A stretch of 64,000 bases of DNA from positions 442,400 to 506,399 of the forward strand of contig NZ_LMDK01000012.1 of NCBI RefSeq assembly GCF_001425055.1. Direction: 5' to 3'. Source of the stretch: Pelomonas sp. Root1237. Its GTDB lineage: Bacteria; Pseudomonadota; Gammaproteobacteria; Burkholderiales; Burkholderiaceae_C. The notes under the pieces are model-generated. The model made no database searches. It worked only from the letters and a program-made list of their open reading frames with translations, and had not been told where the DNA came from. This document shows, piece by piece, positions 1 through 64,000 of the stretch. The stretch's first letter is position 1. Each line of letters starts with the position of its first letter. The translations under genes were made by a program, and so were the position numbers.

Positions 1-139
1 TGGACCGCATCTCAATAGTCAGGATGGCCGGGCCGTTGCAGGTGATGGGATGGATGCCCCGACCCGAAGAGGGCACCCAACCGTCAAAGTGGATAGGTCA
101 GCAACCGCTTGATCGGCAGGAGGGCTTGCAGCCCGTCGT
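1..139. other. Intergenic edge, no gene seen
   Basis: No convincing reading frame lies in these bases, which follow the stop codon of the minus-strand asparagine-synthetase-like gene. A short inverted repeat (GGGCT, spacer TGC, AGCCC, about 122-134) could act as a weak stem downstream of that gene, but no T-run follows it on the minus strand, so it is not called a terminator. The rest of the polysaccharide locus probably continues beyond this edge. Confidence 0.3.
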
Positions 140-1813
140 TCAGGCGAGCCGGTAGTCTGGCGCGTGCCGGCGCAGCCACTGCTCCAGCATCATCAGGATC
201 CAGACCATCTCGCCGTAGTAGCCGGCATGCTCCTTGAGCCGCTGGGTCAGCAGGCTTTCGACGAACTCGGTGCGCACGATGCCGCGTGCCGCCACGCCGC
301 GCAGTGATTCCGCGGCCAGTGCGTTCAGCGCCGCGTCCTTGACGGCCCAGGGGCCGAAGGGCAGGCCGAAGCCATGCTTCTTCTTGGTCAGGATCTCGTC
401 GGGCAGGAAGCCGCGCAGCGCCTCCTTGAAGAACCAGCGCAGCTTCAGGCCCTTGAGCTTGTAGCTGGTCGGCAGCTTCAGCGAGAAATCCAGCAGCCGC
501 GTGTCCAGCAGCGGGAAGCCGACGTCCACACCAGCCAGGGCTGTCGTGCCGACGACCTTGGGCAGGTCGTTCTCGGCCAGCGTGTAGCGCCAGTCGAAGG
601 CCAGCATCTGGTTGACGAGGCTGGCCTCGTGCGGGCCGGCGGCCCAGGTGGCGCGCTGGTGGTCGCGCGGTGCGCCGGTGTCCACGGCGGCCAGGAAGGC
701 CGGTGTCAGCACCTCGCTCATGCCCAGTCGGTCCAGCAGGTTGTAGCTCTGCATGCGGTCGGGCATGGGCACGCGGGCCTGGCGGATGTAGCTGGTGCCC
801 TTCTTGAGCAGCGGGATGTTGCCGGTGACCGGGTTGACGAACAGCGGGTTCAGCACGCCGGTGCGCAGCGGCGACGGAATCTGGCTGTAGACATGGAAGA
901 CGCGCTCCTTGGCATAGCGGGTGTTGCCGCCAAAGAGCTCGTCGCCGCCGTCGCCGGCCAGCATGCGGGTGTAGCCGTCGTCATGCGCCTTGCGCGCGCA
1001 GTAGAAGGCGGGCACTGCGGAGGAATTGCCGAACGGCTGGTCGTAATGGGCGGCGACGTCGGGGATGGCCGCCACCAGATCGGCCGGCGTCACGTAGTAC
1101 TCGTGATGGTCGGCGCCAAAAGCCTTGGCGGCGATGCGCGCGTATTCCATCTCGTCATAGCCCTCGGCCTCGAAGCCGATGGAATAGCTGGCCGGCGCCT
1201 GGCCCGTGGCCTCGCGCAGCAGGCCGGCGACTGTGGAGCTGTCGGTGCCGCCGCTCAGGAAGCAGGCGGTCTTGCCGTCGGCGCTCAGCCTGTCCTTGAC
1301 CGCCGCGCGCAGGATGCCGTGGAACTCCTCCTTCAGCGCGTCGAAGCTGGGCCGGGCCTGCTCGTCGAAGCGCGCGACCCAGTAGGGTGCGACGGTCAGC
1401 TGGCCGTTCTCGAACAGCGCGTAGTGGGCCGGCGGCAGGCGGTGGATGCCGGCGTAGATGGTGCGCGGGGACGGGATGCAGTGATGGAAGAGGTAGTTGA
1501 AGAGGGCCTGGGTATCCAGCTCGCGGATGCCGAGCTGGCGGGCCAGTTCGTCGGCCCGCGTCGCGAAGTGCAGGCGGCCGTCCCGCACGGCGTAGCACAG
1601 GCTGTGCACGGCGAAGCGATCGATGGCGAGGTAGCTGCCCCCACCGGGGAGGTCGAGCGCGACGGCGAATTCGCCGCCCACGTCGGCCGCGCAGGCGGCG
1701 CCGCGCGCGGCATAGGCTTGGCGCCAAGCGGCCAACGCATCTCCGGCGCGCGCGCTGAAGCGGGGGGAGCCGGAGGCGAACGGCGTGTCGGGCGGCAGGG
1801 CTTGGGCTTGCAT
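140..1813 (-). CDS. Asparagine-synthetase-like amidotransferase of the exopolysaccharide locus
   Basis: The 557-residue protein has an incomplete class II glutamine amidotransferase domain (about residues 1-170) and a complete asparagine synthase ATP-pyrophosphatase domain with the PP-loop motif SGGTDSS near residue 205. Such proteins recur in XrtA/PEP-CTERM polysaccharide loci, where they probably amidate a sugar acid or another carboxyl group. The ATG at 1813 is chosen because it lies 13 bases after the stop of the upstream gene. A longer start at 1891 would overlap that gene and gives non-homologous sequence. The usual N-terminal Met-Cys-Gly is absent, so the catalytic cysteine of the glutaminase site is missing and ammonia may come from elsewhere. 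It is the last gene of the minus-strand operon within the window. Confidence 0.85.
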   Translation of the reverse strand: MQAQALPPDTPFASGSPRFSARAGDALAAWRQAYAARGAACAADVGGEFAVALDLPGGGSYLAIDRFAVHSLCYAVRDGRLHFATRADELARQLGIRELDTQALFNYLFHHCIPSPRTIYAGIHRLPPAHYALFENGQLTVAPYWVARFDEQARPSFDALKEEFHGILRAAVKDRLSADGKTACFLSGGTDSSTVAGLLREATGQAPASYSIGFEAEGYDEMEYARIAAKAFGADHHEYYVTPADLVAAIPDVAAHYDQPFGNSSAVPAFYCARKAHDDGYTRMLAGDGGDELFGGNTRYAKERVFHVYSQIPSPLRTGVLNPLFVNPVTGNIPLLKKGTSYIRQARVPMPDRMQSYNLLDRLGMSEVLTPAFLAAVDTGAPRDHQRATWAAGPHEASLVNQMLAFDWRYTLAENDLPKVVGTTALAGVDVGFPLLDTRLLDFSLKLPTSYKLKGLKLRWFFKEALRGFLPDEILTKKKHGFGLPFGPWAVKDAALNALAAESLRGVAARGIVRTEFVESLLTQRLKEHAGYYGEMVWILMMLEQWLRRHAPDYRLA

Positions 1814-1826
1814 GCGGGTCTTGGGG

Positions 1827-4016
1827 TCAGGACGCGGGATTGTCGTTGGGATGGGCAGTGCTTCGCAGTGCGTGCAGGCGCCGCCAGGCATTGCCGACGG
1901 TCTGGCGCACCAGGCCGACCAGGCCGCGCAGCGTCAAGGGGTCGTAGGCGACCAGCCCGAGGCGTTCGCGGCGCTGGCTCATCCATTCGGCCTTGTACGG
2001 GGCGTCGCCGATCAGATAGTCCACCTCCTGGACGCGCTCCAGGTCGAGCGCCTGCTCCATCAGCAGGGCGGTCAGCAGCGTGCCCGGAGCCAGCGCCTTG
2101 TAAGCCTGGTCGTAGGCCAACTTGTAGATGTTGGCACGGCCGTTGGCGATGATCCAGATCTGGGCCGCCACCGGTTTGTCGTGAAGCCAGGCCAGGCCCA
2201 GGCGCAGCCAGCCGCGGCGCGCGCACAGGCGGATCAGGCCTGGCATGAAGTCGGGGTAGGGCTCGGGCACCTTCCAGCTGTGGGCGTAGACATCGCGATA
2301 GGCGGCCAGTGCGCCTTCGAGCGCGTCGCCGTCGCGCACGACCTCCAGCCGACCGCCTTCACTCGCGAACTTCTTGCCCATGCGCTTGATCGTGCTGCGC
2401 AACTGGCCGCTGCGACCCTTTAGATAGTCGGCCCAGTTCTGGCGCACCGGCTCATACCAGTTGCCAAACGAGAAGTAGGCATGCGTGCTGAGGCCGGCAA
2501 GAGTCAAAGCCCTCTTGAGCAGCGCGAACTCCCGCGAATCCGGGTCCATCGGCGAGAAACGATAGGCGGCCGCGCCGCCGCCCGTCCGTCGCAAGGCGCG
2601 TGTCAGCGGCAGCAGATCCTCGGCCTCGACGTCGTCTTCCATCGCCAGCGCATAGATGGCTGTGTAGAAGTTGGACAGCGCGCTGATTTCACGGCCCAGT
2701 GCCCCGCTCTGCGCGACGGCGGGCAGCACGGCCAGCACGCGCCCCTGGCGGCGCAGCACGTGGATGCGCACCTGAGCCTGCGGTTCGCTGGCATAGACGG
2801 TGTCGATCAGGTTGGCGTACCAGTCTGCACCCAGCTCGACATGGCGCTGCTCGGCCTTGTGCATCAGGGCAAGTGCATCCGCCGGCAGCTCGCGCACGTG
2901 GACGTAGGTGTCGACGCTGGCGCCGCTGCGGCTCACCATGATGTCGGTGTCCACCGGTTGGCTGGCACGACCGTGCCAGCCGCGGCTGCCGCGCCTGAGC
3001 AGGCCATAGAGGGCCGGCAGGCCGCGGTGGCGATAGACGCTCACATGGTTGATCCAGCGCTGCGACGTGGACCATGCCAGCAGGTCGGATTCGGCGTTCG
3101 TGTAGAACTCGACGCCGCCGCCTGGTGCACGCGTGAACAAGTCCTCCAGCGTGCGCAGCAGCAGGATGCGGCCGGGCGCAAAGCGCTCGAACTGCTCGTG
3201 GAAGGCCGTCTTCAGCATGACGGCCATGCCACCGCTCAGCAGCAGCATGCGCGAGGCCAGCAGTTCTTCGCCCAACCAGAGTTCGTAGACCAGCGCCTCG
3301 CCGCGGGCGGCGAACTCGCGCATGACTTCGGCGTAGAAGGGCCCCTGCGGGTTGTCGCTGCTGACGGCCGTGCCTTCGCGGCCTTTCCAGCCGCTGGACT
3401 CCAGCCCCGCATAGCGTTGCACCGCCGCCTCGATCGACTCGGGTGCGCTGGTGACGGTCAACCGTTCGCCACCTGGCTCGGATTGCAGCCGGCGCAGGTA
3501 GCGGCGCATGTTCTGGATGAGCTTGCGCGGTCGTTGGGCCCAATAGTCATCGAAGCTGCCCTTCAGGCTGACGCTCATCGTCAGCGCATGCGGCTGGCTC
3601 TGCACGGGAAGCCTGGGCAGCTCGCGCAGGTCGCCGAAGTGCGGGTCGTTGCACAACAGGTCCAGCTCGCTCGCATAGCCGGGCAGCGCAACGAGCAGGC
3701 CGCGCAGCTCCAACCCGGCCGGGATCAGGCTGGGGCCGATCTGCGTCTGCGAGGGCAGGAAGCTGGACCAGACACCCAGGCCGCGCGTCTGGGGGTTGAT
3801 GAGCAGCATGGCGACGGCCTCGCCTTCGCGGCTGGCGATGGCGAGCAGCACGCCTTGCGCCGCGAAATGGCGCAGCAGGGCATCGACGAACAAGCCATCG
3901 AGCATGCCGTGGCCGCCCATGAGCTGCCCGTTGAGGCGATCCCAGGCCTCCCGGTGGGGGCCGAGGCCTTGCACCGGGGTCAGCGTGTGGAGTTGCCAGT
4001 CCAGGCCGGGGTTCAT
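1827..4016 (-). CDS. Tandem GNAT/FemAB-like (CelD/BioF2 type) acyltransferase fusion
   Basis: This 729-residue protein consists of two consecutive acyltransferase units of the GNAT/CelD (Acetyltransf_6) kind. Unit one spans about residues 1-345 and contains LESSGWKGREGTA. Unit two spans about 370-715 and contains the GQLRSTIKRMGKKF stretch and the Y-K-L-A-Y-D substrate-fold segment. Relatives called FemAB-like are common in exosortase A loci and are thought to transfer an acyl or aminoacyl group to a sugar or peptide. The first half is clearly similar to the separate protein encoded at 11807-12832, which shares the LESSGWK motif. The start overlaps the stop of the upstream glycosyltransferase (ATGA), so the two are translationally coupled. 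The donor and acceptor are unknown. Confidence 0.8.
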   Translation of the reverse strand: MNPGLDWQLHTLTPVQGLGPHREAWDRLNGQLMGGHGMLDGLFVDALLRHFAAQGVLLAIASREGEAVAMLLINPQTRGLGVWSSFLPSQTQIGPSLIPAGLELRGLLVALPGYASELDLLCNDPHFGDLRELPRLPVQSQPHALTMSVSLKGSFDDYWAQRPRKLIQNMRRYLRRLQSEPGGERLTVTSAPESIEAAVQRYAGLESSGWKGREGTAVSSDNPQGPFYAEVMREFAARGEALVYELWLGEELLASRMLLLSGGMAVMLKTAFHEQFERFAPGRILLLRTLEDLFTRAPGGGVEFYTNAESDLLAWSTSQRWINHVSVYRHRGLPALYGLLRRGSRGWHGRASQPVDTDIMVSRSGASVDTYVHVRELPADALALMHKAEQRHVELGADWYANLIDTVYASEPQAQVRIHVLRRQGRVLAVLPAVAQSGALGREISALSNFYTAIYALAMEDDVEAEDLLPLTRALRRTGGGAAAYRFSPMDPDSREFALLKRALTLAGLSTHAYFSFGNWYEPVRQNWADYLKGRSGQLRSTIKRMGKKFASEGGRLEVVRDGDALEGALAAYRDVYAHSWKVPEPYPDFMPGLIRLCARRGWLRLGLAWLHDKPVAAQIWIIANGRANIYKLAYDQAYKALAPGTLLTALLMEQALDLERVQEVDYLIGDAPYKAEWMSQRRERLGLVAYDPLTLRGLVGLVRQTVGNAWRRLHALRSTAHPNDNPAS

Positions 4017-4960
4017 GGGGTGTCGAGATCCAGGAAATGTGCGCCCGTCCTGGCGCAGAGACGGGCATGGTGGCGGATGCGGCCCAGCTCCGCCAGCACA
4101 CGCAGGCTGGCCAGCAGGCTGCCGAGGAAGGCCTTCAGGTCGTGGTTGGCAAGCAGCTCGGCCAGCGGCTGCACGACGCCGGCGGCCAGCAGCCGCAGCA
4201 ACTGGCCGGGCAGGCTGCCGCCGGGGCGCTTGAAGTCCAGCAACAGCTCCGAGCGCTTGCGCTCACCGCGGCTGGTGACCTGGCTGCCCCAGCTCTGCGG
4301 CGGCCGGGCTGCCTTGGCGCGCAGATGCACGATGCGCGCGGCCGGCAGCAGCGCTGTGTGCAGGCCGTGATGGGCGAAGCGCTCGATGAGGTCGTCGTCT
4401 TCGCCGTACATGAAGAACAGCGGGTCGAAACCGCCGACACGGCTGAACACCCCGGCGCGCAGCATCCAGGCCGCCGCATTGATGCCGCGGGTGGGGTAGT
4501 GCGGCTGCACGCGGCCGAGGCAAGCGTCGGACAGATAGCCCGGCGCATGGCGCTGTAGATAGGCGCTCTGGGTGTTGGGGTCGACGCGGCCCAGGTCGGG
4601 GCTGCAGTGCAGGGGGCTGACGATGTCGAAGCCCGGCTCGGCCTCCAGGAAGGCCACGAGCTGGGCTATGGCTTCGGGCGTGACGTAGGCGTCCTGGTTC
4701 AGCAGGAAGATCGCGTCGGCGCCGGCGCGCAGGGCGTGGGCGATGCCCAGGTTGTTGCCGCGGCCGAAGCCGAGGTTGGTGGCGCTTTCGATGAGGACGG
4801 CTTCGGGGAAGTCCCGGCGCACCAGGTCGCGAGTTGCATCGGTGGACGCGTTGTCGACGACGACGGCCGTGCCGGGATGGCTGCTGTCGCGCAGGGACTG
4901 CAGCGCGCCGGCAATCCATGCGGCGCCGTTGAAGGTGACGATGACGACGAAGACCTTCAT
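4013..4960 (-). CDS. Glycosyltransferase family 2
   Basis: A 315-residue family 2 glycosyltransferase that begins MKVFVVIVTFN. It has the nucleotide-binding VVDNAST motif near residue 35 and an NQD segment (LLNQDAYV) in place of the usual DxD near residue 90. A GEDDDLIER acidic motif lies around 190. It probably adds a sugar, possibly rhamnose, to the lipid-linked repeat unit at the cytoplasmic face. The ATG at 4960 overlaps the flippase stop by four bases, and its own stop overlaps the next start, so it sits in the middle of a coupled operon. Sugar specificity cannot be read from the sequence. Confidence 0.9.
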   Translation of the reverse strand: MKVFVVIVTFNGAAWIAGALQSLRDSSHPGTAVVVDNASTDATRDLVRRDFPEAVLIESATNLGFGRGNNLGIAHALRAGADAIFLLNQDAYVTPEAIAQLVAFLEAEPGFDIVSPLHCSPDLGRVDPNTQSAYLQRHAPGYLSDACLGRVQPHYPTRGINAAAWMLRAGVFSRVGGFDPLFFMYGEDDDLIERFAHHGLHTALLPAARIVHLRAKAARPPQSWGSQVTSRGERKRSELLLDFKRPGGSLPGQLLRLLAAGVVQPLAELLANHDLKAFLGSLLASLRVLAELGRIRHHARLCARTGAHFLDLDTP

Positions 4961-6417
4961 GAGGCGGCTGCCGCAGCGCGACGTCGATCGAGGAAAGCGC
5001 GGATTTCCGCGTACAGCGGATGGCCAAGCAGTTTCAGTCCGACCAGCCAGATCAGCACGGTCAGGCCGGCGCAGGCCAGCAAGGCGTGGAAGGCGAGCGG
5101 TTGGCCGGCCGGGCGCAGCCAGGCCGCCACCAGGGCGGCGGGCAGCAGGCAGGCCAGGGCCAGCAGCGCATTGCGCGCCAGCTCGCGTGCAATGGCGCCG
5201 AAGTCGCTGGGCAGGCAGCGTTGCTTGAAGGCATAGAAATAGGGCACGGCCACCACGGCCATCGCCAGCACGCCCAGCGCCAGCGGCTCCAGCGCCCGCC
5301 AATGCCAGATGACGGCGATCAGCAGCAGGGCCTTGACCGGCTGGATGATGAGGTCAGCCAGCGCCACCAGCTTTGAATGGCCAGCGGCCAACATCAGCGT
5401 CGGGATCAGGCTGTTCAGCACGCTGACCGCGCCGGCGGCGCAATAGATGGGCACCAGGGGCGCCGACGCATCCCATTGCGAGCCGAACATCAGCCGCAGC
5501 ACCTCGAGCGCGAACAGGCCGACGAAGCCGTAAAACGGCCAGGCGACGGCGCTGACAGCCCCAAGGCTCTGCACGAAGCGCTGCTCCAGCCGCTCATCGT
5601 CGCGGTGGGCCTGAGCGAAGGCCGGGTAGGCGACCGAACGCACCGTGCCCATGATGTCGCGGTGGAAGAGGTTCATCAGGCCTTGCGCGCGGCTCGCGAT
5701 GGCTACCTGGCCGAAGTCCAGCAGCTTGCCCACGGCCAGGTCGTTGATGTCCATGGACACCGAGGTGACGACATTGGCTGCCGTGACCGGGCCGCCGAAG
5801 CGCAGGATCTCGCGCCAGCGGTGCAGCTGTGGCCGGGCGAGCCGCCCCCAGGCGCCGGCCAGGCTGACACCCAGCGCGGTGATGAGGCTGGCCCCGACGT
5901 CGCCCCAGGCCAGGCTGGCCGCGCCCACGCCGGCCCAGGCCAGGCCCAGCGTCGTGAAGGTGCCGACGACGGCGGCGGCGACGTTGACGCGCATCAGCAC
6001 GTCGAAACGCATGTCGCGCCGCAGCAGCGCGATCGAGATCGAGTTGAAGGGCAGGATCAGGAAGTTGATGGAGATGATGCGCACGATGTGCGTCAGGCTC
6101 GCGTCGCCATAGAACTCGCCGATCCACGGCGCCACGGCGTGGATGCCGGCAAACAGGCCGCCGCCGAGCAGCAGCGAGGTGCCTAGCGCGCTGCCGACAT
6201 CCTCCGGGCCCAAGTCCTTGCGCTGGATCAGGTAGTTGGCAAGGCCGAAGTCGCGCACGACCTGGGCCATGCTGATCAGCGCCATCGACACCGAGTACAG
6301 GCCGATCTGTTGCGGCGTCAGCAGGCGTGCCAGCAGCGTGAACGACAGCAGCTGCAGGCCGATCAGCAGATAGCGTTCCAGGAAGGCGAAGCCGAGCGAG
6401 CGGCGGACCGTGTTCAT
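4957..6417 (-). CDS. Wzx-type polysaccharide flippase (MOP superfamily)
   Basis: A 486-residue integral membrane protein with about 12-14 hydrophobic segments. It resembles the lipopolysaccharide biosynthesis/oligosaccharide flippase family, with N-terminal LLARLLTPQQIGLYSV and the RRDMRFD loop near residue 140. It should move the undecaprenyl-linked repeat unit across the inner membrane. The ATG at 6417 shares one base with the stop of the upstream glycosyltransferase (TGATG). A longer frame reading further upstream overlaps that gene and is rejected. No polymerase (Wzy) is recognised in the window. Confidence 0.88.
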   Translation of the reverse strand: MNTVRRSLGFAFLERYLLIGLQLLSFTLLARLLTPQQIGLYSVSMALISMAQVVRDFGLANYLIQRKDLGPEDVGSALGTSLLLGGGLFAGIHAVAPWIGEFYGDASLTHIVRIISINFLILPFNSISIALLRRDMRFDVLMRVNVAAAVVGTFTTLGLAWAGVGAASLAWGDVGASLITALGVSLAGAWGRLARPQLHRWREILRFGGPVTAANVVTSVSMDINDLAVGKLLDFGQVAIASRAQGLMNLFHRDIMGTVRSVAYPAFAQAHRDDERLEQRFVQSLGAVSAVAWPFYGFVGLFALEVLRLMFGSQWDASAPLVPIYCAAGAVSVLNSLIPTLMLAAGHSKLVALADLIIQPVKALLLIAVIWHWRALEPLALGVLAMAVVAVPYFYAFKQRCLPSDFGAIARELARNALLALACLLPAALVAAWLRPAGQPLAFHALLACAGLTVLIWLVGLKLLGHPLYAEIRAFLDRRRAAAAAS

Positions 6418-7385
6418 CAATACAGGCCCTGCTTCTTCTGCGAGTGGCGTTCCACCCAGGCAGAGTAGGTCGCCGGAGACCAGTGCGACCGCCAGCGGCT
6501 GTCCACGCGACCCCAGCAGCGCAGCAGGCGCAGTTCGCGCGCAAAACGCTCGGCCACGGGTTCGCGCCGCAACGGCCCGAGCAGCCAGCCCAGGCCATCC
6601 TGCAGCAGCTGCAGGTATTGCCACAGCGGCACACCGGCGAACTCGTGGCTGCCGGGCGGCCACCAGGACGACAGACCCGCCTTGAAGGCCCAGCGGCGGA
6701 AATAGCGGCGCGTCAGCACGGCCGCGTCGACGGGCGCAGTGATGCACAGGGACGGCTCATAGGTCACCGCCTCGCCGCGCGCCTGGCAGCGCTGGCCGAA
6801 TTCGAGGTCCATGTGCCGGAAGTGCAGTTCGGAGAACAGGCCGACGCGATCGAACAGCGCTGCGCGCGCCACCAGGTTGGCGCCGGCGGGCGCGTAGTCC
6901 GGCGTGGTCGGCGCGATGCGCTCAGGCCCGAGGTCGGCGCCGCCGACCACCGCGGCCATGCTGTCGTGATACCAGGCGGGCCGGCCACCGGGGGGCCATT
7001 GCAACTCGGTGCGTCCGCCGGCCAGGGCCGGGCCGCCGGCGCCGAAGACGGCGGCGATGTTCTCCAGCCAGTCCACGGGGAAGAGGATGTCGTCGTCGGT
7101 GAAGGCCAGCACATCGCAGCCCAGTTCGCGGGCGCGGCGGATGCCGGCGTTCAGCGCGAACTGCTTGCCCTGGCGGGGCTCGAACAGCACATGCAGGCGG
7201 CCCAGCGGCCAGCCCGGTTGCAGGGCCTGGAGTCGCGCCTGCGTGTCGTCGGTCGAGTTGTTGTCCACCACCAGCACTTCGACGGCCGTGTCGGCCGGCG
7301 CGTGCATGGCGCCGAGCGAGGCCAGCGTGGTCGCGAGCAGGGCGGCCCGGTTCCAGGTGCAGACGATGACGGCCAGCCGCTTCAT
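6417..7385 (-). CDS. Glycosyltransferase family 2
   Basis: A 322-residue family 2 glycosyltransferase starting MKRLAVIVCTWNR. It has the VVDNNSTDDT nucleotide-sugar motif near residue 40 and a TDDD acidic motif (FTDDDILFPVDWL) near 96-99. The C-terminal third is rich in Arg and Trp and may contact the membrane. The start overlaps the stop of the upstream GT4 gene by four bases. It presumably adds one sugar of the exopolysaccharide repeat unit. Donor and acceptor are unknown. Confidence 0.9.
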   Translation of the reverse strand: MKRLAVIVCTWNRAALLATTLASLGAMHAPADTAVEVLVVDNNSTDDTQARLQALQPGWPLGRLHVLFEPRQGKQFALNAGIRRARELGCDVLAFTDDDILFPVDWLENIAAVFGAGGPALAGGRTELQWPPGGRPAWYHDSMAAVVGGADLGPERIAPTTPDYAPAGANLVARAALFDRVGLFSELHFRHMDLEFGQRCQARGEAVTYEPSLCITAPVDAAVLTRRYFRRWAFKAGLSSWWPPGSHEFAGVPLWQYLQLLQDGLGWLLGPLRREPVAERFARELRLLRCWGRVDSRWRSHWSPATYSAWVERHSQKKQGLY

Positions 7386-8503
7386 CGCTGGGCGGCCACG
7401 CGGCGGTAAACCTCCAGATGACGGCGCCAGCTCTCGCCCCAGCGAAAGCCCTGGGCCCAGGCGGCGGCACGGGCCGCCTTGTCGGCACGTGCCTCGGGAG
7501 GCAGCGTCGCGGCGTCGTTCAGCGCGGCGGCCCAGGCCGCCAGGTCCTCGGCCGGCACCAGCGTCGTCAACGGCCCGACCAGTTCGGCCAGGCTGCCCAG
7601 CGGGCTGAAGATGACGGGCGTGCCGGCGGCCTGGGCCTCGACGGCCGGGAAGCCGAAGCCCTCGTAGAGCGTTGGGTAGAGCACGGCGACGGCGTCGCGG
7701 TAGAGGGCCTGCAGTTCGGCGTCGGACAGGAACTCGGCAAATACGACCCGGCCCTGCAGCTCGTGGGGCAGGGCCTTGCGCGCGGCCTCGCGAGCGTCGG
7801 CGCCAAAGCCGCAGGCGACGAGTTTCAGCGTCGCATCGGGCTGGGCGGCCAGCGTCTGCAGGGCCCAGTCGAAGCGCTTGCGTTGCATCGGCCCACCGAG
7901 ATAGACGGCGAAGCGCGCGCCGGCCAGGGCCGCCGTCAGCGTGGCCGGCAACGTGCTGATGGGGGGCTCGAAATAGGCCTCTTCAATGCCGTGCGGGATG
8001 ACGGTCAGCTTGGCCTCGAGCTCGGGCCAGCGCGCCAGGATGTCGCGCTTGGACGACTCGCTGATCGTCACGACGGCCGCGCATCGCCGGAAGGCCGCCG
8101 GCATCAGCCGGTGCCAATACCAGTGCTGCCAGCGCGTGTCGGTCTCCATCTCCCAGGGGATGGTGTCGTGGATGGTGACGACGGCCGGGCAGGGCTGCCA
8201 CCAGGCCATGGTGTTCTCGGCCCAGTGCAGCACGTCCAGGTGGTGCTGACCCGTGCGGCGCGGCATGCCGACCTGCTCCCACAGCGAGAAGCGGTCGCCG
8301 GGGAAGTCGAAGATGTCGGCCTGCACCTGTTGCTCGCGCGGCAGGTGCATGGGGCGGCGCGCGTCCTGCGCGAACAGCGTCCAGGCCACGCCGTCCTCGG
8401 GCCGGGCCTGGCTGCACATCTCGAGCAGGTATTTGCCCATGCCGCGCAGATGCGCGGTGTTGAGGCTGGTAGCGCTGATGCCGACCCGCAGGCGTTCAGT
8501 CAT
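7382..8503 (-). CDS. Glycosyltransferase family 4 (GT-B fold)
   Basis: A 373-residue GT-B glycosyltransferase. The N-terminal acceptor domain includes RGMGKYLLEM, a typical start for these enzymes. The C-terminal Rossmann domain holds VIPHGIEEAYF, an AVYLGGPMQRKR segment and the donor-binding ExxxxxE motif in PTLYEGFGFPAVEAQA. It is retaining by family. It probably transfers mannose or a related hexose in repeat-unit assembly, though that is an inference. The start overlaps the end of the neighbouring GT2 gene by eight bases. Confidence 0.9.
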   Translation of the reverse strand: MTERLRVGISATSLNTAHLRGMGKYLLEMCSQARPEDGVAWTLFAQDARRPMHLPREQQVQADIFDFPGDRFSLWEQVGMPRRTGQHHLDVLHWAENTMAWWQPCPAVVTIHDTIPWEMETDTRWQHWYWHRLMPAAFRRCAAVVTISESSKRDILARWPELEAKLTVIPHGIEEAYFEPPISTLPATLTAALAGARFAVYLGGPMQRKRFDWALQTLAAQPDATLKLVACGFGADAREAARKALPHELQGRVVFAEFLSDAELQALYRDAVAVLYPTLYEGFGFPAVEAQAAGTPVIFSPLGSLAELVGPLTTLVPAEDLAAWAAALNDAATLPPEARADKAARAAAWAQGFRWGESWRRHLEVYRRVAAQR

Positions 8504-9410
8504 TCGGCACCCAGCGGCGGAACAGCGATTTGCCCATCTTGGTCAGCGTGTGGCCGCGATCGGGGCCGCTGCGCAGCAGGCCGGCAAAGGTCTTCAGGCC
8601 CAGCGACAGATCGCCCTTGGCGGTGTGCGCGTCGGCGAAATTGCACCAGCCCTTGTGCTGGAAGCGCCGCAGCGCGACGGGGTCCACGTCGTGCCCGGCT
8701 GGCGAACTCATGCCGAAGCGCCGGATCAGCTCGGCGCGCATCAGCTCGGTGGTGTTGGTGGCCGGGATGCGGCGCGACAGCGAGACGGGATGCTGGCGGT
8801 ACAGCACGTAGGACTCGGCCAGGCGTATGAAGCGGTGCTGGGTGCTGGCGCGCACCAGGTATTCCCAGTCGTCAGTCTGCTGGTTGTCCGTCAGGAAGCC
8901 GCCCATGCGATCCCAGGCGCTGCGCCGCCAGATGACCGAGGAGGGCAGGGCGTAGTTGTCGAGCACCAGCACGGGGTAGATCCAGCCGGACCGCGACTCA
9001 TCGATGGTGCCCTGCCGGGTTTGCCTGAAATAGTCGGGCCGGGGCTCGCCATGCCAGACGTCGAATGCCGAATAGCAGAAGTCGTGATCCGGCCTGGCCT
9101 GCAAGGCCTGCAGCTGCAGGCGCAGCTTTTCCGGGTGCCAGAGGTCGTCGGCATCCAGCAGCGCGACGAATTCCGAATCCGTTTCGGCCATGCCGCGATT
9201 GCGCGAGCGCGACATGCCGCGGTTTTCCTGCGAGATGACGCGCACGCGGGCGTCGTCCAGGGCGGCATTCGCGGCCGTTGCATCCTTGGAGCCGTCGTCG
9301 ATGACGGTCACCTGCAGATCGGGGAAGGTCTGGCCCAGTGCCGAGCGGACGGTGTCGGCAATGAAGGCCTCGGCGTTGTAGGCAGGGATGACGATGTTGA
9401 CGCGCGGCAT
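8496..9410 (-). CDS. Glycosyltransferase family 2
   Basis: A 304-residue protein starting MPRVNIVIPAYNAEAFI, with VIDDGSKDAT near residue 37 and the DxD-like motif LLDADDLWHPEK near 85-90. A QTDDWEYLVRA motif lies around residue 190. The ATG at 9410 begins five bases after the upstream stop at 9416. A longer frame starting further upstream would overlap the TPR gene and is rejected. It is part of the coupled glycosyltransferase series of this locus. Confidence 0.9.
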   Translation of the reverse strand: MPRVNIVIPAYNAEAFIADTVRSALGQTFPDLQVTVIDDGSKDATAANAALDDARVRVISQENRGMSRSRNRGMAETDSEFVALLDADDLWHPEKLRLQLQALQARPDHDFCYSAFDVWHGEPRPDYFRQTRQGTIDESRSGWIYPVLVLDNYALPSSVIWRRSAWDRMGGFLTDNQQTDDWEYLVRASTQHRFIRLAESYVLYRQHPVSLSRRIPATNTTELMRAELIRRFGMSSPAGHDVDPVALRRFQHKGWCNFADAHTAKGDLSLGLKTFAGLLRSGPDRGHTLTKMGKSLFRRWVPND

Positions 9411-9415
9411 GAGGC

Positions 9416-10165
9416 TCAGCGGGAGGTCTGCGAGGGAGTCGAGGCGGCCTGAGTGGCAGACGCAGCGGACGCGGCGGCGTCGGGGCCCTCGGTCGGCTCG
9501 GGATCCTTCCAGCGGCCGACCGAATTCAGTCGGTCGCGCAGCTCCGGCCTTGTCATGCCCATGGCCATGGCGCGGTGCGCCTGGGCCAATGCCTTGTCGT
9601 AGTCCTTCATGTCGAAATACAGCAAGCCCGCGTTGAATTGCGTCAGCGGGTTGTCGCCGGCCTGCTCCACCACGTAATCGAGAGACTTGCGCGCGTCGTC
9701 CATGCGATTGCGCCGGATCAGATAGCTCACGTAGAACATCCGGAACACCAGGTCGTTCGGTACGAAAGCCATGCCGCGGGCGTAATAGCACTCGACGGTC
9801 ATGTCGGTGCCTTTGGCGGGATCCGATTTCTCCTTTTCCGCCAGGCGTTCGACGGACTGGATGGCGCGTGGATGGTTGGGAAATACCGCCAGCGTGTATC
9901 CGATGTCGTTGCCGAATGGGCCGGTAGCACCTCGGGTCAACGTCTCGACGCCATGCGTGAAATGCGCAATCTCGACGATGTAGCGCTGCGACTGGTGGGC
10001 CGTGCGGTAATCGAAGGGTCCATAGGTGTTGTGCGTTTCGCCACAGCCAGGCGGCGCCAGCGCCGGGCGCTGCATCTGCGCGGAAACCGGCAGCGTGGCC
10101 AGCGCAACGGTCAGGGCCAGCAGTGCTCGGCCGGCGCAGTTCATGGGGTTCAGATTGCTAGGCAT
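9416..10165 (-). CDS. Exported TPR-like protein of the exopolysaccharide locus
   Basis: A 249-residue protein with an N-terminal signal peptide (hydrophobic run ALLALTVALATLPVSAQ, cleavage probably after residue 29). The mature region has helical repeats resembling tetratricopeptides (about residues 125-220) and a tail rich in Ala and Ser. The start at 10165 is preferred over the ATG at 10144 because a GAGG ribosome-binding site sits five bases upstream. It overlaps the hydrolase gene end by 16 bases. The protein probably works in the periplasm as a scaffold during polymer assembly. No specific family name is claimed. Confidence 0.65.
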   Translation of the reverse strand: MPSNLNPMNCAGRALLALTVALATLPVSAQMQRPALAPPGCGETHNTYGPFDYRTAHQSQRYIVEIAHFTHGVETLTRGATGPFGNDIGYTLAVFPNHPRAIQSVERLAEKEKSDPAKGTDMTVECYYARGMAFVPNDLVFRMFYVSYLIRRNRMDDARKSLDYVVEQAGDNPLTQFNAGLLYFDMKDYDKALAQAHRAMAMGMTRPELRDRLNSVGRWKDPEPTEGPDAAASAASATQAASTPSQTSR

Positions 10166-11004
10166 CGCGTCCTCAACCAGTCCAAACAGATGCGACATTG
10201 GGAGTCCTGGTCCTGTATCGCCGAAAACGTGTGATCGGCCGTGGGCATGTCGTGCAGATCCAGCGTCGGGCGCACGAGCAGACCCTGCCAAGCCGCCGAG
10301 GACCGGGCAAAACCAACGAACTCCCGGGCAGTGTAGTCATCGCCACTGAGGATCAGCAGCACCGGTCCGTTGAAAGCGCGCAGGCCGGCGGCCATGCGAT
10401 CCTGGAAGCTGCGCGAGTCGGTCTTGGCCTTGCCGGCGCCGCGGGCCAGGCGCAGGTTGCCGCCCAGGGTGCGCAACGCCGTCAGGCCCACGCCACCGCG
10501 CAGCAGCTTGAGCCAGAAGCCCTTCTCGCGCAGCCGGCGCCAGTAGTAGTGCTTGACATGGGTCTGCGCCAGCGTCGCGGCGGAGCGGGCCCAGGGATTG
10601 AGCAGGGCCACGCCGGCGACGCGCGGGTCGCCGGTCGATTCCAGGTAGAGCAGGGAGGCTGAGGCCGCGTCGCACAGGCCCCAGAGCACCACACGCTTGA
10701 GGGCCGGGCGGGCCGCCAGCAGCGCGGCGATGGCCGCGGCGATGTCGGCGTCGACGCTCAGGAAGTCGCGCGTCTCCCCGGGGCTGTCCCCCATGCTGCG
10801 GTAGTCGAAGCGCAGAGCGGCAACGCCGTGGTTCGCCAGATGCCGGGCCAGCAGCGTGAACTGGCGATGGCTTCCGACGCGGTACTGGGGGCCGCCGACG
10901 ACGATGACCACGCCCACCTCGGCGGGTGCGGTGTTCGCCGGTTCGGCCAGGATGCCGATGAGGCGCTCGCCCTCGCAGTCGAAGTTCAGCACCGATTCCT
11001 TCAT
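10150..11004 (-). CDS. Alpha/beta hydrolase 1, exosortase A system-associated
   Basis: A 284-residue alpha/beta hydrolase that matches the remembered pattern of the exosortase-A 'hydrolase 1' family. The oxyanion region is VVGGPQYRVGSHRQ (residues 36-49). The DYRSMGDS motif lies at 67-74. The nucleophile elbow reads WGLCDAAS, placing cysteine (residue 111) where serine is usual. A C-terminal DHTF provides the catalytic histidine candidate. It overlaps the next gene (hydrolase 2) by four bases, ATGA. The substrate is unknown; removal or transfer of an acyl group during polysaccharide or lipid-carrier processing is plausible. Confidence 0.8.
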   Translation of the reverse strand: MKESVLNFDCEGERLIGILAEPANTAPAEVGVVIVVGGPQYRVGSHRQFTLLARHLANHGVAALRFDYRSMGDSPGETRDFLSVDADIAAAIAALLAARPALKRVVLWGLCDAASASLLYLESTGDPRVAGVALLNPWARSAATLAQTHVKHYYWRRLREKGFWLKLLRGGVGLTALRTLGGNLRLARGAGKAKTDSRSFQDRMAAGLRAFNGPVLLILSGDDYTAREFVGFARSSAAWQGLLVRPTLDLHDMPTADHTFSAIQDQDSQCRICLDWLRTRCLAI

Positions 11005-11810
11005 GACAAGGCCTCCGCGGTGCGGGCAATCAACTCGGGCGCCAGCTCGATTTCACTGGTGGCCCAGAAGCCCGGTCCCTGCACGATCTGCGGGCGTACC
11101 GCCCAGCCGGCATCCTGCCAGGCCTTGATGGCCTGCTCACTGACCGGCGTCAGCACGGCGTCCTCGCGGGTGCTGAGCTCCAGCCACTCGACCCGGCCGG
11201 GCGTGCCGGCGGGCGCGAGCTTGGCGGCTTCCAGCCCGAGGGCGAGTGGCGCGCCCAGCCGGTAGCCGGCGACCTCGACCGGGCGGCCCGCGGCCAGTTC
11301 GGTTTTCATCTGCTCCATCTGGCCCTTGTTCGCACCGTTGGCCATCTCGGCGGCCAGCCTCAGGCGCAGGAACTGCTGCAGTGCCAGCTTGCCGTTCGTC
11401 ATCGGCTGCCAGAACAGGTAGTTCACCGGCCGGCCCCAGTCGGCGGCGGCAAGCAGGCAGCCGGCGCGCAGGCCCCAGATCCACAGCGGTGCCTGAACCG
11501 AGTCAGGCACGCGGGCATCCAGGCATTCCAGGCCCAGACGCACATCGGCCTGCCAATCGGCCCAGCCCGCATCGCCAAAGTCGGCGGAGGAGTCGCCGCA
11601 GCCGCGCAGGTCGATCTGCAAGACCGCGTGGCCTGCCTGGGCCAGCGCGCGGCAGGCCAGGGTGGCCATGCGGCGCGACTTGTTCATCTCCTCGGCGAAG
11701 GGATGCAGATAGAGCACCCGGCTGCGTGGTGTACCTGCCGGCGCATGGAACAGGCACAGCCGCTGCTCGCCGCCGGCTGGCAGGAAGAAGGCGTCGATTG
11801 AGGCTTTCAA
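11001..11810 (-). CDS. Alpha/beta hydrolase 2, exosortase A system-associated
   Basis: A 269-residue alpha/beta-hydrolase-fold protein of the exosortase-A 'hydrolase 2' type, with LYLHPFAEEMNKSRR near residue 35 and DLRGCGDSS near 70. The expected serine elbow is replaced by WGLRAG, so no standard nucleophile is visible. The start is inferred to be TTG at 11810, which overlaps the preceding gene's TGA as TTGA. No in-frame ATG gives the complete conserved N-terminus. It lies directly before hydrolase 1 in the same coupled operon. It may be a non-catalytic partner or use another chemistry. Confidence 0.75.
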   Translation of the reverse strand: MKASIDAFFLPAGGEQRLCLFHAPAGTPRSRVLYLHPFAEEMNKSRRMATLACRALAQAGHAVLQIDLRGCGDSSADFGDAGWADWQADVRLGLECLDARVPDSVQAPLWIWGLRAGCLLAAADWGRPVNYLFWQPMTNGKLALQQFLRLRLAAEMANGANKGQMEQMKTELAAGRPVEVAGYRLGAPLALGLEAAKLAPAGTPGRVEWLELSTREDAVLTPVSEQAIKAWQDAGWAVRPQIVQGPGFWATSEIELAPELIARTAEALS

Positions 11811-12832
11811 GCTGCGCGGGTCTTGCTGCGGTTGAGCCAGTCCTGCAGCGCCTTGAGCCAGGCCCACCGGTAGGCGGTCAGGTGGAAAAGCTGGCGGCTG
11901 TTGTCGGTCCAGCGCGTATGCCACTCCATCACGCGGCCAAAGAACTCGATGCGCTTGAAGCGGCCTTCGTCGAAAAGAGCTTTGAACTCCTCGGCGCGCA
12001 TCAGCGTCGACGGGGACACCGCCTGGTGGGCCTGCTGATAGGCTGTCTTCAGGATCACCAGGCAGTCGTCCTGGTGCACGCACAAGTCCATCGCGACGAC
12101 TTCGTCGCCGAACCAGTAGCGGTAGATCCGGGCCCGCCCGGCTGCTGCTGCGCTTTCCAACGCCTGGCGGTAGAAGTGCCCCTGGATGCCGTCCACGGAA
12201 ATGGCGGTGCCGAGCTCGGCCTTCCAGCCGCTGCTTTCCAGCGTGCCGTACTGTTCGATGGCCAACGCGACCGGTCCGGGCGTGTCGATCATCTCCAGCC
12301 GCGGCGTCACACCGGTGGCCTCGACCTTCTTCAGCTGCTTGCGGGTGTTCTGGCGCAGGTTCTTGCCGCGGCCCTCCCAGTAGGCCTCGAAACCGGTCGC
12401 GACGTCGACCCAGGCCGTGTCGATGTAGTGCTGGTGGCGCAGCCGCGCGCTATTGAAAGGCCCGACGTGGGCCAGCGAGTCCAGTTGCGTCAGCCCGACG
12501 GTCAAGGCCAGGCCGGGCAGCGCCCGCAGCAGGGACTGCACAGACGCCTCGATGCTTTCGTCCTCCGGCAGCAGCACGGGTCCCAGCGGCAGTTGGGACG
12601 GCTGGAAGCTGTTCCAGCGACCCTGGCCCTGGGGCTGGATCAGCAGCGCCGCCGTCCAGCCCGTGCCGTCCTCGCGATAGGCGAGCAGCTCTCTACCCTG
12701 GCCGAACTGGTCCAGCAAGCACAGCAGGAAATCGCTGCGCAGGAAGGCATGCGGCAACGCCTTCGCCTGCAGTGCATCCCACTGTGTGGCCAGGGCGGCC
12801 AATTGCTTTGCCGGAACGAGTTTCCAGTCCAT
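11807..12832 (-). CDS. GNAT/FemAB-like (CelD/BioF2 type) acyltransferase
   Basis: A 341-residue single-unit acyltransferase starting MDWKLVPAKQ. It contains a basic stretch, NLRQNTRKQLKKVEATG, near residue 155 and LESSGWKAELGTA near 190. It is a close structural counterpart of the first half of the fusion protein at 1827-4016. These proteins recur in exosortase A loci and may attach an acyl or aminoacyl group to the polymer or lipid intermediate. The start at 12832 lies 23 bases after the upstream gene's stop. Its stop overlaps the TTG start of hydrolase 2. Confidence 0.8.
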   Translation of the reverse strand: MDWKLVPAKQLAALATQWDALQAKALPHAFLRSDFLLCLLDQFGQGRELLAYREDGTGWTAALLIQPQGQGRWNSFQPSQLPLGPVLLPEDESIEASVQSLLRALPGLALTVGLTQLDSLAHVGPFNSARLRHQHYIDTAWVDVATGFEAYWEGRGKNLRQNTRKQLKKVEATGVTPRLEMIDTPGPVALAIEQYGTLESSGWKAELGTAISVDGIQGHFYRQALESAAAAGRARIYRYWFGDEVVAMDLCVHQDDCLVILKTAYQQAHQAVSPSTLMRAEEFKALFDEGRFKRIEFFGRVMEWHTRWTDNSRQLFHLTAYRWAWLKALQDWLNRSKTRAA

Positions 12833-12855
12833 CTTTGAAGTTGTTTTCAAGGCAA

Positions 12856-14037
12856 TCAACTCTTGCGGTAGGTGAGGAGAGAGTCGATCACCCAGTGTCG
12901 GTCCTGGTCGCTCATGTCTTGATGGCAATGCAACTGCAGTACGTGGCGGGACCAGATCTTTCCTTGATCACCGGCCAGATCCGGCACCCCGGGCCACAGC
13001 CAGTCCCAGCGCGATACGGGCACGCCGCGCGCCCTCAGTGCCTGGTAGACGGCATCCGGCTCGTCCACCCACAACGGGAAGACGTAGGGTGCGCTGCCCT
13101 CGGGCAAGGCCGGGAACAGGGGATGCATGCCCGCCTGGTTGGCCAGCGCCTGGGCCAGCGCGCGGTAGTGCTGCTGCCGCCTGGCGACGACGCGACCGCG
13201 GGACGTCAACAACGCCGCGCGCCTGGCAGCGCGCGTCGGTGCGCGATGGCACAGCGCCACGTCGATGCGTGCATAGTCGCCCGCTGGATCAAATTGGGCA
13301 GCTTGAGGCGCTGCACTGGGCGCCGGCGCGCTGCCACCGCGCAGCAACTGCTTGAGAGCCAGCAGCGGGCTCGCCCAGAGGCGCCAGTGCCCCAGGCGGC
13401 CATGGCGCGCACTGATTTCCAGATCGTCCAGCGACGCCTTCAGCTGGCCCTTCAGGCCCACGGGCGTCAGCGGCGCCACCGGCCGGGCCGGCTGCCGGAC
13501 CAGCAGCAGGCCGCCGTCCTGCGCGGCGAAGAACTTGGGCAGGCTGGCAATGACCACATCGCCCAGCGCGCCCACGGCGCCTCCTTCACCCTGGCCGAAC
13601 ATGGCGTGCGCGCAGTCCTCCAGCATCAGCACGCCGCGGCGCTGGCACCAGGCGCGCGCATCGCGCAGATCCAGCGGCAGGCCGAAGAAATGGGCAACGC
13701 ACAGCACGCGCGTATCGGCGGGTGCATGCTGCTCCAGCCAGTCCAGGCTGGGGCGGCCATCGGCGTCAATGGGATAGAAACCCAGCTGATGCCCCAGCGT
13801 CAGCACCGGCGACACCATGGTGGGGCAGTGGTAGCTGGGCACCAGCACGCGCTGCTCCGGCGTGAGCGCCAGGCTCTCCAGGCCAAGCAGGATGGCTGCA
13901 CGGCCGCTGCTGGTCAGCAGCGCTCCCGGCCGGTCAAGCAGGCAGGGCAGCGTCTGGGCCTCTGCGTCGACCTGCCTGTTGTGCGGCCCCGGCACCGGGT
14001 GCCGGGGCGCCAAGCGAGGCGTGAGGTCGACGTTCAT
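12856..14037 (-). CDS. DegT/DnrJ/EryC1/StrS-type PLP aminotransferase
   Basis: A 393-residue protein with the fold-type I sugar aminotransferase pattern. SSGRAAI at residues 43-49 would bind phosphate, EDCAHA around 140-145 supplies the ring-nitrogen aspartate, and SLPKFF puts the Schiff-base lysine at about 168. The family usually aminates a nucleotide-linked keto sugar, but these locus members can diverge. The next downstream gene encodes an acyltransferase and the next upstream an acyl carrier protein. Amination followed by N-acylation of a sugar is therefore an attractive inference. It lies 17 bases after the acyl carrier protein gene. Confidence 0.8.
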   Translation of the reverse strand: MNVDLTPRLAPRHPVPGPHNRQVDAEAQTLPCLLDRPGALLTSSGRAAILLGLESLALTPEQRVLVPSYHCPTMVSPVLTLGHQLGFYPIDADGRPSLDWLEQHAPADTRVLCVAHFFGLPLDLRDARAWCQRRGVLMLEDCAHAMFGQGEGGAVGALGDVVIASLPKFFAAQDGGLLLVRQPARPVAPLTPVGLKGQLKASLDDLEISARHGRLGHWRLWASPLLALKQLLRGGSAPAPSAAPQAAQFDPAGDYARIDVALCHRAPTRAARRAALLTSRGRVVARRQQHYRALAQALANQAGMHPLFPALPEGSAPYVFPLWVDEPDAVYQALRARGVPVSRWDWLWPGVPDLAGDQGKIWSRHVLQLHCHQDMSDQDRHWVIDSLLTYRKS

Positions 14038-14054
14038 TCGCGAGTTTGATTCGG

Positions 14055-14309
14055 TCAGAGCCGGGCGGCGACGAAGTCCGCCAGCGAGCCCACGGTGGCA
14101 AAGGTGTCGCCGTCGATGTCGTCATCGTCGACGGCGAGACCGAGTTGCTCCTCCAGTGCGGTGATCAGGCTGACCACGGCCATCGAGTCCAGCTCGGGCA
14201 GGGCGCCGAGCAGGGCGGTGTCGCGGGTGAAGGTCTGGGCGCGGCCGTTCAGGCTCAGCACCTCGTCGAGAAGTCTCAGCACATGGCTGAGAACCTGATC
14301 TTTGTCCAT
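14055..14309 (-). CDS. Acyl carrier protein
   Basis: An 84-residue acidic helical protein with the 4'-phosphopantetheine attachment motif LDSM (serine 42), as in acyl carrier proteins. ATG at 14309 gives the standard family length; the frame open upstream adds only low-quality residues. It is the first gene of the minus-strand exopolysaccharide operon and faces the acyl-CoA ligase across about 100 bases. It probably carries an acyl group activated by that ligase and delivered by the GNAT-like enzymes. No dedicated phosphopantetheinyl transferase is seen here. Confidence 0.9.
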   Translation of the reverse strand: MDKDQVLSHVLRLLDEVLSLNGRAQTFTRDTALLGALPELDSMAVVSLITALEEQLGLAVDDDDIDGDTFATVGSLADFVAARL

Positions 14310-14410
14310 TGGGAGCTTCCAAAAAGCAGCCGCGCAGTTTAGCCGTCCTCCCCCCCTTGCTCCCGGGGCGCTCACCCCTTGGCTCAAGGGTCGCGTGAGA
14401 TACTTTTTTC
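14310..14410. promoter_or_regulatory. Divergent intergenic region between acyl carrier protein and acyl-CoA ligase genes
   Basis: This 101-base gap separates two divergent transcription units and should carry both promoters. It contains a perfect inverted repeat, CCCTTG-GCT-CAAGGG (14376-14390), that could be an operator. There is also a T-rich stretch just before the ligase start. I see no confident -35/-10 pair or sigma-54 element, so promoter positions are not assigned. Confidence 0.4.
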
Positions 14411-16000
14411 ATGCCCGAATCGACCCTGTTGCACGAGTTGGTGGCCGTTGCCGCCGAGCGCACGCCCGACGCCCCGGCCCTGACCTATGGTGCGGCGACG
14501 CTGAGCTATGGCGAGCTGGATGCCGCCGTGCGCGGCTTTGCCAGCGGCCTGATGCAACTGGGCCTGGCCCGTGGCGAACGGGTCGCCATCTACCTGGAAA
14601 AGCGCTTCGAGACCGTCGTCGCCAGCTTTGGCGCGCCCGCTGCCGGTGGCGTTTTCGTACCGCTGAACCCTTTGCTCAAGCCCGATCAGGTCGGTTTCAT
14701 CCTGCAAGACTGTGATGTACGGGTGCTCGTCACATCGCCCGAGCGCCTGGCGCAACTGGGTGACGTGCTGACGCAATGCCCATCGCTGCGCCATGTCGTG
14801 CTGACCAGCGGTGCGGGCTCGGCCCCAGTGCCGGTGCATGACTGGGCTGCGCTGCTGCAAAGCCCAGCGCATGCCGGCCATCGCGTCATCGACACCGACA
14901 TGACGGCCATCCTCTACACCTCGGGCTCCACCGGGCGGCCCAAGGGCGTCGTGCTGTCCCACCGCAACATGGTGGCGGGCGGCAAGAGCGTGGCGAGCTA
15001 CCTGGAAAACCGTGCCAGTGACACCCTGCTGGCCGCGCTGCCGCTGTCCTTCGACGCCGGTTTCAGCCAGCTGACCACGGCCTTCCACAGCGGCGCCCGC
15101 GTCGTGCTGCTGAACTACCTGCTGCCCAAGGACGTGCTCAAGGCCATGGAGCGCGAGAAGGTCACGGGCCTGACCGCCGTGCCGCCGCTGTACATCCAGC
15201 TGACCCAGCTCGAATGGCCGGCCGCCATCGACGCCAACCTGCGCTATTTCGCCAACACCGGCGGCCGCATGCCGCGGGCGACGCTGGACCTGCTGCGCGC
15301 CAAGGCGCCATCCGCCCAGCCCTTCCTGATGTACGGCCTGACCGAGGCCTTCCGCTCGACCTATCTGCCGCCGGGCGAGGTGGACCGCCGGCCGGACTCC
15401 ATCGGCAAGGCCATCCCCAACGCCGAGATCCTGGTGCTGCGCGAGGATGGCAGTGAATGCGCGCCAGACGAGCCGGGCGAGCTGGTGCACCGCGGTGCGC
15501 TCGTCGGCCTGGGCTATTGGAACGATGCCGAGAAGACGGCCGAGCGCTACAAGCCGCTCCCGGTCGGCGTGGGCGGGCGCGAAGGCGGCCTGCAGTTGCC
15601 GGAGTTCGCAGTGTTCTCCGGCGACACAGTCAAGCGCGACGCCGAAGGCTTCCTGTACTTCGTCGGCCGCCGTGACGAGATGATGAAGACTTCAGGCTAT
15701 CGCGTCAGCCCGACCGAGGTCGAGGAAGTGTTGTACGCCACCGGCCTGGTGGGTGAATGCGTGGCTTTCGGCGTCTATCACGACACCCTCGGCCAGGCCA
15801 TCCAGGTCATCGCAACACCGCCGGAAGGCGCTTCCGAGCTGGATCTGGCTGCGCTGACTGCCGCTTGCAAGGCGCGCATGCCCGCCTACATGGTGCCGCA
15901 CGGTGTCGATGTCCGTTCGGGCCCGCTGCCGCGCAACCCCAACGGCAAGATCGATCGCAAAACTCTCTCGACCGACTGGCTTGAACAGCACGCTGCATGA
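14411..16000 (+). CDS. Acyl-CoA ligase (AMP-forming), exosortase A system-associated
   Basis: A 529-residue adenylate-forming enzyme. The P-loop-like core motif ILYTSGSTGRPKG lies near residues 171-183. GLTEAFRSTY near 313-322 fits the A5 motif. GRRDEMMKTSGYRVSP near 418 is the hinge and A8 motif, and the C-terminal PNGKIDRK carries the catalytic lysine. It should activate a carboxylic acid and load CoA or the divergently encoded acyl carrier protein. Its stop overlaps the start of the decarboxylase (ATGA), so the two are co-translated. This ligase/decarboxylase pair is a recognised marker of exosortase A polysaccharide loci. The native acid is unknown. Confidence 0.9.
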   Translation: MPESTLLHELVAVAAERTPDAPALTYGAATLSYGELDAAVRGFASGLMQLGLARGERVAIYLEKRFETVVASFGAPAAGGVFVPLNPLLKPDQVGFILQDCDVRVLVTSPERLAQLGDVLTQCPSLRHVVLTSGAGSAPVPVHDWAALLQSPAHAGHRVIDTDMTAILYTSGSTGRPKGVVLSHRNMVAGGKSVASYLENRASDTLLAALPLSFDAGFSQLTTAFHSGARVVLLNYLLPKDVLKAMEREKVTGLTAVPPLYIQLTQLEWPAAIDANLRYFANTGGRMPRATLDLLRAKAPSAQPFLMYGLTEAFRSTYLPPGEVDRRPDSIGKAIPNAEILVLREDGSECAPDEPGELVHRGALVGLGYWNDAEKTAERYKPLPVGVGGREGGLQLPEFAVFSGDTVKRDAEGFLYFVGRRDEMMKTSGYRVSPTEVEEVLYATGLVGECVAFGVYHDTLGQAIQVIATPPEGASELDLAALTAACKARMPAYMVPHGVDVRSGPLPRNPNGKIDRKTLSTDWLEQHAA

Positions 16001-17259
16001 GCGATCCCATCCCCCAGAAGCGCGCCCTTGAGCACGCGCCCGTGCTCTTCCCCCGCGATGCCAACGGCGAACTGCTGGTCGGCGGCCAGCGCCTGTCCGT
16101 GCTCGCCGAGCGAGTCGGCCAGACGCCGTTCTACGCCTACGACCGCGGGCTGCTGAAAGCCCGCGTCGCCGAGTTGCGCGCGGCTCTGCCCTTGGGGCTA
16201 GAACTGCACTATGCGATGAAGGCCAACCCGATGCCGGCGCTGGTGCAGCTGATGGCCGGCTTGGTGGACGGTATCGACGTGGCCTCGGCGGGCGAACTGC
16301 AGGTGGCGCTGAACGCCGGTGCCGACCCGCACGAGGTCAGCTTTGCCGGCCCCGGCAAGCGCGACATCGAGCTGGGCCAGGCCGTCGCGGCCGGCGTGCT
16401 CGTCAATGTCGAGTCGGTGCGCGAACTGGTGCCGCTGGCCCGTGCCTCGCAGCGCCTGGGCCTGCCAGCCCGCGTCGCGCTGCGCGTGAACCCCGACTTC
16501 GAGCTCAAGGGCTCGGGCATGCGCATGAGCGGCGGCCCCAAGCAGTTCGGTATCGACGCTGAGGCTCTGCCCGAGGTGCTGGCTGAGGTGGGCCGGCTGA
16601 GCAGTGATGGCCTGGCCTTCGAGGGCTTTCACCTGTTCGCCGGGTCGCAGAACCTCAAGGCTGAGGCCATCTGCGAGGCCCAGCTCAAGAGCTACGAACT
16701 GGCCCTGCGCCTGGCCGAGGCCGCGCCGTCACCTGTCAAGTTCCTGAACCTGGGCGGTGGTTTCGGCATCCCGTATTTCCCAGGCGAATCGCGGCTCGAT
16801 CTGGCACCCATCGCCGACAACCTTGCCGGGCTGCAGGCCCGCGCCAAGGCCGACCTGCCGCAGGCCAAGCTCGTCATCGAGCTGGGTCGTTACTTCGTCG
16901 GCGAGGCAGGCGTCTATGTCAGCCGCATCGTTGACCGCAAGGTCTCGCGCGGCCAGGTCTTCCTGGTGGCGGATGGCGGCCTGCACCACCACCTGTCGGC
17001 GTCCGGCAATTTCGGCCAGGTGCTGCGCAAGAACTACCCGGCGTCCGTCGAACCCCAGGGCCGCAACGAATCAGCGACCGAGCCGGCCAGCGTCGTCGGC
17101 CCGTTGTGCACGCCGCTGGACCTGCTGGCCGATCGCATGGACATGGCCAAGGGCGAGATTGGCGACCTGGCGGTCGTCTATCAGAGCGGCGCCTATGGCC
17201 GCAGCGCCAGCCCCGAAGGCTTCCTGGGCCACCCGGCCTGCGTGGAAGTGCTCGTCTGA
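15997..17259 (+). CDS. PLP-dependent decarboxylase, exosortase A system-associated
   Basis: A 420-residue fold-type III decarboxylase related to diaminopimelate and ornithine decarboxylases. The PLP lysine is residue 75 in HYAMKANP. The glycine-rich phosphate-binding segment LNLGGGFGIPY lies near residue 250. The C-terminal active-site cysteine region reads GPLCTPLD near residue 369. It probably makes an amine from an amino acid. With the ligase and carrier protein it may build an acylated or amine-bearing decoration for the polysaccharide, but this is an inference. It is the last gene of a two-gene plus-strand operon and converges with nagL 46 bases away. Confidence 0.9.
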   Translation: MSDPIPQKRALEHAPVLFPRDANGELLVGGQRLSVLAERVGQTPFYAYDRGLLKARVAELRAALPLGLELHYAMKANPMPALVQLMAGLVDGIDVASAGELQVALNAGADPHEVSFAGPGKRDIELGQAVAAGVLVNVESVRELVPLARASQRLGLPARVALRVNPDFELKGSGMRMSGGPKQFGIDAEALPEVLAEVGRLSSDGLAFEGFHLFAGSQNLKAEAICEAQLKSYELALRLAEAAPSPVKFLNLGGGFGIPYFPGESRLDLAPIADNLAGLQARAKADLPQAKLVIELGRYFVGEAGVYVSRIVDRKVSRGQVFLVADGGLHHHLSASGNFGQVLRKNYPASVEPQGRNESATEPASVVGPLCTPLDLLADRMDMAKGEIGDLAVVYQSGAYGRSASPEGFLGHPACVEVLV

Positions 17260-17305
17260 ACGTGCAGCCCAGGCCCTGGCCCATCGTGCGTGGTCGCCAA
17301 TCGGG

Positions 17306-17959
17306 TCAATGCCCCGCGGGTCTGTCGGCATCCGGCTGCAACGCCGGAGTCGCCAGCCGGAACGCGTCAAGCCCGGCGCAGGCTTGGTCGATGCCTGCCA
17401 GGCGCGGCCAGCGATTGATGTCGACCTTGAAGCGCCGCGCACTTTCAATCTGCGGCACCAAGTAGACGTCAGCCAGCGTCGGCGTGTCACCGTAGGAAAA
17501 CGGTCCACTGCGGCCGTGCGACGCCACCAGTGCATCGAACGCGTCGAATCCCGCTGCAATCCAGGTGCCACACCACTCGTTCACCGCCGCATCGTTGGCA
17601 CCAAAGCTGCGGCGCAGTGTTTCCAGAATTCGCCGGTTGTTGACCGGGTGGATATCGCAGCCAACGACGGCCGCGAGCGCTCGAACCGTCGTTCGCGCCT
17701 GGGCGTCTTCGGGCAGAAATGCTGGCTTGGGAAAGCACTCCTCCAGCCACTCGATGATGGCCGGCGTCTGCGTCATCAGGGCATCACCCGTGTCGAGGGT
17801 GGGCACCAGTTGCTGCGGGTTGATGGCCTTGTATTCGGCGGTCAGGTGGCGCTCAGTGCGCAGATCGATGGGCACCTGTTCGTAGGCGATGCCCTTGAGG
17901 TTCAAGGCGATGCGCAGGCGGTGCGAGGTGCCGCTGCGGAAGAAACCGTAGAGCTTCAT
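17306..17959 (-). CDS. nagL: Maleylpyruvate isomerase (zeta-class glutathione S-transferase)
   Basis: This 217-residue zeta-class glutathione transferase starts MKLYGFFRSGTSHRLRIAL, which closely resembles NagL of the gentisate pathway. The SGTSHR motif binds glutathione. NPQQLVPTLD near residue 50 and QTPAIIEWLEE near 64-74 complete the thioredoxin-like half. It isomerises maleylpyruvate, made by NagI, to fumarylpyruvate, the substrate of NagK. It starts two bases after the LivF-type gene and has a GGGAG site, so it is the last gene of the salicylate operon. A maleylacetoacetate isomerase is the alternative, but the context favours maleylpyruvate. Confidence 0.92.
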   Translation of the reverse strand: MKLYGFFRSGTSHRLRIALNLKGIAYEQVPIDLRTERHLTAEYKAINPQQLVPTLDTGDALMTQTPAIIEWLEECFPKPAFLPEDAQARTTVRALAAVVGCDIHPVNNRRILETLRRSFGANDAAVNEWCGTWIAAGFDAFDALVASHGRSGPFSYGDTPTLADVYLVPQIESARRFKVDINRWPRLAGIDQACAGLDAFRLATPALQPDADRPAGH

Positions 17960-17961
17960 GC

Positions 17962-18687
17962 TCAGACTCCCAGATACTGGTGGATCAGGTGCGGCTGACT
18001 GCGGATGGCGTCGGAATCTCCGCTCCAGACGACGCGGCCCTTCTCGACGACGTAGTGGCGGTCCGCCAGGTCCAGCAGTCGGTTGATGTTCTTGTCGATG
18101 ATGATCAGGGCGAGGCCTTCCGCCTTCAGCTGCCGGATGGTTCGCCAGATCTCGTCGCGGATGACCGGTGCCAGGCCTTCGGTGGCCTCGTCCAGCACCA
18201 CCAGGCGCGGGTTGGTCATCAGCGCCCGACCAATGGCCAGCATCTGTTGCTCGCCGCCCGAAAGCTGCGAGCCAAGGTTGGTGCGGCGCTCCTTCAGCCG
18301 AGGGAACAGCGCGTAGATGCCGTCCAGCGTCCATGCCTTCGCCGGCCCTGAGGCCGCAGGCCCTCGGGCGGTCGCCACGAGGTTCTCCTCGACCGACAGT
18401 TCCGTGAAGATCTGCCGGCCCTCGGGCACCAGTGCCAGGCCTTGCCGGGCGATGCGATGGGGCGCCCGGCCATTGGCCCGCTCGCCGGCCACGGTGATGT
18501 CTCCGGCGAGGCAGGGCAGCATGCCGAACAGGCATTTGACGGTGGTGGACCTGCCCATGCCATTGCGACCCAGCAAGGTGACGACCTCGCCCGGCCGGAC
18601 GTCGAAGGACATGTCGAAGAGCACCTGGGCACGGCCGTAGCCCGCCTGCAGGCCGCGAACGGACAGATACGGCTTGCGTTCATTCAT
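17962..18687 (-). CDS. LivF-type ABC transporter ATPase with altered Walker A
   Basis: A 241-residue ATPase of the branched-chain amino acid (LivF) family, part of the importer inside the salicylate operon. The signature LSGGEQQML and Walker B LVVLDE are intact. Walker A reads GRNGMGRST, with arginine (residue 46, codon at 18550-18552, AGG) in place of the nearly invariant catalytic lysine. The switch region reads LIIIDKN. Its ATG overlaps the LivG-type stop by four bases. The partner ATPase has a normal Walker A, so the heterodimer may have one impaired site, or a single-base sequence error could be responsible. Confidence 0.88.
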   Translation of the reverse strand: MNERKPYLSVRGLQAGYGRAQVLFDMSFDVRPGEVVTLLGRNGMGRSTTVKCLFGMLPCLAGDITVAGERANGRAPHRIARQGLALVPEGRQIFTELSVEENLVATARGPAASGPAKAWTLDGIYALFPRLKERRTNLGSQLSGGEQQMLAIGRALMTNPRLVVLDEATEGLAPVIRDEIWRTIRQLKAEGLALIIIDKNINRLLDLADRHYVVEKGRVVWSGDSDAIRSQPHLIHQYLGV

Positions 18688-19436
18688 ACCGTCTCCTCGC
18701 CCAGGTACACGGCGCGCACCTCGGGGTGATTGCGGATCTCGTCCGGCGTCCCGGTGAACATCACGCGCCCGTAGACCAGCACGGTGATGCGGTCCGCCAG
18801 CGAGAACACGGCGTTCATGTCGTGCTCGACCAGGACGATGGTGTAGCGACCTTTCAGCTGCTGCAGCAGTGCCATGACGGCGATGGACTCCTGCGCGCTC
18901 ATGCCGGCCATCGGTTCGTCCAGCAGCAGCAGGGAGGGCTGGGCCGCCAAGGCCATTGCCAGCTCCAGCTGGCGGCGCTGGCCGTAGGCGAGCTCGCCGG
19001 CCGGCGAGCCGTGCTGAGCCGACAGCCCAGACAGGCCGATGGCCTCCTCGGCAGCGGTGCGCGCGGCCACGTCATCGAGCAGTGGACGCCAGAAGCGCCA
19101 GGGCTGGCGCGCAACGGCCATTGCCGCCAGCGTCGCGTTCTCCAGCACCGTGAACTCCTCGAAGATCGACGTGATCTGGTAGGAGCGCAGCAGCCCGGCA
19201 CGCGCCCGGCGGTCCATGCTGTGCCCGGTGACGTCGCGCCCGTCGAAATGCACGCGGCCTTCAAGCGGGCGCAACTCGCCACTGAGCTGGTTGATCAGCG
19301 TCGTCTTGCCGGCGCCATTGGGCCCGATGACGGCGTGCAACTCGCCGGGCCGGATGTCCAGCGACACGCTGTCCGTCACCAGCAGCGAGCCGTAGCGCAT
19401 CACCAGGCGGTCTGTTCTGAGTGCGGAGGCGGCCAT
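18684..19436 (-). CDS. LivG-type ABC transporter ATPase
   Basis: A 250-residue ATPase of the LivG family. It has Walker A GPNGAGKTT near residue 38, the Q-loop segment RSYQITSIFEEFTV, the signature ELAYGQRRQLE, Walker B LLLLDEP and the H-switch VLVEHD. The start at 19436 shares one base with the LivM-type stop (TGATG). A longer frame overlaps that permease gene and is rejected. It powers uptake of the aromatic or carboxylate substrate recognised by the binding protein at 21376-22533. The paired ATPase downstream has a substituted Walker A lysine. Confidence 0.92.
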   Translation of the reverse strand: MAASALRTDRLVMRYGSLLVTDSVSLDIRPGELHAVIGPNGAGKTTLINQLSGELRPLEGRVHFDGRDVTGHSMDRRARAGLLRSYQITSIFEEFTVLENATLAAMAVARQPWRFWRPLLDDVAARTAAEEAIGLSGLSAQHGSPAGELAYGQRRQLELAMALAAQPSLLLLDEPMAGMSAQESIAVMALLQQLKGRYTIVLVEHDMNAVFSLADRITVLVYGRVMFTGTPDEIRNHPEVRAVYLGEETV

Positions 19437-20431
19437 CACGCATGCCCCTTCTGAATGGCCTGAACGACAGGGCCGGCAGCGGCCGGCTTGTGCAGGCGCT
19501 GCAGCAGGCCGGTGAGCCCTCCACGCCCCAGCAAGGCCATCAGCACGATGAGCGGGCCGAAGACGATCATCCAGTGCTCGGTATAGCCCTTGAGCAACTC
19601 CTCCACGCCCAGGAAGACCACCGCGCCCAGCACGGGGCCGAACACCGTGCCCATGCCGCCCAGCACCACCATGACGATCAGGTCGCCGGAGACCGTCCAG
19701 GCCATCGTGCTCGGCGAGGCATAGGCGTTCATGTTCGCCAGCAGCAGGCCGGCGAGCCCGCAGATGGCGCCCGACAGCACGAAGGCGGCCAGCTGCACGC
19801 GGCGCGGCGCCAGGCCGATGGCCTGCACCCGGCGTGCGTTCTGGCGCGCACCACGCAAGGCCATGCCGAAGGGCGACAGGCGCAGCCTGGCCACCCACAG
19901 GGTCAACAGCGCCAGCAGCACCCAGGCCGTGCCGTAGAGCACCGGCGAAGCACCGAGATCGATGCCGGCGCCGAAGCGGCTGGTCGTCGCGATGGCCAGG
20001 CCATCGTCGCCGCCGTACTGCTTCAGGCTGACCAGCAGAAAGTAGCCCATCTGCGCGAAGGCCAGCGTGATCATGATGAAGGACATGCCCGAGGTCCTCA
20101 GGCTGATGGCCCCGACCGCCAGCGCGACGAGGCTGCACACGCCCAGGCTGATCAACAGATGCACCCAGCCGCTGTCGATGCCATGCGCCGCGGGCAACGC
20201 CACGGCATAGCTGCCCAGGCCGAGGAATAGCGCATGGCCGAAGCTGACCAGCCCGCCGAAACCCAGCGCCACGTTGAGCGCCGAGGCGGCGATGGCGTAG
20301 ATGAGGATGCGTGTGAAAAAGGAGGTCCAGAACGGCTGGCCCGTTGCCTGGGCAACGAAAGGCACGGCCAGCAGACCCGCGAACAGAAGCAGCGGAACCA
20401 GCGTGGCCGGCCGCGAATAGGCAGTGGACAT
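19436..20431 (-). CDS. LivM-type ABC transporter permease
   Basis: A 331-residue inner-membrane permease of the LivM family with about 9-10 hydrophobic segments and the conserved LNVALGFGGLVSFGHALF stretch near residue 55. The ATG at 20431 is preferred to a GTG six bases further upstream because the CGGAGA ribosome-binding site sits at proper distance only from the ATG. It forms the membrane channel with the LivH-type permease encoded 13 bases upstream. Confidence 0.9.
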   Translation of the reverse strand: MSTAYSRPATLVPLLLFAGLLAVPFVAQATGQPFWTSFFTRILIYAIAASALNVALGFGGLVSFGHALFLGLGSYAVALPAAHGIDSGWVHLLISLGVCSLVALAVGAISLRTSGMSFIMITLAFAQMGYFLLVSLKQYGGDDGLAIATTSRFGAGIDLGASPVLYGTAWVLLALLTLWVARLRLSPFGMALRGARQNARRVQAIGLAPRRVQLAAFVLSGAICGLAGLLLANMNAYASPSTMAWTVSGDLIVMVVLGGMGTVFGPVLGAVVFLGVEELLKGYTEHWMIVFGPLIVLMALLGRGGLTGLLQRLHKPAAAGPVVQAIQKGHA

Positions 20432-20444
20432 CGTCACTCTCCGA

Positions 20445-21365
20445 TCAGGCGCGTCGAGCCGGGAACAGCCCCTGCGGCTTCAACGCCAGCACCAGGGCCA
20501 TCAACAGGTAAACGCTCATCGATGCCAGCGCCGGGCCGGCCGCATCGGCGATGGAACGTTCGGCGATCTGGCGCAGCAGCAAGGGCAGCAGCACGCGACC
20601 AAAGGTGTCGACCACGCCGACGATCATGGCCGCGTAGAGGGCGCCCTTCACCGAGCCGATGCCGCCGATGACGATGACGACCAGGGTGGTGATGAGCACG
20701 GGCTCGCCCATGCCCGACTGCACCGAAAGCACCGGCCCTGCCATGGCACCCGCTAACCCGGCCAACGCGGCGCCCAGCCCGAACAGCACCGCGTTGAGCA
20801 AGCCGATGTTGACGCCGAGCGCGGACACCAGCTGCGGGTACTGCGCGCCGGCGCGTATCAGCATGCCCAGGCGCGTCTTGTGGATCACCAGGTGCGACCC
20901 CACCGCCACGGCCAACCCGACCGCGATGATCGCGAAACGGTAGGCGGGATAGGTGAAGCCGAACAGGTTCACGGTGCCGTCAAGCACCTGCGGCACCTGG
21001 ACGAAGAGCGGCTGCGGCCCCCAGACCATGCGCACCAGCTCGTTGAAGAACATCACGAGGCCGAAGGTCGCCAGCACGTGGTCGAGGTGGTCGCGTCGGT
21101 ACAGGCGCGAGACGATCACCACCTCAAGCGCAATGCCGACCACCAGCGCCCCACCGGCCGCCGCCAGCAGCGCCAGCGCGAACGAATCGGTGGCGCCATA
21201 GGCCAGCGCCCCGGCATAGGCCCCGAGCATGTAGAGCGAACCATGCGCCAGGTTGACGAAGCTCATGATGCCGAACACCAGCGTCAGGCCGGCAGCGAGC
21301 AGGAAGAGCAGCACCCCGTATTGCAGCCCGTTGAGCAGCTGCGCCAGCAGCAGCGTGGCATTCAT
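20445..21365 (-). CDS. LivH-type ABC transporter permease
   Basis: A 306-residue permease of the LivH family with eight or so membrane segments. It begins MNATLLLAQLLNGLQYGVLL, and the conserved FGIMSFVNLAHGSLYMLGAY region is near residue 31. It pairs with the LivM-type protein. It follows the binding-protein gene by ten bases. Its place inside a salicylate/gentisate operon suggests uptake of salicylate or a related aromatic acid, since amino acid transport would have no obvious role here. Confidence 0.9.
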   Translation of the reverse strand: MNATLLLAQLLNGLQYGVLLFLLAAGLTLVFGIMSFVNLAHGSLYMLGAYAGALAYGATDSFALALLAAAGGALVVGIALEVVIVSRLYRRDHLDHVLATFGLVMFFNELVRMVWGPQPLFVQVPQVLDGTVNLFGFTYPAYRFAIIAVGLAVAVGSHLVIHKTRLGMLIRAGAQYPQLVSALGVNIGLLNAVLFGLGAALAGLAGAMAGPVLSVQSGMGEPVLITTLVVIVIGGIGSVKGALYAAMIVGVVDTFGRVLLPLLLRQIAERSIADAAGPALASMSVYLLMALVLALKPQGLFPARRA

Positions 21366-21375
21366 GCCCGGCCCC

Positions 21376-22533
21376 TCAAGGCAGCGGGCATTGCTGCCCG
21401 TACGGGTCGGCGTGAGCGCTCAGCGGCGTGCCGACCAGGCGCGTCGCGATCTTGCCCGCGTCGCGCCAGGTCTCGAAGGCGTAGTAGTTCTGCACCGGCA
21501 TGTTGTTCTTGCCGAAGCGGAACGGGCCGCGCACCGACTTGAACTCGCTGCCCGCCGCCTTGACCGCCGCGGCCAGCTTCTTGGGGTCGCCGCCTGACTT
21601 GCGCAGGGCTGCATCGAGCAGCTGGGCCGCGTCATAGCCGGTGGCGGCATACAGGCTGGGCGTGCGCTTGTACTTGGCCTGGAAGGCGGCGACGAAGGCC
21701 TTGTTCTCGGGGCTGTCCAGCGACGCGTCATACATGGCGCCGCTGATGGCGCCGACCGCCGCGTCGCGCAGCGAAGGCAGGGTGGTGCCGTCCACGGTGA
21801 ACACCGAGTACAGCGGCAGCTTGCCCATCAGGCCGGCCTGGCTCATCTGCTTGACGAAGTTGATGCCCATGCCGCCGGGGTAGAAGACGAACACCGCGTC
21901 CGGCGCCGCCGCCTGCAGCTGCGCGATCTCGGCCGAGTAGTCGGGCTGGTTGACCTGGGTGAACACCTCGTCGACCACCTGGCCCTTGTAGTAGCGCTTG
22001 AAGCCGGCCAGCATGTCCTTGCCGGCCTGGTAGTTGGGGGCCATCAGGTAGACCCGCTTGATGCCCTTGTCCTGGGCGAACTTGCCCATGGCCTCTGCGG
22101 AGCCGTCGTTCTGCCAGGCCATCGAGAAGATGTTGGCCTTGCACTGCGCGCCGGCCAGCGGCGAGGGGCCGGCGTTGGTGGCAATGGCCACCACGCCCGA
22201 CTCGACCAGCCTGGGCAGGCTGCCCATCAACACGTTGGAGAAGGACAGGCCAACGATGGCATCGACCTTGTCCTTGTCGATCAGCTTGCGAACGGCCTGC
22301 TGGCCGATCTCGGGCTTGAGCTGGTCGTCTTCCTTCAGCAGCGTGAGCGGCTGGCCGCCGAGCTTGCCGCCGAGCTGCTCGACAGCGAGATTGAAGCCGT
22401 CGACCTGGTCCTGCCCGACGAGGGCCTGCGGCCCGGAAAGCGGCGCCACCAGGCCGATGACGGCCGCTTGCGCTGCGCCAGCAACGGCCAGCGCAGTGGC
22501 GCCCAGGATGATCATCTTGGATGTCGTGCTCAT
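21376..22533 (-). CDS. ABC transporter substrate-binding protein, Liv/aromatic-acid type
   Basis: A 385-residue periplasmic protein of the branched-chain amino acid binding superfamily (type I fold). The signal peptide MSTTSKMIILGATALAVAGA ends with AQA around residue 23. The mature chain begins with VIGLVAPLSGPQALVGQDQV. Family members include binding proteins for aromatic acids such as benzoate. The ATG at 22533 has a GGAGA site seven bases upstream, and a longer frame extends into the ferredoxin gene and is rejected. Its location directly after nagAb suggests a salicylate or gentisate ligand. Confidence 0.9.
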   Translation of the reverse strand: MSTTSKMIILGATALAVAGAAQAAVIGLVAPLSGPQALVGQDQVDGFNLAVEQLGGKLGGQPLTLLKEDDQLKPEIGQQAVRKLIDKDKVDAIVGLSFSNVLMGSLPRLVESGVVAIATNAGPSPLAGAQCKANIFSMAWQNDGSAEAMGKFAQDKGIKRVYLMAPNYQAGKDMLAGFKRYYKGQVVDEVFTQVNQPDYSAEIAQLQAAAPDAVFVFYPGGMGINFVKQMSQAGLMGKLPLYSVFTVDGTTLPSLRDAAVGAISGAMYDASLDSPENKAFVAAFQAKYKRTPSLYAATGYDAAQLLDAALRKSGGDPKKLAAAVKAAGSEFKSVRGPFRFGKNNMPVQNYYAFETWRDAGKIATRLVGTPLSAHADPYGQQCPLP

Positions 22534-22556
22534 GCTTGTCTCCTTGTAGTAGTGGG

Positions 22557-22874
22557 TCAGTCGATCTGCAGATAAACGCGCTGGCCGTCGATCTTCACGG
22601 GGTAGCTGCGCAGGGCCTCGGTGACCGGCTCGCACATCGGGCGCCCGTCGCGAACGTCGAACTTGCCCTGGTGCAGCGGGCACTCGATCTCGTGGCCGTC
22701 CAGGAAGCCGTCGCACAGCCGCGCATGGCCATGCGTGCAGATGTTGTCGGTGGCGTACACCTCGTCGCCGACGGTGTAGACGGCGATGTCGCGGCCCGCG
22801 ACCGCGACGCCGATCACGTCGTCGGCAGGCAGCTGATCGCGACCCAGGGCGTCGATCCAGTTGTCATGGCTCAT
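22557..22874 (-). CDS. nagAb: Rieske [2Fe-2S] ferredoxin of salicylate 5-hydroxylase
   Basis: A 105-residue ferredoxin with the Rieske ligands Cys46, His48, Cys65 and His68 (CTHGH and CPLHQG). It carries electrons from the reductase NagAa to the hydroxylase NagGH. ATG at 22874 is chosen because it gives normal family length and lies 11 bases after nagH. In naphthalene degraders the same ferredoxin also serves naphthalene dioxygenase, but no such dioxygenase genes are present here. Confidence 0.93.
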   Translation of the reverse strand: MSHDNWIDALGRDQLPADDVIGVAVAGRDIAVYTVGDEVYATDNICTHGHARLCDGFLDGHEIECPLHQGKFDVRDGRPMCEPVTEALRSYPVKIDGQRVYLQID

Positions 22875-22885
22875 GGGCGTCGCTT

Positions 22886-23368
22886 TCAGATGGGATAGAT
22901 GATGGAGTTCGGGATCATTTCGCTGTCGTAGATGCACTCGCGCGACGCGAACTTGAAGCCGCCCGGCGTGCGCACGACCACGTCGATATAGCGCCCGACG
23001 TTGAACACGGTGCTGGCCTCGGACAGCTTGGTGCGCAGCACCGCGTAGTTCGCTTCGGACTCGATGCAGTCGGCTTCAGCGCGGCGCACCACGGGCGCAC
23101 CGACGATGTGGCGCTGGTAGTAGGGGTCGTGGAACAGCGTCTCCTTGATGCCGTAGACCCTGTCCTTGAGCATGCCCTTGCTGGTGAAGGCCAGCGTGGC
23201 CAGCGGGAAGCCGCGCTCATGGTTTTCGCGTGGCTGCAGGCGGTAGACGCAGTCGTCGACGAAGAACTCGGGCCAGAGGTCCCAGTTGCCGGAGTCGACG
23301 GCGGCGGCGTAGTCGGCGTACAGCTGGCTGAGTGCCAGCCAGTCCTCGAAGTTGATGGATGCGGCCAT
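22886..23368 (-). CDS. nagH: Salicylate 5-hydroxylase, small (beta) subunit
   Basis: A 160-residue ring-hydroxylating dioxygenase beta-subunit family protein with the typical SNTF2-like fold pattern ([20 protein letters not shown] near residue 8). It has no metal ligands and is a structural partner of NagG. Its start lies three bases after the nagG stop. Together they insert one oxygen at C5 of salicylate to give gentisate. Confidence 0.92.
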
Positions 23369-23371
23369 GGC

Positions 23372-24631
23372 TCAGTCCTCCATCACCTGGCGCCAGTAGC
23401 GGTACATGCCGCGTATCAGCGTCTCGGTGACCATGTGCTCCGTGTCCTCGACCTCGCGCCCGCCCAGCTCGGCCAGCGTGCGGTGGAAGGGCTTGCTCTC
23501 GAACGCCTGCTGCGAGAACTCGATCACCTCGCCGTCATCGGCCGAGACGAAGCCAGCCGGGCCGAACAGGTTGGATTGGCGCAGGCGCCGCTGGGTCATC
23601 TCCTCGGTGTCGTCCTCGTAGCCGAAATGGGTCCAGACGAAGTCGAAGCTGCCGTGGCCGCTGGGCTGGATGTGGCGGGTCGACACGCTGTTGACCTGCT
23701 GCTGCAGGATGACGCTCGGGAAGATCGTCGTCATCACCGCAGTCGGCCCGCCCCACCAGGGCTCCGGGACGATGTCCAGGAAGCTCGGGTCGTGCAGCTG
23801 CATGGTCTCCTTGAAGCTGGAGACCTGGGTCACCTGCTCCGACTTGCCGGCGCTGCCGCGCGTCGAGATCATGGACGCATGGCGATGGTGGTCGTCCATG
23901 CGGAGTTGCGACTTGTTGTCGGCGCGCCAGAGCCCGAAGGTGACGAACCAGGTGTGCAGCAGGCCCGGGTGATACGGGTCCTTGATGTTCTCCTGCATCA
24001 GCTTCCAGTTGCCCGGGATGCGCTGGCGGTTGTAGCCGAGGATCTTGAGCTTGCGGCCGTTGAACATGCGGTCGAAGTAGCCCAGGATGGTCGGGCCCAT
24101 GAAGTCCTCGAAGGACTCGACGTCAGGATCGAACGAGGCGAACACCACGCCGCCGCGCACGGCAACCTTGAGCTTGGTCAGCGCATGGTCGCTGGTCTTG
24201 AAGTCCGCCGGCATGCCGCCGTGCACCTGGCCGTCCTGCTTGATGCCGCGCCGGAACGGCACGCCCTGCAGGTCGCCCTTGAGCGTGTAGCTCCACTGGT
24301 GGTAGGGGCAGACGAACTCCTTGCGGTTGCCGTGCCGCTCGCGGCAAAAGCGCATGCCGCGATGCGCGCAGACGTTCTCGATCACGTTGATCGCGCCGTC
24401 GTTGTCGCGCGCCATGATGACCGATCGCTCACCGATGACGGTGCGCTTGAAGTCGCCCACGTTGGGCACCTCGGCCTCCAGGCCGACGTAGCACCAGTGG
24501 CCCTTGTAGAAGAAGCGCTCCAGCTCGCGTTGGTAGAGCTGCTCACTGGTGTAGGCCAGGAAGGGGATGCGGGAGCTCCCCTCGCCTTCCCACCGGGCCT
24601 CGGTCGGGAAGATGGTGGACGTGTCGGCCAT
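23372..24631 (-). CDS. nagG: Salicylate 5-hydroxylase, large (alpha) subunit
   Basis: A 419-residue Rieske non-haem iron oxygenase alpha subunit. Rieske ligands are Cys88, His90, Cys108 and His111 (CAHRG and CPYHQW). The mononuclear iron site has His221 and His226 in DPYHPGLLH, with Asp218 as the bridging residue. The family and the neighbouring genes fit NagG, which converts salicylate to gentisate. A strong AAGGAGA site precedes the ATG. It follows nagK by 33 bases. Confidence 0.93.
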   Translation of the reverse strand: MADTSTIFPTEARWEGEGSSRIPFLAYTSEQLYQRELERFFYKGHWCYVGLEAEVPNVGDFKRTVIGERSVIMARDNDGAINVIENVCAHRGMRFCRERHGNRKEFVCPYHQWSYTLKGDLQGVPFRRGIKQDGQVHGGMPADFKTSDHALTKLKVAVRGGVVFASFDPDVESFEDFMGPTILGYFDRMFNGRKLKILGYNRQRIPGNWKLMQENIKDPYHPGLLHTWFVTFGLWRADNKSQLRMDDHHRHASMISTRGSAGKSEQVTQVSSFKETMQLHDPSFLDIVPEPWWGGPTAVMTTIFPSVILQQQVNSVSTRHIQPSGHGSFDFVWTHFGYEDDTEEMTQRRLRQSNLFGPAGFVSADDGEVIEFSQQAFESKPFHRTLAELGGREVEDTEHMVTETLIRGMYRYWRQVMED

Positions 24632-24664
24632 GCCTGTCTCCTTGTTGTTCTGGGCGCTCAGCCT

Positions 24665-25360
24665 TCAGGCCGTGACGCGCACTTCGATCTGCCCGAGGCC
24701 GGAGATCGCACCGAGCATCACGTCACCCGCCACCACGGCGTTCACGCCCTCCGGCGTGCCGGTCATCAGCACGTCACCGGGCTGCAGCTCCTCGAACTCG
24801 GACAGCACGGCAATCGACTCGGCCACGGACCAGATCAGCTTCGCGATGTCGGATGACTGGCGTGCCTGGCCGTTGACGGTCAGGCTGATGGCGGCTTCGG
24901 CGGGATGCCCGATGTCTGCGGCCCGATGGACCGCACCGATGGGCGCCGATTGGGAGAAGGACTTGCCGAACTCCCAGGGCCGGCCCTTGTCGCGGGCTTC
25001 GAGCTGCAGGTTGCGGCGCGTCATGTCCAGGCCGACGGCATAGCCGTAGACATGGTCGAGCGCCTGTGCGGCCGGGATGTTGCGCCCGCCCTTGCCCAGC
25101 ACCACGACGAGTTCGATCTCGTGGTGGTAGTTCTTGGTCTGCGGCGGATAGGGCACGCTCACCGGCGCGGCCGCGTCGACGACGGCGCTTGCCGGCTTCA
25201 TGAAGAAGAACGGCGCTTCGCGGTCCGGGTCCTTGCCCATCTCGCGGGCATGCGCGGCGTAGTTGCGGCCGACGCAGAAGACGCGATTCACGGCAACGCG
25301 CTCGTCGCTGTTGGCGATGGCGAGGGTGTGCAGCGGTGGGGCTTGGAGGGCGAGCTTCAT
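24665..25360 (-). CDS. nagK: Fumarylpyruvate hydrolase
   Basis: A 231-residue fumarylacetoacetate hydrolase family enzyme. It has GRNYAAHAREMG near residue 31 and metal ligands in the HHEIELVVVLGKGG stretch near residue 75. It should cleave fumarylpyruvate to fumarate and pyruvate, the last step of the glutathione-dependent gentisate route. An AAGGAC site precedes the start, 23 bases from the stop of nagI. The neighbours make NagK more likely than a fumarylacetoacetase of tyrosine breakdown. Confidence 0.92.
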   Translation of the reverse strand: MKLALQAPPLHTLAIANSDERVAVNRVFCVGRNYAAHAREMGKDPDREAPFFFMKPASAVVDAAAPVSVPYPPQTKNYHHEIELVVVLGKGGRNIPAAQALDHVYGYAVGLDMTRRNLQLEARDKGRPWEFGKSFSQSAPIGAVHRAADIGHPAEAAISLTVNGQARQSSDIAKLIWSVAESIAVLSEFEELQPGDVLMTGTPEGVNAVVAGDVMLGAISGLGQIEVRVTA

Positions 25361-25383
25361 GTGGGAGTCCTTGGGTCAGGGGT

Positions 25384-26430
25384 TCATTGGCGCTGTTCGC
25401 GAAACAGGCCTAGCGCCTGTTGCACGGGGCGGTCAGAAAAGCTGAACAGCAGGCTGTCGCGGTCCGCACGAAGCTGCAATGCGTGCCAGGACGGCACGAC
25501 GAAGACGTCGTTCTCCTGCATGCGCAGCGTCAGGTCGCCGATGCGCGCCTCGCCGCCGCCTTCCAGGCAGACGTAGACGGTGCTGTCGGTGCTGCGATAG
25601 GTATGGGTTTCGAAGCCGGCCGGCAGCCATTGCGCAAAGGCGCCGATGGTGGGCATGGGCGAGGCCCCCGTCGCCGGGTTCACGTAGCGCAGCTTGTGGC
25701 CCAGGTGCGCATCGATGTCGCCGCGCGAAACGCCTTGAAGCGCGGCGCGGGTGCGCTCGAACGGGTAGACGAAAACACGGGTGGGCTCCGCCAGCCGCGG
25801 CTGGTAGTCCACCGGCAGCATGTTGGCGCCATAGCGGGCCAAGGCATCGCCTTCAGGGCGGCGCAGCTGCTGGCTCGCGTTCTCGCTCTTCTCGGAGAAG
25901 CCGGCGTCAAGAAAGCGGACGATGGGGATGTCCAGCCCGTCCAGCCACACGACCGGATCGGTGCCGAGGTTGCCGTGGTCGTGGAAGGTCCAGGCCGGGG
26001 TGATGATGAAGTCGCCGCGGCGCATCGTCGTGCGCTCGCCGTCGACCGCGGTGTAGGCGCCTTCGCCATCGAGCACGAGGCGCAATGCCGACTGGGTGTG
26101 CCGATGCGCGGGTGCGACCTCGCCAGGAAGGATCAGCTGCAGGCCCGCGTACAGCGACTGCGTGATCGACGAATGGCCCCGTAGCGCCGGGTTCTCCAGG
26201 ATCAGCACGCGGCGCTCGGCTTCCTCGGCGGTGATGAGCCGGCCAGCCTCCATCACCTGCTCGCGCAGCTCCGCATAGCGCCACAGCGCTGCCTGCAAAG
26301 GCGAGCGGGGCTGCGGCGGCACCAGCGCGCCGAGTACCTCCCACAGCGGCGTCATGTTCTGGGTGCCGATTCGTTCGTAGAAGGTCGCGCGCGCGGCCCG
26401 CTGCTCGGCGCTCAAGGCGGCAGCATGCAT
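25384..26430 (-). CDS. nagI: Gentisate 1,2-dioxygenase
   Basis: A 348-residue bicupin ring-cleavage dioxygenase. Metal ligands in the N-terminal cupin are His109, His111 and His150 (PAHRHTQSA and WTFHDHGN). The second cupin, around residues 270-330, is less conserved. It opens gentisate between C1 and C2 to maleylpyruvate. ATG at 26430 is supported by a GAGGAGA site, while the longer frame runs into nagAa. It sits between the reductase gene and nagK, an order consistent with a dedicated salicylate operon. Confidence 0.93.
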   Translation of the reverse strand: MHAAALSAEQRAARATFYERIGTQNMTPLWEVLGALVPPQPRSPLQAALWRYAELREQVMEAGRLITAEEAERRVLILENPALRGHSSITQSLYAGLQLILPGEVAPAHRHTQSALRLVLDGEGAYTAVDGERTTMRRGDFIITPAWTFHDHGNLGTDPVVWLDGLDIPIVRFLDAGFSEKSENASQQLRRPEGDALARYGANMLPVDYQPRLAEPTRVFVYPFERTRAALQGVSRGDIDAHLGHKLRYVNPATGASPMPTIGAFAQWLPAGFETHTYRSTDSTVYVCLEGGGEARIGDLTLRMQENDVFVVPSWHALQLRADRDSLLFSFSDRPVQQALGLFREQRQ

Positions 26431-26441
26431 AAGGGGTCTCC

Positions 26442-27431
26442 TCAGGTTCCTTGGGTGTAGAAGGCGTCGGCATGGATGCGCTCGGGCTCGATGCCCTTGC
26501 GGCGCACCATCAGCGAGGCCGCTTCCACCATCGGTGGTGAGCCGCACAGGTAAGCGCGCCAACCGCGCAGGTCGCCGAGGTCTTGATCGATGACATCGGT
26601 GACCAGGCCACAGCGGTGCAGCTTGGGATCGCCGCCCGAGGCGACGACGACGTTGAGCTTCAGGCCGGCGTGATCGCGGGCCAGTTCCTGCAGCCAGGAC
26701 AGGCCATAGACGTCCCGTGGCGAGCGCACCCCGAAGTACAAATGGATGGGGTTGCGCATGCCTTCGGCAACCGCACCGCGCAGGATGGACAGCACCGGTG
26801 CCAGACCCGTGCCTCCCGCGATGCAGAGCATCGGCCCGTCGTGCTTGCGGCGCAGGTAGGCCGACCCCAGCGGCCCGCTGACGCGCACGGCGTCGCCAAC
26901 CTTCAACTGACGGGCGATGTAGCCGCTGACGCGCCCGTCGGGCACGACGCGCACATGGAACTCAAGATCGCCGCCCTCGAGCGGAATGCCTGCCATTGAA
27001 TAGGGCCTGGCATGTTCCGGCGTGAACTGCAGTTGAGCGTATTGCCCTGGCGAGAACGCCAACGGCTTGGCCGGCTTCAGGACCACGCGCTTGATGTCAT
27101 GCGTCATGTCCTCGACTGCCGTGACCGTGGCTTTCAGGATGCGCGCCGGGTGCACCACGATCTCGTCCGGCTCCGGGATCTCGATCACACAGGGCTCGGT
27201 CAGATAGGTCCGGCACGCCAGCACGTAGCTGTCTGCGCCGTCCAAGGGGCGCTGCTGCTCCTTGCCTCCCTCCAGCACCTCGCCCTCGAGCAGCTTGCAG
27301 CGGCAGGTGCCGCAACGGCCGGCCATGCAGGAGTAGGACATCGGCACCTGGGCCGCCTGCAATGCCTCCAGCAGATTCGCGCCCGGCTCGACATGGATGA
27401 CGCGATTCAGTGGTTGGATGAGGACTTCCAT
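26442..27431 (-). CDS. nagAa: Ferredoxin reductase of salicylate 5-hydroxylase
   Basis: A 329-residue electron-transfer protein. The plant-type [2Fe-2S] domain has Cys35, Cys40, Cys43 and Cys73. The FAD-binding domain has the RPYSMAG motif near 140, and the NAD(P) domain has IAGGTGLAPVLS near 205. It passes electrons from NAD(P)H to the Rieske ferredoxin NagAb. It is the first gene of the operon, and its start faces the LysR gene across 120 bases, so the main operon promoter should lie in that gap. Confidence 0.92.
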   Translation of the reverse strand: MEVLIQPLNRVIHVEPGANLLEALQAAQVPMSYSCMAGRCGTCRCKLLEGEVLEGGKEQQRPLDGADSYVLACRTYLTEPCVIEIPEPDEIVVHPARILKATVTAVEDMTHDIKRVVLKPAKPLAFSPGQYAQLQFTPEHARPYSMAGIPLEGGDLEFHVRVVPDGRVSGYIARQLKVGDAVRVSGPLGSAYLRRKHDGPMLCIAGGTGLAPVLSILRGAVAEGMRNPIHLYFGVRSPRDVYGLSWLQELARDHAGLKLNVVVASGGDPKLHRCGLVTDVIDQDLGDLRGWRAYLCGSPPMVEAASLMVRRKGIEPERIHADAFYTQGT

Positions 27432-27551
27432 GCAGCTTGCCGGCCAAGTCGTTTGCGATTGGCGGCATGTTGTCCACTTCGGTGACCTCAGCCAATAGAA
27501 TCTGATGAATAGATCACATCACCAGGAATGATGTGACGGCGGAGACGACGC
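27432..27551. promoter_or_regulatory. nagAa/nagR divergent control region with inverted repeat
   Basis: The 120-base gap between the divergent regulator and operon contains a perfect inverted repeat, TCACATCA-N7-TGATGTGA (27514-27536), ending 15 bases before the nagR start. A second, overlapping repeat TGATG-N9-CATCA spans about 27503-27521. On the minus strand an ATTCAT element (27505-27510) resembles the start of remembered NahR/NagR sites. These are good candidates for LysR binding and autoregulation. Exact -35 and -10 positions are not assigned. Confidence 0.6.
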
Positions 27552-28457
27552 ATGGAGCTCGGAGACATCGATCTCAACCAACTCGTGCTGTTCCACCACT
27601 TGATGGCGGAACGCCGGGTGTCCAGGGTGGCGGAGCTGATGGAGCTCACGCAGCCGGCCGTCAGCAACACGCTGGCCAAGCTGCGCAAGCAGTTCGGTGA
27701 CGAGCTTTTCGTGCGAACGCCCAAGGGCATGATGCCCACGCCGTTTGCCGAGCAGCTGGCGGAGCCCATCGGCTACGCGCTCTCGATGATTCACAGCGGC
27801 ATCAACCAGCGCGTGGAGTTCGACCCCGCCCAGGTGCAGCGCGCCATGACCATCGGCATGACCGACATCGGCGAGATCGTCTTTCTGCCTCGCCTGATGG
27901 AGCGCCTCAGCCGGGAAGCCCCCGGCATCACCTTGAACACGGTTCGCAACACCGCCGTGAACCTCCGGGACGACATGGAGGCCGGCCGCGTCGACCTCGC
28001 CATCGGCCTGCTGCCCATGCTCAAGGCCGGCTTCTTCCAGCGGCGCCTCTTCAGCCAGCGCTACGTCTGCCTGTTCCGGCGTGGGCACGCGGTGGAGAAA
28101 CGCAAGCTCACGCTCAACGACTTCCGCAACGCCGAGCACCTCGTCATCGTCTCGGCCGGCACGGGCCATGGCAAGGTCGACGAACTGATACGCCGGGCGG
28201 GCATCAACCGCACGGTGCGGCTCTCTGTGCCGCACTTCGTCAGCGTCGGGCACATCCTGCAGGATTCCGATCTCGTGGCCACCGTGCCGGAGCGGTTGGC
28301 GCAGCAATTGGCCGGCCCTTTCAACCTCAGCTACCTGCCGCATCCAGTCAAGCTGCCGGACATTGCGATCAACGTCTTCTGGCATGCCCAAGCCCATCGT
28401 GCGCCGGCCAACCAATGGCTCCGTGGCGTGATCTGCGAGATGTTCGGCGGCGACTGA
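27552..28457 (+). CDS. nagR: LysR-family regulator, NagR/NahR-like
   Basis: A 301-residue LysR protein with an N-terminal winged helix-turn-helix (DLNQLVLFHHLMAERRVSRV, then LTQPAVSNTLAKLRKQFGDE near residues 35-55) and a C-terminal effector domain. Family knowledge says NagR/NahR respond to salicylate, which fits divergence from the salicylate operon. A GGAGA site sits just before the ATG. The inverted repeat directly upstream suggests it represses its own gene. Ligand identity is inferred from context only. Confidence 0.85.
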   Translation: MELGDIDLNQLVLFHHLMAERRVSRVAELMELTQPAVSNTLAKLRKQFGDELFVRTPKGMMPTPFAEQLAEPIGYALSMIHSGINQRVEFDPAQVQRAMTIGMTDIGEIVFLPRLMERLSREAPGITLNTVRNTAVNLRDDMEAGRVDLAIGLLPMLKAGFFQRRLFSQRYVCLFRRGHAVEKRKLTLNDFRNAEHLVIVSAGTGHGKVDELIRRAGINRTVRLSVPHFVSVGHILQDSDLVATVPERLAQQLAGPFNLSYLPHPVKLPDIAINVFWHAQAHRAPANQWLRGVICEMFGGD

Positions 28458-28631
28458 AGCTTGGCGCCGCATGGCGCGGGCAAGACAAAGCAGTGAGCCG
28501 CCACCATCGTCACGTCTGAAATCTGTGGGTAATCACGTCGACTTGGACAGCGACCTGCTTGCGATTCGGGCCGCTGCCTGGGCCAGGAGCCGCACCTGCG
28601 AAATCAGCCTAGGACTTCCCGACGCTGCAGG

Positions 28632-29381
28632 TCATTGTTTTGGTTCGCAAACGGCATCCTCCCAGACGCCGTTTTTGAGGATCTGGTGCGGCCTGAATCC
28701 GGCCTTGTAGGCCATCTTGGGGCTCTCCTCGATCCAGTAGCCCAGGTAGAGGTGGCTGAGCTTGAGCTCCTTGGCCTGCTGGATCTGCCACAGCACGCCA
28801 TAGGTGCCGAAGCTGCCCGGCACGTCCGGGTCGTAGAAGGTGTAGACCGCCGACAGGCCGTCGTTGAGGATGTCCAGGATGGACACCATGCGCAGCGGCG
28901 TGCTGCCGTCAGGCATGGTTTCGCGGAACTCTACGAGGCGGGAGTTGATGCGCGACTGCAGCAGGAACTGGGTGTACTGGTCAACGCTGTCATGGTCCAT
29001 GCCGCCGCCAGAGTGCCGGCCGGCCTGGTAGCGCAGGTACAGCGCGTAGTGCTCGGGCGAATAGCCCAGGCGCATGACCTTGGCCTGCAGGTGGCGATGC
29101 GCCTTCCAGGCCCGCTTCTGGCTGCGGGTGGCCTCGAAGCTGGCGACCGGCACGCGCAGCGCGATGCAGGCGCGGCACTGGTCGCAGTAGGGGCGGTAGG
29201 TGAAGAGCCCGCTGCGGCGAAAACCCGCGGCAACCAGGTTGGAATAGGCGTCGGCGTGGATCAGGTGGCTGGGCGTGGCGACCTGGGAACGCGCCTGGCG
29301 GCCCGCCACATAGCTGCACGGGTAGGCGGCCGTGGCATAGAACTGGATCTGCGCGAGCGGCAGTTCTTTGGGATGGGTCAC
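28632..29381 (-). CDS. bpt: Aspartate/glutamate leucyltransferase (arginyltransferase family)
   Basis: A 249-residue ATE-family protein. The N-terminal cysteine cluster, [14 protein letters not shown] and [15 protein letters not shown], is typical. The C-terminal acyltransferase half contains [18 protein letters not shown]. It adds leucine to proteins with N-terminal Asp or Glu, marking them for ClpS/ClpAP. The start is taken as GTG at 29381, overlapping the aat stop as GTGA; a longer frame would overlap aat deeply. It forms an operon with aat. Confidence 0.92.
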
Positions 29382-30109
29382 GTCGAGGTCAGAAGCCTGT
29401 GCCAGTAGTCCGGATGATAGGTCCAGGGGCCGGGCGTAGGTCCACCCACGTGGGTGGCGAGGTGGTCCTCGAAGGCTGCCCGTGGGACTTCTGCCGCACC
29501 CAGCGAGGCCAGGTGGGGGGTGTTCTGCTGGCAGTCGATCCAGGGGATGCCGAACTGGCGGCACAGGCAGATCAGGGCGCAAAGGGCGATCTTGGAGGCG
29601 TCGGTGCGGCGCATGAACATGGATTCGCCATAGAACATGCGCCCCAGGTTGACGCCGTACAGGCCGCCGGCGAGTTCGCCCTCCATCCAGGTCTCGATGC
29701 TGTGCATGGCCGGCCAGGCGAGATAGGCAGCCTGCAGTTCGGGCACGATCCAGGTGCCTGACTGACCCTCGCGCGGCGCGCTGGCGCAGGCACGCAGCAC
29801 GGTGGCGCGATCAAAGTCGACGCGGATCTCACAGCCGGGCGTGGAGGCAAAGCGTGCCACCGTCTTGCGCAGCGAGCGCGAAAGCTTGAAGTCGGCCGTC
29901 TTCAGCACCATGCGCGGGTCGGGCGCCCACCACAGCGGCGGCTGGCCGGGGCCGTACCAGGGGAAGATGCCGCGCCGGTAGGCCGCTTCCAGGCGCTCGG
30001 GGTCCAGGGTGCCGCCGGCGGCAAGCAGGCCGGGGGCATCGGTGCCAGGGCCCAGCGCCCGCGAGCTGGGTGGAAAGTCGAGGGAAGCTTCGTCAAGCCA
30101 GTCGATCAT
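29378..30109 (-). CDS. aat: Leucyl/phenylalanyl-tRNA-protein transferase
   Basis: A 243-residue enzyme with the family signature [18 protein letters not shown] near residue 49 and the core [17 protein letters not shown] near residue 140. It transfers Leu or Phe from tRNA to proteins with N-terminal Lys or Arg, the other branch of the bacterial N-end rule. It overlaps bpt by four bases. Its start faces the ArsC-like gene 23 bases away on the other strand. Confidence 0.95.
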
Positions 30110-30132
30110 GGAGCCATGGTAAGTTGGCGCCC

Positions 30133-30501
30133 ATGATCACCGTCTATGGCATTCCCAACTGCGACACCGTCAAGAAGGCGCGCTCCTGGCTGGCCGAACA
30201 AGGCCTGGAAGTCGCTTTTCATGACTTCAAGAAACAGGGCGTACCGGCCGAGCTGCTGCCGACCTGGATCAAGGCCTTTGGCCGCGACAGGATCGTCAAC
30301 CGCGCCGGTAACACCTGGCGCAAGCTGGACGACGCCGCGAAGGCCGCCGTCACTGACGACGCGTCGGCCATGGCGCTGATGCTGACCGAGCCCAGCGTCA
30401 TCAAGCGGCCCGTCGTGCGCTGGCCGGACGGCCACTGGACGCTCGGATTTGGTGCGGAATCGTTCGAGAAGAGTGCATTGAATGCACCAAAGAAGAGCTG
30501 A
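30133..30501 (+). CDS. ArsC/Spx-family protein (YffB-like)
   Basis: A 122-residue protein of the arsenate reductase-related Spx/YffB family with the N-terminal thioredoxin-like motif [11 protein letters not shown] (Cys10). Only one cysteine sits in the redox motif, as in YffB-like relatives, and the conserved IKRPVVRW segment lies near residue 92. True arsenate reduction is doubtful, since no arsenic genes lie nearby. The ATG at 30133 is preferred over an upstream frame running into aat. Its 3' end overlaps a palindrome that may belong to the amt promoter. Confidence 0.85.
30473..30487. promoter_or_regulatory. Palindrome upstream of the amt sigma-54-like promoter
   Basis: GTGCATT-G-AATGCAC is a perfect 15-base palindrome in the last codons of the ArsC-like gene. 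It ends about 60 bases before the sigma-54-like element, a plausible place for an enhancer-binding protein such as NtrC. A GGTGCA half-site also occurs at about 30590-30595. The spacing differs from the textbook NtrC site, so identity is uncertain. Confidence 0.4.
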
Positions 30502-30548
30502 ACGATTGCCTGCGCTGCTCTCTGGCCGCAAATTTACGCCTTAAAAGC

Positions 30549-30564
30549 GGGCATTGAATTTGCA
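30549..30564 (+). promoter_or_regulatory. Sigma-54-like promoter of the ammonium transporter gene
   Basis: GGGCATTGAATTTGCA fits the sigma-54 consensus TGGCACGN4TTGCA with the required 10-base spacing between the GG and GC doublets and an exact TTGCA -12 box. It lies 69 bases before the proposed amt start and would give a transcript starting near 30575. Nitrogen (NtrC) control of amt genes from sigma-54 promoters is well established, which supports the call. Confidence 0.65.
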
Positions 30565-30632
30565 ATTTCGGTGCGGTTTGGTTCGGATTGGTGCATGTCG
30601 CCCAAGTCTGGAGCCGCCGGCCGGAGGCAGCG

Positions 30633-31838
30633 TTGGAGTCATCGATCAAGCAGGGCGCAGACGCGCTCTTCATCCTACTGGGCGCCATCATGGTGCTCGC
30701 CATGCATGCGGGCTTTGCCTTCCTCGAACTGGGCACCGTGCGCAAGAAGAACCAGGTCAATGCCCTGGTCAAGATCCTGGTGGACTTCGCGGTGTCCACG
30801 CTGGCCTATTTCCTGGTCGGCTACCTGGTCGCCTACGGCAGCCACTTCTTCGCCGGCGCCGAGCAGTTGGCGCAGAAGAACGGCTATGAGCTGGTCAAGT
30901 TCTTCTTCCTGCTGACTTTCGCGGCGGCCATTCCCGCCATCGTGTCGGGCGGCATTGCCGAGCGGGCCCGCTTCGGCCCGCAACTGGCCGCCACCTGCGT
31001 CATCGTTGGCTTCATCTACCCGGTGTTCGAAGGCGTGGCCTGGAACCAGGCCTTCGGCATCCAGGCCTGGCTGAAGGCCGCCACGGGCGCCGAGTTCCAT
31101 GACTTCGCCGGCAGCGTCGTTGTGCATGCCGTGGGCGGCTGGATAGGTCTCGCCGCCGTGCAGCTGCTCGGCCCGCGCCTGAACCGCTACCGCAAGGACG
31201 GCGCGATGAGCGCCCACCCGCCGTCAAGCATCCCTTTCCTGGCCCTGGGCGCCTGGGTGCTGACGGTGGGCTGGTTCGGCTTCAACGTGATGAGCGCGCA
31301 GACGCTGGACAAGCTTTCCGGCCTGGTCGCCGTCAATTCGTTGATGGCCATGGCCGGCGGCACGTTGGTAGCCGTGCTGCTGGGCCGCAATGACCCCGGC
31401 TTTGCCTACAACGGCCCGCTGGCCGGCCTGGTGGCCGTCTGCGCCGGCTCGGACGTCATGCATCCGCTCGGCGCCCTGGTCACCGGCGGCATTGCCGGCT
31501 GGGTGTTCGTGCAGTTCTTCACCCTGACGCAGAACCGCTGGAAGATCGACGACGTGCTGGGCGTCTGGCCGCTGCACGGCCTGTGCGGCGCCTGGGGCGG
31601 CATCGCTTGCGGCGTCTTTGGGCAGAAGGCGCTGGGCGGCATCGGCGGCGTGTCCTTCAGCGCTCAGTTGATCGGCACGCTGGGTGGCGTGACCTGGGCG
31701 CTGGCCGGCGGTTTCGTTGTCTATGGCGCCATCAAACGCATCACCGGCCTGCGGCTGGATGCGGAACAGGAGTTCGAAGGCGCCGACCAATCCATCCACA
31801 AGATCGGCTCGACGCCGGACCGTGAGGTCAGCTGGTAA
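30633..31838 (+). CDS. amt: Ammonium transporter (Amt/Rh family)
   Basis: A 401-residue membrane channel with about 11 helices. The twin pore histidines fall in SVVVHAVGG and WPLHGLCGAWGG, and the GWFGFN motif is present. It conducts ammonium or ammonia across the inner membrane. The start is inferred as TTG at 30633 because GGAGG lies six bases upstream and the sigma-54-like promoter is just before it. A TTG at 30588 would give a longer N-terminus but lacks a ribosome site. No glnK gene is adjacent, which is unusual for amtB, so PII control may act from elsewhere. Confidence 0.9.
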   Translation: MESSIKQGADALFILLGAIMVLAMHAGFAFLELGTVRKKNQVNALVKILVDFAVSTLAYFLVGYLVAYGSHFFAGAEQLAQKNGYELVKFFFLLTFAAAIPAIVSGGIAERARFGPQLAATCVIVGFIYPVFEGVAWNQAFGIQAWLKAATGAEFHDFAGSVVVHAVGGWIGLAAVQLLGPRLNRYRKDGAMSAHPPSSIPFLALGAWVLTVGWFGFNVMSAQTLDKLSGLVAVNSLMAMAGGTLVAVLLGRNDPGFAYNGPLAGLVAVCAGSDVMHPLGALVTGGIAGWVFVQFFTLTQNRWKIDDVLGVWPLHGLCGAWGGIACGVFGQKALGGIGGVSFSAQLIGTLGGVTWALAGGFVVYGAIKRITGLRLDAEQEFEGADQSIHKIGSTPDREVSW

Positions 31839-31861
31839 GCTGGCCCGAACGCTGTTCAAAA

Positions 31862-31884
31862 AGGCCTCCCTGGAGGCCTGTTTT
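31862..31884 (+). terminator. Hairpin with T-run between amt and ribE, overlapping the ribE ribosome site
   Basis: A perfect stem AGGCCTCC-CT-GGAGGCCT (31862-31879) is followed by GTTTT, a compact Rho-independent-terminator-like structure 24 bases after the amt stop. Its right arm contains GGAGG, the apparent ribosome-binding site for ribE, whose ATG is at 31887. If the stem forms in a read-through transcript it would hide that site. It is either a terminator or a translational switch, or both. Confidence 0.65.
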
Positions 31885-31886
31885 CC

Positions 31887-32591
31887 ATGTTCACAGGCAT
31901 TGTCCAGGGCGTCGCCCGCGTCGAATCCATCGAGGCCCGTGAGGGCCTGCACACCCTGCATCTGAAGTTCCCGCAGGGCTTCGACGCTGAGCTGGCCATT
32001 GGCGCCAGCGTCTCCTGCGACGGCGTCTGCCTGACCGTCACCGAGCGGCCAGCACCCGGTGTGGCCAGCTTTGACGTGATGGCGCAGACGCTCAGCCTCA
32101 CCACGCTGGGCGGCCTGATGGTGGGCTCTGGCCTGAACGTCGAGCGCGCGGCCCGGGAAGGCGTCGAGATCGGCGGCCATCCGCTGTCCGGCCACGTGGA
32201 CGTCTCCGCCCGCATTGCCGAGATCCGCAAGCCCGACAACAACCACGTCATCCGCTTCGCGCTGCCCGCGCCGTGGATGCGTTATGTCTTTGCCAAGGGC
32301 TATATCGGCGTCAACGGCTGCAGCCTGACCGTCGCCGAGGCCCGGCGCGAGCGCGACGGGTCGGGCTGGTTCGAGGTGTGGCTCATTCCCGAGACGCTGC
32401 GCATGACGACCTTTGGCGACAAGGGTGTGGGCGACGCCATCCACATCGAGATCGAGCGAAGCACGCAGGTGGTCGTCGACACGGTGCGCGACGCGCTGGA
32501 CGAGAAGCTGGGCCCGCTGCTGCCTGTGCTGGAGGCGATTGCGCGGGAGCGCGGCATCGACATCACTCAGCTCGCGATAAGCAAATCTTGA
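31887..32591 (+). CDS. ribE: Riboflavin synthase alpha subunit
   Basis: A 234-residue protein starting MFTGIVQGVA with two homologous lumazine-binding barrels (about residues 1-95 and 96-200). Each carries a CDGVCLTV or NGCSLTVAEA type motif. It combines two molecules of dimethylribityllumazine to make riboflavin. The C-terminal 30 residues form the trimerising helix region. Some Burkholderiales carry a second, divergent copy besides the rib operon copy, and this isolated location fits such a paralogue. Translation may be affected by the hairpin that covers its ribosome site. Confidence 0.88.
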   Translation: MFTGIVQGVARVESIEAREGLHTLHLKFPQGFDAELAIGASVSCDGVCLTVTERPAPGVASFDVMAQTLSLTTLGGLMVGSGLNVERAAREGVEIGGHPLSGHVDVSARIAEIRKPDNNHVIRFALPAPWMRYVFAKGYIGVNGCSLTVAEARRERDGSGWFEVWLIPETLRMTTFGDKGVGDAIHIEIERSTQVVVDTVRDALDEKLGPLLPVLEAIARERGIDITQLAISKS

Positions 32592-32610
32592 TGCTTTCTT
32601 GATACCCCCC

Positions 32611-32632
32611 GCCTCGATCTTGGCGAGGCTTT
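32611..32632 (+). terminator. Weak terminator-like hairpin after ribE
   Basis: GCCTCG-N7-CGAGGC (32611-32629) followed by TTT lies 20 bases after the ribE stop and before the kdp genes. The T-run is short, so termination may be incomplete. No clear KdpE operator or -10 box was recognised between it and 32677. Confidence 0.4.
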
Positions 32633-32676
32633 GAGGGCGCAATTTCCAGAATCACTTCCATCGTTATGGAGGTGTC

Positions 32677-32772
32677 ATGGACATCATGTTTCTGGTTCTG
32701 GGCGCGGCTCTCGCGCTGTTGACCGGGCTCGCGGCCTGGGGCTGCGAAAAATTGGCGAGGAGGAAGTCATGA
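32677..32772 (+). CDS. Small membrane protein encoded just upstream of kdpF
   Basis: This is a 31-residue reading frame, [20 protein letters not shown] followed by [11 protein letters not shown]. One hydrophobic helix is followed by a basic tail, giving a predicted single-pass inner-membrane peptide. A strong GGAGG lies five bases before the ATG, and its stop overlaps the kdpF start as ATGA, which argues for real translation. Small ORFs of this kind occur before kdpF in several proteobacteria as far as I remember. Its role is unknown; a Kdp complex accessory peptide is possible. Confidence 0.7.
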
Positions 32773-32861
32773 GTGGCTTCGAACTCGCCGCCGCCATCCT
32801 CGTCGTCGGGCTTGTCGGCTATCTGTTCTGGGCGCTGCTGTTCCCGGAGGACTTGTCATGA
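32769..32861 (+). CDS. kdpF: KdpF, small subunit of the Kdp potassium pump
   Basis: A 30-residue single-helix peptide, [20 protein letters not shown] then [10 protein letters not shown]. It has the GYLxxALxxPE pattern of KdpF, which stabilises the KdpABC complex in the membrane. It overlaps the preceding small ORF and the following kdpA by four bases each, so translation is coupled through the operon. Confidence 0.88.
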
Positions 32862-34654
32862 GTACCTCGGCCTGGGTCCAGCTCATCGTCTTTCTTGTCG
32901 TGCTGCTCGTGCTGGCCTGGCCACTGGCACGCTGGATTCACGCGGCCATGGAAGGCCGCGTCGGGTGGCTGCGCCGCGTCGAGCGCGGCCTGCTCAAGCT
33001 GGCCGGCGTGGATGCCGACGCCGAGCAAGGCTGGCTGCGCTATGCCCTCGGCCTGCTCGTCTTCAATGCCCTCGGCATCGCTGCCGTCTATGCGCTGCAG
33101 CGCCTGCAGCATCTGCTGCCGCTGAACCCGCAGGGCTTGGCCGCGGTGTCGCCAGACTCGGCCTTCAACACTGCCATCAGCTTCGTGACCAACACGAACT
33201 GGCAGGGCTATGGCGGTGAGTCGACCATGAGCTACCTCACGCAGATGCTCGCGCTGACGGTGCAGAACTTCCTGTCCGCCGCCACCGGCATCGCGGTCGT
33301 CGTGGCCTTCGTGCGTGGCTTTGCGCGCCATAGTGCCCAGGCCATCGGCAACGTCTGGGCCGACCTGACCCGCGCCACGCTGTGGGTGCTGCTGCCGCTG
33401 TCCTTCGTCTTCGCCGTCGTTCTCTCCGGCATGGGCGTCGTGCAGACGCTCAAGCCTTATCAGGACGTGACGACCATCGAAGCCCAGAGCTGGCAGGAGC
33501 CCAAGCTTGACGCCGCCGGCCAGCCGCTGAAGGGCACCGACGGCCAGCCGGTCATGGAGGACAAGAACGGCCAGAGCCAGAGCATTGCCCTCGGCCCGGT
33601 GGCGTCGCAGCTCGCCATCAAGATGCTGGGTACCAATGGCGGTGGCTTTTTCAACGCCAACTCGGCCCACCCCTTCGAGAACCCGACCGCGGCGACCAAT
33701 GCGCTGCAGATGCTGTCCATCTTCCTGATCCCGGCGGCGCTGTGCTTCGTGCTGGGCCGCCAGGTGGGCGACATGCGCCAGGGCTGGGCGCTGCTGGGGG
33801 CGATGACGGCGATGTTCGTTGTCGCCGTCGTCATCGCCACGTCGGCCGAGCAGGCCGGCAACCCGCATCTCGCCGCGCTGGGTGTCGACTCGGCCCAGAC
33901 GGCCACGCAGTCGGGCGGCAACATGGAGGGCAAGGAAGTGCGCTTCGGCATCGACGCCTCCTCGCTGTTCGCCGTCATCACGACGGCGGCCAGCTGCGGC
34001 GCCGTCAACGCGATGCACGACAGCTTCACGCCGCTGGGCGGGGCCGTGCCCATGGTACTGATGCAGCTCGGCGAGGTCGTCTTCGGCGGCGTCGGCGCGG
34101 GTCTGTACGGCATGCTGGTGTTCGCCATCCTGGCCGTCTTCGTCGCCGGGTTGATGATTGGCCGCACGCCTGAATACCTCGGCAAGAAGATCGAGGCGCA
34201 CGAGATGAAGATGGTCTCGCTGGCCATCCTGCTGACGCCATTGGCGGTGCTCATCGGCACGGCCGTCGCCGTGATCGTGGAGCCCGGCAAGGCCGGCATC
34301 GCGGCGCCTGGCGCGCATGGCTTCAGCGAGGTGCTGTACGCGCTCTCGTCCGCCGGCAACAACAACGGCAGCGCCTTCGCCGGCCTGTCGGCCAACACGC
34401 CCTTCTACAACGGGCTGCTGGCCCTGGTGATGTGGATAGGCCGCTTCGGCGTCATCGTGCCGGTGCTGGCCATGGCCGGCTCGCTGGCGGGCAAGAAGCG
34501 GCTGGCGGCGGGCGAGGGCACCCTGCCCACGCATGGCCCCCTCTTCGTCGTGCTGCTGATCGGCGCCGTGCTGCTGGTCGGTCTTCTGAACTATGTGCCG
34601 GCGCTGGCCCTGGGCCCCGTCGTCGAGCACCTCATCCTCTGGAGCAAATCATGA
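32858..34654 (+). CDS. kdpA: Potassium-transporting ATPase, potassium-binding subunit
   Basis: A 598-residue membrane protein with about ten helices, related to SKT/Trk channels. It has the selectivity-filter-like segments [15 protein letters not shown] near residue 113 and [15 protein letters not shown] near 258. It selects potassium for the KdpB pump. An insertion around residues 205-240, containing the charged and polar [19 protein letters not shown] stretch, makes it somewhat longer than the E. coli protein. It overlaps kdpF and kdpB by four bases. Confidence 0.95.
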
Positions 34655-36783
34655 GTGCCCCCGAACCTGTCGCTGTGCGCCAGGCCCCCCGAGGGGGGCA
34701 AGAGAGCTCGGGAGCGGCCCGTCGCTCTCTTGAGACTCGCGCTGGTTTTTCCCTCCTCGACCCGGCGCTGACTCGTGCCGCCCTGGTCGACGCCTTCCGC
34801 AAGCTGGACCCGCGCACGCAATTGCGCAACCCGGTGATGTTCGTGGTCTATCTCGGCAGCCTGTTGACGACGGCGCTGTCCGTCGCGCAACCGAACGGCT
34901 TCGTTGTCGCGGTAACGGTCTGGTTGTGGTTCACCGTGCTGTTCGCCAACTTCGCCGAGGCTCTGGCCGAGGGCCGCAGCAAGGCGCAAGCGGCGTCGCT
35001 GCGCGGGTTGAAAAAGGAAACCTGGGCCAAGTTGACCGACGACTGGAAGCCCGGTGCGCCACGTGACACGATCAAGTGGCACCCCCGCGAGGCCGGCACG
35101 CTGCGCAAGGGCGAAGTCGTGCTGATCGAGGCCGGCGATGTCGTGCCGGCCGATGCCGAGGTCATCGACGGCGTCGCCTCGGTGGACGAGAGCGCCATCA
35201 CCGGCGAGTCCGCACCCGTCATCCGCGAGAGCGGCGGCGACTTCTCGGCGCTGACTGGCGGCACCCGCGTGCTGTCCGACTGGGTCGTGGCCCGCGTGGC
35301 CGTGAACCCCGGCGAGACCTTTGTCGACCGCATGATCGCCATGGTCGAGAACGCCAAGCGCAAGAAGACGCCCAACGAGATCGCGCTGACCATCCTGCTG
35401 GTCGCGCTGACGCTGGTCTTCCTGGGTGTCTGCACCACGCTGCTGCCGTTCTCGCAGTTCAGCGTGGCGGTGGCCGGCGCGGGCGAGCCGGTCAGCCTCG
35501 TCGTGCTGGTGGCGCTGTTGGTCTGCCTGATTCCGACCACCATCGCCGGCCTGCTGTCGGCCGTCGGTGTGGCCGGCATGAGCCGCATGCTGCAGGCCAA
35601 TGTCATCGCCACCTCGGGCCGCGCTGTTGAAGCCGCGGGCGACGTCGACGTGTTGCTGCTGGACAAAACCGGCACCATCACGCTGGGCAACCGCCAGGCC
35701 GATGCGTTCTGGCCGGTAGAAGGCGCCAGCGAGGCTCAGCTCGCCGAGGTGGCGCGCCTGGCGTCGCTGGCCGACGAGACGCCCGAGGGCCGCAGCATCG
35801 TGGCGCTGGCCGACCGCAAGTTCGGCGCGGCCACGGCCATGGAACGGGGCGAGTTCGTGCCCTTCACGGCGCAGACGCGCATGAGCGGCGTGGATCTCGG
35901 CGCCCGCCGGATCCGCAAGGGTGCTGGCAGCGCGGTGCGCGCTCACGTTGAAGCCCTGGGCGGCCGCTGGCCGGCCAGCGTGCAGGCCAGCGTCGACGAG
36001 GCCGCCCGCCGAGGCAGCACGCCGCTGGTTGTCGTCGATGACGTGCGGGTGCTCGGCGTCGTCGAACTCAAGGACATCGTCAAGCCCGGCATCAAGGAGC
36101 GCTTTGCGCAGATGCGCCGCATGGGCATCAAGACGGTCATGGTCACCGGCGACAACCGGCTGACGGCCGCAGCCATTGCCGCCGAGGCCGGCGTGGACGA
36201 CTTCCTCGCCGAGGCCACGCCCGAGGCCAAGCTGGCGCTGATCCGCGAGCACCAGGCCCAGGGCAGGCAGGTGGCTATGACCGGCGACGGCACCAATGAC
36301 GCCCCGGCGCTGGCCCAGGCCGACGTGGCCGTCGCCATGAACAGCGGCACCCAAGCGGCCAAGGAGGCTGGCAACATGGTCGACCTGGACAGCAACCCGA
36401 CCAAGCTCATCGAGATCGTCGAGACGGGCAAGCAGATGCTGATGACGCGTGGGTCGCTGACGACCTTCAGCATCGCCAACGACCTGGCCAAGTATTTCGC
36501 GGTGCTGCCGGCGGCCTTCGTGTCGACCTATCCGCAGCTCGGCGCGCTGAACGTCATGCGCCTGGCCAGTCCCAACTCGGCCATCCTGTCCGCGGTCATC
36601 TTCAACGCGTTGATCATCGTCGTGCTGATCCCATTGGCGCTCAAGGGCGTGCGCTACCGCGCCATCGGCGCCGCCGCGCTGCTGCGCCGCAACCTGCTCG
36701 TCTACGGCCTGGGCGGCGTCATCGTCCCCTTCATCGGCATCAAGGCCATCGACCTGCTGCTCGTGGCCCTTCACCTTGCTTGA
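34651..36783 (+). CDS. kdpB: Potassium-transporting P-type ATPase subunit B
   Basis: A 710-residue P-type ATPase with the phosphorylation motif DKTGTIT, the TGES actuator motif and [14 protein letters not shown] hinge. It drives potassium import using ATP. The ATG overlaps the kdpA stop as ATGA. Residues about 8-33 ([12 protein letters not shown] and on) have no counterpart in the E. coli protein and are encoded by palindromic repeat DNA (34684-34732). The family sequence resumes at [11 protein letters not shown]. The repeat seems to have been inserted in frame right after the start codon without breaking the gene. Confidence 0.95.
34684..34732. repeat. Palindromic repeat element inside the kdpB 5' end
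   Basis: Two perfect inverted repeats lie side by side: GCCCCCC-GA-GGGGGGC (34684-34699) and CAAGAGAGC-N16-GCTCTCTTG (34699-34732). They look like an extragenic palindromic element common in the intergenic regions of Burkholderiales, here within coding sequence. The 49 bases plus short flanks account for the extra N-terminal residues of KdpB. Confidence 0.7.
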
Positions 36784-36786
36784 ATC

Positions 36787-37371
36787 ATGAACACCCAACT
36801 CCGCCCCGCATTGACCCTGTTCGTGCTGCTCAGCCTCGTCACTGGCCTGGCCTACCCGCTGGCCGTCACCGGCCTGGCGCAGGCGCTCTTTCCCCATGCG
36901 GCCAATGGCAGCCTCGTCATCCAGGACGGCAGGCCGATCGGCTCCGAGCTGATCGGCCAGGCCTTCACCGACCCCGGGCATTTCTGGAGCCGTCCCTCGG
37001 CCACTGCGCCCGCGCCCTACAACGCGGCCAACTCCGGGGGCTCCAATCTCGCGCCGACGGCGCCGGCCCTGGTCGATGCGGTCAAGGCGCGCATCGACGC
37101 CTTGCGCGCGGCCGACCCGGGCAACCTGGCGCCGGTGCCGGTCGACCTCGTCACCGCCTCCGCTAGCGGCCTGGACCCCCACATCAGCCGTGCCGCCGCC
37201 GACTACCAGCTCCCCCGCGTCGCCCGGGCACGTGGGCTGCCACCGGAGCAGGTGAGGGCGCTGGTCGAGCAGCACACCGAGGGCCGCCGGCTCGGCTTCC
37301 TCGGCGAGCCGCGCGTCAACGTGCTGGCCCTGAACCTCGCGCTGGAGCGTGCGACGATCACCGCAAGATGA
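36787..37371 (+). CDS. kdpC: Potassium-transporting ATPase subunit C
   Basis: A 194-residue subunit with one N-terminal membrane helix (residues about 8-30) and a periplasmic domain containing [20 protein letters not shown] and GSNLAPT-like segments conserved in KdpC. It assists ATP and potassium binding in the Kdp complex. It begins three bases after kdpB. The C-terminal [11 protein letters not shown] is standard. Confidence 0.95.
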
Positions 37372-37387
37372 CTCCAGGCAGACCGCC

Positions 37388-38356
37388 ATGCTGATCAACA
37401 GCGCCGTGTACGAGGATGGCCGCATCGTGGCCGAGCCCAGCCTGGAGGGGGTGTCCGAGGCGCTGGAGAGAACGAGCGGCTTTGTCTGGATCGCGCTGCG
37501 CGACCCGAGCGATGAGGAGCTCAACCTGCTGCAGCACGAGCTGGACTTGCCGCCATTGGCCGTCGAGGATGCCCGCAAGGGCCATCAGCGGCCCAAGGTG
37601 GAAGAGTACGGCGACATGCTGTTCGCTGCGATGCATCTGTTGGAGACCGGCGCCGACGGCTTGGAGGTGGGCGAGGTGCACGTCTTCGTCGGCGCGCGCT
37701 TCATCGTCTCGGTACGCCACCGCAGCAGCCAGGGTTTCCTGGGCGTGCGCGGGCGTGCGGAGCGCGAGCCGCATCTGCTGCGCCAGGGGCCAGGTTTCGT
37801 CTTCTACGCACTGATGGACGCCGTCGTGGACCGCTACTTCCCGCTCATCGACGCCATCGAGGCCGAATTGGAGCAACTGGAAGCGACCATGTTCCAGCCC
37901 CATCAGGATCGCCAGTCCGTCGTGCAGCGTCTGTTCGCGCTGAAGCAGCGCCTGGCCACGCTGCGCCATGCCGTCACGCCGCTGCTGGAGGTGACGGCCA
38001 AGCTGCACGGTGGCCGCGTGCCCGTCGTCTGCAAGGCCCTGCAGGACTACTTCCGCGACGTCTACGACCACCTGCTGCGCATCCAGGCCAGCATCGACGC
38101 CGCGCGTGAAACCATCATCGCGGCGACCCAGGTCAACCTCACCCTGGTCACGCTGGACGAGTCCCTCGTCACCAAGCGCCTGGCCGCCTGGGCCGCCATC
38201 TTTGCGGCGTCCACGGCCCTGGCGGGCATCTGGGGGATGAACTTCGAGCACATGCCCGAGCTGAAATGGACCTTGGGCTACCCGATGGCGCTGGGCGTGA
38301 TCGTCCTCGTCAGCGGGGCGCTGTACTGGCGCTTCAAGCGCCTCGGATGGTTGTGA
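37388..38356 (+). CDS. CorA-like divalent metal ion transporter
   Basis: A 322-residue CorA/ZntB-family protein. It has a large N-terminal cytoplasmic domain with long helices (about residues 140-260), then two C-terminal membrane helices. The GMN signature is in GIWGMNFEHMPE near residue 290. It likely carries magnesium, cobalt, nickel or zinc. It sits between kdpC and kdpD, 16 bases after kdpC, and its end overlaps the kdpD start, so it is presumably transcribed with the potassium system. This arrangement is unusual for kdp operons. ATG at 37388 begins the family sequence MLINSAVYEDGRI. Confidence 0.88.
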   Translation: MLINSAVYEDGRIVAEPSLEGVSEALERTSGFVWIALRDPSDEELNLLQHELDLPPLAVEDARKGHQRPKVEEYGDMLFAAMHLLETGADGLEVGEVHVFVGARFIVSVRHRSSQGFLGVRGRAEREPHLLRQGPGFVFYALMDAVVDRYFPLIDAIEAELEQLEATMFQPHQDRQSVVQRLFALKQRLATLRHAVTPLLEVTAKLHGGRVPVVCKALQDYFRDVYDHLLRIQASIDAARETIIAATQVNLTLVTLDESLVTKRLAAWAAIFAASTALAGIWGMNFEHMPELKWTLGYPMALGVIVLVSGALYWRFKRLGWL

Positions 38357-41025
38357 CCGACACCCGCCCCGACCCCGACGCGCTGCTGGCCCAGTTGCAG
38401 CGCGACGAAGCCGCCGCCCAGCGCGGCCGGCTGAAGATCTTCTTCGGCGCCAACGCGGGTGTTGGAAAAACCTTCGCCATGCTGGCCGCCGCGCATGCGG
38501 CTCGCGCCCAAGGCCGGGTGGTGCGCATCGGCGTCGTCGAGACCCACGGCCGCGCCGACACCGAGGCCATCGCGCGCGATCTGCCGCGCCTGGCGCTGAA
38601 GGACATCGTCCACCGCGGCCAGACCCTGCGCGAGTTCGACCTCGATGCCGCGCTGGCCTGGGGCCGCGAGCAAGCGGGCGGCGTGCTGCTGCTGGATGAG
38701 CTGGCCCACAGCAACGCGCCGGGCTCGCGCCACGCCAAGCGCTGGCAGGACGCGCAGGAGCTGTGCGAGGCCGGCATCGAGGTCTGGACGACGCTGAACG
38801 TGCAGCACCTGGAGAGCCTGAACGACGTCGTTGGCGGCATCACCGGCATCCGTGTCTGGGAAACCCTGCCCGACAAGGTCTTCGATGCGGCCGACGAGGT
38901 GGTCGTCGTCGACCTGCCGCCCGACGAGCTGCTGCAGCGGCTCAAGGAAGGCAAGGTCTATTTGCCGAACCAGGCCGAGCGCGCCGCCAAAAATTTCTTC
39001 CGCAAGGGCAATTTGCTGGCCCTGCGCGAGCTGGCCCTGCGCCGCACGGCCGACCGCGTGGACGACCAGATGCAGGCCTACCGGCGCGAGCACAGCGCCG
39101 GGACGGTGTGGCCCAACCGCGAGTCGCTGCTGGCCTGCATCGGCCCGGCGGCGGCGAGCGAAAAGGTCGTGCGCAGCGCCGCCCGGCTGGCGCAGCAGCT
39201 CGGGCTGGACTGGCATGCCGTGCACGTGCAGACGGCCCAGGGCCTGAGCGACGCCGCCCGCCAGCGCGTGCAGCGCACGCTGGAGCTGGCGCAGTCGCTC
39301 GGTGCCCGCACGGCCGAACTGTCGGCGCCCGAGGTCGCCGCGGCCCTGGTGGGCTATGCGCGCGAGCACAACCTGGCCCGCCTCGTGGTGGGCCGGCGCG
39401 AGCAGGCCTGGCGCTGGCCTGGCCGGCCGTCCCTGGCCGAGGCGTTGAGCCGCCTGGCCGACGAGATGGACGTGTTGCAGGTGGCGCTGCCCACCGGTGC
39501 GCGCGAGCAGCCCGCGGCGGCGACGCGTGGTGCCCTGATTCCTCTGCAGGCCTGGCGCGGCCATGCGGCGGCGCTGGCGGGCGTCGCGCTGACGACGGCC
39601 CTGGCCCACGTGTTGCTGGGTTTCATGGCGCCGACCAATATCGCCATGCTCTATCTGCTCAACGTTGTTGGCGTTGCGCTGCGCTTTGGCCGCGGGCCGG
39701 CGGCGCTGGCGGCGCTGCTCGGCGTGGCTGCCTTCGACTTCGCCTTCGTCGAGCCGAGAGGGTCGTTTGCCGTCGGCGATGCGCAATATCTCGTCACCTT
39801 CGCCGTGCTGCTGCTCGTCGGCCTCGTCATCGGCCAGCTCGCGGCCGGGCTGCAGGCCCAGGCCCGCGCGGCCCAGGAGCGTGAGCGGCGCGTGCGCGGC
39901 CTGTACACGATGTCGCGCGACCTCGGTGCCGCGCTGGTGGTGGAACAGGTTGCCGAGATCGCGACGCGCTTCCTGCGCGCCGAGTTCGGCGCCGCCTCGG
40001 CCGTGCTGGCGCCGCCGCCAGGGGCCACGCCCGGCCGCGAGATGCTGGTGGCGCTGCCGGGCGCAGGCGTGCAGCCGGACCTGGGTGTCGCCCAATGGGC
40101 CTTCGACCATGGCCAGCCGGCAGGGCAGGGCACCGACACGCTGCCGGCCAGCCCCTGCCTGATGCTGCCGCTGACCGCGCCGATGCGGCTGCGTGGCGTG
40201 CTGGCCGTCCAAGGGCAGGGCCGCCGCTGGTCGCCCGAGGAGCGCGAGCTGCTGGACACCTGTGCAGCGCTGCTGGCCATTTCGCTGGAGCGCATCCACT
40301 ACATCGAGGTGGCCCAGCAGAGCACGTTGCAGATCGAGTCCGAGCGGCTGCGAAATTCGCTGCTGACGGCCGTGTCCCACGATCTGCGCACGCCGCTGGC
40401 CGCGCTGGTGGGGCTGGCGGATGCGCTCAAGCTCACGCCGCTGAACACGCCTCAGGCCGAGGTGGCCGACGCGATGCGTCGCTCGGCGCTGCGCATGACT
40501 GCGCTGGTCGGCAACCTGCTCGACATGGCGCGGCTTCAATCCGGCACGGTGCAGCTGAACCGGCATTGGCTGCCGCTGCAAGAGGTCGTCGGCAGCGCAC
40601 TGGCCAGCCTGGAAGAAGCCTTGATCGACCGCGAGGTTGTCGTGGATCTGCCGGCGGACCTGCCCCTGGTCGAGCTGGACGCCGTGCTGATCGAGCGCGT
40701 GCTCGTCAACCTGCTGGAGAACGCGGCCAAGTACGCGGCCGGCGCCATCCGCATCCGGGCGCGCACGGCGGGGCGGCATGTCGAGATCGACGTCAGCGAC
40801 GCCGGCCCTGGGTTTCCCGCGGGCCTCGAGGACAAGCTCTTCGACAAGTTCGAGCGCGGCGACCGCGAGAGCGCCACGCCCGGTGTCGGCCTGGGCCTGG
40901 CCATCTGCAAGGCCATCGTGGAGGCGCATGACGGCCGTATCAGCGCCCACAATGTCGCGACCGGCGGTGCCTGTGTGCGAGTGGAACTGCCGCTCGGCCA
41001 GCCGCCGGCGGAGAAACCAGAGTGA
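38347..41025 (+). CDS. kdpD: Potassium sensor histidine kinase KdpD
   Basis: An 892-residue kinase close to the E. coli length. Domains in order are the KdpD ATP-binding domain with Walker A GANAGVGKTF near residue 35, a universal-stress-like domain (about 250-370), four membrane helices (about 400-500), a GAF-like domain, then the H-box SHDLRTPL and the HATPase domain with GVGLGLAI. It senses potassium limitation and phosphorylates KdpE. The start ATG overlaps the end of the corA-like gene; an in-frame GTG two codons later is also possible. Confidence 0.93.
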   Translation: MVVTDTRPDPDALLAQLQRDEAAAQRGRLKIFFGANAGVGKTFAMLAAAHAARAQGRVVRIGVVETHGRADTEAIARDLPRLALKDIVHRGQTLREFDLDAALAWGREQAGGVLLLDELAHSNAPGSRHAKRWQDAQELCEAGIEVWTTLNVQHLESLNDVVGGITGIRVWETLPDKVFDAADEVVVVDLPPDELLQRLKEGKVYLPNQAERAAKNFFRKGNLLALRELALRRTADRVDDQMQAYRREHSAGTVWPNRESLLACIGPAAASEKVVRSAARLAQQLGLDWHAVHVQTAQGLSDAARQRVQRTLELAQSLGARTAELSAPEVAAALVGYAREHNLARLVVGRREQAWRWPGRPSLAEALSRLADEMDVLQVALPTGAREQPAAATRGALIPLQAWRGHAAALAGVALTTALAHVLLGFMAPTNIAMLYLLNVVGVALRFGRGPAALAALLGVAAFDFAFVEPRGSFAVGDAQYLVTFAVLLLVGLVIGQLAAGLQAQARAAQERERRVRGLYTMSRDLGAALVVEQVAEIATRFLRAEFGAASAVLAPPPGATPGREMLVALPGAGVQPDLGVAQWAFDHGQPAGQGTDTLPASPCLMLPLTAPMRLRGVLAVQGQGRRWSPEERELLDTCAALLAISLERIHYIEVAQQSTLQIESERLRNSLLTAVSHDLRTPLAALVGLADALKLTPLNTPQAEVADAMRRSALRMTALVGNLLDMARLQSGTVQLNRHWLPLQEVVGSALASLEEALIDREVVVDLPADLPLVELDAVLIERVLVNLLENAAKYAAGAIRIRARTAGRHVEIDVSDAGPGFPAGLEDKLFDKFERGDRESATPGVGLGLAICKAIVEAHDGRISAHNVATGGACVRVELPLGQPPAEKPE

Positions 41026-41708
41026 GCGCTGCACGCGTGTTGATGATCGAGGACGAACCGGAGATCCGGCGCTTCGTGCGCATGGCGCTGGAGAGCGAAG
41101 GCCTGGAGGTCTTCGAGGCGGCGACGTTGCAACGCGGGTTGATCGACTCGGCCACGCGCCGTCCCGAGCTGGTTGTGCTGGACCTGGGCCTGCCCGATGG
41201 CGATGGCCTGGACTTCATCCGCGAGTTCCGCGGCTGGTCGCAGGCGCCCGTCCTGGTGCTGTCGGCCCGTGAGGGCGAGGACCGCAAGGTGCAGGCCCTG
41301 GACGCCGGTGCCGACGACTACCTCGTCAAGCCCTTCGGCGTGGCCGAGTTGCTGGCCCGCGTGCGCGTGCAACTGCGCAGGCACGGCGGCGGCGGCAACG
41401 ACGCCGACCCGGTGCTGCGCTTTGGTGACGTCGCCATGGACCGCGCGTTACGCACGGTCACCAAAGCCGGCGAAGAGCTGCACCTGACGCCCATCGAATA
41501 CCGGCTGCTGCAGGAGCTTGCCAACGCTCCGGGACGCGTGTTGACCCACCAGCACCTGCTCAAGGCGGTCTGGGGCCCGGGCCATGCCGAGGACGTGCAT
41601 TACGTGCGCGTGCACATGGCCAATCTGCGCAAGAAGCTCGAGGCCGATCCCAACCGGCCGCAGTGGCTGGTGACTGAGGCGGGCGTGGGCTACCGGCTCA
41701 AGACATGA
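41022..41708 (+). CDS. kdpE: Kdp response regulator KdpE
   Basis: A 228-residue OmpR-type regulator with an N-terminal receiver (phospho-acceptor Asp in VVLDLGLPDGDG near residue 50, conserved Lys in DDYLVKPFG) and a C-terminal winged helix with HVHYVRVHM-type DNA-binding residues. The start is GTG at 41022, overlapping the kdpD stop as GTGA. It activates the kdp promoter under low potassium. It also overlaps the MFS gene by four bases. Confidence 0.93.
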   Translation: MSAARVLMIEDEPEIRRFVRMALESEGLEVFEAATLQRGLIDSATRRPELVVLDLGLPDGDGLDFIREFRGWSQAPVLVLSAREGEDRKVQALDAGADDYLVKPFGVAELLARVRVQLRRHGGGGNDADPVLRFGDVAMDRALRTVTKAGEELHLTPIEYRLLQELANAPGRVLTHQHLLKAVWGPGHAEDVHYVRVHMANLRKKLEADPNRPQWLVTEAGVGYRLKT

Positions 41709-43000
41709 GGGGCGAGCCGGGTGCACCCGGGCGGATACACGAAATCCTGCGTTCGAATCGGGCGCTGCGCGTGGTGTTGCTGACCGACTTCCTGGTCCGC
41801 CTTGCCGAGTTGGGTGCGATGGTCGTGTTGCCGTGGTGGATCACCAGCAGCGGTGGCGCCCACGCGATCGCGGCGTTCGGGGTGGCGTTGGCCGTCACGA
41901 CCTTCATTGCCGCACCGGCTGTCTCGCCCTTTGGCGACAGGATTTGCAAGCGCCGGCAGATCACCTGGGGGCTGGCCTGCCTCAGCCTCGTCGCCGCAAT
42001 GCAGCTGGCGCTGTCACTGGCCAGCGCCTTCAATCTGGCAGCCCTCATGATGCTGGCGGTCGTGCAGGTGCTGGCGACATCGTTCGTGGACCCGGCGCGC
42101 GATGCCGTGTTGACCGAATTGCTGCCGCCGGAGCAGTTGCCCGAGGCGATCCGTTTGCGCAAGACGGCACAGGCGGTCAGCGGCGTGCTCGGGCCGCTTC
42201 TGGCAGGCGCGGCGATCAGTTCGGCGGGCGTCACCGGTGGGCTGTGCTGCTATGGCGGCTTGATGTGCATCGCGATGCTCGCTGCATCGCGCCTCCCACG
42301 TACTCCCGTCCTCGAACTGCCGGTCCGCGGGTTGGCCCTGTGGTGGCGCGATCTGCGCGCAGGGCTGGCCGCCAAGTGGCTGATGCCGATGGAGCGCGGC
42401 TGGACCCTCGTGAATTTCGCGGTCTGGATCTTCCAGGGTCCCGCCGTCGGCCTGCTGATCCCGCTCAAGGTGCATTCACTGGGCCTGCAAGGCAGCTGGC
42501 TCGGCGTCAGCTTGGGGGCTCTCTCGTTTGGTGTTCTGCTCGGCAGTGCCGTTGGCTCGCAGCGGCTGGTGAACCACTTGGGCCGGTATCGCGTTCGCGT
42601 GGGGCTGGGGCTCGCCGAGGGCCTCGCATTGGCCGTGGTCGGGTTTGTCACCTCGCCCGCGCTGATGCTGGTCGGTCTGGCGGCTGCGGGCTTTTGCAAT
42701 GCGTCGATGGGCCTGGTGGGAGCGACGCATCGCGCCCTGGCGGTGCCCAAGGCCTACCGTGTGCGCATCTTTGCGGCCGGCTCAATGACCACGCAGGTCG
42801 CCGGTGCCATCGGCCCGGCGCTCGTCGGCGTGGCGCTGGCGAGCTACAGCGTGAAATGGGTCTATACGGCCTGGGGTTTGCTCATGGCCACCTGCGTTCT
42901 GGGCCTTCTCGCCGTGCCGCGCCTCAAGGAGTTCCTGACGCTCGGCCATGACGAGATCGCGGATTGGTATCGCCTCCAATACCCGACCGTCTTCAAGTAG
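41705..43000 (+). CDS. MFS transporter, EntS/MFS_3-like
   Basis: A 431-residue major facilitator with 12 predicted helices, resembling the MFS_3 exporters (EntS group). It begins MRGEPGAPGRIHEILRSNRA, and the first helix pair includes LLTDFLVRLAEL. It is coupled to kdpE by an ATGA overlap, so it belongs to the kdp transcript, yet no substrate link to potassium is known. Substrate unknown. Confidence 0.8.
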   Translation: MRGEPGAPGRIHEILRSNRALRVVLLTDFLVRLAELGAMVVLPWWITSSGGAHAIAAFGVALAVTTFIAAPAVSPFGDRICKRRQITWGLACLSLVAAMQLALSLASAFNLAALMMLAVVQVLATSFVDPARDAVLTELLPPEQLPEAIRLRKTAQAVSGVLGPLLAGAAISSAGVTGGLCCYGGLMCIAMLAASRLPRTPVLELPVRGLALWWRDLRAGLAAKWLMPMERGWTLVNFAVWIFQGPAVGLLIPLKVHSLGLQGSWLGVSLGALSFGVLLGSAVGSQRLVNHLGRYRVRVGLGLAEGLALAVVGFVTSPALMLVGLAAAGFCNASMGLVGATHRALAVPKAYRVRIFAAGSMTTQVAGAIGPALVGVALASYSVKWVYTAWGLLMATCVLGLLAVPRLKEFLTLGHDEIADWYRLQYPTVFK

Positions 43001-43057
43001 CTGCAGGCCGGCTGAGCCATCGGTCAGCCCTCGACACCATCAAGGCAAACTGCGCCG

Positions 43058-43276
43058 ATGAACCCGGAAGATCTCCTCAAGCTCGTCACGACCGAGATGC
43101 CCTTCGGCAAACACAAGGGCACGCTGATCGCGGACTTGTCCGGCAACTACCTGGGCTGGTTTGCGCGCGAGGGATTTCCGAAGGGCGAGATCGGACGGCT
43201 ACTGGCCTTGATGTACGAGATGGATCACAACGACCTGCGGGGCCTGCTCAAGCCGCTGCGGGGGCGTGGCCGATGA
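43058..43276 (+). CDS. DUF3820 family protein
   Basis: A 72-residue protein matching the DUF3820 pattern (MPFGKHKGTLIADL, then LGWFAREGFPKGEIG). Members are small cytoplasmic proteins of unknown or loosely assigned function, sometimes called quorum-sensing-regulated virulence factor. It overlaps the next gene by four bases. Confidence 0.85.
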   Translation: MNPEDLLKLVTTEMPFGKHKGTLIADLSGNYLGWFAREGFPKGEIGRLLALMYEMDHNDLRGLLKPLRGRGR

Positions 43277-43986
43277 AGCGGCTGCTGCTGGCGTTGGTGC
43301 TGGGGTCTGCGCTGGTGGTGGCCAGCCTGGCTGCCCGCGCTGAAGGCGATGGCCGCTTCACTGTCGTGCGCGTGGACCTCGCTACGCAGAAGCTGCGTCT
43401 GTTCTGGCAGGATGACCGGGGCCGGCCGCTGCGTCGGCTGGACAAGTTGTCGGCCTGGTTGAGAGGACAGGGCAAGACGCTGGCTTTCGGCATGAACGCC
43501 GGCATGTACCACGCGGACGCGAGCCCCGTCGGGCTGCTGGTCATCGACGGGCGCGAGCTCGCGCCGCTCAATCTGTTGAGTGGAGAAGGCAACTTCTTTC
43601 TGAAGCCCAACGGTGTTTTCCTGCTGACGGCTCACGGAGCTCAGGTCGTCGACGCGGTGGACTACCCGGCGCTGCGCGAGGGTGTCCTGTTCGCCACCCA
43701 GTCCGGGCCGCTGCTGCTCAGGGACGGCCAGATCCATCCGGCCTTCAGCGCCAATTCGGCGTCGCGCTATATCCGCAACGGCGTCTGTGTGCTGGGTTCA
43801 CAAGCCCTGTTCGTCATCACCGAGCAGCCCGTCACGCTGCACGAGTTCGCCAGCTTCTTTCGCGACGATTTGCACTGCAGGGAGGCGCTGTATCTTGACG
43901 GCGCCGTGTCCAGCCTCTACGCGCTCAGGCTCGGGCGCAACGACCATTGGAGCGAGCTCGGGCCGCTGTTTGGCGTCGTCGATTGA
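43273..43986 (+). CDS. Exported phosphodiester glycosidase family protein (DUF2233)
   Basis: A 237-residue protein with a signal peptide (hydrophobic LLLALVLGSALVVASLAA, cleavage near residue 22). The mature domain resembles phosphodiester glycosidases (NAGPA family), with FGMNAGMYHADASPVG near residue 73 and ALYLDGAVSSLYA near 207. It may cleave a sugar phosphodiester in the periplasm. The start overlaps the DUF3820 stop. Confidence 0.82.
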   Translation: MKRLLLALVLGSALVVASLAARAEGDGRFTVVRVDLATQKLRLFWQDDRGRPLRRLDKLSAWLRGQGKTLAFGMNAGMYHADASPVGLLVIDGRELAPLNLLSGEGNFFLKPNGVFLLTAHGAQVVDAVDYPALREGVLFATQSGPLLLRDGQIHPAFSANSASRYIRNGVCVLGSQALFVITEQPVTLHEFASFFRDDLHCREALYLDGAVSSLYALRLGRNDHWSELGPLFGVVD

Positions 43987-44106
43987 CGCCGGCCCAGGCC
44001 GCGCTTTCGCCGGCCTGAACCGCGCGGTGAGCGGTCTGTCGCAAGCGCGTTGGAGGCTGGCCTCTGGATCCCTAGGCTGCGCTCATTCACAAGATGAGGA
44101 GTGGCC

Positions 44107-44973
44107 ATGCTGCAGATCCAGAACGTCTCCAAGAGCTTCGGAAAACTCAATGCCGTCGACGGCGTGTCACTGGAATTGAAGCCCGGTGTCGTCGGCCTGA
44201 TCGGCCACAACGGCGCGGGCAAGAGCACGCTGATGCAGATGCTGGCCACGCTCACGCGGCCCACCAGCGGGCGCATCCTGCTGGACGGTGAGGACATCGT
44301 CGCCAAGCCCGAACTGATGCGCCGGCGCCTGGGCTATCTGCCGCAGGACTTCGGCGTCTACCCGCATCTGACGGCACTCGAATTCCTGCAGTACTTCGCG
44401 GCGCTGAAGGGCGTGCGCGACCGGCAGCGGCTGCATGACCTGCTGGAGCTGGTGAACCTGCACGAGCAGGCCCACCGCCCGGCCATCGGCTTCTCGGGCG
44501 GCATGCGCCAGCGCCTGGGCATCGCGCAGGCCCTGCTGAACGACCCCGACGTGCTCATCGTCGACGAACCCACGGCTGGTCTCGACCCCGAGGAGCGCCT
44601 GCGCTTTCGTCACCTGCTGGGCGACCTCGGGCGCAAGCGCCTGGTCATCGTGTCGACCCACATCGTGTCGGACGTCGAGAACATGGCCTCGCACCTGGCC
44701 GTCATGCGTCAGGGCCGCCTTGTCGCCTTCGAAACCCCTGATGCCGTGATCGCTCGCGCCGTGGGCAAGGTCTGGACGGCCCAGCTCGCGCCAGCCGATT
44801 ACGAAGCGCTGAAGGGCCATGTGCAGGTGCTGCAGGCCCAGCCTCAGGGCAGCCGCATTCAAGTGCGCATGGCGCATCCGTCGCGCCCCTTTGCCGAGGC
44901 CGAGCCGGCGAACGCCAGCCTGGAAGAGGCGCTGATGGCCCAACGCTATGCCGATGCGCGGGAGGCCGCATGA
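44107..44973 (+). CDS. ABC transporter ATP-binding protein
   Basis: A 288-residue ATPase with Walker A GHNGAGKST near residue 34, signature FSGGMRQRLG, Walker B VLIVDEP and H-switch IVSTHIV. It is most like ABC-2 exporter ATPases. ATG at 44107 follows a GAGGA site by six bases, while the in-frame GTG at 44101 sits too close to it. It is coupled to the permease downstream by ATGA. Substrate unknown. A 120-base gap upstream should contain its promoter. Confidence 0.9.
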   Translation: MLQIQNVSKSFGKLNAVDGVSLELKPGVVGLIGHNGAGKSTLMQMLATLTRPTSGRILLDGEDIVAKPELMRRRLGYLPQDFGVYPHLTALEFLQYFAALKGVRDRQRLHDLLELVNLHEQAHRPAIGFSGGMRQRLGIAQALLNDPDVLIVDEPTAGLDPEERLRFRHLLGDLGRKRLVIVSTHIVSDVENMASHLAVMRQGRLVAFETPDAVIARAVGKVWTAQLAPADYEALKGHVQVLQAQPQGSRIQVRMAHPSRPFAEAEPANASLEEALMAQRYADAREAA

Positions 44974-46538
44974 ACACCAGTCTCTACAAGACCCTGGTGC
45001 TGAACGAATGGCGCTTGCGCAGCCGCCGGCTCAGCAGTCTCGTCATCCTGCTGGCCGTGGTGGCCGTGAGCTGGTTGATGGTGCTGGACCCGAAAAGTGG
45101 CATGGCCATGATGGTCGTGAACAAGCAGCGCATCGCCTACGAGAGCCAGGCCCTCGCCTTTGCGAGCAACCTGATCGCCTCGCTGCTGTTCGGCCTGGCG
45201 GGCTTCTACCTGGCGCGCGGCCGCACGCAGGAAGACCTGCGCTGCGGCACCGCTTCTGTGCTGGCCGCCACACCGGTCAGCAATGCGCAGCTGCTGGGCG
45301 CGCGCTGGCTGGGCGCCTTCGGTTTCCTGCTCTCGCTGGGCACGGTCGTGATGCTGACGGTCTGGGTGTTGCAACTCGTGCGCGGCGAAGGCCCGTTGCA
45401 GCCCTTGCCCTATCTGCAGATGCTGGTGTTCGGGCTGGCGCCCGGCCTGATGCTGTGCGCCAGCCTGGCCGTGCTGGCCGACGCCTGGGCGCCGCTGATG
45501 GGCAAGCGTGGCGACGCGCTCTACTGGGTCTTCTGGATGGTGCAGTTCGCCTTCATCCCGGCCACGCTGGGGCAGGGCGCCGTGCGGCTGACCGGCTGGC
45601 AGGTGTTCGACATCAATGGCATGTCGCCGTTGCTGGTCGGCGTGAGCCAGTTGATGGACGTGACCCACATCAGCGTCGGTGGCAGCCCCTTCGACGCGAC
45701 GCTGCCCCGCCTGCACATGCCCGCTGGCCTGTGGAGCGCTGAGTTGATCGCTTTGCGCCTGGGCTCGATGGCGCTGGCCCTGCTGCCGCTGCTGCCCGCC
45801 GTGATGTTCTTCCATCGCTATGCACCAGACCGCGTGAAGCTGCGCAACCCCGCCGGTCGCTGGCGCATCGTGCAGTTGCTGCAATGGCTGCTGCGCCCGC
45901 TGCTGCGGCCTTTCACCGCCGCCCTTGGCCTGTTGCTGCGCGCCAGCGCCCGCCTGCCAGGCCTGCCCGGCCGCTGGCTGGCGGACGTGAGCCTGGTGTT
46001 GCTCAGCCAGCCGCTGTTGGCCCTGGCGATGGGGGCCGGCACGGTGGCCTGCGCGGTGGTGTCGACGGACCTCGTTCCCGCGCTGCTGGCCGCAACGTTG
46101 TGCGCCTGGGGCATGGCGGTGGCGGACGTGAGTTCGCGTGATCTGCAGAGCGGCACATGGGCTCTGGCCAGCGCAGTACCCGGCGGCGCATGGGAGCGCG
46201 GCTGGCGCCAGGTGCTGGCGGCCTTGGGGCTGGGGCTGCTGCTGGCCTTGCCGGCCTTGCTGCGGATCTCAACGGTGCAAGCCTTGGCCTGCGTGGCCGG
46301 CCTGCTCTTCTTGAGCGCAGCCGCCACGCTGCTGGGCCGGCTGACCCAGGGCTCGCGCACCTTCCTCGCGTTGTTTCTGTTCGCGCTCTACCTCAACCTG
46401 CAAAAGACCGGCGTGGCGGCGCTGGACCTGTTGGGTGTGGACGGCGCGGCCAACGCAGCCAGCGTGGCCGGCTATGCGCTGGCGGGCGGGCTGGGGCTGG
46501 TAGCACTGCTGGCCTGGCCGCGGCTGCGTCGGACCTGA
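44970..46538 (+). CDS. ABC-2-type transporter permease
   Basis: A 522-residue membrane protein with about 12 hydrophobic segments, partner of the preceding ATPase. It starts MNTSLYKTLVLNEWRLRSRR, typical of ABC-2 permeases, and appears to hold two permease-like halves separated near residue 300. Export of an unknown compound is likely. No nearby gene hints at a substrate. Confidence 0.82.
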   Translation: MNTSLYKTLVLNEWRLRSRRLSSLVILLAVVAVSWLMVLDPKSGMAMMVVNKQRIAYESQALAFASNLIASLLFGLAGFYLARGRTQEDLRCGTASVLAATPVSNAQLLGARWLGAFGFLLSLGTVVMLTVWVLQLVRGEGPLQPLPYLQMLVFGLAPGLMLCASLAVLADAWAPLMGKRGDALYWVFWMVQFAFIPATLGQGAVRLTGWQVFDINGMSPLLVGVSQLMDVTHISVGGSPFDATLPRLHMPAGLWSAELIALRLGSMALALLPLLPAVMFFHRYAPDRVKLRNPAGRWRIVQLLQWLLRPLLRPFTAALGLLLRASARLPGLPGRWLADVSLVLLSQPLLALAMGAGTVACAVVSTDLVPALLAATLCAWGMAVADVSSRDLQSGTWALASAVPGGAWERGWRQVLAALGLGLLLALPALLRISTVQALACVAGLLFLSAAATLLGRLTQGSRTFLALFLFALYLNLQKTGVAALDLLGVDGAANAASVAGYALAGGLGLVALLAWPRLRRT

Positions 46539-46594
46539 GCCGCCGGTACTGGCCTACAGCGCCCCTGCGAAGAATGGCGCAAGATTGCCAGGCC

Positions 46595-47110
46595 ATGACT
46601 GCACGCTTCGCCGTCCTTCTGCTCGCCGCCACCTTTTGCGGGATGGTCGGCGCTGCTCAGGCCGAGGAGCTGCCCAGATCAGCGGCCTGCCGCATCGCGC
46701 TGAATGCGCTGGACGAAGCGGAGGAGGCCATCGCGGCGGCCGCTGCCGCTTCATCGACCAGCTTGTCCGATCAGCAGCGCCAGCACTCGGTGGCCGTGCG
46801 TCTGCAGCCGCTGCGCAAGCGCGTGGCGGATGCCTGCCTTGGCGGGCTCACCACCTCGCCGCCGCCCTCGCAGCACAGCTGGGTGGTGCCGACCGCGCCC
46901 GCACGGCCTGGCGTGGTGGCGCCCCGGGTGCCCATGCCAACCGTGCCGCCCGTGGCCTTGCCGCGTCCGCAAGCGCCGGTCACCGTGACCCAGTGCAATG
47001 CCGCCACCTGCCTGGCCAGCGATGGCTCGACGCTGACGCGGGTCGGCCCCACCCTTGTCGGACCGCGCGGTTCATGCACCGTGCAGGGCGTCTTCCTGCG
47101 CTGCCCGTGA
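46595..47110 (+). CDS. Hypothetical exported protein
   Basis: A 171-residue protein with a signal peptide (FAVLLLAATFCGMVGAAQA, cleavage near residue 22). The mature part has a short helical region, a Pro-rich linker (residues about 88-130) and a C-terminal domain with four cysteines (QCNAATCLASDG, SCTVQGVFLRC) that could form disulfides. I do not recognise a family. Its stop abuts the stop of the convergent EamA gene. Confidence 0.6.
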   Translation: MTARFAVLLLAATFCGMVGAAQAEELPRSAACRIALNALDEAEEAIAAAAAASSTSLSDQQRQHSVAVRLQPLRKRVADACLGGLTTSPPPSQHSWVVPTAPARPGVVAPRVPMPTVPPVALPRPQAPVTVTQCNAATCLASDGSTLTRVGPTLVGPRGSCTVQGVFLRCP

Positions 47111-47977
47111 TCAGCGCCGCGACTTGCTGGCCAGCACCAGCGCAATGCCGCCGAGGATGGCCGCCGAGGCCAGCAGCAGGCGCGGGGTGACGGCCTCCGA
47201 CAGCAGCGCCACGCCGCCGAATGCGGCAATCAGCGGCACCGACAGCTGCACGGTCGCGGCCCGCAGCGCGGACAGCCCGCGCAGCGCGGCGTACCAGATG
47301 ACATAGCCGATGCCGGACGTGACGGCGCCCGAGGCGACGGCCAGGGCGATACCGGTGGTGCTGGCGCGCGCCTGGGCTGCGAACAGCAGGCTCACCAGCA
47401 GAGCGAGTGGCGTGGCGCGCAGGAAGTTGCCCGCTGTTGCCGCCAACGGGTCGCTCACGCCGCGGCCGCGCAGCGAGTACAGGCCCCAGGCCAGGCCCGC
47501 TGCCGCCATCATGGCCGCGCCGAGGACCGGTGGCGCCGCCACGCCGGGTGACACCAGATAGACCAGCCCCGCCACGGCCAGAGCGAGGCCGAACCAGGCC
47601 AGGGGCCGGAACCTCTCGCCCGAGCGCAGCCCGGCGCTGAACATCGTCACCTGGACCGCGCCGAACAGGATCAGGGCGCCCGTGCCCGCTGACAGGCTGA
47701 GGTAGGCGAAGGAGAAGAAGGCGACGTAGGCGAACAGCATGGCCGCGGCGAGCCAGTCGGAATGCGTGGCGGCGGCCTGGCCGGGCCTGAGCCGCACGAT
47801 GGCCGCGAGCGTGACCGCCCCGGCGGCCAGCCTGATGCTGCCGAAGCTGGCCGCATCGATGAGATCCTGCCGCAGGGCGAGCCGGCAAAGCAGCGAATTC
47901 GCCGCGAAGGCCAGCATCGCCGTCGTGGTCAGGGCCAAGGTCTTCAGCAGGGGCAGGCCGGCGCGCGACTCAGACAT
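47111..47977 (-). CDS. EamA/DMT-superfamily transporter
   Basis: A 288-residue protein with ten predicted helices forming two EamA repeats (about residues 10-145 and 150-285). Members export metabolites such as amino acids, but no specific substrate is evident. The start overlaps the DUF2182 stop by eight bases, and together with DUF1326 these three genes form one minus-strand operon. Confidence 0.88.
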   Translation of the reverse strand: MSESRAGLPLLKTLALTTTAMLAFAANSLLCRLALRQDLIDAASFGSIRLAAGAVTLAAIVRLRPGQAAATHSDWLAAAMLFAYVAFFSFAYLSLSAGTGALILFGAVQVTMFSAGLRSGERFRPLAWFGLALAVAGLVYLVSPGVAAPPVLGAAMMAAAGLAWGLYSLRGRGVSDPLAATAGNFLRATPLALLVSLLFAAQARASTTGIALAVASGAVTSGIGYVIWYAALRGLSALRAATVQLSVPLIAAFGGVALLSEAVTPRLLLASAAILGGIALVLASKSRR

Positions 47978-48929
47978 GGACCCCCACCAGGACCGCGGCC
48001 CAGCCCAGCAGCGCGACGCCCAGCGGCGTGCTCAGCCGGTGGCCCCAACGGACATTCTTCTCAACCGCCATGACCGCGGCCAGCAACAGCATCCAGCCGA
48101 GGCTGCCGGTGCCGAGCGCAAACATCAGCAGCATCAATGCCCAGCAGCAGCCGACACAGAACAGGCCGTGGTGGGCGCCCAGCATGAACGCGTGCCGCGC
48201 CTCGGCGTGGCCGCGCCAATGCTGCATGACGAAGCTCAAGGGGGTGCGGCACTTCTCCAGGCAGCGGTGCTTGAGGCTGCTGAACTGGAAGACCCCGGCC
48301 AAGGCGATGATGGCCGTGCCGATCAGCCAGCCATGCCAGGCCAGCAGGGGCACGCCGTTGACGAGCGCCAGCAGCCCCGCGTGCAGCACATGGGCCACGA
48401 GCCCGAAGCCGCCCCACACCGCCATATAGCCCAGGCCCAGCAGCAGGAGCAGCCGGCGGTGGTCCGCCCGCCGCGCCGTCAACCGGTCGAAGGCATTGAA
48501 CAGGGGCAGGGTGGTCGGCAGCATCATGGCCGTGGTCATCAGGATCCACGCGGCGCTGTAGAGCAGCGCGGGCACGATGACGTCGCCGCCGGGGATCGCC
48601 CGGCAGACGAAGGCGGCCGGGCCGGAGGCCGTCCAGTCGCCGTGTTCGAGGTAGCGCCCATAAGGGCTGCCCGCCCAGGCCCACAGCGCCAGCCAGGCGA
48701 GGCCGGCCAGCGCACTCAGCACGACGAGGAACACGCGGCGATGACGGGAATCGCCGGCTGGCGGATCCGCCGCTACGGCGCCGCCAGCGGCGCTCAATGG
48801 TGCACCCTTCGGCCTGCGGCCTTGCCTGGCCGACAGCGCGGCCAGGCGTTCGCCAGGCATGGGATGCCCACAGGGCATCCCATGTCCGGGCTCACGAGCT
48901 TGCTTGGGACGGCCCGGCGCGGCGCTCAT
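47970..48929 (-). CDS. DUF2182 integral membrane protein with repeat-encoded N-terminus
   Basis: A 319-residue protein whose residues about 65-319 match the DUF2182 (predicted metal-binding membrane protein) family. It has many helices, LPTTLPLFNAFDR near residue 140 and histidine/cysteine-rich GAHHGLFCVGCCW near 260. The first 60 or so residues are encoded by a cluster of inverted repeats and do not look like family sequence. The ATG overlaps the DUF1326 stop as ATGA, supporting this start. Confidence 0.8.
   Translation of the reverse strand: MSAAPGRPKQAREPGHGMPCGHPMPGERLAALSARQGRRPKGAPLSAAGGAVAADPPAGDSRHRRVFLVVLSALAGLAWLALWAWAGSPYGRYLEHGDWTASGPAAFVCRAIPGGDVIVPALLYSAAWILMTTAMMLPTTLPLFNAFDRLTARRADHRRLLLLLGLGYMAVWGGFGLVAHVLHAGLLALVNGVPLLAWHGWLIGTAIIALAGVFQFSSLKHRCLEKCRTPLSFVMQHWRGHAEARHAFMLGAHHGLFCVGCCWALMLLMFALGTGSLGWMLLLAAVMAVEKNVRWGHRLSTPLGVALLGWAAVLVGVHV
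48778..48884. repeat. Cluster of three inverted repeats at the DUF2182 gene 5' end
   Basis: Three perfect stems occur in a row: GCGCCGC-CA-GCGGCGC (48778-48793), GCCTGGCC-N8-GGCCAGGC (48824-48847), and a 12-base-arm stem CATGGGATGCCC-ACA then its complement (48858-48884). They resemble an extragenic palindromic element but lie inside the reading frame just after the start codon. They would form strong hairpins in the mRNA. Confidence 0.7.
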
Positions 48930-49528
48930 GCGTCGAAGACGAAGGTGCTCTGCAGCGCGTTGTGGTTCTTGAGATCGAGATCGATGCCCAGCGCCGGGTT
49001 CTTGGAGCGATAGGTAGGCGCCTTGCCGACGAACACCGGCGCACCCGGCACCGTCGAGAACACGGTGTCTGACAAGGTCGTCAGCCCACCCATCGCACCG
49101 CGATAGGGCTCGAGTTCGGCGTAGTAATTCGTGCCGATCTCGAGGATGCCCTTACCGTCTTCCACGGTGAACTTGATGGGGGCCCGCTCGACCGACACCA
49201 CCGTGCCAATGAGGGCAGCGAGATCGGCGACCGGCCCGCCGGCCTGGCCCGTGTAGACCTTGAGCAGGGCCGCCTCCTGCGCCGCCGAGGCCTTGTCGTC
49301 GACAAAGATTGCGGCGGTCCAGTTGCCTTTGAGGATGTTGCCGGGGACATGGGCCACGGCCGCGATGGTGTTGCCGCCGACGTCCACGCCGTCGATCACG
49401 CCCTTGTCGATGCGCCAGGCGACGATGGTGTCGCAGGTGCCGTTGTCTGGATCCTCGCCGATCCAGCAGGGACACAGCACGTTGCAGTTGCAAACCTCCA
49501 GCAGACGACCTTCCAAGTGATAGCCCAT
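48926..49528 (-). CDS. DUF1326 family protein
   Basis: A 200-residue protein starting MGYHLEGRLLEVCNCNVLCP with the cysteine cluster CNCNVLCPCW (residues 13-22) that defines DUF1326. The cluster looks suited to metal binding. The family is often found beside DUF2182 genes, as here. ATG at 49528 is preferred because it begins the conserved sequence. Function unknown. Confidence 0.85.
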   Translation of the reverse strand: MGYHLEGRLLEVCNCNVLCPCWIGEDPDNGTCDTIVAWRIDKGVIDGVDVGGNTIAAVAHVPGNILKGNWTAAIFVDDKASAAQEAALLKVYTGQAGGPVADLAALIGTVVSVERAPIKFTVEDGKGILEIGTNYYAELEPYRGAMGGLTTLSDTVFSTVPGAPVFVGKAPTYRSKNPALGIDLDLKNHNALQSTFVFDA

Positions 49529-49673
49529 ATGACTCTCCGTCAAAGCCAAACACAATGAACTTGTCGCCGTGGCTCGGCCGGCAAGGCAAAAATCATCCTA
49601 CGCCGCGGTGCCGGGTCGAGTCCAGGTTCGTTGAAGACGGCATCCTCAATCGATCACCCCTACTTCGTCGCAT

Positions 49674-51245
49674 CTACTCCGTCGCATCGGCATTCGCCGC
49701 CCGCAGCGGGTCCGACACCTCCAGCCAGTCGAGATCGTTCTCCAGCGTGTGGAAGGCGTCGTCGCCGATGTCGCCGGCGTCGCGCATGGCCAGCAGCACC
49801 TGCCGGGCCGCCTGCAGCGCGGCGCGGTAGCTGTTGTCGTACTCGGCACCGAATGAAGCGAATGGGCTGCCGCTTTCATGCAGCGGCCGGCCCAGGTGCA
49901 TCTTCAGGTTCTTGCGCACCAGGCTCACGGCGGGGGAGCCGTCTGCGGGAAGTTGCTCAAAGGCGGCCTCCAGCATGCGCTGGCGCGCGGCATGCTCTTC
50001 GTGCGCCACCGGGTCGCCGTCCTTCAGATTGAGCGCGCGCAGCAAAGGCTTCAGTGTCAGCCCCTGGATCAGCAGCGTGCCCAGCACCACGAGAAAGGCC
50101 GTCAGCACGATCAGGTTGCGGGCCGGAAAGCCTTCGGGCAGCGCCAGCGCCGCTGCCAGCGTGACGATGCCGCGCATGCCCGCCCAGGAGATCACCAGCC
50201 CGCTGCCCACGCTGGGCCTCAGCATGGGCCGCGGCGGATTGAAGCCGTGGCGGTGGTCACGCCAGCGGATCGCGGCGTTGAAGGACATGTGCCAGGCGAC
50301 GCGCACGACGATGACGGTAACCAGCACGGCGGCGGCCACCAGCAGGTATTGCGTTCGCGCCGACGGCTCCAGCGCCATCAGGATGGGGCGGATCTGCAAC
50401 CCGATGAAGATGAACGCAAAAATGTTCAGCGCGAACACCACCGTGGCCCAGACCGCGTTGGTGGGGATGCGAACACGGGCAGGGATGCGCGCCGGTGCCA
50501 TGCGCGCCAGCGTCATGGCGAAGCAGACCGTGGTCAGCACGCCCGACAGCCCGACATGCTCCGCCAACTGCCACACGCTGATGGTGCCAATGAACTGCAG
50601 GATGATGGCCGTGGGAATGTGCTGCACATGCTCGAACATGCGCTGCACCAGCCAGCCCAGCGCAGGCCCCGCGATCAGGCTGCCCAGCACGGCCAGCAGG
50701 AAGGTCGGCGCCACCGCCTGCACCGAGAAGCCGCCGGCCGCCACTGCACCGACGGCCAGGCGGTAGATCAGCAGGGCGCTGGCGTCGTTGAGCAGGCTCT
50801 CGCCTTCGAGGATGCCCAGGATGCGCTGCGGCGGGCGCAGCGGCCGCAGCACCGCAGTGGCCGCCACCGCATCGGGCGGCGCGACGATGGCGCCCAGCGC
50901 CACGGCCGCGGCCCATGGCAGGCCCGGCACGAGGGCGTGAGCCACCATGGCCACTGCGGCCGTCGTCAGGCCCACCGCGAAGATCACGAGGCTGACCAGA
51001 GGCGCCCAGTTGTCTCTGAGGTCCCGCAATGACGCGTCGTAACCAGCGTCAACGAGAACCGGCGCGACGAACAGGGCCAGCACCAGTTCGGGCGGCAGGC
51101 TGGGGCTGGGTGCACCCGGCACCAGGGCCAGCAGCGCGCCGCCAATGGCCAGGAACACCGGGTAGGGCGCGCCCGCACGCCGCGCGGCGGCAGCCAGTGC
51201 CACGGCGGCGATGAAGATGATCAGGATTTGTTCAAGTTCCTGCAC
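49674..51245 (-). CDS. Cation:proton antiporter (CPA family)
   Basis: A 523-residue protein with about 12 helices (residues 1-405) and a cytoplasmic tail of 115 residues. The ion-binding region includes GAIVAPPDAVAATAVL near residue 138 and GILEGESLLNDASALL. It exchanges sodium or potassium for protons. The C-terminal domain is typical of NhaP/CPA1-like bacterial members. It is transcribed alone; a 145-base gap separates its stop from the DUF1326 gene. Confidence 0.88.
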   Translation of the reverse strand: MQELEQILIIFIAAVALAAAARRAGAPYPVFLAIGGALLALVPGAPSPSLPPELVLALFVAPVLVDAGYDASLRDLRDNWAPLVSLVIFAVGLTTAAVAMVAHALVPGLPWAAAVALGAIVAPPDAVAATAVLRPLRPPQRILGILEGESLLNDASALLIYRLAVGAVAAGGFSVQAVAPTFLLAVLGSLIAGPALGWLVQRMFEHVQHIPTAIILQFIGTISVWQLAEHVGLSGVLTTVCFAMTLARMAPARIPARVRIPTNAVWATVVFALNIFAFIFIGLQIRPILMALEPSARTQYLLVAAAVLVTVIVVRVAWHMSFNAAIRWRDHRHGFNPPRPMLRPSVGSGLVISWAGMRGIVTLAAALALPEGFPARNLIVLTAFLVVLGTLLIQGLTLKPLLRALNLKDGDPVAHEEHAARQRMLEAAFEQLPADGSPAVSLVRKNLKMHLGRPLHESGSPFASFGAEYDNSYRAALQAARQVLLAMRDAGDIGDDAFHTLENDLDWLEVSDPLRAANADATE

Positions 51246-51379
51246 CGGCCGGAGTATGGCGACCTCGCCCTGGCAAAGGAAGGCGGGACCGGCAGGCCTA
51301 CGGTCGTAGCATCGCTTCCCAACACCCAGTCCCCAGGCCGCGCCATGAAGGCGCGCCGGTTGCTTACCGAAAGCAAGTC

Positions 51380-52123
51380 ATGACCGGCATCTCCGAGCGT
51401 CTGCTCACCGCCTTTGAAACGCACGACGTTGAAGACATCCGGGCCGTCCTCGATGCCGGCTTCGATGCGAGTTCAAGCATCGGCGGCAAGACGGTGGTCA
51501 ACCATCTGATCGAGATGTACTTTCGTTCGGACCGGTTTGCCACCTGCCTTCGGTTGCTGCTGGAACGTGGCGCCGTGCTGGACGACCCGCACCTGACGCC
51601 CGTGCTGCTCAACGACGCCGACGCGCTGGCCACCGCCGCGGCGACCAATCCAGCGTTGCTGCGGCACCGCACGCAGATGCCCTGCACCTTCACGCCGCTT
51701 GACGGCGCCACGCTGCTGCACGTGGCGGCGGAGTACGGCCACGCGGCCGTCGCCGAGCGGCTGTTGGCACTGGGCGCAGACCCGAACGCCGCGGCCGATG
51801 TCGACGCCGACGGGCTGAACGGCCAGACGCCGCTCTTCCACGCCGTGAACTCGAATGCCAACCGTTCGGCGCCCGTCATGCGCCTGCTGCTGACGGCTGG
51901 CGCGCGGGCTGATGTGCGAGTGCGAGGCATCACCTGGGGCCGCGGCTTCGACTGGGAGACGGTCTGCTACGACGTGACGCCGCTGTCCTACGCCCAACTC
52001 GGCCTGCTGCCGCAGATGCAGCGCACCGAGGCCGATACCTACGCCAACATCGTCGAACTGCTCGCGGCCCTGGGGCGGCCCGCGCCGCGGCTGGGCAATC
52101 TGCCGAACCGGTATCTGCGCTAG
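51380..52123 (+). CDS. Ankyrin-repeat protein
   Basis: A 247-residue protein with ankyrin repeats: GATLLHVAAEYGHAAVAERL near residue 111 and NGQTPLFHAVNSNANRSAPV near 150, flanked by degenerate repeats. No signal peptide. Ankyrin proteins mediate protein contacts; the partner is unknown. Its TAG stop overlaps the stop of trmO on the other strand (CTAG). Confidence 0.8.
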   Translation: MTGISERLLTAFETHDVEDIRAVLDAGFDASSSIGGKTVVNHLIEMYFRSDRFATCLRLLLERGAVLDDPHLTPVLLNDADALATAAATNPALLRHRTQMPCTFTPLDGATLLHVAAEYGHAAVAERLLALGADPNAAADVDADGLNGQTPLFHAVNSNANRSAPVMRLLLTAGARADVRVRGITWGRGFDWETVCYDVTPLSYAQLGLLPQMQRTEADTYANIVELLAALGRPAPRLGNLPNRYLR

Positions 52124-52527
52124 CGCTCCCGCAGCCGATCCAGCACCGGCTTGACATCGATGATCGGCGTGCCGTCGAACGCTTCGAGATGGAGTGCCTG
52201 GTAGCGAAGCGGGCCGTCTTTCTCGACCAGCGTGACGCGGTGCAGCCCCACCGGGTTGGGCCGGTCCTGCGAGCGGGTGCTGAACACGCCGCGCAGCGGG
52301 GCGTTCAGGTCGTCGCGTGGATGCACGCTCAAGGTCTCGCGCTGGCCGCGGTCCAGCCAGGTCAGCAGCAGGATGTCGTCACCGACCTGCAGGTCGCGCA
52401 GGCCCGCCTCGAAAGCGGGCAGGAACTCCAGCCACGCCGTGGGGGCGCCTTCATCGCCTTGCTTGGGCGCCTGCTCCCGGCTCGTCAGCGGTGAGCGCAC
52501 ATGGCCGATGGGTTGGAGGACGAACAT
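52120..52527 (-). CDS. trmO: tRNA m6t6A37 methyltransferase TrmO
   Basis: A 135-residue TrmO/YaeB-family protein starting MFVLQPIGHVRSPL, with the RPNPVGLHRV motif near residue 90 and GTPIIDVKPVL near 120. It methylates the t6A37 base of threonine tRNA. The chain is shorter than the E. coli enzyme and lacks the extra C-terminal domain, as in many bacteria. ATG at 52527 is chosen at the conserved start. Confidence 0.85.
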   Translation of the reverse strand: MFVLQPIGHVRSPLTSREQAPKQGDEGAPTAWLEFLPAFEAGLRDLQVGDDILLLTWLDRGQRETLSVHPRDDLNAPLRGVFSTRSQDRPNPVGLHRVTLVEKDGPLRYQALHLEAFDGTPIIDVKPVLDRLRER

Positions 52528-52557
52528 CTGTTCTGCGCGACGGCGCGGCGCCAAGCC

Positions 52558-52953
52558 TCAACGCTGACGCCACGGCGGCGGCGTTTCGTTGGTGATGTCC
52601 GTCGCCCGCGCCCGCTCGGCGTCGAGGGGGCGGATCTCCAGCGTCAGACCGAAGGCCAGGCAGGGGTTCTGCGCGGCGAGTTCGGCCGCTTCCTCCAGGC
52701 TCGTGGCGACGATGAACCAGTAGCCGCCGACGATCTCCTTGGTCTCCGCGAAGGGGCCGTCGGTGACCAGCCCATGGGCAACGAGCTTGCCTTCGGGCGC
52801 CAACCGGCTGCCGGGCATCATCCGCCCCGCCGCGAGATGGCCCTCGTACCAGGCGTAGAACTGATCGATGGCGCGCTGGACGTCCTCGCGAGACGCTTTT
52901 TCGTCCCACTGGCCGCGCGACACAACGAGGTATTCGTGCTGCGGTTGGTTCAT
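52558..52953 (-). CDS. YciI-like (DGPF domain) protein
   Basis: A 131-residue protein of the YCII-related superfamily with the motif VTDGPFAETKEIVGGYWFI near residue 63, the DGPF-type signature. These small proteins often accompany sigma-70 ECF factors, but none is adjacent here. It probably forms a ferredoxin-like dimer. The ATG at 52953 is the first in the family-like region. Confidence 0.82.
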   Translation of the reverse strand: MNQPQHEYLVVSRGQWDEKASREDVQRAIDQFYAWYEGHLAAGRMMPGSRLAPEGKLVAHGLVTDGPFAETKEIVGGYWFIVATSLEEAAELAAQNPCLAFGLTLEIRPLDAERARATDITNETPPPWRQR

Positions 52954-53377
52954 GGGTGGATGGTAAATGCAGGTGGTCCGTGGAGCGTTCTGTGGAGGCC
53001 GAGTTGAGGAGCCAGACCTCCCGCGCCACGGCCTTTGCATCGACCGCTGAAGCCTCCGATAGGCAGCTTCAGGCTGGCTGCCGTCATTCAATTTTGGTGG
53101 CCCGATGGCCGTTGCCGTCGTGAGCGGTCGTCCCGGGACGGGTGTTGCACCGCAGGAAAACGGTAGCCAGGGAGTTTGAACGGATCGCAGGCTGATGGTC
53201 GTTGGCCGGTTGCCTCGGGTCTGAGAGCCATTCGAGGTGCATCTTGGTGCGACTCCGGCCCTCAAGCGTGCATGCGCGCCCCAACTCCGCGCCTTTGCAC
53301 CTTCCGGAAGCAATGCTGCCTCGGCTTTCCTGGCATCGACCTTGCGGAAGCTGTGGAAGGAGCAACTGGAGTGTGCG
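52954..53377. other. 424-base gap, no supported gene
   Basis: No reading frame here has convincing protein character. On the minus strand a frame gives DGSQPEAAYRRLQRS, resembling peptides that in my memory recur in decayed intergenic ORFs of Burkholderiales; this is unverified. It marks the left edge of the lower-GC block that starts with the LysR gene, so it may be a degraded junction. Promoters for the YciI-like gene and the LysR gene must lie in it, but none is recognised. Confidence 0.35.
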
Positions 53378-54334
53378 GTGGTCGTCAGCGATATTGACGT
53401 TCGGCTTCTCAGAGTATTTCGCGCTGTGGTTGAGGCCGGCGGGTTTGCGAACGCCCAGGCCATTCTCAACGTGGGCGCCTCAACGATCAGCGCGCAGATG
53501 TCGCAATTGGAGACACGGCTGTGCTACGTCGTGTGTCATCGCGGCCGCGGGGGATTCAAACTCACGGAGAAAGGCGAAGCCCTTTACCGTCTAGTTATCG
53601 AACTCTTCCAGTCGGTTCAAAGCTTTGAGATGCAAGCTAGCGAGCTTCGCGGCGGCATGAACGGACAACTGCGGATCGGCTTTATAGACAACATCATCTC
53701 GGACCCCGGATCACCGTTTAGGCCGGCTGTCGATCACTTCCGTAGACAGCCACGCAACCATGCAAGGCTCCTGTTCGAGGTGCTTTCGCCGCAAGAGCTC
53801 GAGCGCGGCTTGCAGGACCACCGCATCGACGTCGCCGTCGGAGTGTTCTACAGCCGGCTGCCGGGCTTGGCGTACGAGCCGTTGTATCTGCAGCGCGACG
53901 TGCTGGTCTGCCACCGCGACCACCACCTGGCACGCATCGAAGATCAGGCGGAGCTCGCCAACGCGATACCGTCTTGCCACAAGGTGCTGCGCTCGTTCTT
54001 AGGCACGAACGAGTTCCCTTACGCGAGCCCTGGCGGAGAGACGATGGTGTCGAGCTTCAGCCACATCGAGGCTGCGGCTCTGATGATCCTCACCGGCGGG
54101 TGCATCGGTTTTCTGCCATTGCACTACGTGAAGCCATGGATAGATTCCGGCGAGCTGGTGGTGCTTCTGGCGAACGAGCTGTATCGCGATACGCATTTCT
54201 CAATAGCAACGCGCGCTGACCAAGTCCGGCCACCACCGGCACTGCACACTTTCTTGAGCTGCCTGCGCGCCGCGAAGGTGCAGGATGTGGGCACCGCTGA
54301 GGTGCATCAGCCGTTCACTTCGATCGCTGCGTAA
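53378..54334 (+). CDS. LysR-family regulator of the DUF1989/ABC cluster
   Basis: A 318-residue LysR protein with an N-terminal winged helix (VRLLRVFRAVVEAGGFANAQ, then GASTISAQMSQLETRL) and an effector domain that begins QLRIGFIDNI near residue 98. The start is taken as GTG at 53378 because GGAG lies six bases upstream and the upstream in-frame region is not LysR-like. It lies 108 bases before the binding-protein gene in the same direction, suggesting control of the nitrogen-compound cluster downstream. Confidence 0.85.
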   Translation: MVVSDIDVRLLRVFRAVVEAGGFANAQAILNVGASTISAQMSQLETRLCYVVCHRGRGGFKLTEKGEALYRLVIELFQSVQSFEMQASELRGGMNGQLRIGFIDNIISDPGSPFRPAVDHFRRQPRNHARLLFEVLSPQELERGLQDHRIDVAVGVFYSRLPGLAYEPLYLQRDVLVCHRDHHLARIEDQAELANAIPSCHKVLRSFLGTNEFPYASPGGETMVSSFSHIEAAALMILTGGCIGFLPLHYVKPWIDSGELVVLLANELYRDTHFSIATRADQVRPPPALHTFLSCLRAAKVQDVGTAEVHQPFTSIAA

Positions 54335-54442
54335 GTTACTTCGATTCGCGACGATTTTCCCGAACCGAAGGCGTCCATAGAGTCCATTCCATGACGCGTC
54401 CCGAGCAATTCGCGAGGGGCGTCTGGCACAGAAGGACTCAAG
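54335..54442. promoter_or_regulatory. Leader region of the DUF1989/ABC operon
   Basis: The 108 bases before the binding-protein gene should carry the operon promoter and LysR sites. An imperfect hairpin with GACGC/GCGTC ends (54393-54423) sits 19 bases before the start codon, and an AAGGAC ribosome site precedes the ATG. I compared it by eye with guanidine riboswitch patterns and saw no match. Confidence 0.4.
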
Positions 54443-55432
54443 ATGAAGACGTACGTCGTCACGGTTTGCGCGGCTGCGCTTGCAATCTCAGGCGCCGCTA
54501 TGGCGGCCGACAAGCCCCTGACCAAAGTCAAGGCCGGCCACCTCGTCGCCATCGACTTGGCGCCACTGTTTGTCGCCAAGGAAAGCGGGTGTTTCGCACA
54601 GCAGGGACTTGATGTCGAGACTGTGTTCTTCGCCAACCCGGGCGACAACAATGCTGCGCTCGCGGGTGGCGCCATCGACTTCAGCACGAACCCCTTCACG
54701 CTGCCATTCTTCGCGGCCAACAGCGGCGTGCCAATTCGCGTCATCTCCGCCGCCGGTGGCTGGGGTGCGGTCGAGGTAGTGGCTCAAGGCAAGCTCGGCT
54801 TCAAAACCATCGATGACATCAAGGCGTACACGAAGTCGGGCAAGCCGAAGCTCAAGATCGCAACGCTCCAAGGAGACACCCTCGAGTTGATCCTCAAGCG
54901 TGATTTCGCACGCCTGTCGATTTCTGAGAAGGACGTCGAGCTGGTGTACTTCAACGACCTGATGGCGATGGTCGAGACCTTCCGAAGCGGCCAAGTCGAT
55001 CTCTTGAGTCACATCAAGCCCTACACAACCGACATGGTTGTGAGCAAGGGCGCGGTGGTGCTGACCTCGAACGCCAAGACGTACTCGACCACGACGCCGA
55101 ACTCGGTGGTCAGCGTCCTCGAGAAGACGCTCAAGGACCGGCCGCAGGTGGTTCAGGCCTATCTACAGGGCTTGATCTGTGGCGCGGCGACTATCAACAA
55201 GCAGCCCGAAAAGGCAGCTGACTACCTCGCCAAGGGCAACTACTACCGCGTAGATCCCAAGGTCCTGCTGCAAGCGCTGAAGACCGCGCCAGCGCCTGTG
55301 TCCTTCACTCCCGATGTCGCCGTGATCCAGAGCGTCGTCGACGAACTGACCAAGCTGGGCTACGTCAAGGGGACAACCAAAGCCGCAGACATCTTCCGCC
55401 TCGACACGATCAAGGCGCTTGAGAAGCAATGA
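54443..55432 (+). CDS. ABC transporter substrate-binding protein (urea carboxylase-operon type)
   Basis: A 329-residue periplasmic NMT1/THI5-like binding protein. The signal peptide MKTYVVTVCAAALAISGAAM ends with AMA around residue 21. The mature sequence KVKAGHLVAIDLAPLFVAKE suggests the nitrate/taurine/pyrimidine binding group and specifically the version found in urea (guanidine) carboxylase operons. It overlaps the first DUF1989 gene by four bases. Confidence 0.82.
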   Translation: MKTYVVTVCAAALAISGAAMAADKPLTKVKAGHLVAIDLAPLFVAKESGCFAQQGLDVETVFFANPGDNNAALAGGAIDFSTNPFTLPFFAANSGVPIRVISAAGGWGAVEVVAQGKLGFKTIDDIKAYTKSGKPKLKIATLQGDTLELILKRDFARLSISEKDVELVYFNDLMAMVETFRSGQVDLLSHIKPYTTDMVVSKGAVVLTSNAKTYSTTTPNSVVSVLEKTLKDRPQVVQAYLQGLICGAATINKQPEKAADYLAKGNYYRVDPKVLLQALKTAPAPVSFTPDVAVIQSVVDELTKLGYVKGTTKAADIFRLDTIKALEKQ

Positions 55433-56238
55433 GCGACGCTGATATGCCTACCGACGAAATCACAACGTTCGAGAGCTTGCCGCCGCTGGCGCGTGCCGCC
55501 GTACCAACGTACTCAACGACTTTCAAACCCGACCTGACTCTGTGGCGTGAACGCATGCCCGGCGGCATGCACTGGTCTGGCCTGCTGCGACGCGGCAACA
55601 GCCTTCGAATCACGACGCTCGCAGCAGGCGCCAACGTGTCCGCGCTCTTCTACAACTATGAAGACCGTGGTGAACGCTACAACATGCCCGACACGCTGAA
55701 GGAACAGAGCACGGCTTTCCTTCGCCAAGGCCTTGTCTGCTATTCAGACATGGGACGCGTGTTGTGCTCGCTCACCGAGTCGAACTGCGACTGGCACGAC
55801 ACCATCGGCGGGATGTCGGACGCTGCAGTAGTTGAGCAGCGCTACGGGACCAAGCGCTATCAGGAGCACCGCAATGCCATGCATCGCAACGCACGGGATG
55901 GCGTCCTGACGCAACTCGGCAAGTGGGGCATGGGCAAACGCGACGTCGTGCCCAACGTCAACTTCTTCAGCCGGGTCGTCGTGAACGACAACGGCGACAT
56001 GCGTTTTGTCGATGGGCATAGCGGCAAAGGCGACTTCGTCGACTTGCGCTTCGAGATGAACACCCTTGTCGTGCTGTCAACCTGCCAGCACCGCCTCGAT
56101 CTGAACCCTCGCTATGAACCAGCAGCGGTTGAGATGGTGTGCTGGCGTTCAGGCACTGCTGGCAGGGACGACCCATGCCGACTGTCGATGCCCGAGAACG
56201 GGCGCGGGTTCATCAATACCGAACGCTATTACCTCTGA
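55429..56238 (+). CDS. DUF1989 protein 1 (urea carboxylase-associated / carboxyguanidine deiminase-like)
   Basis: A 269-residue DUF1989 protein of the larger 'urea carboxylase-associated' type. Related pairs (CgdA/CgdB) have been reported to form a metal-dependent carboxyguanidine deiminase that produces allophanate. It carries [13 protein letters not shown] near residue 118, the candidate metal region, and [14 protein letters not shown] near 170. It is joined to the binding-protein gene by ATGA and lies 14 bases before protein 2. Guanidine chemistry is an inference, since no carboxylase is encoded nearby. Confidence 0.82.
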
Positions 56239-56252
56239 ACGGGCCGACCATC

Positions 56253-56927
56253 ATGAACGCACAGATCGTTACGAGCGACCTTGACCCGGCCGACGCCATC
56301 TTTGATTTTGAGCATCCTCCCGGCACGCCCTGGACTCACGAAATCAAGAGGGGCCAGTTCTTCCGCATCGTCGACCTTGAAGGCAATCAGGCCGTCGACA
56401 CGCTCTTCTACAACGCCCGCGATATCCAGGAGCGCTACAGCTTGCTCCACACCATGCTGGCACAGGAGAACCTCTACCTGGGCGTGGGTACGAAGATCAT
56501 GTCCAGCGAGGGTCGGCCCATGTTGACCATCGTGGCCGACACCTGCGGCCGCCATGACACCGTCGGCGGCGGGGCCTGCTCCTCCGAGAGCAACACGATC
56601 CGCTACTCGCTTGAGAAGCGCTTCATGCACAGCTGCCGCGACAACTTCATGCTCGCCATTGCCGACCACCCGTCCGGGCTGACGAAGCGCGACATCGTCT
56701 CCAACATCAACTTCTTCATGAACGTCCCGATGACCCCGGCGGGACGGCTTACCTATGAGGATGGAATATCCGGGCCGGGCAAGTACATCGAGCTTCGCGC
56801 GGAGATGGACATCCTGGTCCTGATCTCAAACTGCCCTCAGTTGAACAATCCGGCGAACGGCTACAACCCCACGCCCGTTCGCTACCTCGTTTGGGATGCC
56901 ACCGCAAATACTGTGGGTGCCGCATGA
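56253..56927 (+). CDS. DUF1989 protein 2 (urea carboxylase-associated / carboxyguanidine deiminase-like)
   Basis: A 224-residue DUF1989 protein of the smaller type with [18 protein letters not shown] near residue 95, keeping cysteines that protein 1 lacks, and [15 protein letters not shown] near 148. It probably pairs with protein 1 as a heteromeric hydrolase or deiminase. ATG at 56253 begins the family sequence, while the longer frame upstream overlaps the previous gene. It overlaps the permease gene by four bases. Confidence 0.82.
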
Positions 56928-57715
56928 TGGCGAGCAAGTCGTTGCGGGCTGCCGCACCTGCCGTCGTCGGTCTCGCGTCAGTCGCTGCGGTGCTAGGCGC
57001 ATGGGAAGCCGCTGGCGCAGGTGGCGGCGCACTGGCCAGCGTCTTGCCGCCGCCTTCCCAGTTCCTGCGCAGCATCGCCGAGAGCAACTTCCGCATCGGG
57101 CTGGGGTCGCAGGCGGCGACGGTCACGCAGTCGCTGATGGCGACGTTCTTGCGAGTCTTCGTCGGCATGGGGATCGCCTTTGCTGCCGCCATCCTGACCG
57201 GAGCCTTGTTGAGCCTGTCCCGAGTGGCAACTTGGAGCCTGTCCCCGATCTTGCAGTTGCTCGCACCTATCGCGCCCATCGCGTGGATTCCAACGGCCAT
57301 CGTGGTCTTCGGCATCGGGGACATCACGGCCATCTTCATCGTCTTCATGGGCGTCTACTTCATCTTGACCCTGGCGACGCTGGCAGAGATTCGGCGCATA
57401 CCTCCCGAGTTCCAGACGGTTGCAGGCAACCTCGGCGCGACGCCGCTTCAATGCTGGCTCTGGGTGACGCTCCCGGCCATCCTTCCCGGGGTCTTCATGC
57501 TGCTGCGTACCAACTTCATCGCCGCATGGATGGCGGTTCTGGTTGCGGAGATGGTCGGCCTTCGAGACGGCCTGGGCGCCATCATCATGATGGGACGCAA
57601 CCTCTTCAACAACGAGCTGGTGATGTTCGGAATGGTCGTGATCGGCCTCACCGGCTTCATCGTCGACAGACTGCTGCAGTTCATCGGCCAGCGGGTGCTG
57701 TGGTGGAGGGTATGA
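56924..57715 (+). CDS. ABC transporter permease (nitrate/taurine type)
   Basis: A 263-residue inner-membrane permease with about six helices and the EAA-type loop [20 protein letters not shown] near residue 178. It forms the channel for the binding protein encoded two genes upstream. ATGA overlaps on both sides show tight coupling within the operon. Substrate is likely a small nitrogen compound such as guanidine or urea derivatives, by context. Confidence 0.87.
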
Positions 57716-58473
57716 GCGTGCTCAAGAGAACCGAACCTGCCGTCGCTTTCCAAGTCGAGCGATTGACAGTTGACTTTGGCACGGACAAGACCGGTCCCCT
57801 GCAAGACTTCTCACTGAACATCCGCCAGGGAGAGATTACGTGCCTGCTCGGTCCATCGGGCTGCGGCAAGACGACGCTGCTGAAGTCGTTGGGTGGCTTC
57901 GTCGTCGGGCGAGACAGCGGTGGCGTGCTGTTTGAGTCGAGGTATCTCAACGGCCCTACGCCCGAAATCGTGATGATCTTCCAGGAGAACAACCTGTTCC
58001 CATGGCTGTCCGCGCGCGGGAATGTTGAGTTCGGCCTGAAGTTCAAGGCAGCCAAACGTGACGGCAAGCAGGTGGTGGACGAGATGCTCCGCATCGTCGG
58101 TCTCACCGAGGCTGCCGACCGGTTTCCGAATCAGCTCTCAGGCGGTATGCGGCAGCGCACCGCCATCGCTCGGGCCCTCGTTTCAGATCCGCATGTGCTC
58201 CTGCTCGATGAGCCCTTCAGCGCACTGGACATCAGTCTTCGCCGACGGATGCACACCCTGATGCTCGATCTGTGGAGCAAGACGGGCAAGACGATGGTGA
58301 TGGTCACCCACAGCATCGAAGAAGCGCTTCAAGTTGGCCACCGGGTCATCGTTCTTGGCGACCGCCCAGCACGAGTCTTGATCGACGCCGACACCAGTGC
58401 CGACGCAATGAAGGACCGCTACTCGCCGGAGTTCCTGGAAATGCAGCGGCGGATCGAGGCCGTCATCTACTGA
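57712..58473 (+). CDS. ABC transporter ATP-binding protein (nitrate/taurine type)
   Basis: A 253-residue ATPase with Walker A GPSGCGKTT near residue 47, Q-loop FQENNLFPW, signature LSGGMRQR, Walker B VLLLDEP and H-switch VTHSIEEA. It energises the importer formed with the preceding permease and binding protein. The start overlaps the permease stop as ATGA. The short C-terminal tail has no regulatory domain. Confidence 0.9.
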   Translation: MSVLKRTEPAVAFQVERLTVDFGTDKTGPLQDFSLNIRQGEITCLLGPSGCGKTTLLKSLGGFVVGRDSGGVLFESRYLNGPTPEIVMIFQENNLFPWLSARGNVEFGLKFKAAKRDGKQVVDEMLRIVGLTEAADRFPNQLSGGMRQRTAIARALVSDPHVLLLDEPFSALDISLRRRMHTLMLDLWSKTGKTMVMVTHSIEEALQVGHRVIVLGDRPARVLIDADTSADAMKDRYSPEFLEMQRRIEAVIY

Positions 58474-58514
58474 GCCCGACGCCAACAAACAACTTCTGCA
58501 GCATCAAGCCAACC

Positions 58515-59864
58515 ATGCACCAATCTCTTGAGCCAAGCATCCGTTCTCTCGTCCAGAAGGCCGTCACGGGGGATCTTCATCCGCTGACCATCGTCGACGA
58601 AGTCCTGCATCGCCTCAACATTCATCGGGACAACCCGATCTTCATCTCAACGACGCCAGCAGATGCGCTCCGTCAACGGGCGGCCGAACTGGCAGAGCTG
58701 CCCGCCGCGACCCGATCTGCACTGCCTTTGTACGGCGTACCTTTTGCCGTGAAGGACAACATCGACGTCGCCGGCACGCCGACGACGGCCGGCTGCCCCG
58801 AGTTCGCATACGTTCCTGCCAAGAACGCATTCCTCGTCGACCGGTTGCTTGCTGCAGGCGCCATGCTGATCGGCAAGTGCAATCTGGACCAGTTCGCGAC
58901 CGGGTTGACTGGCATGCGCTCTGTCTACGGCAGTCCCATCAATCCGTACAGCCCGGACCACGTCACCGGTGGCTCCAGCTCTGGATCGGCAGTCGCCGTC
59001 TCCTCCGGGATCGTGCAGTTCTCCCTGGGAACGGACACGGCCGGCTCTGGGCGCATCCCTGCCGGCTTCAACAACATCGTGGGCTACCGCCCCTCTAGCG
59101 GCCTGCTCAGCGCCTCCGGTGTCGTGCCGTGCGCGCGCTCACTCGACACGGTGTCCGTGTTCGGCAACTGTGCAGATGACGTTCGGCGCGTCTTGACTGT
59201 CGCCGCGGCGTTCGATCCAGCCGACCCCTACTCGGTCGACCTCGCACCGCGAGCTCTCCCCCTCGCGGCGCCGGTCTTCGGAATTCTGGACTCGCAAGAC
59301 GACTTTTTCCTCGGTGACCAACAGGCCCGGGCGGCATACGAGCAAGGCATTGCAAAGCTCCAATCTCTCGGTTCCGCCACAGTCGTCATCGACTACGCGC
59401 CGTTCAAGGAAATTTCAGACATGACCTACTTCGGTCCATCAATGGCGGAACGCACTGCGGTCCTTGGCGACTTCATCTCGAGCCATCCGGACGCGTCTTA
59501 CACGCCGGTCGTTCGCGACGCTCTGGTCAAAGCAGCCTCGTTTACCGCCGTGGATGCCTTCAAGATGCTTCATCGACTCAAAGCGCTAGAGCGCCAGATC
59601 GAGCTCCAGACTTGGTCCCAGGTAGACATGCTCTGCATCCCAACAGCACCGACCATTCACACTCGCGCCGACGTTGAACGCGACCCGGCCTACGGGTCAA
59701 CAAGCCTTGGTGCGTATACCAACTTCGCGCCTTTCTTGGGTTTGCCTGCAGTGTCCGTGCAAAACGGCTTCCGACCAGACGGGTTGCCTAGCGGGATCAT
59801 GTTCGTCGGCCAGCGGGCTGATGACATGAGACTGCTTCAGGTTGCAGAGGTGTTTGCAACCTGA
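58515..59864 (+). CDS. Amidase-signature hydrolase, allophanate hydrolase-like without C-terminal domain
   Basis: A 449-residue amidase signature enzyme with the triad Lys80 (AVKDNID), Ser154 (GGSSSGS) and nucleophile Ser178 (GTDTAGSGR). It resembles the N-terminal domain of allophanate hydrolase AtzF, but full-length AtzF has a further domain of roughly 130-150 residues that is absent. Downstream bases contain no remnant of it that I can see. It starts 41 bases after the ATPase gene without a clear ribosome site. It could hydrolyse allophanate or a related carbamoyl compound, or be a trimmed gene. Confidence 0.8.
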   Translation: MHQSLEPSIRSLVQKAVTGDLHPLTIVDEVLHRLNIHRDNPIFISTTPADALRQRAAELAELPAATRSALPLYGVPFAVKDNIDVAGTPTTAGCPEFAYVPAKNAFLVDRLLAAGAMLIGKCNLDQFATGLTGMRSVYGSPINPYSPDHVTGGSSSGSAVAVSSGIVQFSLGTDTAGSGRIPAGFNNIVGYRPSSGLLSASGVVPCARSLDTVSVFGNCADDVRRVLTVAAAFDPADPYSVDLAPRALPLAAPVFGILDSQDDFFLGDQQARAAYEQGIAKLQSLGSATVVIDYAPFKEISDMTYFGPSMAERTAVLGDFISSHPDASYTPVVRDALVKAASFTAVDAFKMLHRLKALERQIELQTWSQVDMLCIPTAPTIHTRADVERDPAYGSTSLGAYTNFAPFLGLPAVSVQNGFRPDGLPSGIMFVGQRADDMRLLQVAEVFAT

Positions 59865-60130
59865 GCGCAGCAGAACGCGCATCGCCGCGAGTCGTGAGCT
59901 CGTCCGTCCCCGTCGGGAGGGCAGGTTAGGCTCTATCGGACAGCAGATGAGCGCCGCCCGCTGCCTTCACCGCTAATGTCTGCATGACGGCATGTACCAG
60001 TCCTAGGCGCATGGTTGTTGAACGACGGCAACCGCTGCAAAACGGAATTTCCGCGCTCTCCGTTCGACAAATCGCCTAGCGCCGACAGCCACCTGAATGC
60101 CGAACCCGCGCCGGCAAGCATGAGTGACCC
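59865..60130. other. Gap between the amidase gene and the TonB receptor gene, nothing recognised
   Basis: Two hundred sixty-six bases separate converging genes. No gene, terminator or repeat is recognised with confidence. One minus-strand frame reads GLSNGERGNSVLQRLPSF-like residues in low-complexity style, perhaps decayed sequence. It forms the right edge of the lower-GC block. Confidence 0.35.
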
Positions 60131-62776
60131 TCAGTAGTCGATCCCCACCCGAATCCCGTAGGTCCGCGGGTCGTTCCAGTAGGCGCGCACGAAGCCGCCG
60201 CCGTCCTGCACCGCGTTCTTCGTCATCTTGTTGGTCGCGTTCAGCACATAGAGCTCGGCGCGCCAGTACTTGGGCGCCTGCAGCTTGAGGCTGGCGTCGA
60301 TCTTGGTGAAGGCCTTCTGGCCGTCGGAGATGTGCGGGTTGTCCAGGTTGAGCAGGGTGAAGTACATCTTGTCCTGCCACTTCAGGTTGACCCAGGGCGT
60401 CAGCTCCCAGCCCTTGCCGAACATGAAGCTCTGTGAGAAGTTGATGCCGAAGCTGTACTTGGGCGACAGGGGCAGGTGGTTGCCGGTGATGTCCAGGATC
60501 TGGCGGCCGGCGAACTCGCGGACGGGGCCGCTGTAGGGCTCGGGGCAGTGCGGTGCGCCCATCTCCTCGCGCACACCGCAGTTCCAGGTGTCGCTGTAGG
60601 ACGGGTAGTCCTTCATCTTGCTGTTGATGTAGCTGAAGAAGGCCCCCAGGCGGGCGCCGGGCCAGGGCTTGTAGTCGACCTCCAGCTCGATGCCCGGGAT
60701 GCTGACGACGCCGACGTTGACGGTTTGCCACTTGGTGACGATGTCGCAGGTCGGGTTGTCTTCGGGGCAGGGCTCGGTGCGCTTGATGCGCGAGGCGAAG
60801 TTGTCGCCCGTGACCTGCATGTCCTTGTAGCGGCTGAAGAAGAGGGTGGCCGACAGGCTCAGGCGCTTGTTCAGCAGCAGGCCCTTGTAGCCGATCTCGA
60901 AGTTGGTGACGGTCTCGGGCTTGTAGGGGAAGAAGGTGTATTGCGGGCCGGCGGGGCCGTCCACGCAGTCGTGGCCGCCGCAGCGGTCGTCCTTGTCGCC
61001 GAAGCCGCCGGCCTTGTAGCCGGTGGACAGCGACGTGTAGACCATGTCCAGCGGCGTGAGCTGCTTCTGCAGGCCCAGGCGGTAGGTGACCTTCTTCCAG
61101 CTCTGGGCGTTGTCGTTGCCGGCCGGTGGGCCCCATTCGGCATAGGCGCCGGTGCCGGCGAAGGGCCCCATCTTCTCGGTCAGGTCACGGCCGTTGTGGG
61201 CGCGAAAGCCCGGCTCGCCGGGCGTGCCGGGATGGAACAAGCCGTTGTAGTAGGCCGGCGTGGAGCCGTCCCAGCCACCGAAGACCTGGCCGTTCTTGTC
61301 GGTCTTCTTGTCATGGCTGTAGCGGGCGCCGAGGGTGGCGGTCCAGGTCGGCGTGAACTTCCAGTCGGCCTGGGCGAAGACGGCCTTGGCGTCGATCTGG
61401 CGGTCGGGCTGGTGATAGAACTGACTGGTCGGAAAGCCATAGGGGGCTGTGACGAGCTGCTCCTGCGCATAGTCGATGGCGTTCTTCTCGTGCATCCAGA
61501 ACAGGCCGGTGACGAGCTGCAGCGTGTCGGTGTGGTGCTTGAACTGCAGTTCGTGCACGCTGGACTTGTAGGTCGAGCCGAGCGTGAACGAGGTCATGTC
61601 GCTGACGGGCCAGGTGCCCCAGTCGCCGTCGGGGCCGACGGGCAGGCTGGCCGTCACCTGGCTGGCGATGGGGTGGTAGCCGCCGTCATCGTCGGACTGC
61701 TGCGTGCGCTTCTGGTTGGCGAAGGCAAAGCCGTATTCGATGCTGCTGCTGGGGCTGAGGTTCCACACCAGGTTGGAGCGCAGCGTGTCGATGGACATGT
61801 CGGTCTTGCCCGGCACGTTGATCTTGACGTCCCATTTGCCGCCGGTGCAGGCGAAGGCGGTGCTGGCTGCCATGTCGCAGTCCTTCATCGCGACGTCGCC
61901 GGCGCCATTGTTCTGGAACTTCTCGTAGGCCACCAACCACTCGATGTTGTCGGTCAGCTTGAGCCGGCCGGCGATGCGGGCCGCCCATTCGTCGCGGTTG
62001 TAGTAGTACTTGCTTTTGGAGACCAGGGTGTTGCGGCGCTGGTCCACGTCAGGGATGCCATCGGCGACGAAGCCATGCGCCGGCAGGTTGACGTCGTAGA
62101 AGTCCTGCTGCTGGTTGATCCAGCCGTCGCGCGTGACCTTGCTGACGGTGGCGCGCAGCGCGAACTTGTCGTTGACGGCGATGTTCTGGATCAGGTTGAC
62201 CTGGCGCTTGCGGTAGTTGCCGAAGTCCGCTTCGACATTGCCGTAGGTGGAGCCGAACTCGGGCTTGGCCGGGATGATGTTGACGCTGCCGCCGGTGGAG
62301 TTGCGGCCGAACAGCGTGCCCTGCGGGCCGCGCAGCACTTCCACCTGCTCCAGGTCGAACATCAGCGCGAGCGCCCCTTGCGGCCGCGGCGAGTACAGGC
62401 CGCCGACATGCAGGCCGACCGCGGGGTCACCGATCTCGGTGAAGTTGGTGGAGCCCACGCCGCGGATGTTGATCTGGATGCCGGAGTCGGCGCCCGAGGA
62501 GATCTGCAGATTGGGCACGGTGCCGGACAGTCCGCGCACGTCGTGGATGCCTTCGCGGCTCAGCGCCTCCTGGGTGATGGCGGTGACGGCGACCGGCGTC
62601 TTCAGCAGGTTGGAGTTGACGCGCGTCGCGCTGACGGTGACGGTGGGCAGCTCGTTCCTGGCGTTGCCCTTGTCCGTCGTGGCGGTCGTCGTCTCTTGGG
62701 CAAAGGCCGCGCCGGCCAGCAGGCTCACGGCGGCTGCGGTGACGGTCTTGGCGTATCCAGCTCGGTTCGTTCTCAT
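60131..62776 (-). CDS. TonB-dependent outer-membrane receptor
   Basis: An 881-residue outer-membrane receptor. It has a signal peptide (TAAAVSLLAGAAFAQ, cleavage near residue 27), then a plug domain with LPTVTVSATRVNSN as the TonB-box-like region and LRGPQGTLFGRNSTGGSVNI. The long beta-barrel ends in the aromatic-terminal strand YGIRVGIDY. ATG at 62776 is preceded by AAGGAG. It probably imports a saccharide or related ligand, judging from the sugar symporter gene next to it, but specificity is not readable. Confidence 0.9.
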   Translation of the reverse strand: MRTNRAGYAKTVTAAAVSLLAGAAFAQETTTATTDKGNARNELPTVTVSATRVNSNLLKTPVAVTAITQEALSREGIHDVRGLSGTVPNLQISSGADSGIQINIRGVGSTNFTEIGDPAVGLHVGGLYSPRPQGALALMFDLEQVEVLRGPQGTLFGRNSTGGSVNIIPAKPEFGSTYGNVEADFGNYRKRQVNLIQNIAVNDKFALRATVSKVTRDGWINQQQDFYDVNLPAHGFVADGIPDVDQRRNTLVSKSKYYYNRDEWAARIAGRLKLTDNIEWLVAYEKFQNNGAGDVAMKDCDMAASTAFACTGGKWDVKINVPGKTDMSIDTLRSNLVWNLSPSSSIEYGFAFANQKRTQQSDDDGGYHPIASQVTASLPVGPDGDWGTWPVSDMTSFTLGSTYKSSVHELQFKHHTDTLQLVTGLFWMHEKNAIDYAQEQLVTAPYGFPTSQFYHQPDRQIDAKAVFAQADWKFTPTWTATLGARYSHDKKTDKNGQVFGGWDGSTPAYYNGLFHPGTPGEPGFRAHNGRDLTEKMGPFAGTGAYAEWGPPAGNDNAQSWKKVTYRLGLQKQLTPLDMVYTSLSTGYKAGGFGDKDDRCGGHDCVDGPAGPQYTFFPYKPETVTNFEIGYKGLLLNKRLSLSATLFFSRYKDMQVTGDNFASRIKRTEPCPEDNPTCDIVTKWQTVNVGVVSIPGIELEVDYKPWPGARLGAFFSYINSKMKDYPSYSDTWNCGVREEMGAPHCPEPYSGPVREFAGRQILDITGNHLPLSPKYSFGINFSQSFMFGKGWELTPWVNLKWQDKMYFTLLNLDNPHISDGQKAFTKIDASLKLQAPKYWRAELYVLNATNKMTKNAVQDGGGFVRAYWNDPRTYGIRVGIDY

Positions 62777-62853
62777 CGCTCTCGGCTCCTTGTGTCTGTG
62801 TATGGGCGGCCGCCGTCCTGGCCCGAAAGCCACGGCGTGTTTGAGTCGGGAAG

Positions 62854-64000
62854 TCAGGCCCCGGGTCTGGGCTTTGGTTTAGTGCCGGACAACAACTGCG
62901 CCAGCGAGATGGTCTCGTTGCGCACGAGTGGCCTCGCCCAGGCGCTGACGCTCAGGATGTAGGCCAGGGTCAGGAAGACGGTGGTCATGGCGGCGCGCAG
63001 GCCGATGGCGTCGCCGAGCACGCCCACCAGCAGCGGCACGACGGCGCCGCCGAGGATGCCGGTGCACAGCACGCCCGAGAAGGCGCCGTGGTGGCGGGGT
63101 ACGGAGTTCAGGCCCAGCGAGAAGACGATGGAGAACATCACCGACAGGCAAAAGCCCGAGGCCGGGAAGGCCCACAGCGAGGCGGCCGCCGGGCCGAACA
63201 GCGCGATGCCGACGCAGCCCATGGCCAGCACGGTGAAGCCGGCCAGCACGACGCGTGAGTCCAGCAGCTTGAGCAGCACCAGGCCGAGCAGGCAGCCGAC
63301 GGACATCAGGCCCCAGAAGCGGGCGACGGCGTCCGCCCCCTCGGCCGCGGCCGAGAAGCCGTGATAGGTGGCCAGGAACTGCGACATCCAGTTGGCCAGC
63401 ACCTGCTCGGTGCCGACATAGGCCAGGATGCCCAGGAAGAAGAGGCGCACATCACGCCGCGCCAGCAGCTCCTTGTAGGCCGCCCAGCCGCCGGCGCGCT
63501 CGTCGTCCTTGAGCTCGACCCGGGGCAGGGGCAGGGTCTGATTGGCGAGGATGAGGGCGACGAAGCCGGCCGTGAAGATCCAGTAGAAGGCGACCCACAC
63601 CAGGGAACTGCCGGCCGCGCCGGGCCTCTCCATCAGCAGCTGGAAGGCCCAGGGGCTCAGGAAGGACGCCAGCCCGAAGACGAGTTGCCCCATCACCGAG
63701 AAGAAGGCGAAATGGGCCTCACCGCCGGCCGTGCGCAGCAGCGGATTGATGACGACCTGCAGCAGGGCCATGCCCAGGCCGATGACGAAGAGACCGGCGA
63801 TGGCCGTGCCGTAGCTGGGCCACATCGCGATGGCCAGCGACCCGGCGAGGTTGAGCAGGAAGGCGATCAGGATGGTGAAGCGCGGTCCGCGCGCCTCGAC
63901 CAGCATGCCGCCGGGCACCGAGACCAGGCCGTAGGCGAGGAAGAAGGAGAAGGGCAGGAAACCCGCGAGCGCCAGGCTGAGCTTGAAGTCCTGGATGATG
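62854..64000 (-). CDS. FucP-like MFS sugar symporter (5' end outside the window)
   Basis: The last 382 residues of a major facilitator protein of the fucose/glucose-galactose (FHS/FucP) kind. It begins at the window edge with QDFKLSLALAGFLPFSFFLA, and VSVPGGMLVEARGP, the family loop with GGM, follows. About ten helices are visible. It may be a sugar:proton symporter. It lies 77 bases upstream of the receptor gene in the same direction, so the two are probably one uptake operon. Confidence 0.82.
   Translation of the reverse strand, partial: IIQDFKLSLALAGFLPFSFFLAYGLVSVPGGMLVEARGPRFTILIAFLLNLAGSLAIAMWPSYGTAIAGLFVIGLGMALLQVVINPLLRTAGGEAHFAFFSVMGQLVFGLASFLSPWAFQLLMERPGAAGSSLVWVAFYWIFTAGFVALILANQTLPLPRVELKDDERAGGWAAYKELLARRDVRLFFLGILAYVGTEQVLANWMSQFLATYHGFSAAAEGADAVARFWGLMSVGCLLGLVLLKLLDSRVVLAGFTVLAMGCVGIALFGPAAASLWAFPASGFCLSVMFSIVFSLGLNSVPRHHGAFSGVLCTGILGGAVVPLLVGVLGDAIGLRAAMTTVFLTLAYILSVSAWARPLVRNETISLAQLLSGTKPKPRPGA

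What the first reader, a model, noticed from the sequence alone, without database searches (positions are those of the whole stretch)
53378..59864. Guanidine/urea-type operon without its carboxylase
Seen: LysR, an NMT1-type binding protein, two DUF1989 proteins, permease, ATPase and an amidase in one tight cluster. Known: in characterised loci such DUF1989 pairs (CgdAB) work after a biotin-dependent guanidine (formerly urea) carboxylase and before allophanate hydrolase. Here no biotin carboxylase is encoded and the amidase is only the AtzF-like N-terminal domain. The cluster may therefore act on a pre-formed carboxylated or carbamoylated compound taken up by its own importer, a pathway not described to my knowledge.
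Basis: partly seen in the sequence, partly recalled or inferred. Interest (0 to 1): 0.75.

Follow-up and report, generated by a model that had tools for sequence, protein, structure and literature searches.

The report
Carboxylase-free guanidine operon, two enzymes lost
The gene cluster looks like a shortened copy of an operon, apparently undescribed, that could break down the fertiliser additive cyanoguanidine without the usual ATP-driven carboxylase; this copy seems to have lost the two enzymes that would start the pathway.

Summary
Seven intact, tightly packed genes (53378-59864) encode LysR, a binding protein, CgdA- and CgdB-type DUF1989 proteins, permease, ATPase and an amidase that is only the N-terminal domain of allophanate hydrolase. 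No urea/guanidine carboxylase reaches the model cut-off in the genome.

Relatives explain it. Carboxylase-free CgdA/CgdB form one clade (window, G695, Aquabacterium parvum with an identical MAG; 100/100). Outside the window each carries a cobalt-type nitrile hydratase and an isochorismatase-like hydrolase between ATPase and amidase. That hydrolase has Glu215 and no Lys145, like an assayed guanylurea hydrolase and unlike biuret/triuret hydrolases. The window's LysR is nearest those of guanylurea-hydrolase and nitrile-hydratase plasmid cassettes.

Inferred pathway: cyanoguanidine -> guanylurea -> carboxyguanidine -> allophanate -> NH3 + CO2. The carboxyl comes from the nitrile, so no carboxylase is needed. 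The window copy seems to have lost the first two enzymes, with no replacement found; its present function is uncertain.

Nothing was assayed, and this clade's CgdAB differs from standard CgdAB beside the conserved WHD/RHD motif.

The parts
53378..54334 (+). LysR-type regulator
   Evidence: PF00126/PF03466; 56% identical to the LysR beside the hydrolase of plasmid pMET-2; the best six of 513 matching plasmid records carry a P0008-like hydrolase, three with and three without nitrile hydratase
54443..55432 (+). NMT1/SsuA-type binding protein of an ABC importer; substrate probably cyanoguanidine or guanylurea (inferred)
   Evidence: PF13379/PF09084; homologues 58-86% identical lie beside nitrile hydratase genes in G695, G710, Klebsiella, Stutzerimonas and Gloeocapsopsis
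55429..56238 (+). CgdA-type DUF1989 protein (UAAP1)
   Evidence: TIGR03425 over cut-off; in the carboxylase-free clade, 100/100
56253..56927 (+). CgdB-type DUF1989 protein (UAAP2)
   Evidence: TIGR03424 over cut-off; in the carboxylase-free clade, 100/100
56924..57715 (+). ABC permease
   Evidence: PF00528
57712..58473 (+). ABC ATPase
   Evidence: PF00005
58474..58514 (.). 41-bp gap where relatives carry nitrile hydratase beta, alpha, accessory protein and isochorismatase-like hydrolase: inferred deletion site
   Evidence: L134:12635-15009 and L062:13054-15439 hold the block; best tblastn match of its proteins in the window has E 0.04
58515..59864 (+). Amidase, allophanate-hydrolase (AtzF) N-terminal domain only
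   Evidence: PRK08186 over cut-off, TIGR02713 under it; best PDB match is the allophanate hydrolase chain 4cp8, 487 aa

Best explanation
The cluster is a shortened member of a small, apparently undescribed class of operon that breaks down cyanoguanidine (dicyandiamide) without a carboxylase. In full-length relatives: an ABC importer takes up cyanoguanidine; cobalt nitrile hydratase hydrates its nitrile to guanylurea; an isochorismatase-like hydrolase removes the terminal amide nitrogen, giving carboxyguanidine; CgdAB deiminates this to allophanate before it decarboxylates; and the short AtzF-type amidase hydrolyses allophanate, its product falling apart to NH3 and CO2. The carboxyl that guanidine carboxylase normally installs with ATP and biotin here derives from the nitrile carbon. 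The window copy has lost the nitrile hydratase-hydrolase block between ATPase and amidase, so as it stands it probably cannot start on cyanoguanidine. Shown: gene content, clade, synteny, residue signatures, no match to a full carboxylase or to nitrile hydratase in the genome. Inferred: every substrate and reaction, and the deletion.
For: Carboxylase-free CgdA/CgdB form one clade (100/100 in both trees; 4 of 45 rows, two of them identical), while 39 of the 45 rows have a carboxylase-size ORF next to CgdB. The three non-window rows carry NHase beta/alpha/accessory + hydrolase between ATPase and amidase; the subunits of L062 pass TIGR01323, TIGR03888 and TIGR03889; motif CTLCSC in 6 of 6 cassettes checked. 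ATPase followed directly by NHase is shared by G695, L061/L062, G710, Klebsiella and Stutzerimonas, the last three without CgdAB in the stretch seen; only the window lacks it. Hydrolase: catalytic D/K/C kept; Glu215 with Thr145 in 5 of 5 proteobacterial NHase-linked rows, Glu215/Tyr145 in the pMET-2 guanylurea hydrolase, Gln215/Lys145 in 13 of 13 biuret/triuret-type rows; Gln215 contacts the distal amide of biuret and Gln215Glu raises KM more than 25-fold (PMC5806882, passages). LysR nearest to guanylurea-hydrolase and NHase cassettes. NHases, mostly cobalt-containing, hydrate the cyanamide-type cyano group of sulfoxaflor (PMC13243292, passages). The allophanate hydrolase product decomposes unaided (PMC5806882, PMC6219798, passages).
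Against: No activity was measured. At columns invariant in 38 carboxylase-linked rows, all four clade rows differ in CgdA at 4 of 39 (D118S, G121D, E162Q, P222R), and the clade's CgdB at 4-7 of 80, with C202A in all four and an extra residue next to RHD: its substrate may not be carboxyguanidine. Glu215 rows are not one clade; the pMET-2 hydrolase does not group with the NHase-linked ones. The Gloeocapsopsis hydrolase is divergent (His215). Only three independent CgdAB-containing loci are known here, the window included. Aquabacterium and the MAG also keep a standard guanidine locus. dN/dS of window genes against relatives is about 0.055-0.10 and relaxation is not clear, so the shortened operon may still work on something. 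In the CgdA tree the window branches first in the clade, in the CgdB tree it pairs with G695.
Confidence: 0.62

Rival explanations
1. Reversed order and live shortened operon: the altered CgdAB deiminates guanylurea directly to biuret, and in the window strain biuret is finished by the biuret-hydrolase/allophanate-hydrolase operon on contig C22. The window would then be a working guanylurea importer and deiminase.
For: Clade-specific changes beside the conserved WHD/RHD motif in CgdA and CgdB; genes under purifying selection although the NHase block is gone; the genome encodes a hydrolase that passes the BiuH model (412.6 bits, cut-off 370) and is 72% identical to R. leguminosarum BiuH, in one operon with full AtzF; LysR kin to guanylurea-hydrolase cassettes.
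Against: NHase-linked hydrolases carry the guanylurea-type, not biuret-type, residues and occur with the same importer where CgdAB is absent. CgdAB activity on guanylurea is not known to me; I made no separate search for it.
Confidence: 0.13
2. Dead remnant: after the block deletion the remaining genes do nothing useful, too recently for decay to show.
For: No match to nitrile hydratase and no Glu215 hydrolase among the two close matches in the genome (two weak partial matches were not examined); a Gly-to-Cys change in the regulator's helix-turn-helix region against both relatives; six of seven genes have more window-specific than G695-specific residues, 139 to 105 over all seven, binomial p = 0.034.
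Against: All seven frames intact; dN/dS about 0.055-0.10; the amino-acid imbalance does not differ from that at four-fold sites (139:105 versus 156:136, Fisher p = 0.43).
Confidence: 0.2
3. One reading: the cluster imports and degrades a pre-formed carboxylated or carbamoylated compound.
For: Window gene content taken alone.
Against: In the relatives NHase and hydrolase stand in the operon; carboxyguanidine is unstable (recalled).
Confidence: 0.05

Closest known systems
Guanidine carboxylase pathway (guanidine carboxylase, CgdAB, allophanate hydrolase), reviewed in PMC12186494 (passages)
   Same: CgdA/CgdB pair, ABC importer, allophanate-hydrolase-type amidase
   Different: No carboxylase, no guanidine riboswitch, short amidase, a different importer (permease 23-28% and ATPase 35-42% identical to those beside CgdAB in the standard loci), CgdAB in its own clade
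Guanylurea hydrolases of Pseudomonas mendocina GU and MET (PMC9800807, passages)
   Same: Relatives' hydrolase (L062, L134) is 53-55% identical to the pMET-2 enzyme with the same Glu215; related LysR (56%). That L133:5998-6633 is the assayed BB_00025 is inferred from its neighbour, an annotated nucleoside deaminase
   Different: The published route goes through free guanidine and guanidine carboxylase; here CgdAB and amidase are in one operon with NHase and no carboxylase
Triuret/biuret pathway TrtA-BiuH-AtzF (PMC7948467, passages)
   Same: Isochorismatase-like hydrolase feeding allophanate hydrolase; such an operon lies on contig C22 of this genome
   Different: Residues 145 and 215 differ; no CgdAB or NHase in that pathway
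Nitrile hydratases that degrade sulfoxaflor and related insecticides (PMC13243292, passages)
   Same: Relatives' NHase has alpha, beta and accessory genes and the CTLCSC motif; cobalt-type transporter genes follow in L061/L062 (CbtB, CbtA) and a HupE/UreJ gene in Stutzerimonas
   Different: Here embedded with guanidine-type catabolic genes and a dedicated importer

Membership tests
Guanidine carboxylase pathway | Biotin-dependent urea/guanidine carboxylase (TIGR02712 over cut-off) | tested here: not met
   Best 555.8 of 1303.85 bits in own genome; G695 also lacks it, but is 88% complete
Guanidine carboxylase pathway | CgdA and CgdB (TIGR03425, TIGR03424 over cut-off) | tested here: met
   317.2 and 320.2 bits
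Guanidine carboxylase pathway | CgdA/CgdB residues invariant in carboxylase-linked pairs | tested here: inconclusive
   35 of 39 (CgdA) and 73 of 80 (CgdB) kept in the window
Guanidine carboxylase pathway | Guanidine riboswitch control | tested here: not met
   No Rfam match at gathering score in the window
Allophanate hydrolase (AtzF) | Amidase-signature domain with allophanate-hydrolase subfamily score | tested here: met
   PRK08186 502.1 of 487 bits; the Lys/Ser/Ser and Tyr...Arg stretches align with 4cp8 (the role of these residues is recalled)
Allophanate hydrolase (AtzF) | Full two-domain length (TIGR02713 over cut-off) | tested here: not met
   474.7 of 511.05 bits, no C-terminal domain; same length in 4 of 4 clade rows
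Carboxylase-free NHase-hydrolase-CgdAB operon (class proposed here) | Same LysR, importer, CgdAB clade and short amidase in the same order | tested here: met
   (LysR of L061 lies beyond its contig end)
Carboxylase-free NHase-hydrolase-CgdAB operon (class proposed here) | Nitrile hydratase present | tested here: not met
   PF02979 without match in own genome; the same search finds it in 3 of 3 relatives
Carboxylase-free NHase-hydrolase-CgdAB operon (class proposed here) | Guanylurea-type hydrolase (Glu215) present | tested here: not met
   Own genome's two close hydrolases are Gln215/Lys145; two weak partial matches (36% and 33%) not examined
Guanylurea hydrolase (relatives' hydrolase) | Activity on guanylurea | not testable with these tools
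   Only residue signature and identity; below the BiuH model cut-off (267.3 of 370)

The most novel reading that the evidence does not exclude
The clade's CgdAB has changed specificity and deiminates guanylurea directly to biuret; the window operon, having shed nitrile hydratase and hydrolase, is a live guanylurea-assimilation module that hands biuret to the chromosome's biuret/triuret operon. Either way, the clade would be a first gene set for mineralising cyanoguanidine without an ATP-dependent carboxylase.
Probability: 0.13. Interest if true: 0.8.

Novelty: new variant of a known kind. Interest (0 to 1): 0.62.

Why it matters
Cyanoguanidine (dicyandiamide) is a fertiliser additive, and guanylurea is a common contaminant formed from it and from metformin (PMC11410670, passage). 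Five library searches listed no paper that I could recognise as giving genes for its breakdown or linking it to nitrile hydratase (of the listed papers I opened passages of seven; the one paper holding both 'cyanoguanidine' and 'nitrile hydratase' mentions them apart). Older physiological papers appear only as references. The relatives give a complete, testable gene set, and the window gives what looks like a natural deletion of its first two steps. It also shows that a CgdAB pair is not by itself evidence of guanidine use through the carboxylase.

Tried and rejected
Guanidine riboswitch in the window: none at gathering score. Split or distant carboxylase in the genome: only partial matches, by size and position biotin-carboxylase subunits of other enzymes and a 319-aa frame over positions 445-779. 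Frameshifted C-terminal amidase domain downstream: the TIGR02713 match ends a few residues past the stop at 59862-59864, and the relatives' amidases are equally short. More copies of the importer (E <= 1e-30): 1 of 369 genomes in the class (own only), 3 of 399 in the family (own, G695, G710), none in viral contigs. CgdA across the order: 65 of 399 genomes with a match, own included, none nearer than 64% besides the window; across the family 56 of 399, own included, only G695 near (81%), the next 63%. Relaxed selection on the window branch: amino-acid imbalance p = 0.034 alone, but no difference from four-fold sites. Own biuret/triuret hydrolases as stand-ins for guanylurea hydrolase: their residues and the BiuH model score of one argue against it. 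Binding-protein and ATPase trees to order the events: weak, and G710 fell with L062. I did not run structure prediction. Query caveats: P0001 lacks its first three residues, P0004 and P0007 carry one extra leading residue; the first PF02979 search had no ringing control, repaired. In the IHL alignment L061 was dropped as identical to L062; in the invariant-column count the partial rows L067, L070 and L094 were dropped.
Full report
WHAT IS THERE. The window carries seven + strand genes in 6.5 kb: LysR (53378-54334), an NMT1/SsuA-type binding protein (54443-55432), two DUF1989 proteins (55429-56238, 56253-56927), ABC permease (56924-57715), ABC ATPase (57712-58473) and an amidase (58515-59864). 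Four of the six gene junctions overlap or lie within 15 bp; the LysR-binding protein gap is 108 bp and the ATPase-amidase gap 41 bp. The DUF1989 proteins score as UAAP1 (CgdA) and UAAP2 (CgdB), each over its cut-off; the amidase passes the allophanate hydrolase subfamily model PRK08186 but falls short of the two-domain model TIGR02713. The operon's G+C is 0.608 against 0.672 for the window and 0.69 for 20 kb upstream, and CgdB (P0004) finds no match in any of the 19 congeners searched. Both fit horizontal acquisition; the empty site was not examined.

NO CARBOXYLASE, BUT A SECOND ALLOPHANATE HYDROLASE. In the whole genome (6.43 Mb, 22 contigs, completeness 100) the best urea-carboxylase match is 555.8 bits against a cut-off of 1303.85, over positions 1-441 in a 723-aa frame. 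The same search rings over cut-off in G530, G799 and G800. A full allophanate hydrolase (720.9 bits, cut-off 511.05) lies on C22 in an operon with a PF02608 (Bmp) binding protein, ORFs that look like two permeases and an ATPase (from, not scanned), and two isochorismatase-like hydrolases, of which the first passes the BiuH model (412.6 bits, cut-off 370) and the second does not (257.7). This resembles published biuret/triuret operons (PMC7948467 and PMC12625717, passages) and annotated plasmid operons of Pseudomonas, Ideonella and Enterobacter.

RELATIVES SUPPLY THE MISSING STEP. A scan of genome contigs with CgdA gave 36 loci. The two closest, Aquabacterium parvum (L061) and a Burkholderiales MAG (L062), are identical over 9264 bp, so they count once. 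They have the window's order LysR-SBP-CgdA-CgdB-permease-ATPase-amidase (LysR seen in L062 only; L061 begins inside the SBP) at 76-88% identity, with six genes between ATPase and amidase: nitrile hydratase beta, alpha and accessory protein, an isochorismatase-like hydrolase, and CbtB- and CbtA-like transporter subunits. CbtA and CbtB pass the Pfam but not the NCBIfam cut-offs. A third locus, G695 (same family, other genus), has the same operon without CbtA. G710 has LysR-SBP-permease-ATPase-NHase-hydrolase without CgdAB or amidase in 20 kb, its permease appearing split between two frames; it has a standard-looking guanidine locus elsewhere. Plasmids of Klebsiella pneumoniae and Stutzerimonas stutzeri carry the same importer-NHase-hydrolase cassette without CgdAB in the stretches seen; Gloeocapsopsis dulcis has a related one in another order with a divergent hydrolase. 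ATPase directly followed by NHase is thus shared by G695, L061/L062, G710 and both of these proteobacterial plasmid cassettes, and its absence from the window is most simply a deletion. The best match to the block's proteins in the window has E 0.04, and the genome gives no match to nitrile hydratase alpha chain, while the same search finds it in 3 of 3 relatives.

TREES. In 45-row trees of CgdA and CgdB the window, G695, L061 and L062 form one side of a branch with 100/100 support; the drawing root is the midpoint, and there the clade lies inside the carboxylase-linked rows. Of the other 41 rows, 39 have a carboxylase-size ORF (1200 aa or more, stop to stop, not tested by model) next to CgdB; the remaining two, L067 and L070, are cut by contig ends. 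Amidase length from hit start is 449-450 aa in 4 of 4 clade rows and 519-618 in the 29 other rows with a matching amidase; one row had only a weak match (34%) and 11 had none in the stretch. G799 and G800 also keep a separate standard locus with its own CgdA (44-45%), CgdB (62-63%), carboxylase and longer amidase (564-594 aa). Within the clade the two trees disagree on the window's place. The binding-protein tree joins G710 with L062 (97/97), so when CgdAB and the NHase cassette came together is not settled.

THE HYDROLASE LOOKS LIKE A GUANYLUREA HYDROLASE. In BiuH, Gln215 binds the distal amide of biuret and Lys145 also contacts biuret; Gln215Glu raises KM more than 25-fold (PMC5806882, passages). 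In a 22-row alignment, Lys145/Gln215 occur in 13 of 13 biuret/triuret-type rows, including both C22 enzymes of this genome and two crystallised biuret hydrolases. Thr145/Glu215 occur in 5 of 5 proteobacterial NHase-linked rows. The hydrolase of Pseudomonas mendocina plasmid pMET-2 (L133), which I take to be the guanylurea hydrolase BB_00025 assayed in PMC9800807 (passages) from its deaminase neighbour, has Tyr145/Glu215, as does a hydrolase beside a standard guanidine locus in G413; a second Klebsiella hydrolase has Asn145/Glu215; Gloeocapsopsis has Tyr145/His215. Losing a lysine and gaining a glutamate suits a cationic guanidino substrate (inference). Against this, Glu215 rows are not one clade on the tree, so the residue may have arisen more than once. 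The L062 hydrolase scores 267.3 bits with the BiuH model, below its cut-off of 370. Independently, the window's LysR has as its six best plasmid records, of 513, three Pseudomonas plasmids that each carry a hydrolase matching P0008 at 55.3% and the three NHase-cassette plasmids (46-56% identity), then drops to about 38%.

PATHWAY (INFERRED). Cyanoguanidine + H2O -> guanylurea (nitrile hydratase); guanylurea -> carboxyguanidine + NH3 (hydrolase); carboxyguanidine -> allophanate + NH3 (CgdAB); allophanate -> dicarboxyammonia + NH3 (amidase), which decomposes unaided (PMC5806882 legend, PMC6219798 passage). So the missing amidase C-terminal domain need not matter. The guanylurea paper describes guanidine as the product, feeding guanidine carboxylase (PMC9800807); direct capture of carboxyguanidine by co-encoded CgdAB is my inference. 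Cyanoguanidine is the nitrile whose hydration gives guanylurea (chemistry, not a call). NHases, mostly cobalt-containing, hydrate the cyanamide-type cyano group of sulfoxaflor (PMC13243292, passages). The NHase alpha motif is VCTLCSCYPW in 6 of 6 cassettes checked (its cobalt meaning is recalled).

RESULTS AGAINST A SIMPLE READING. The clade's CgdA departs from 4 of 39 columns invariant in 38 carboxylase-linked rows and its CgdB from 4-7 of 80, including C202A in all four rows; CgdB also has an inserted residue beside RHD in the three clade rows aligned. Some of these changes sit beside the family's conserved WHD/RHD motif, so the substrate could be guanylurea itself, giving biuret. The window strain does have a BiuH-type hydrolase and AtzF to finish biuret. 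Window genes have dN/dS of about 0.055-0.10 against the relatives (several synonymous distances are high or saturated). Window-specific residues exceed G695-specific ones (139:105, p = 0.034), but not more than at four-fold sites (156:136, Fisher p = 0.43). This leaves open that the shortened operon still works, or that the deletion is recent. Misassembly cannot be excluded without reads.

NOVELTY. Searches for dicyandiamide or cyanoguanidine with nitrile hydratase, guanylurea or degradation listed no paper recognisable as giving this pathway or its genes. The library holds only open-licence PMC papers, not all listed papers were opened, and the papers on CgdAB (PMC8184117) and on guanylurea metabolism (PMC8208167) were not held. 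Older work on bacterial dicyandiamide degradation was seen only as references.

Noticed in passing
G000:C22:188223-196546 (L058:2223-10546): The same genome carries what looks like a complete biuret/triuret operon: Bmp-family binding protein, permease- and ATPase-like ORFs, a hydrolase passing the BiuH model, a second hydrolase (both Lys145/Gln215) and full-length allophanate hydrolase.
   Followed up: yes
L157:8836-9534 (K. pneumoniae plasmid NZ_CP056226.1): A second isochorismatase-like hydrolase with Glu215/Asn145 beside a LysR and a 'putative urea' binding protein on the same wastewater plasmid as the nitrile hydratase cassette; possibly another guanylurea-type enzyme.
   Followed up: partly
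L139:16927-17565: Hydrolase with the Glu215/Tyr145 signature of the pMET-2 guanylurea hydrolase next to a standard CgdAB-carboxylase locus in genome G413.
   Followed up: partly
L156:11038-11813: Permease of the G710 nitrile hydratase cassette appears split between two frames; sequencing error or a real break. Left as it is.
   Followed up: no
window 53378-54334: LysR has Cys where both close relatives have Gly in the helix-turn-helix region (ETRLCYVV versus ETRLGYVV).
   Followed up: no
window 47970-51245: PpoB2-type (PF09948, copper chaperone) and DUF1326 proteins side by side, then a Na/H exchanger, upstream of the cluster; not examined further.
   Followed up: no
window 60131-63918: TonB-dependent receptor on the opposite strand just downstream of the cluster, with an MFS transporter beside it.
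   Followed up: no
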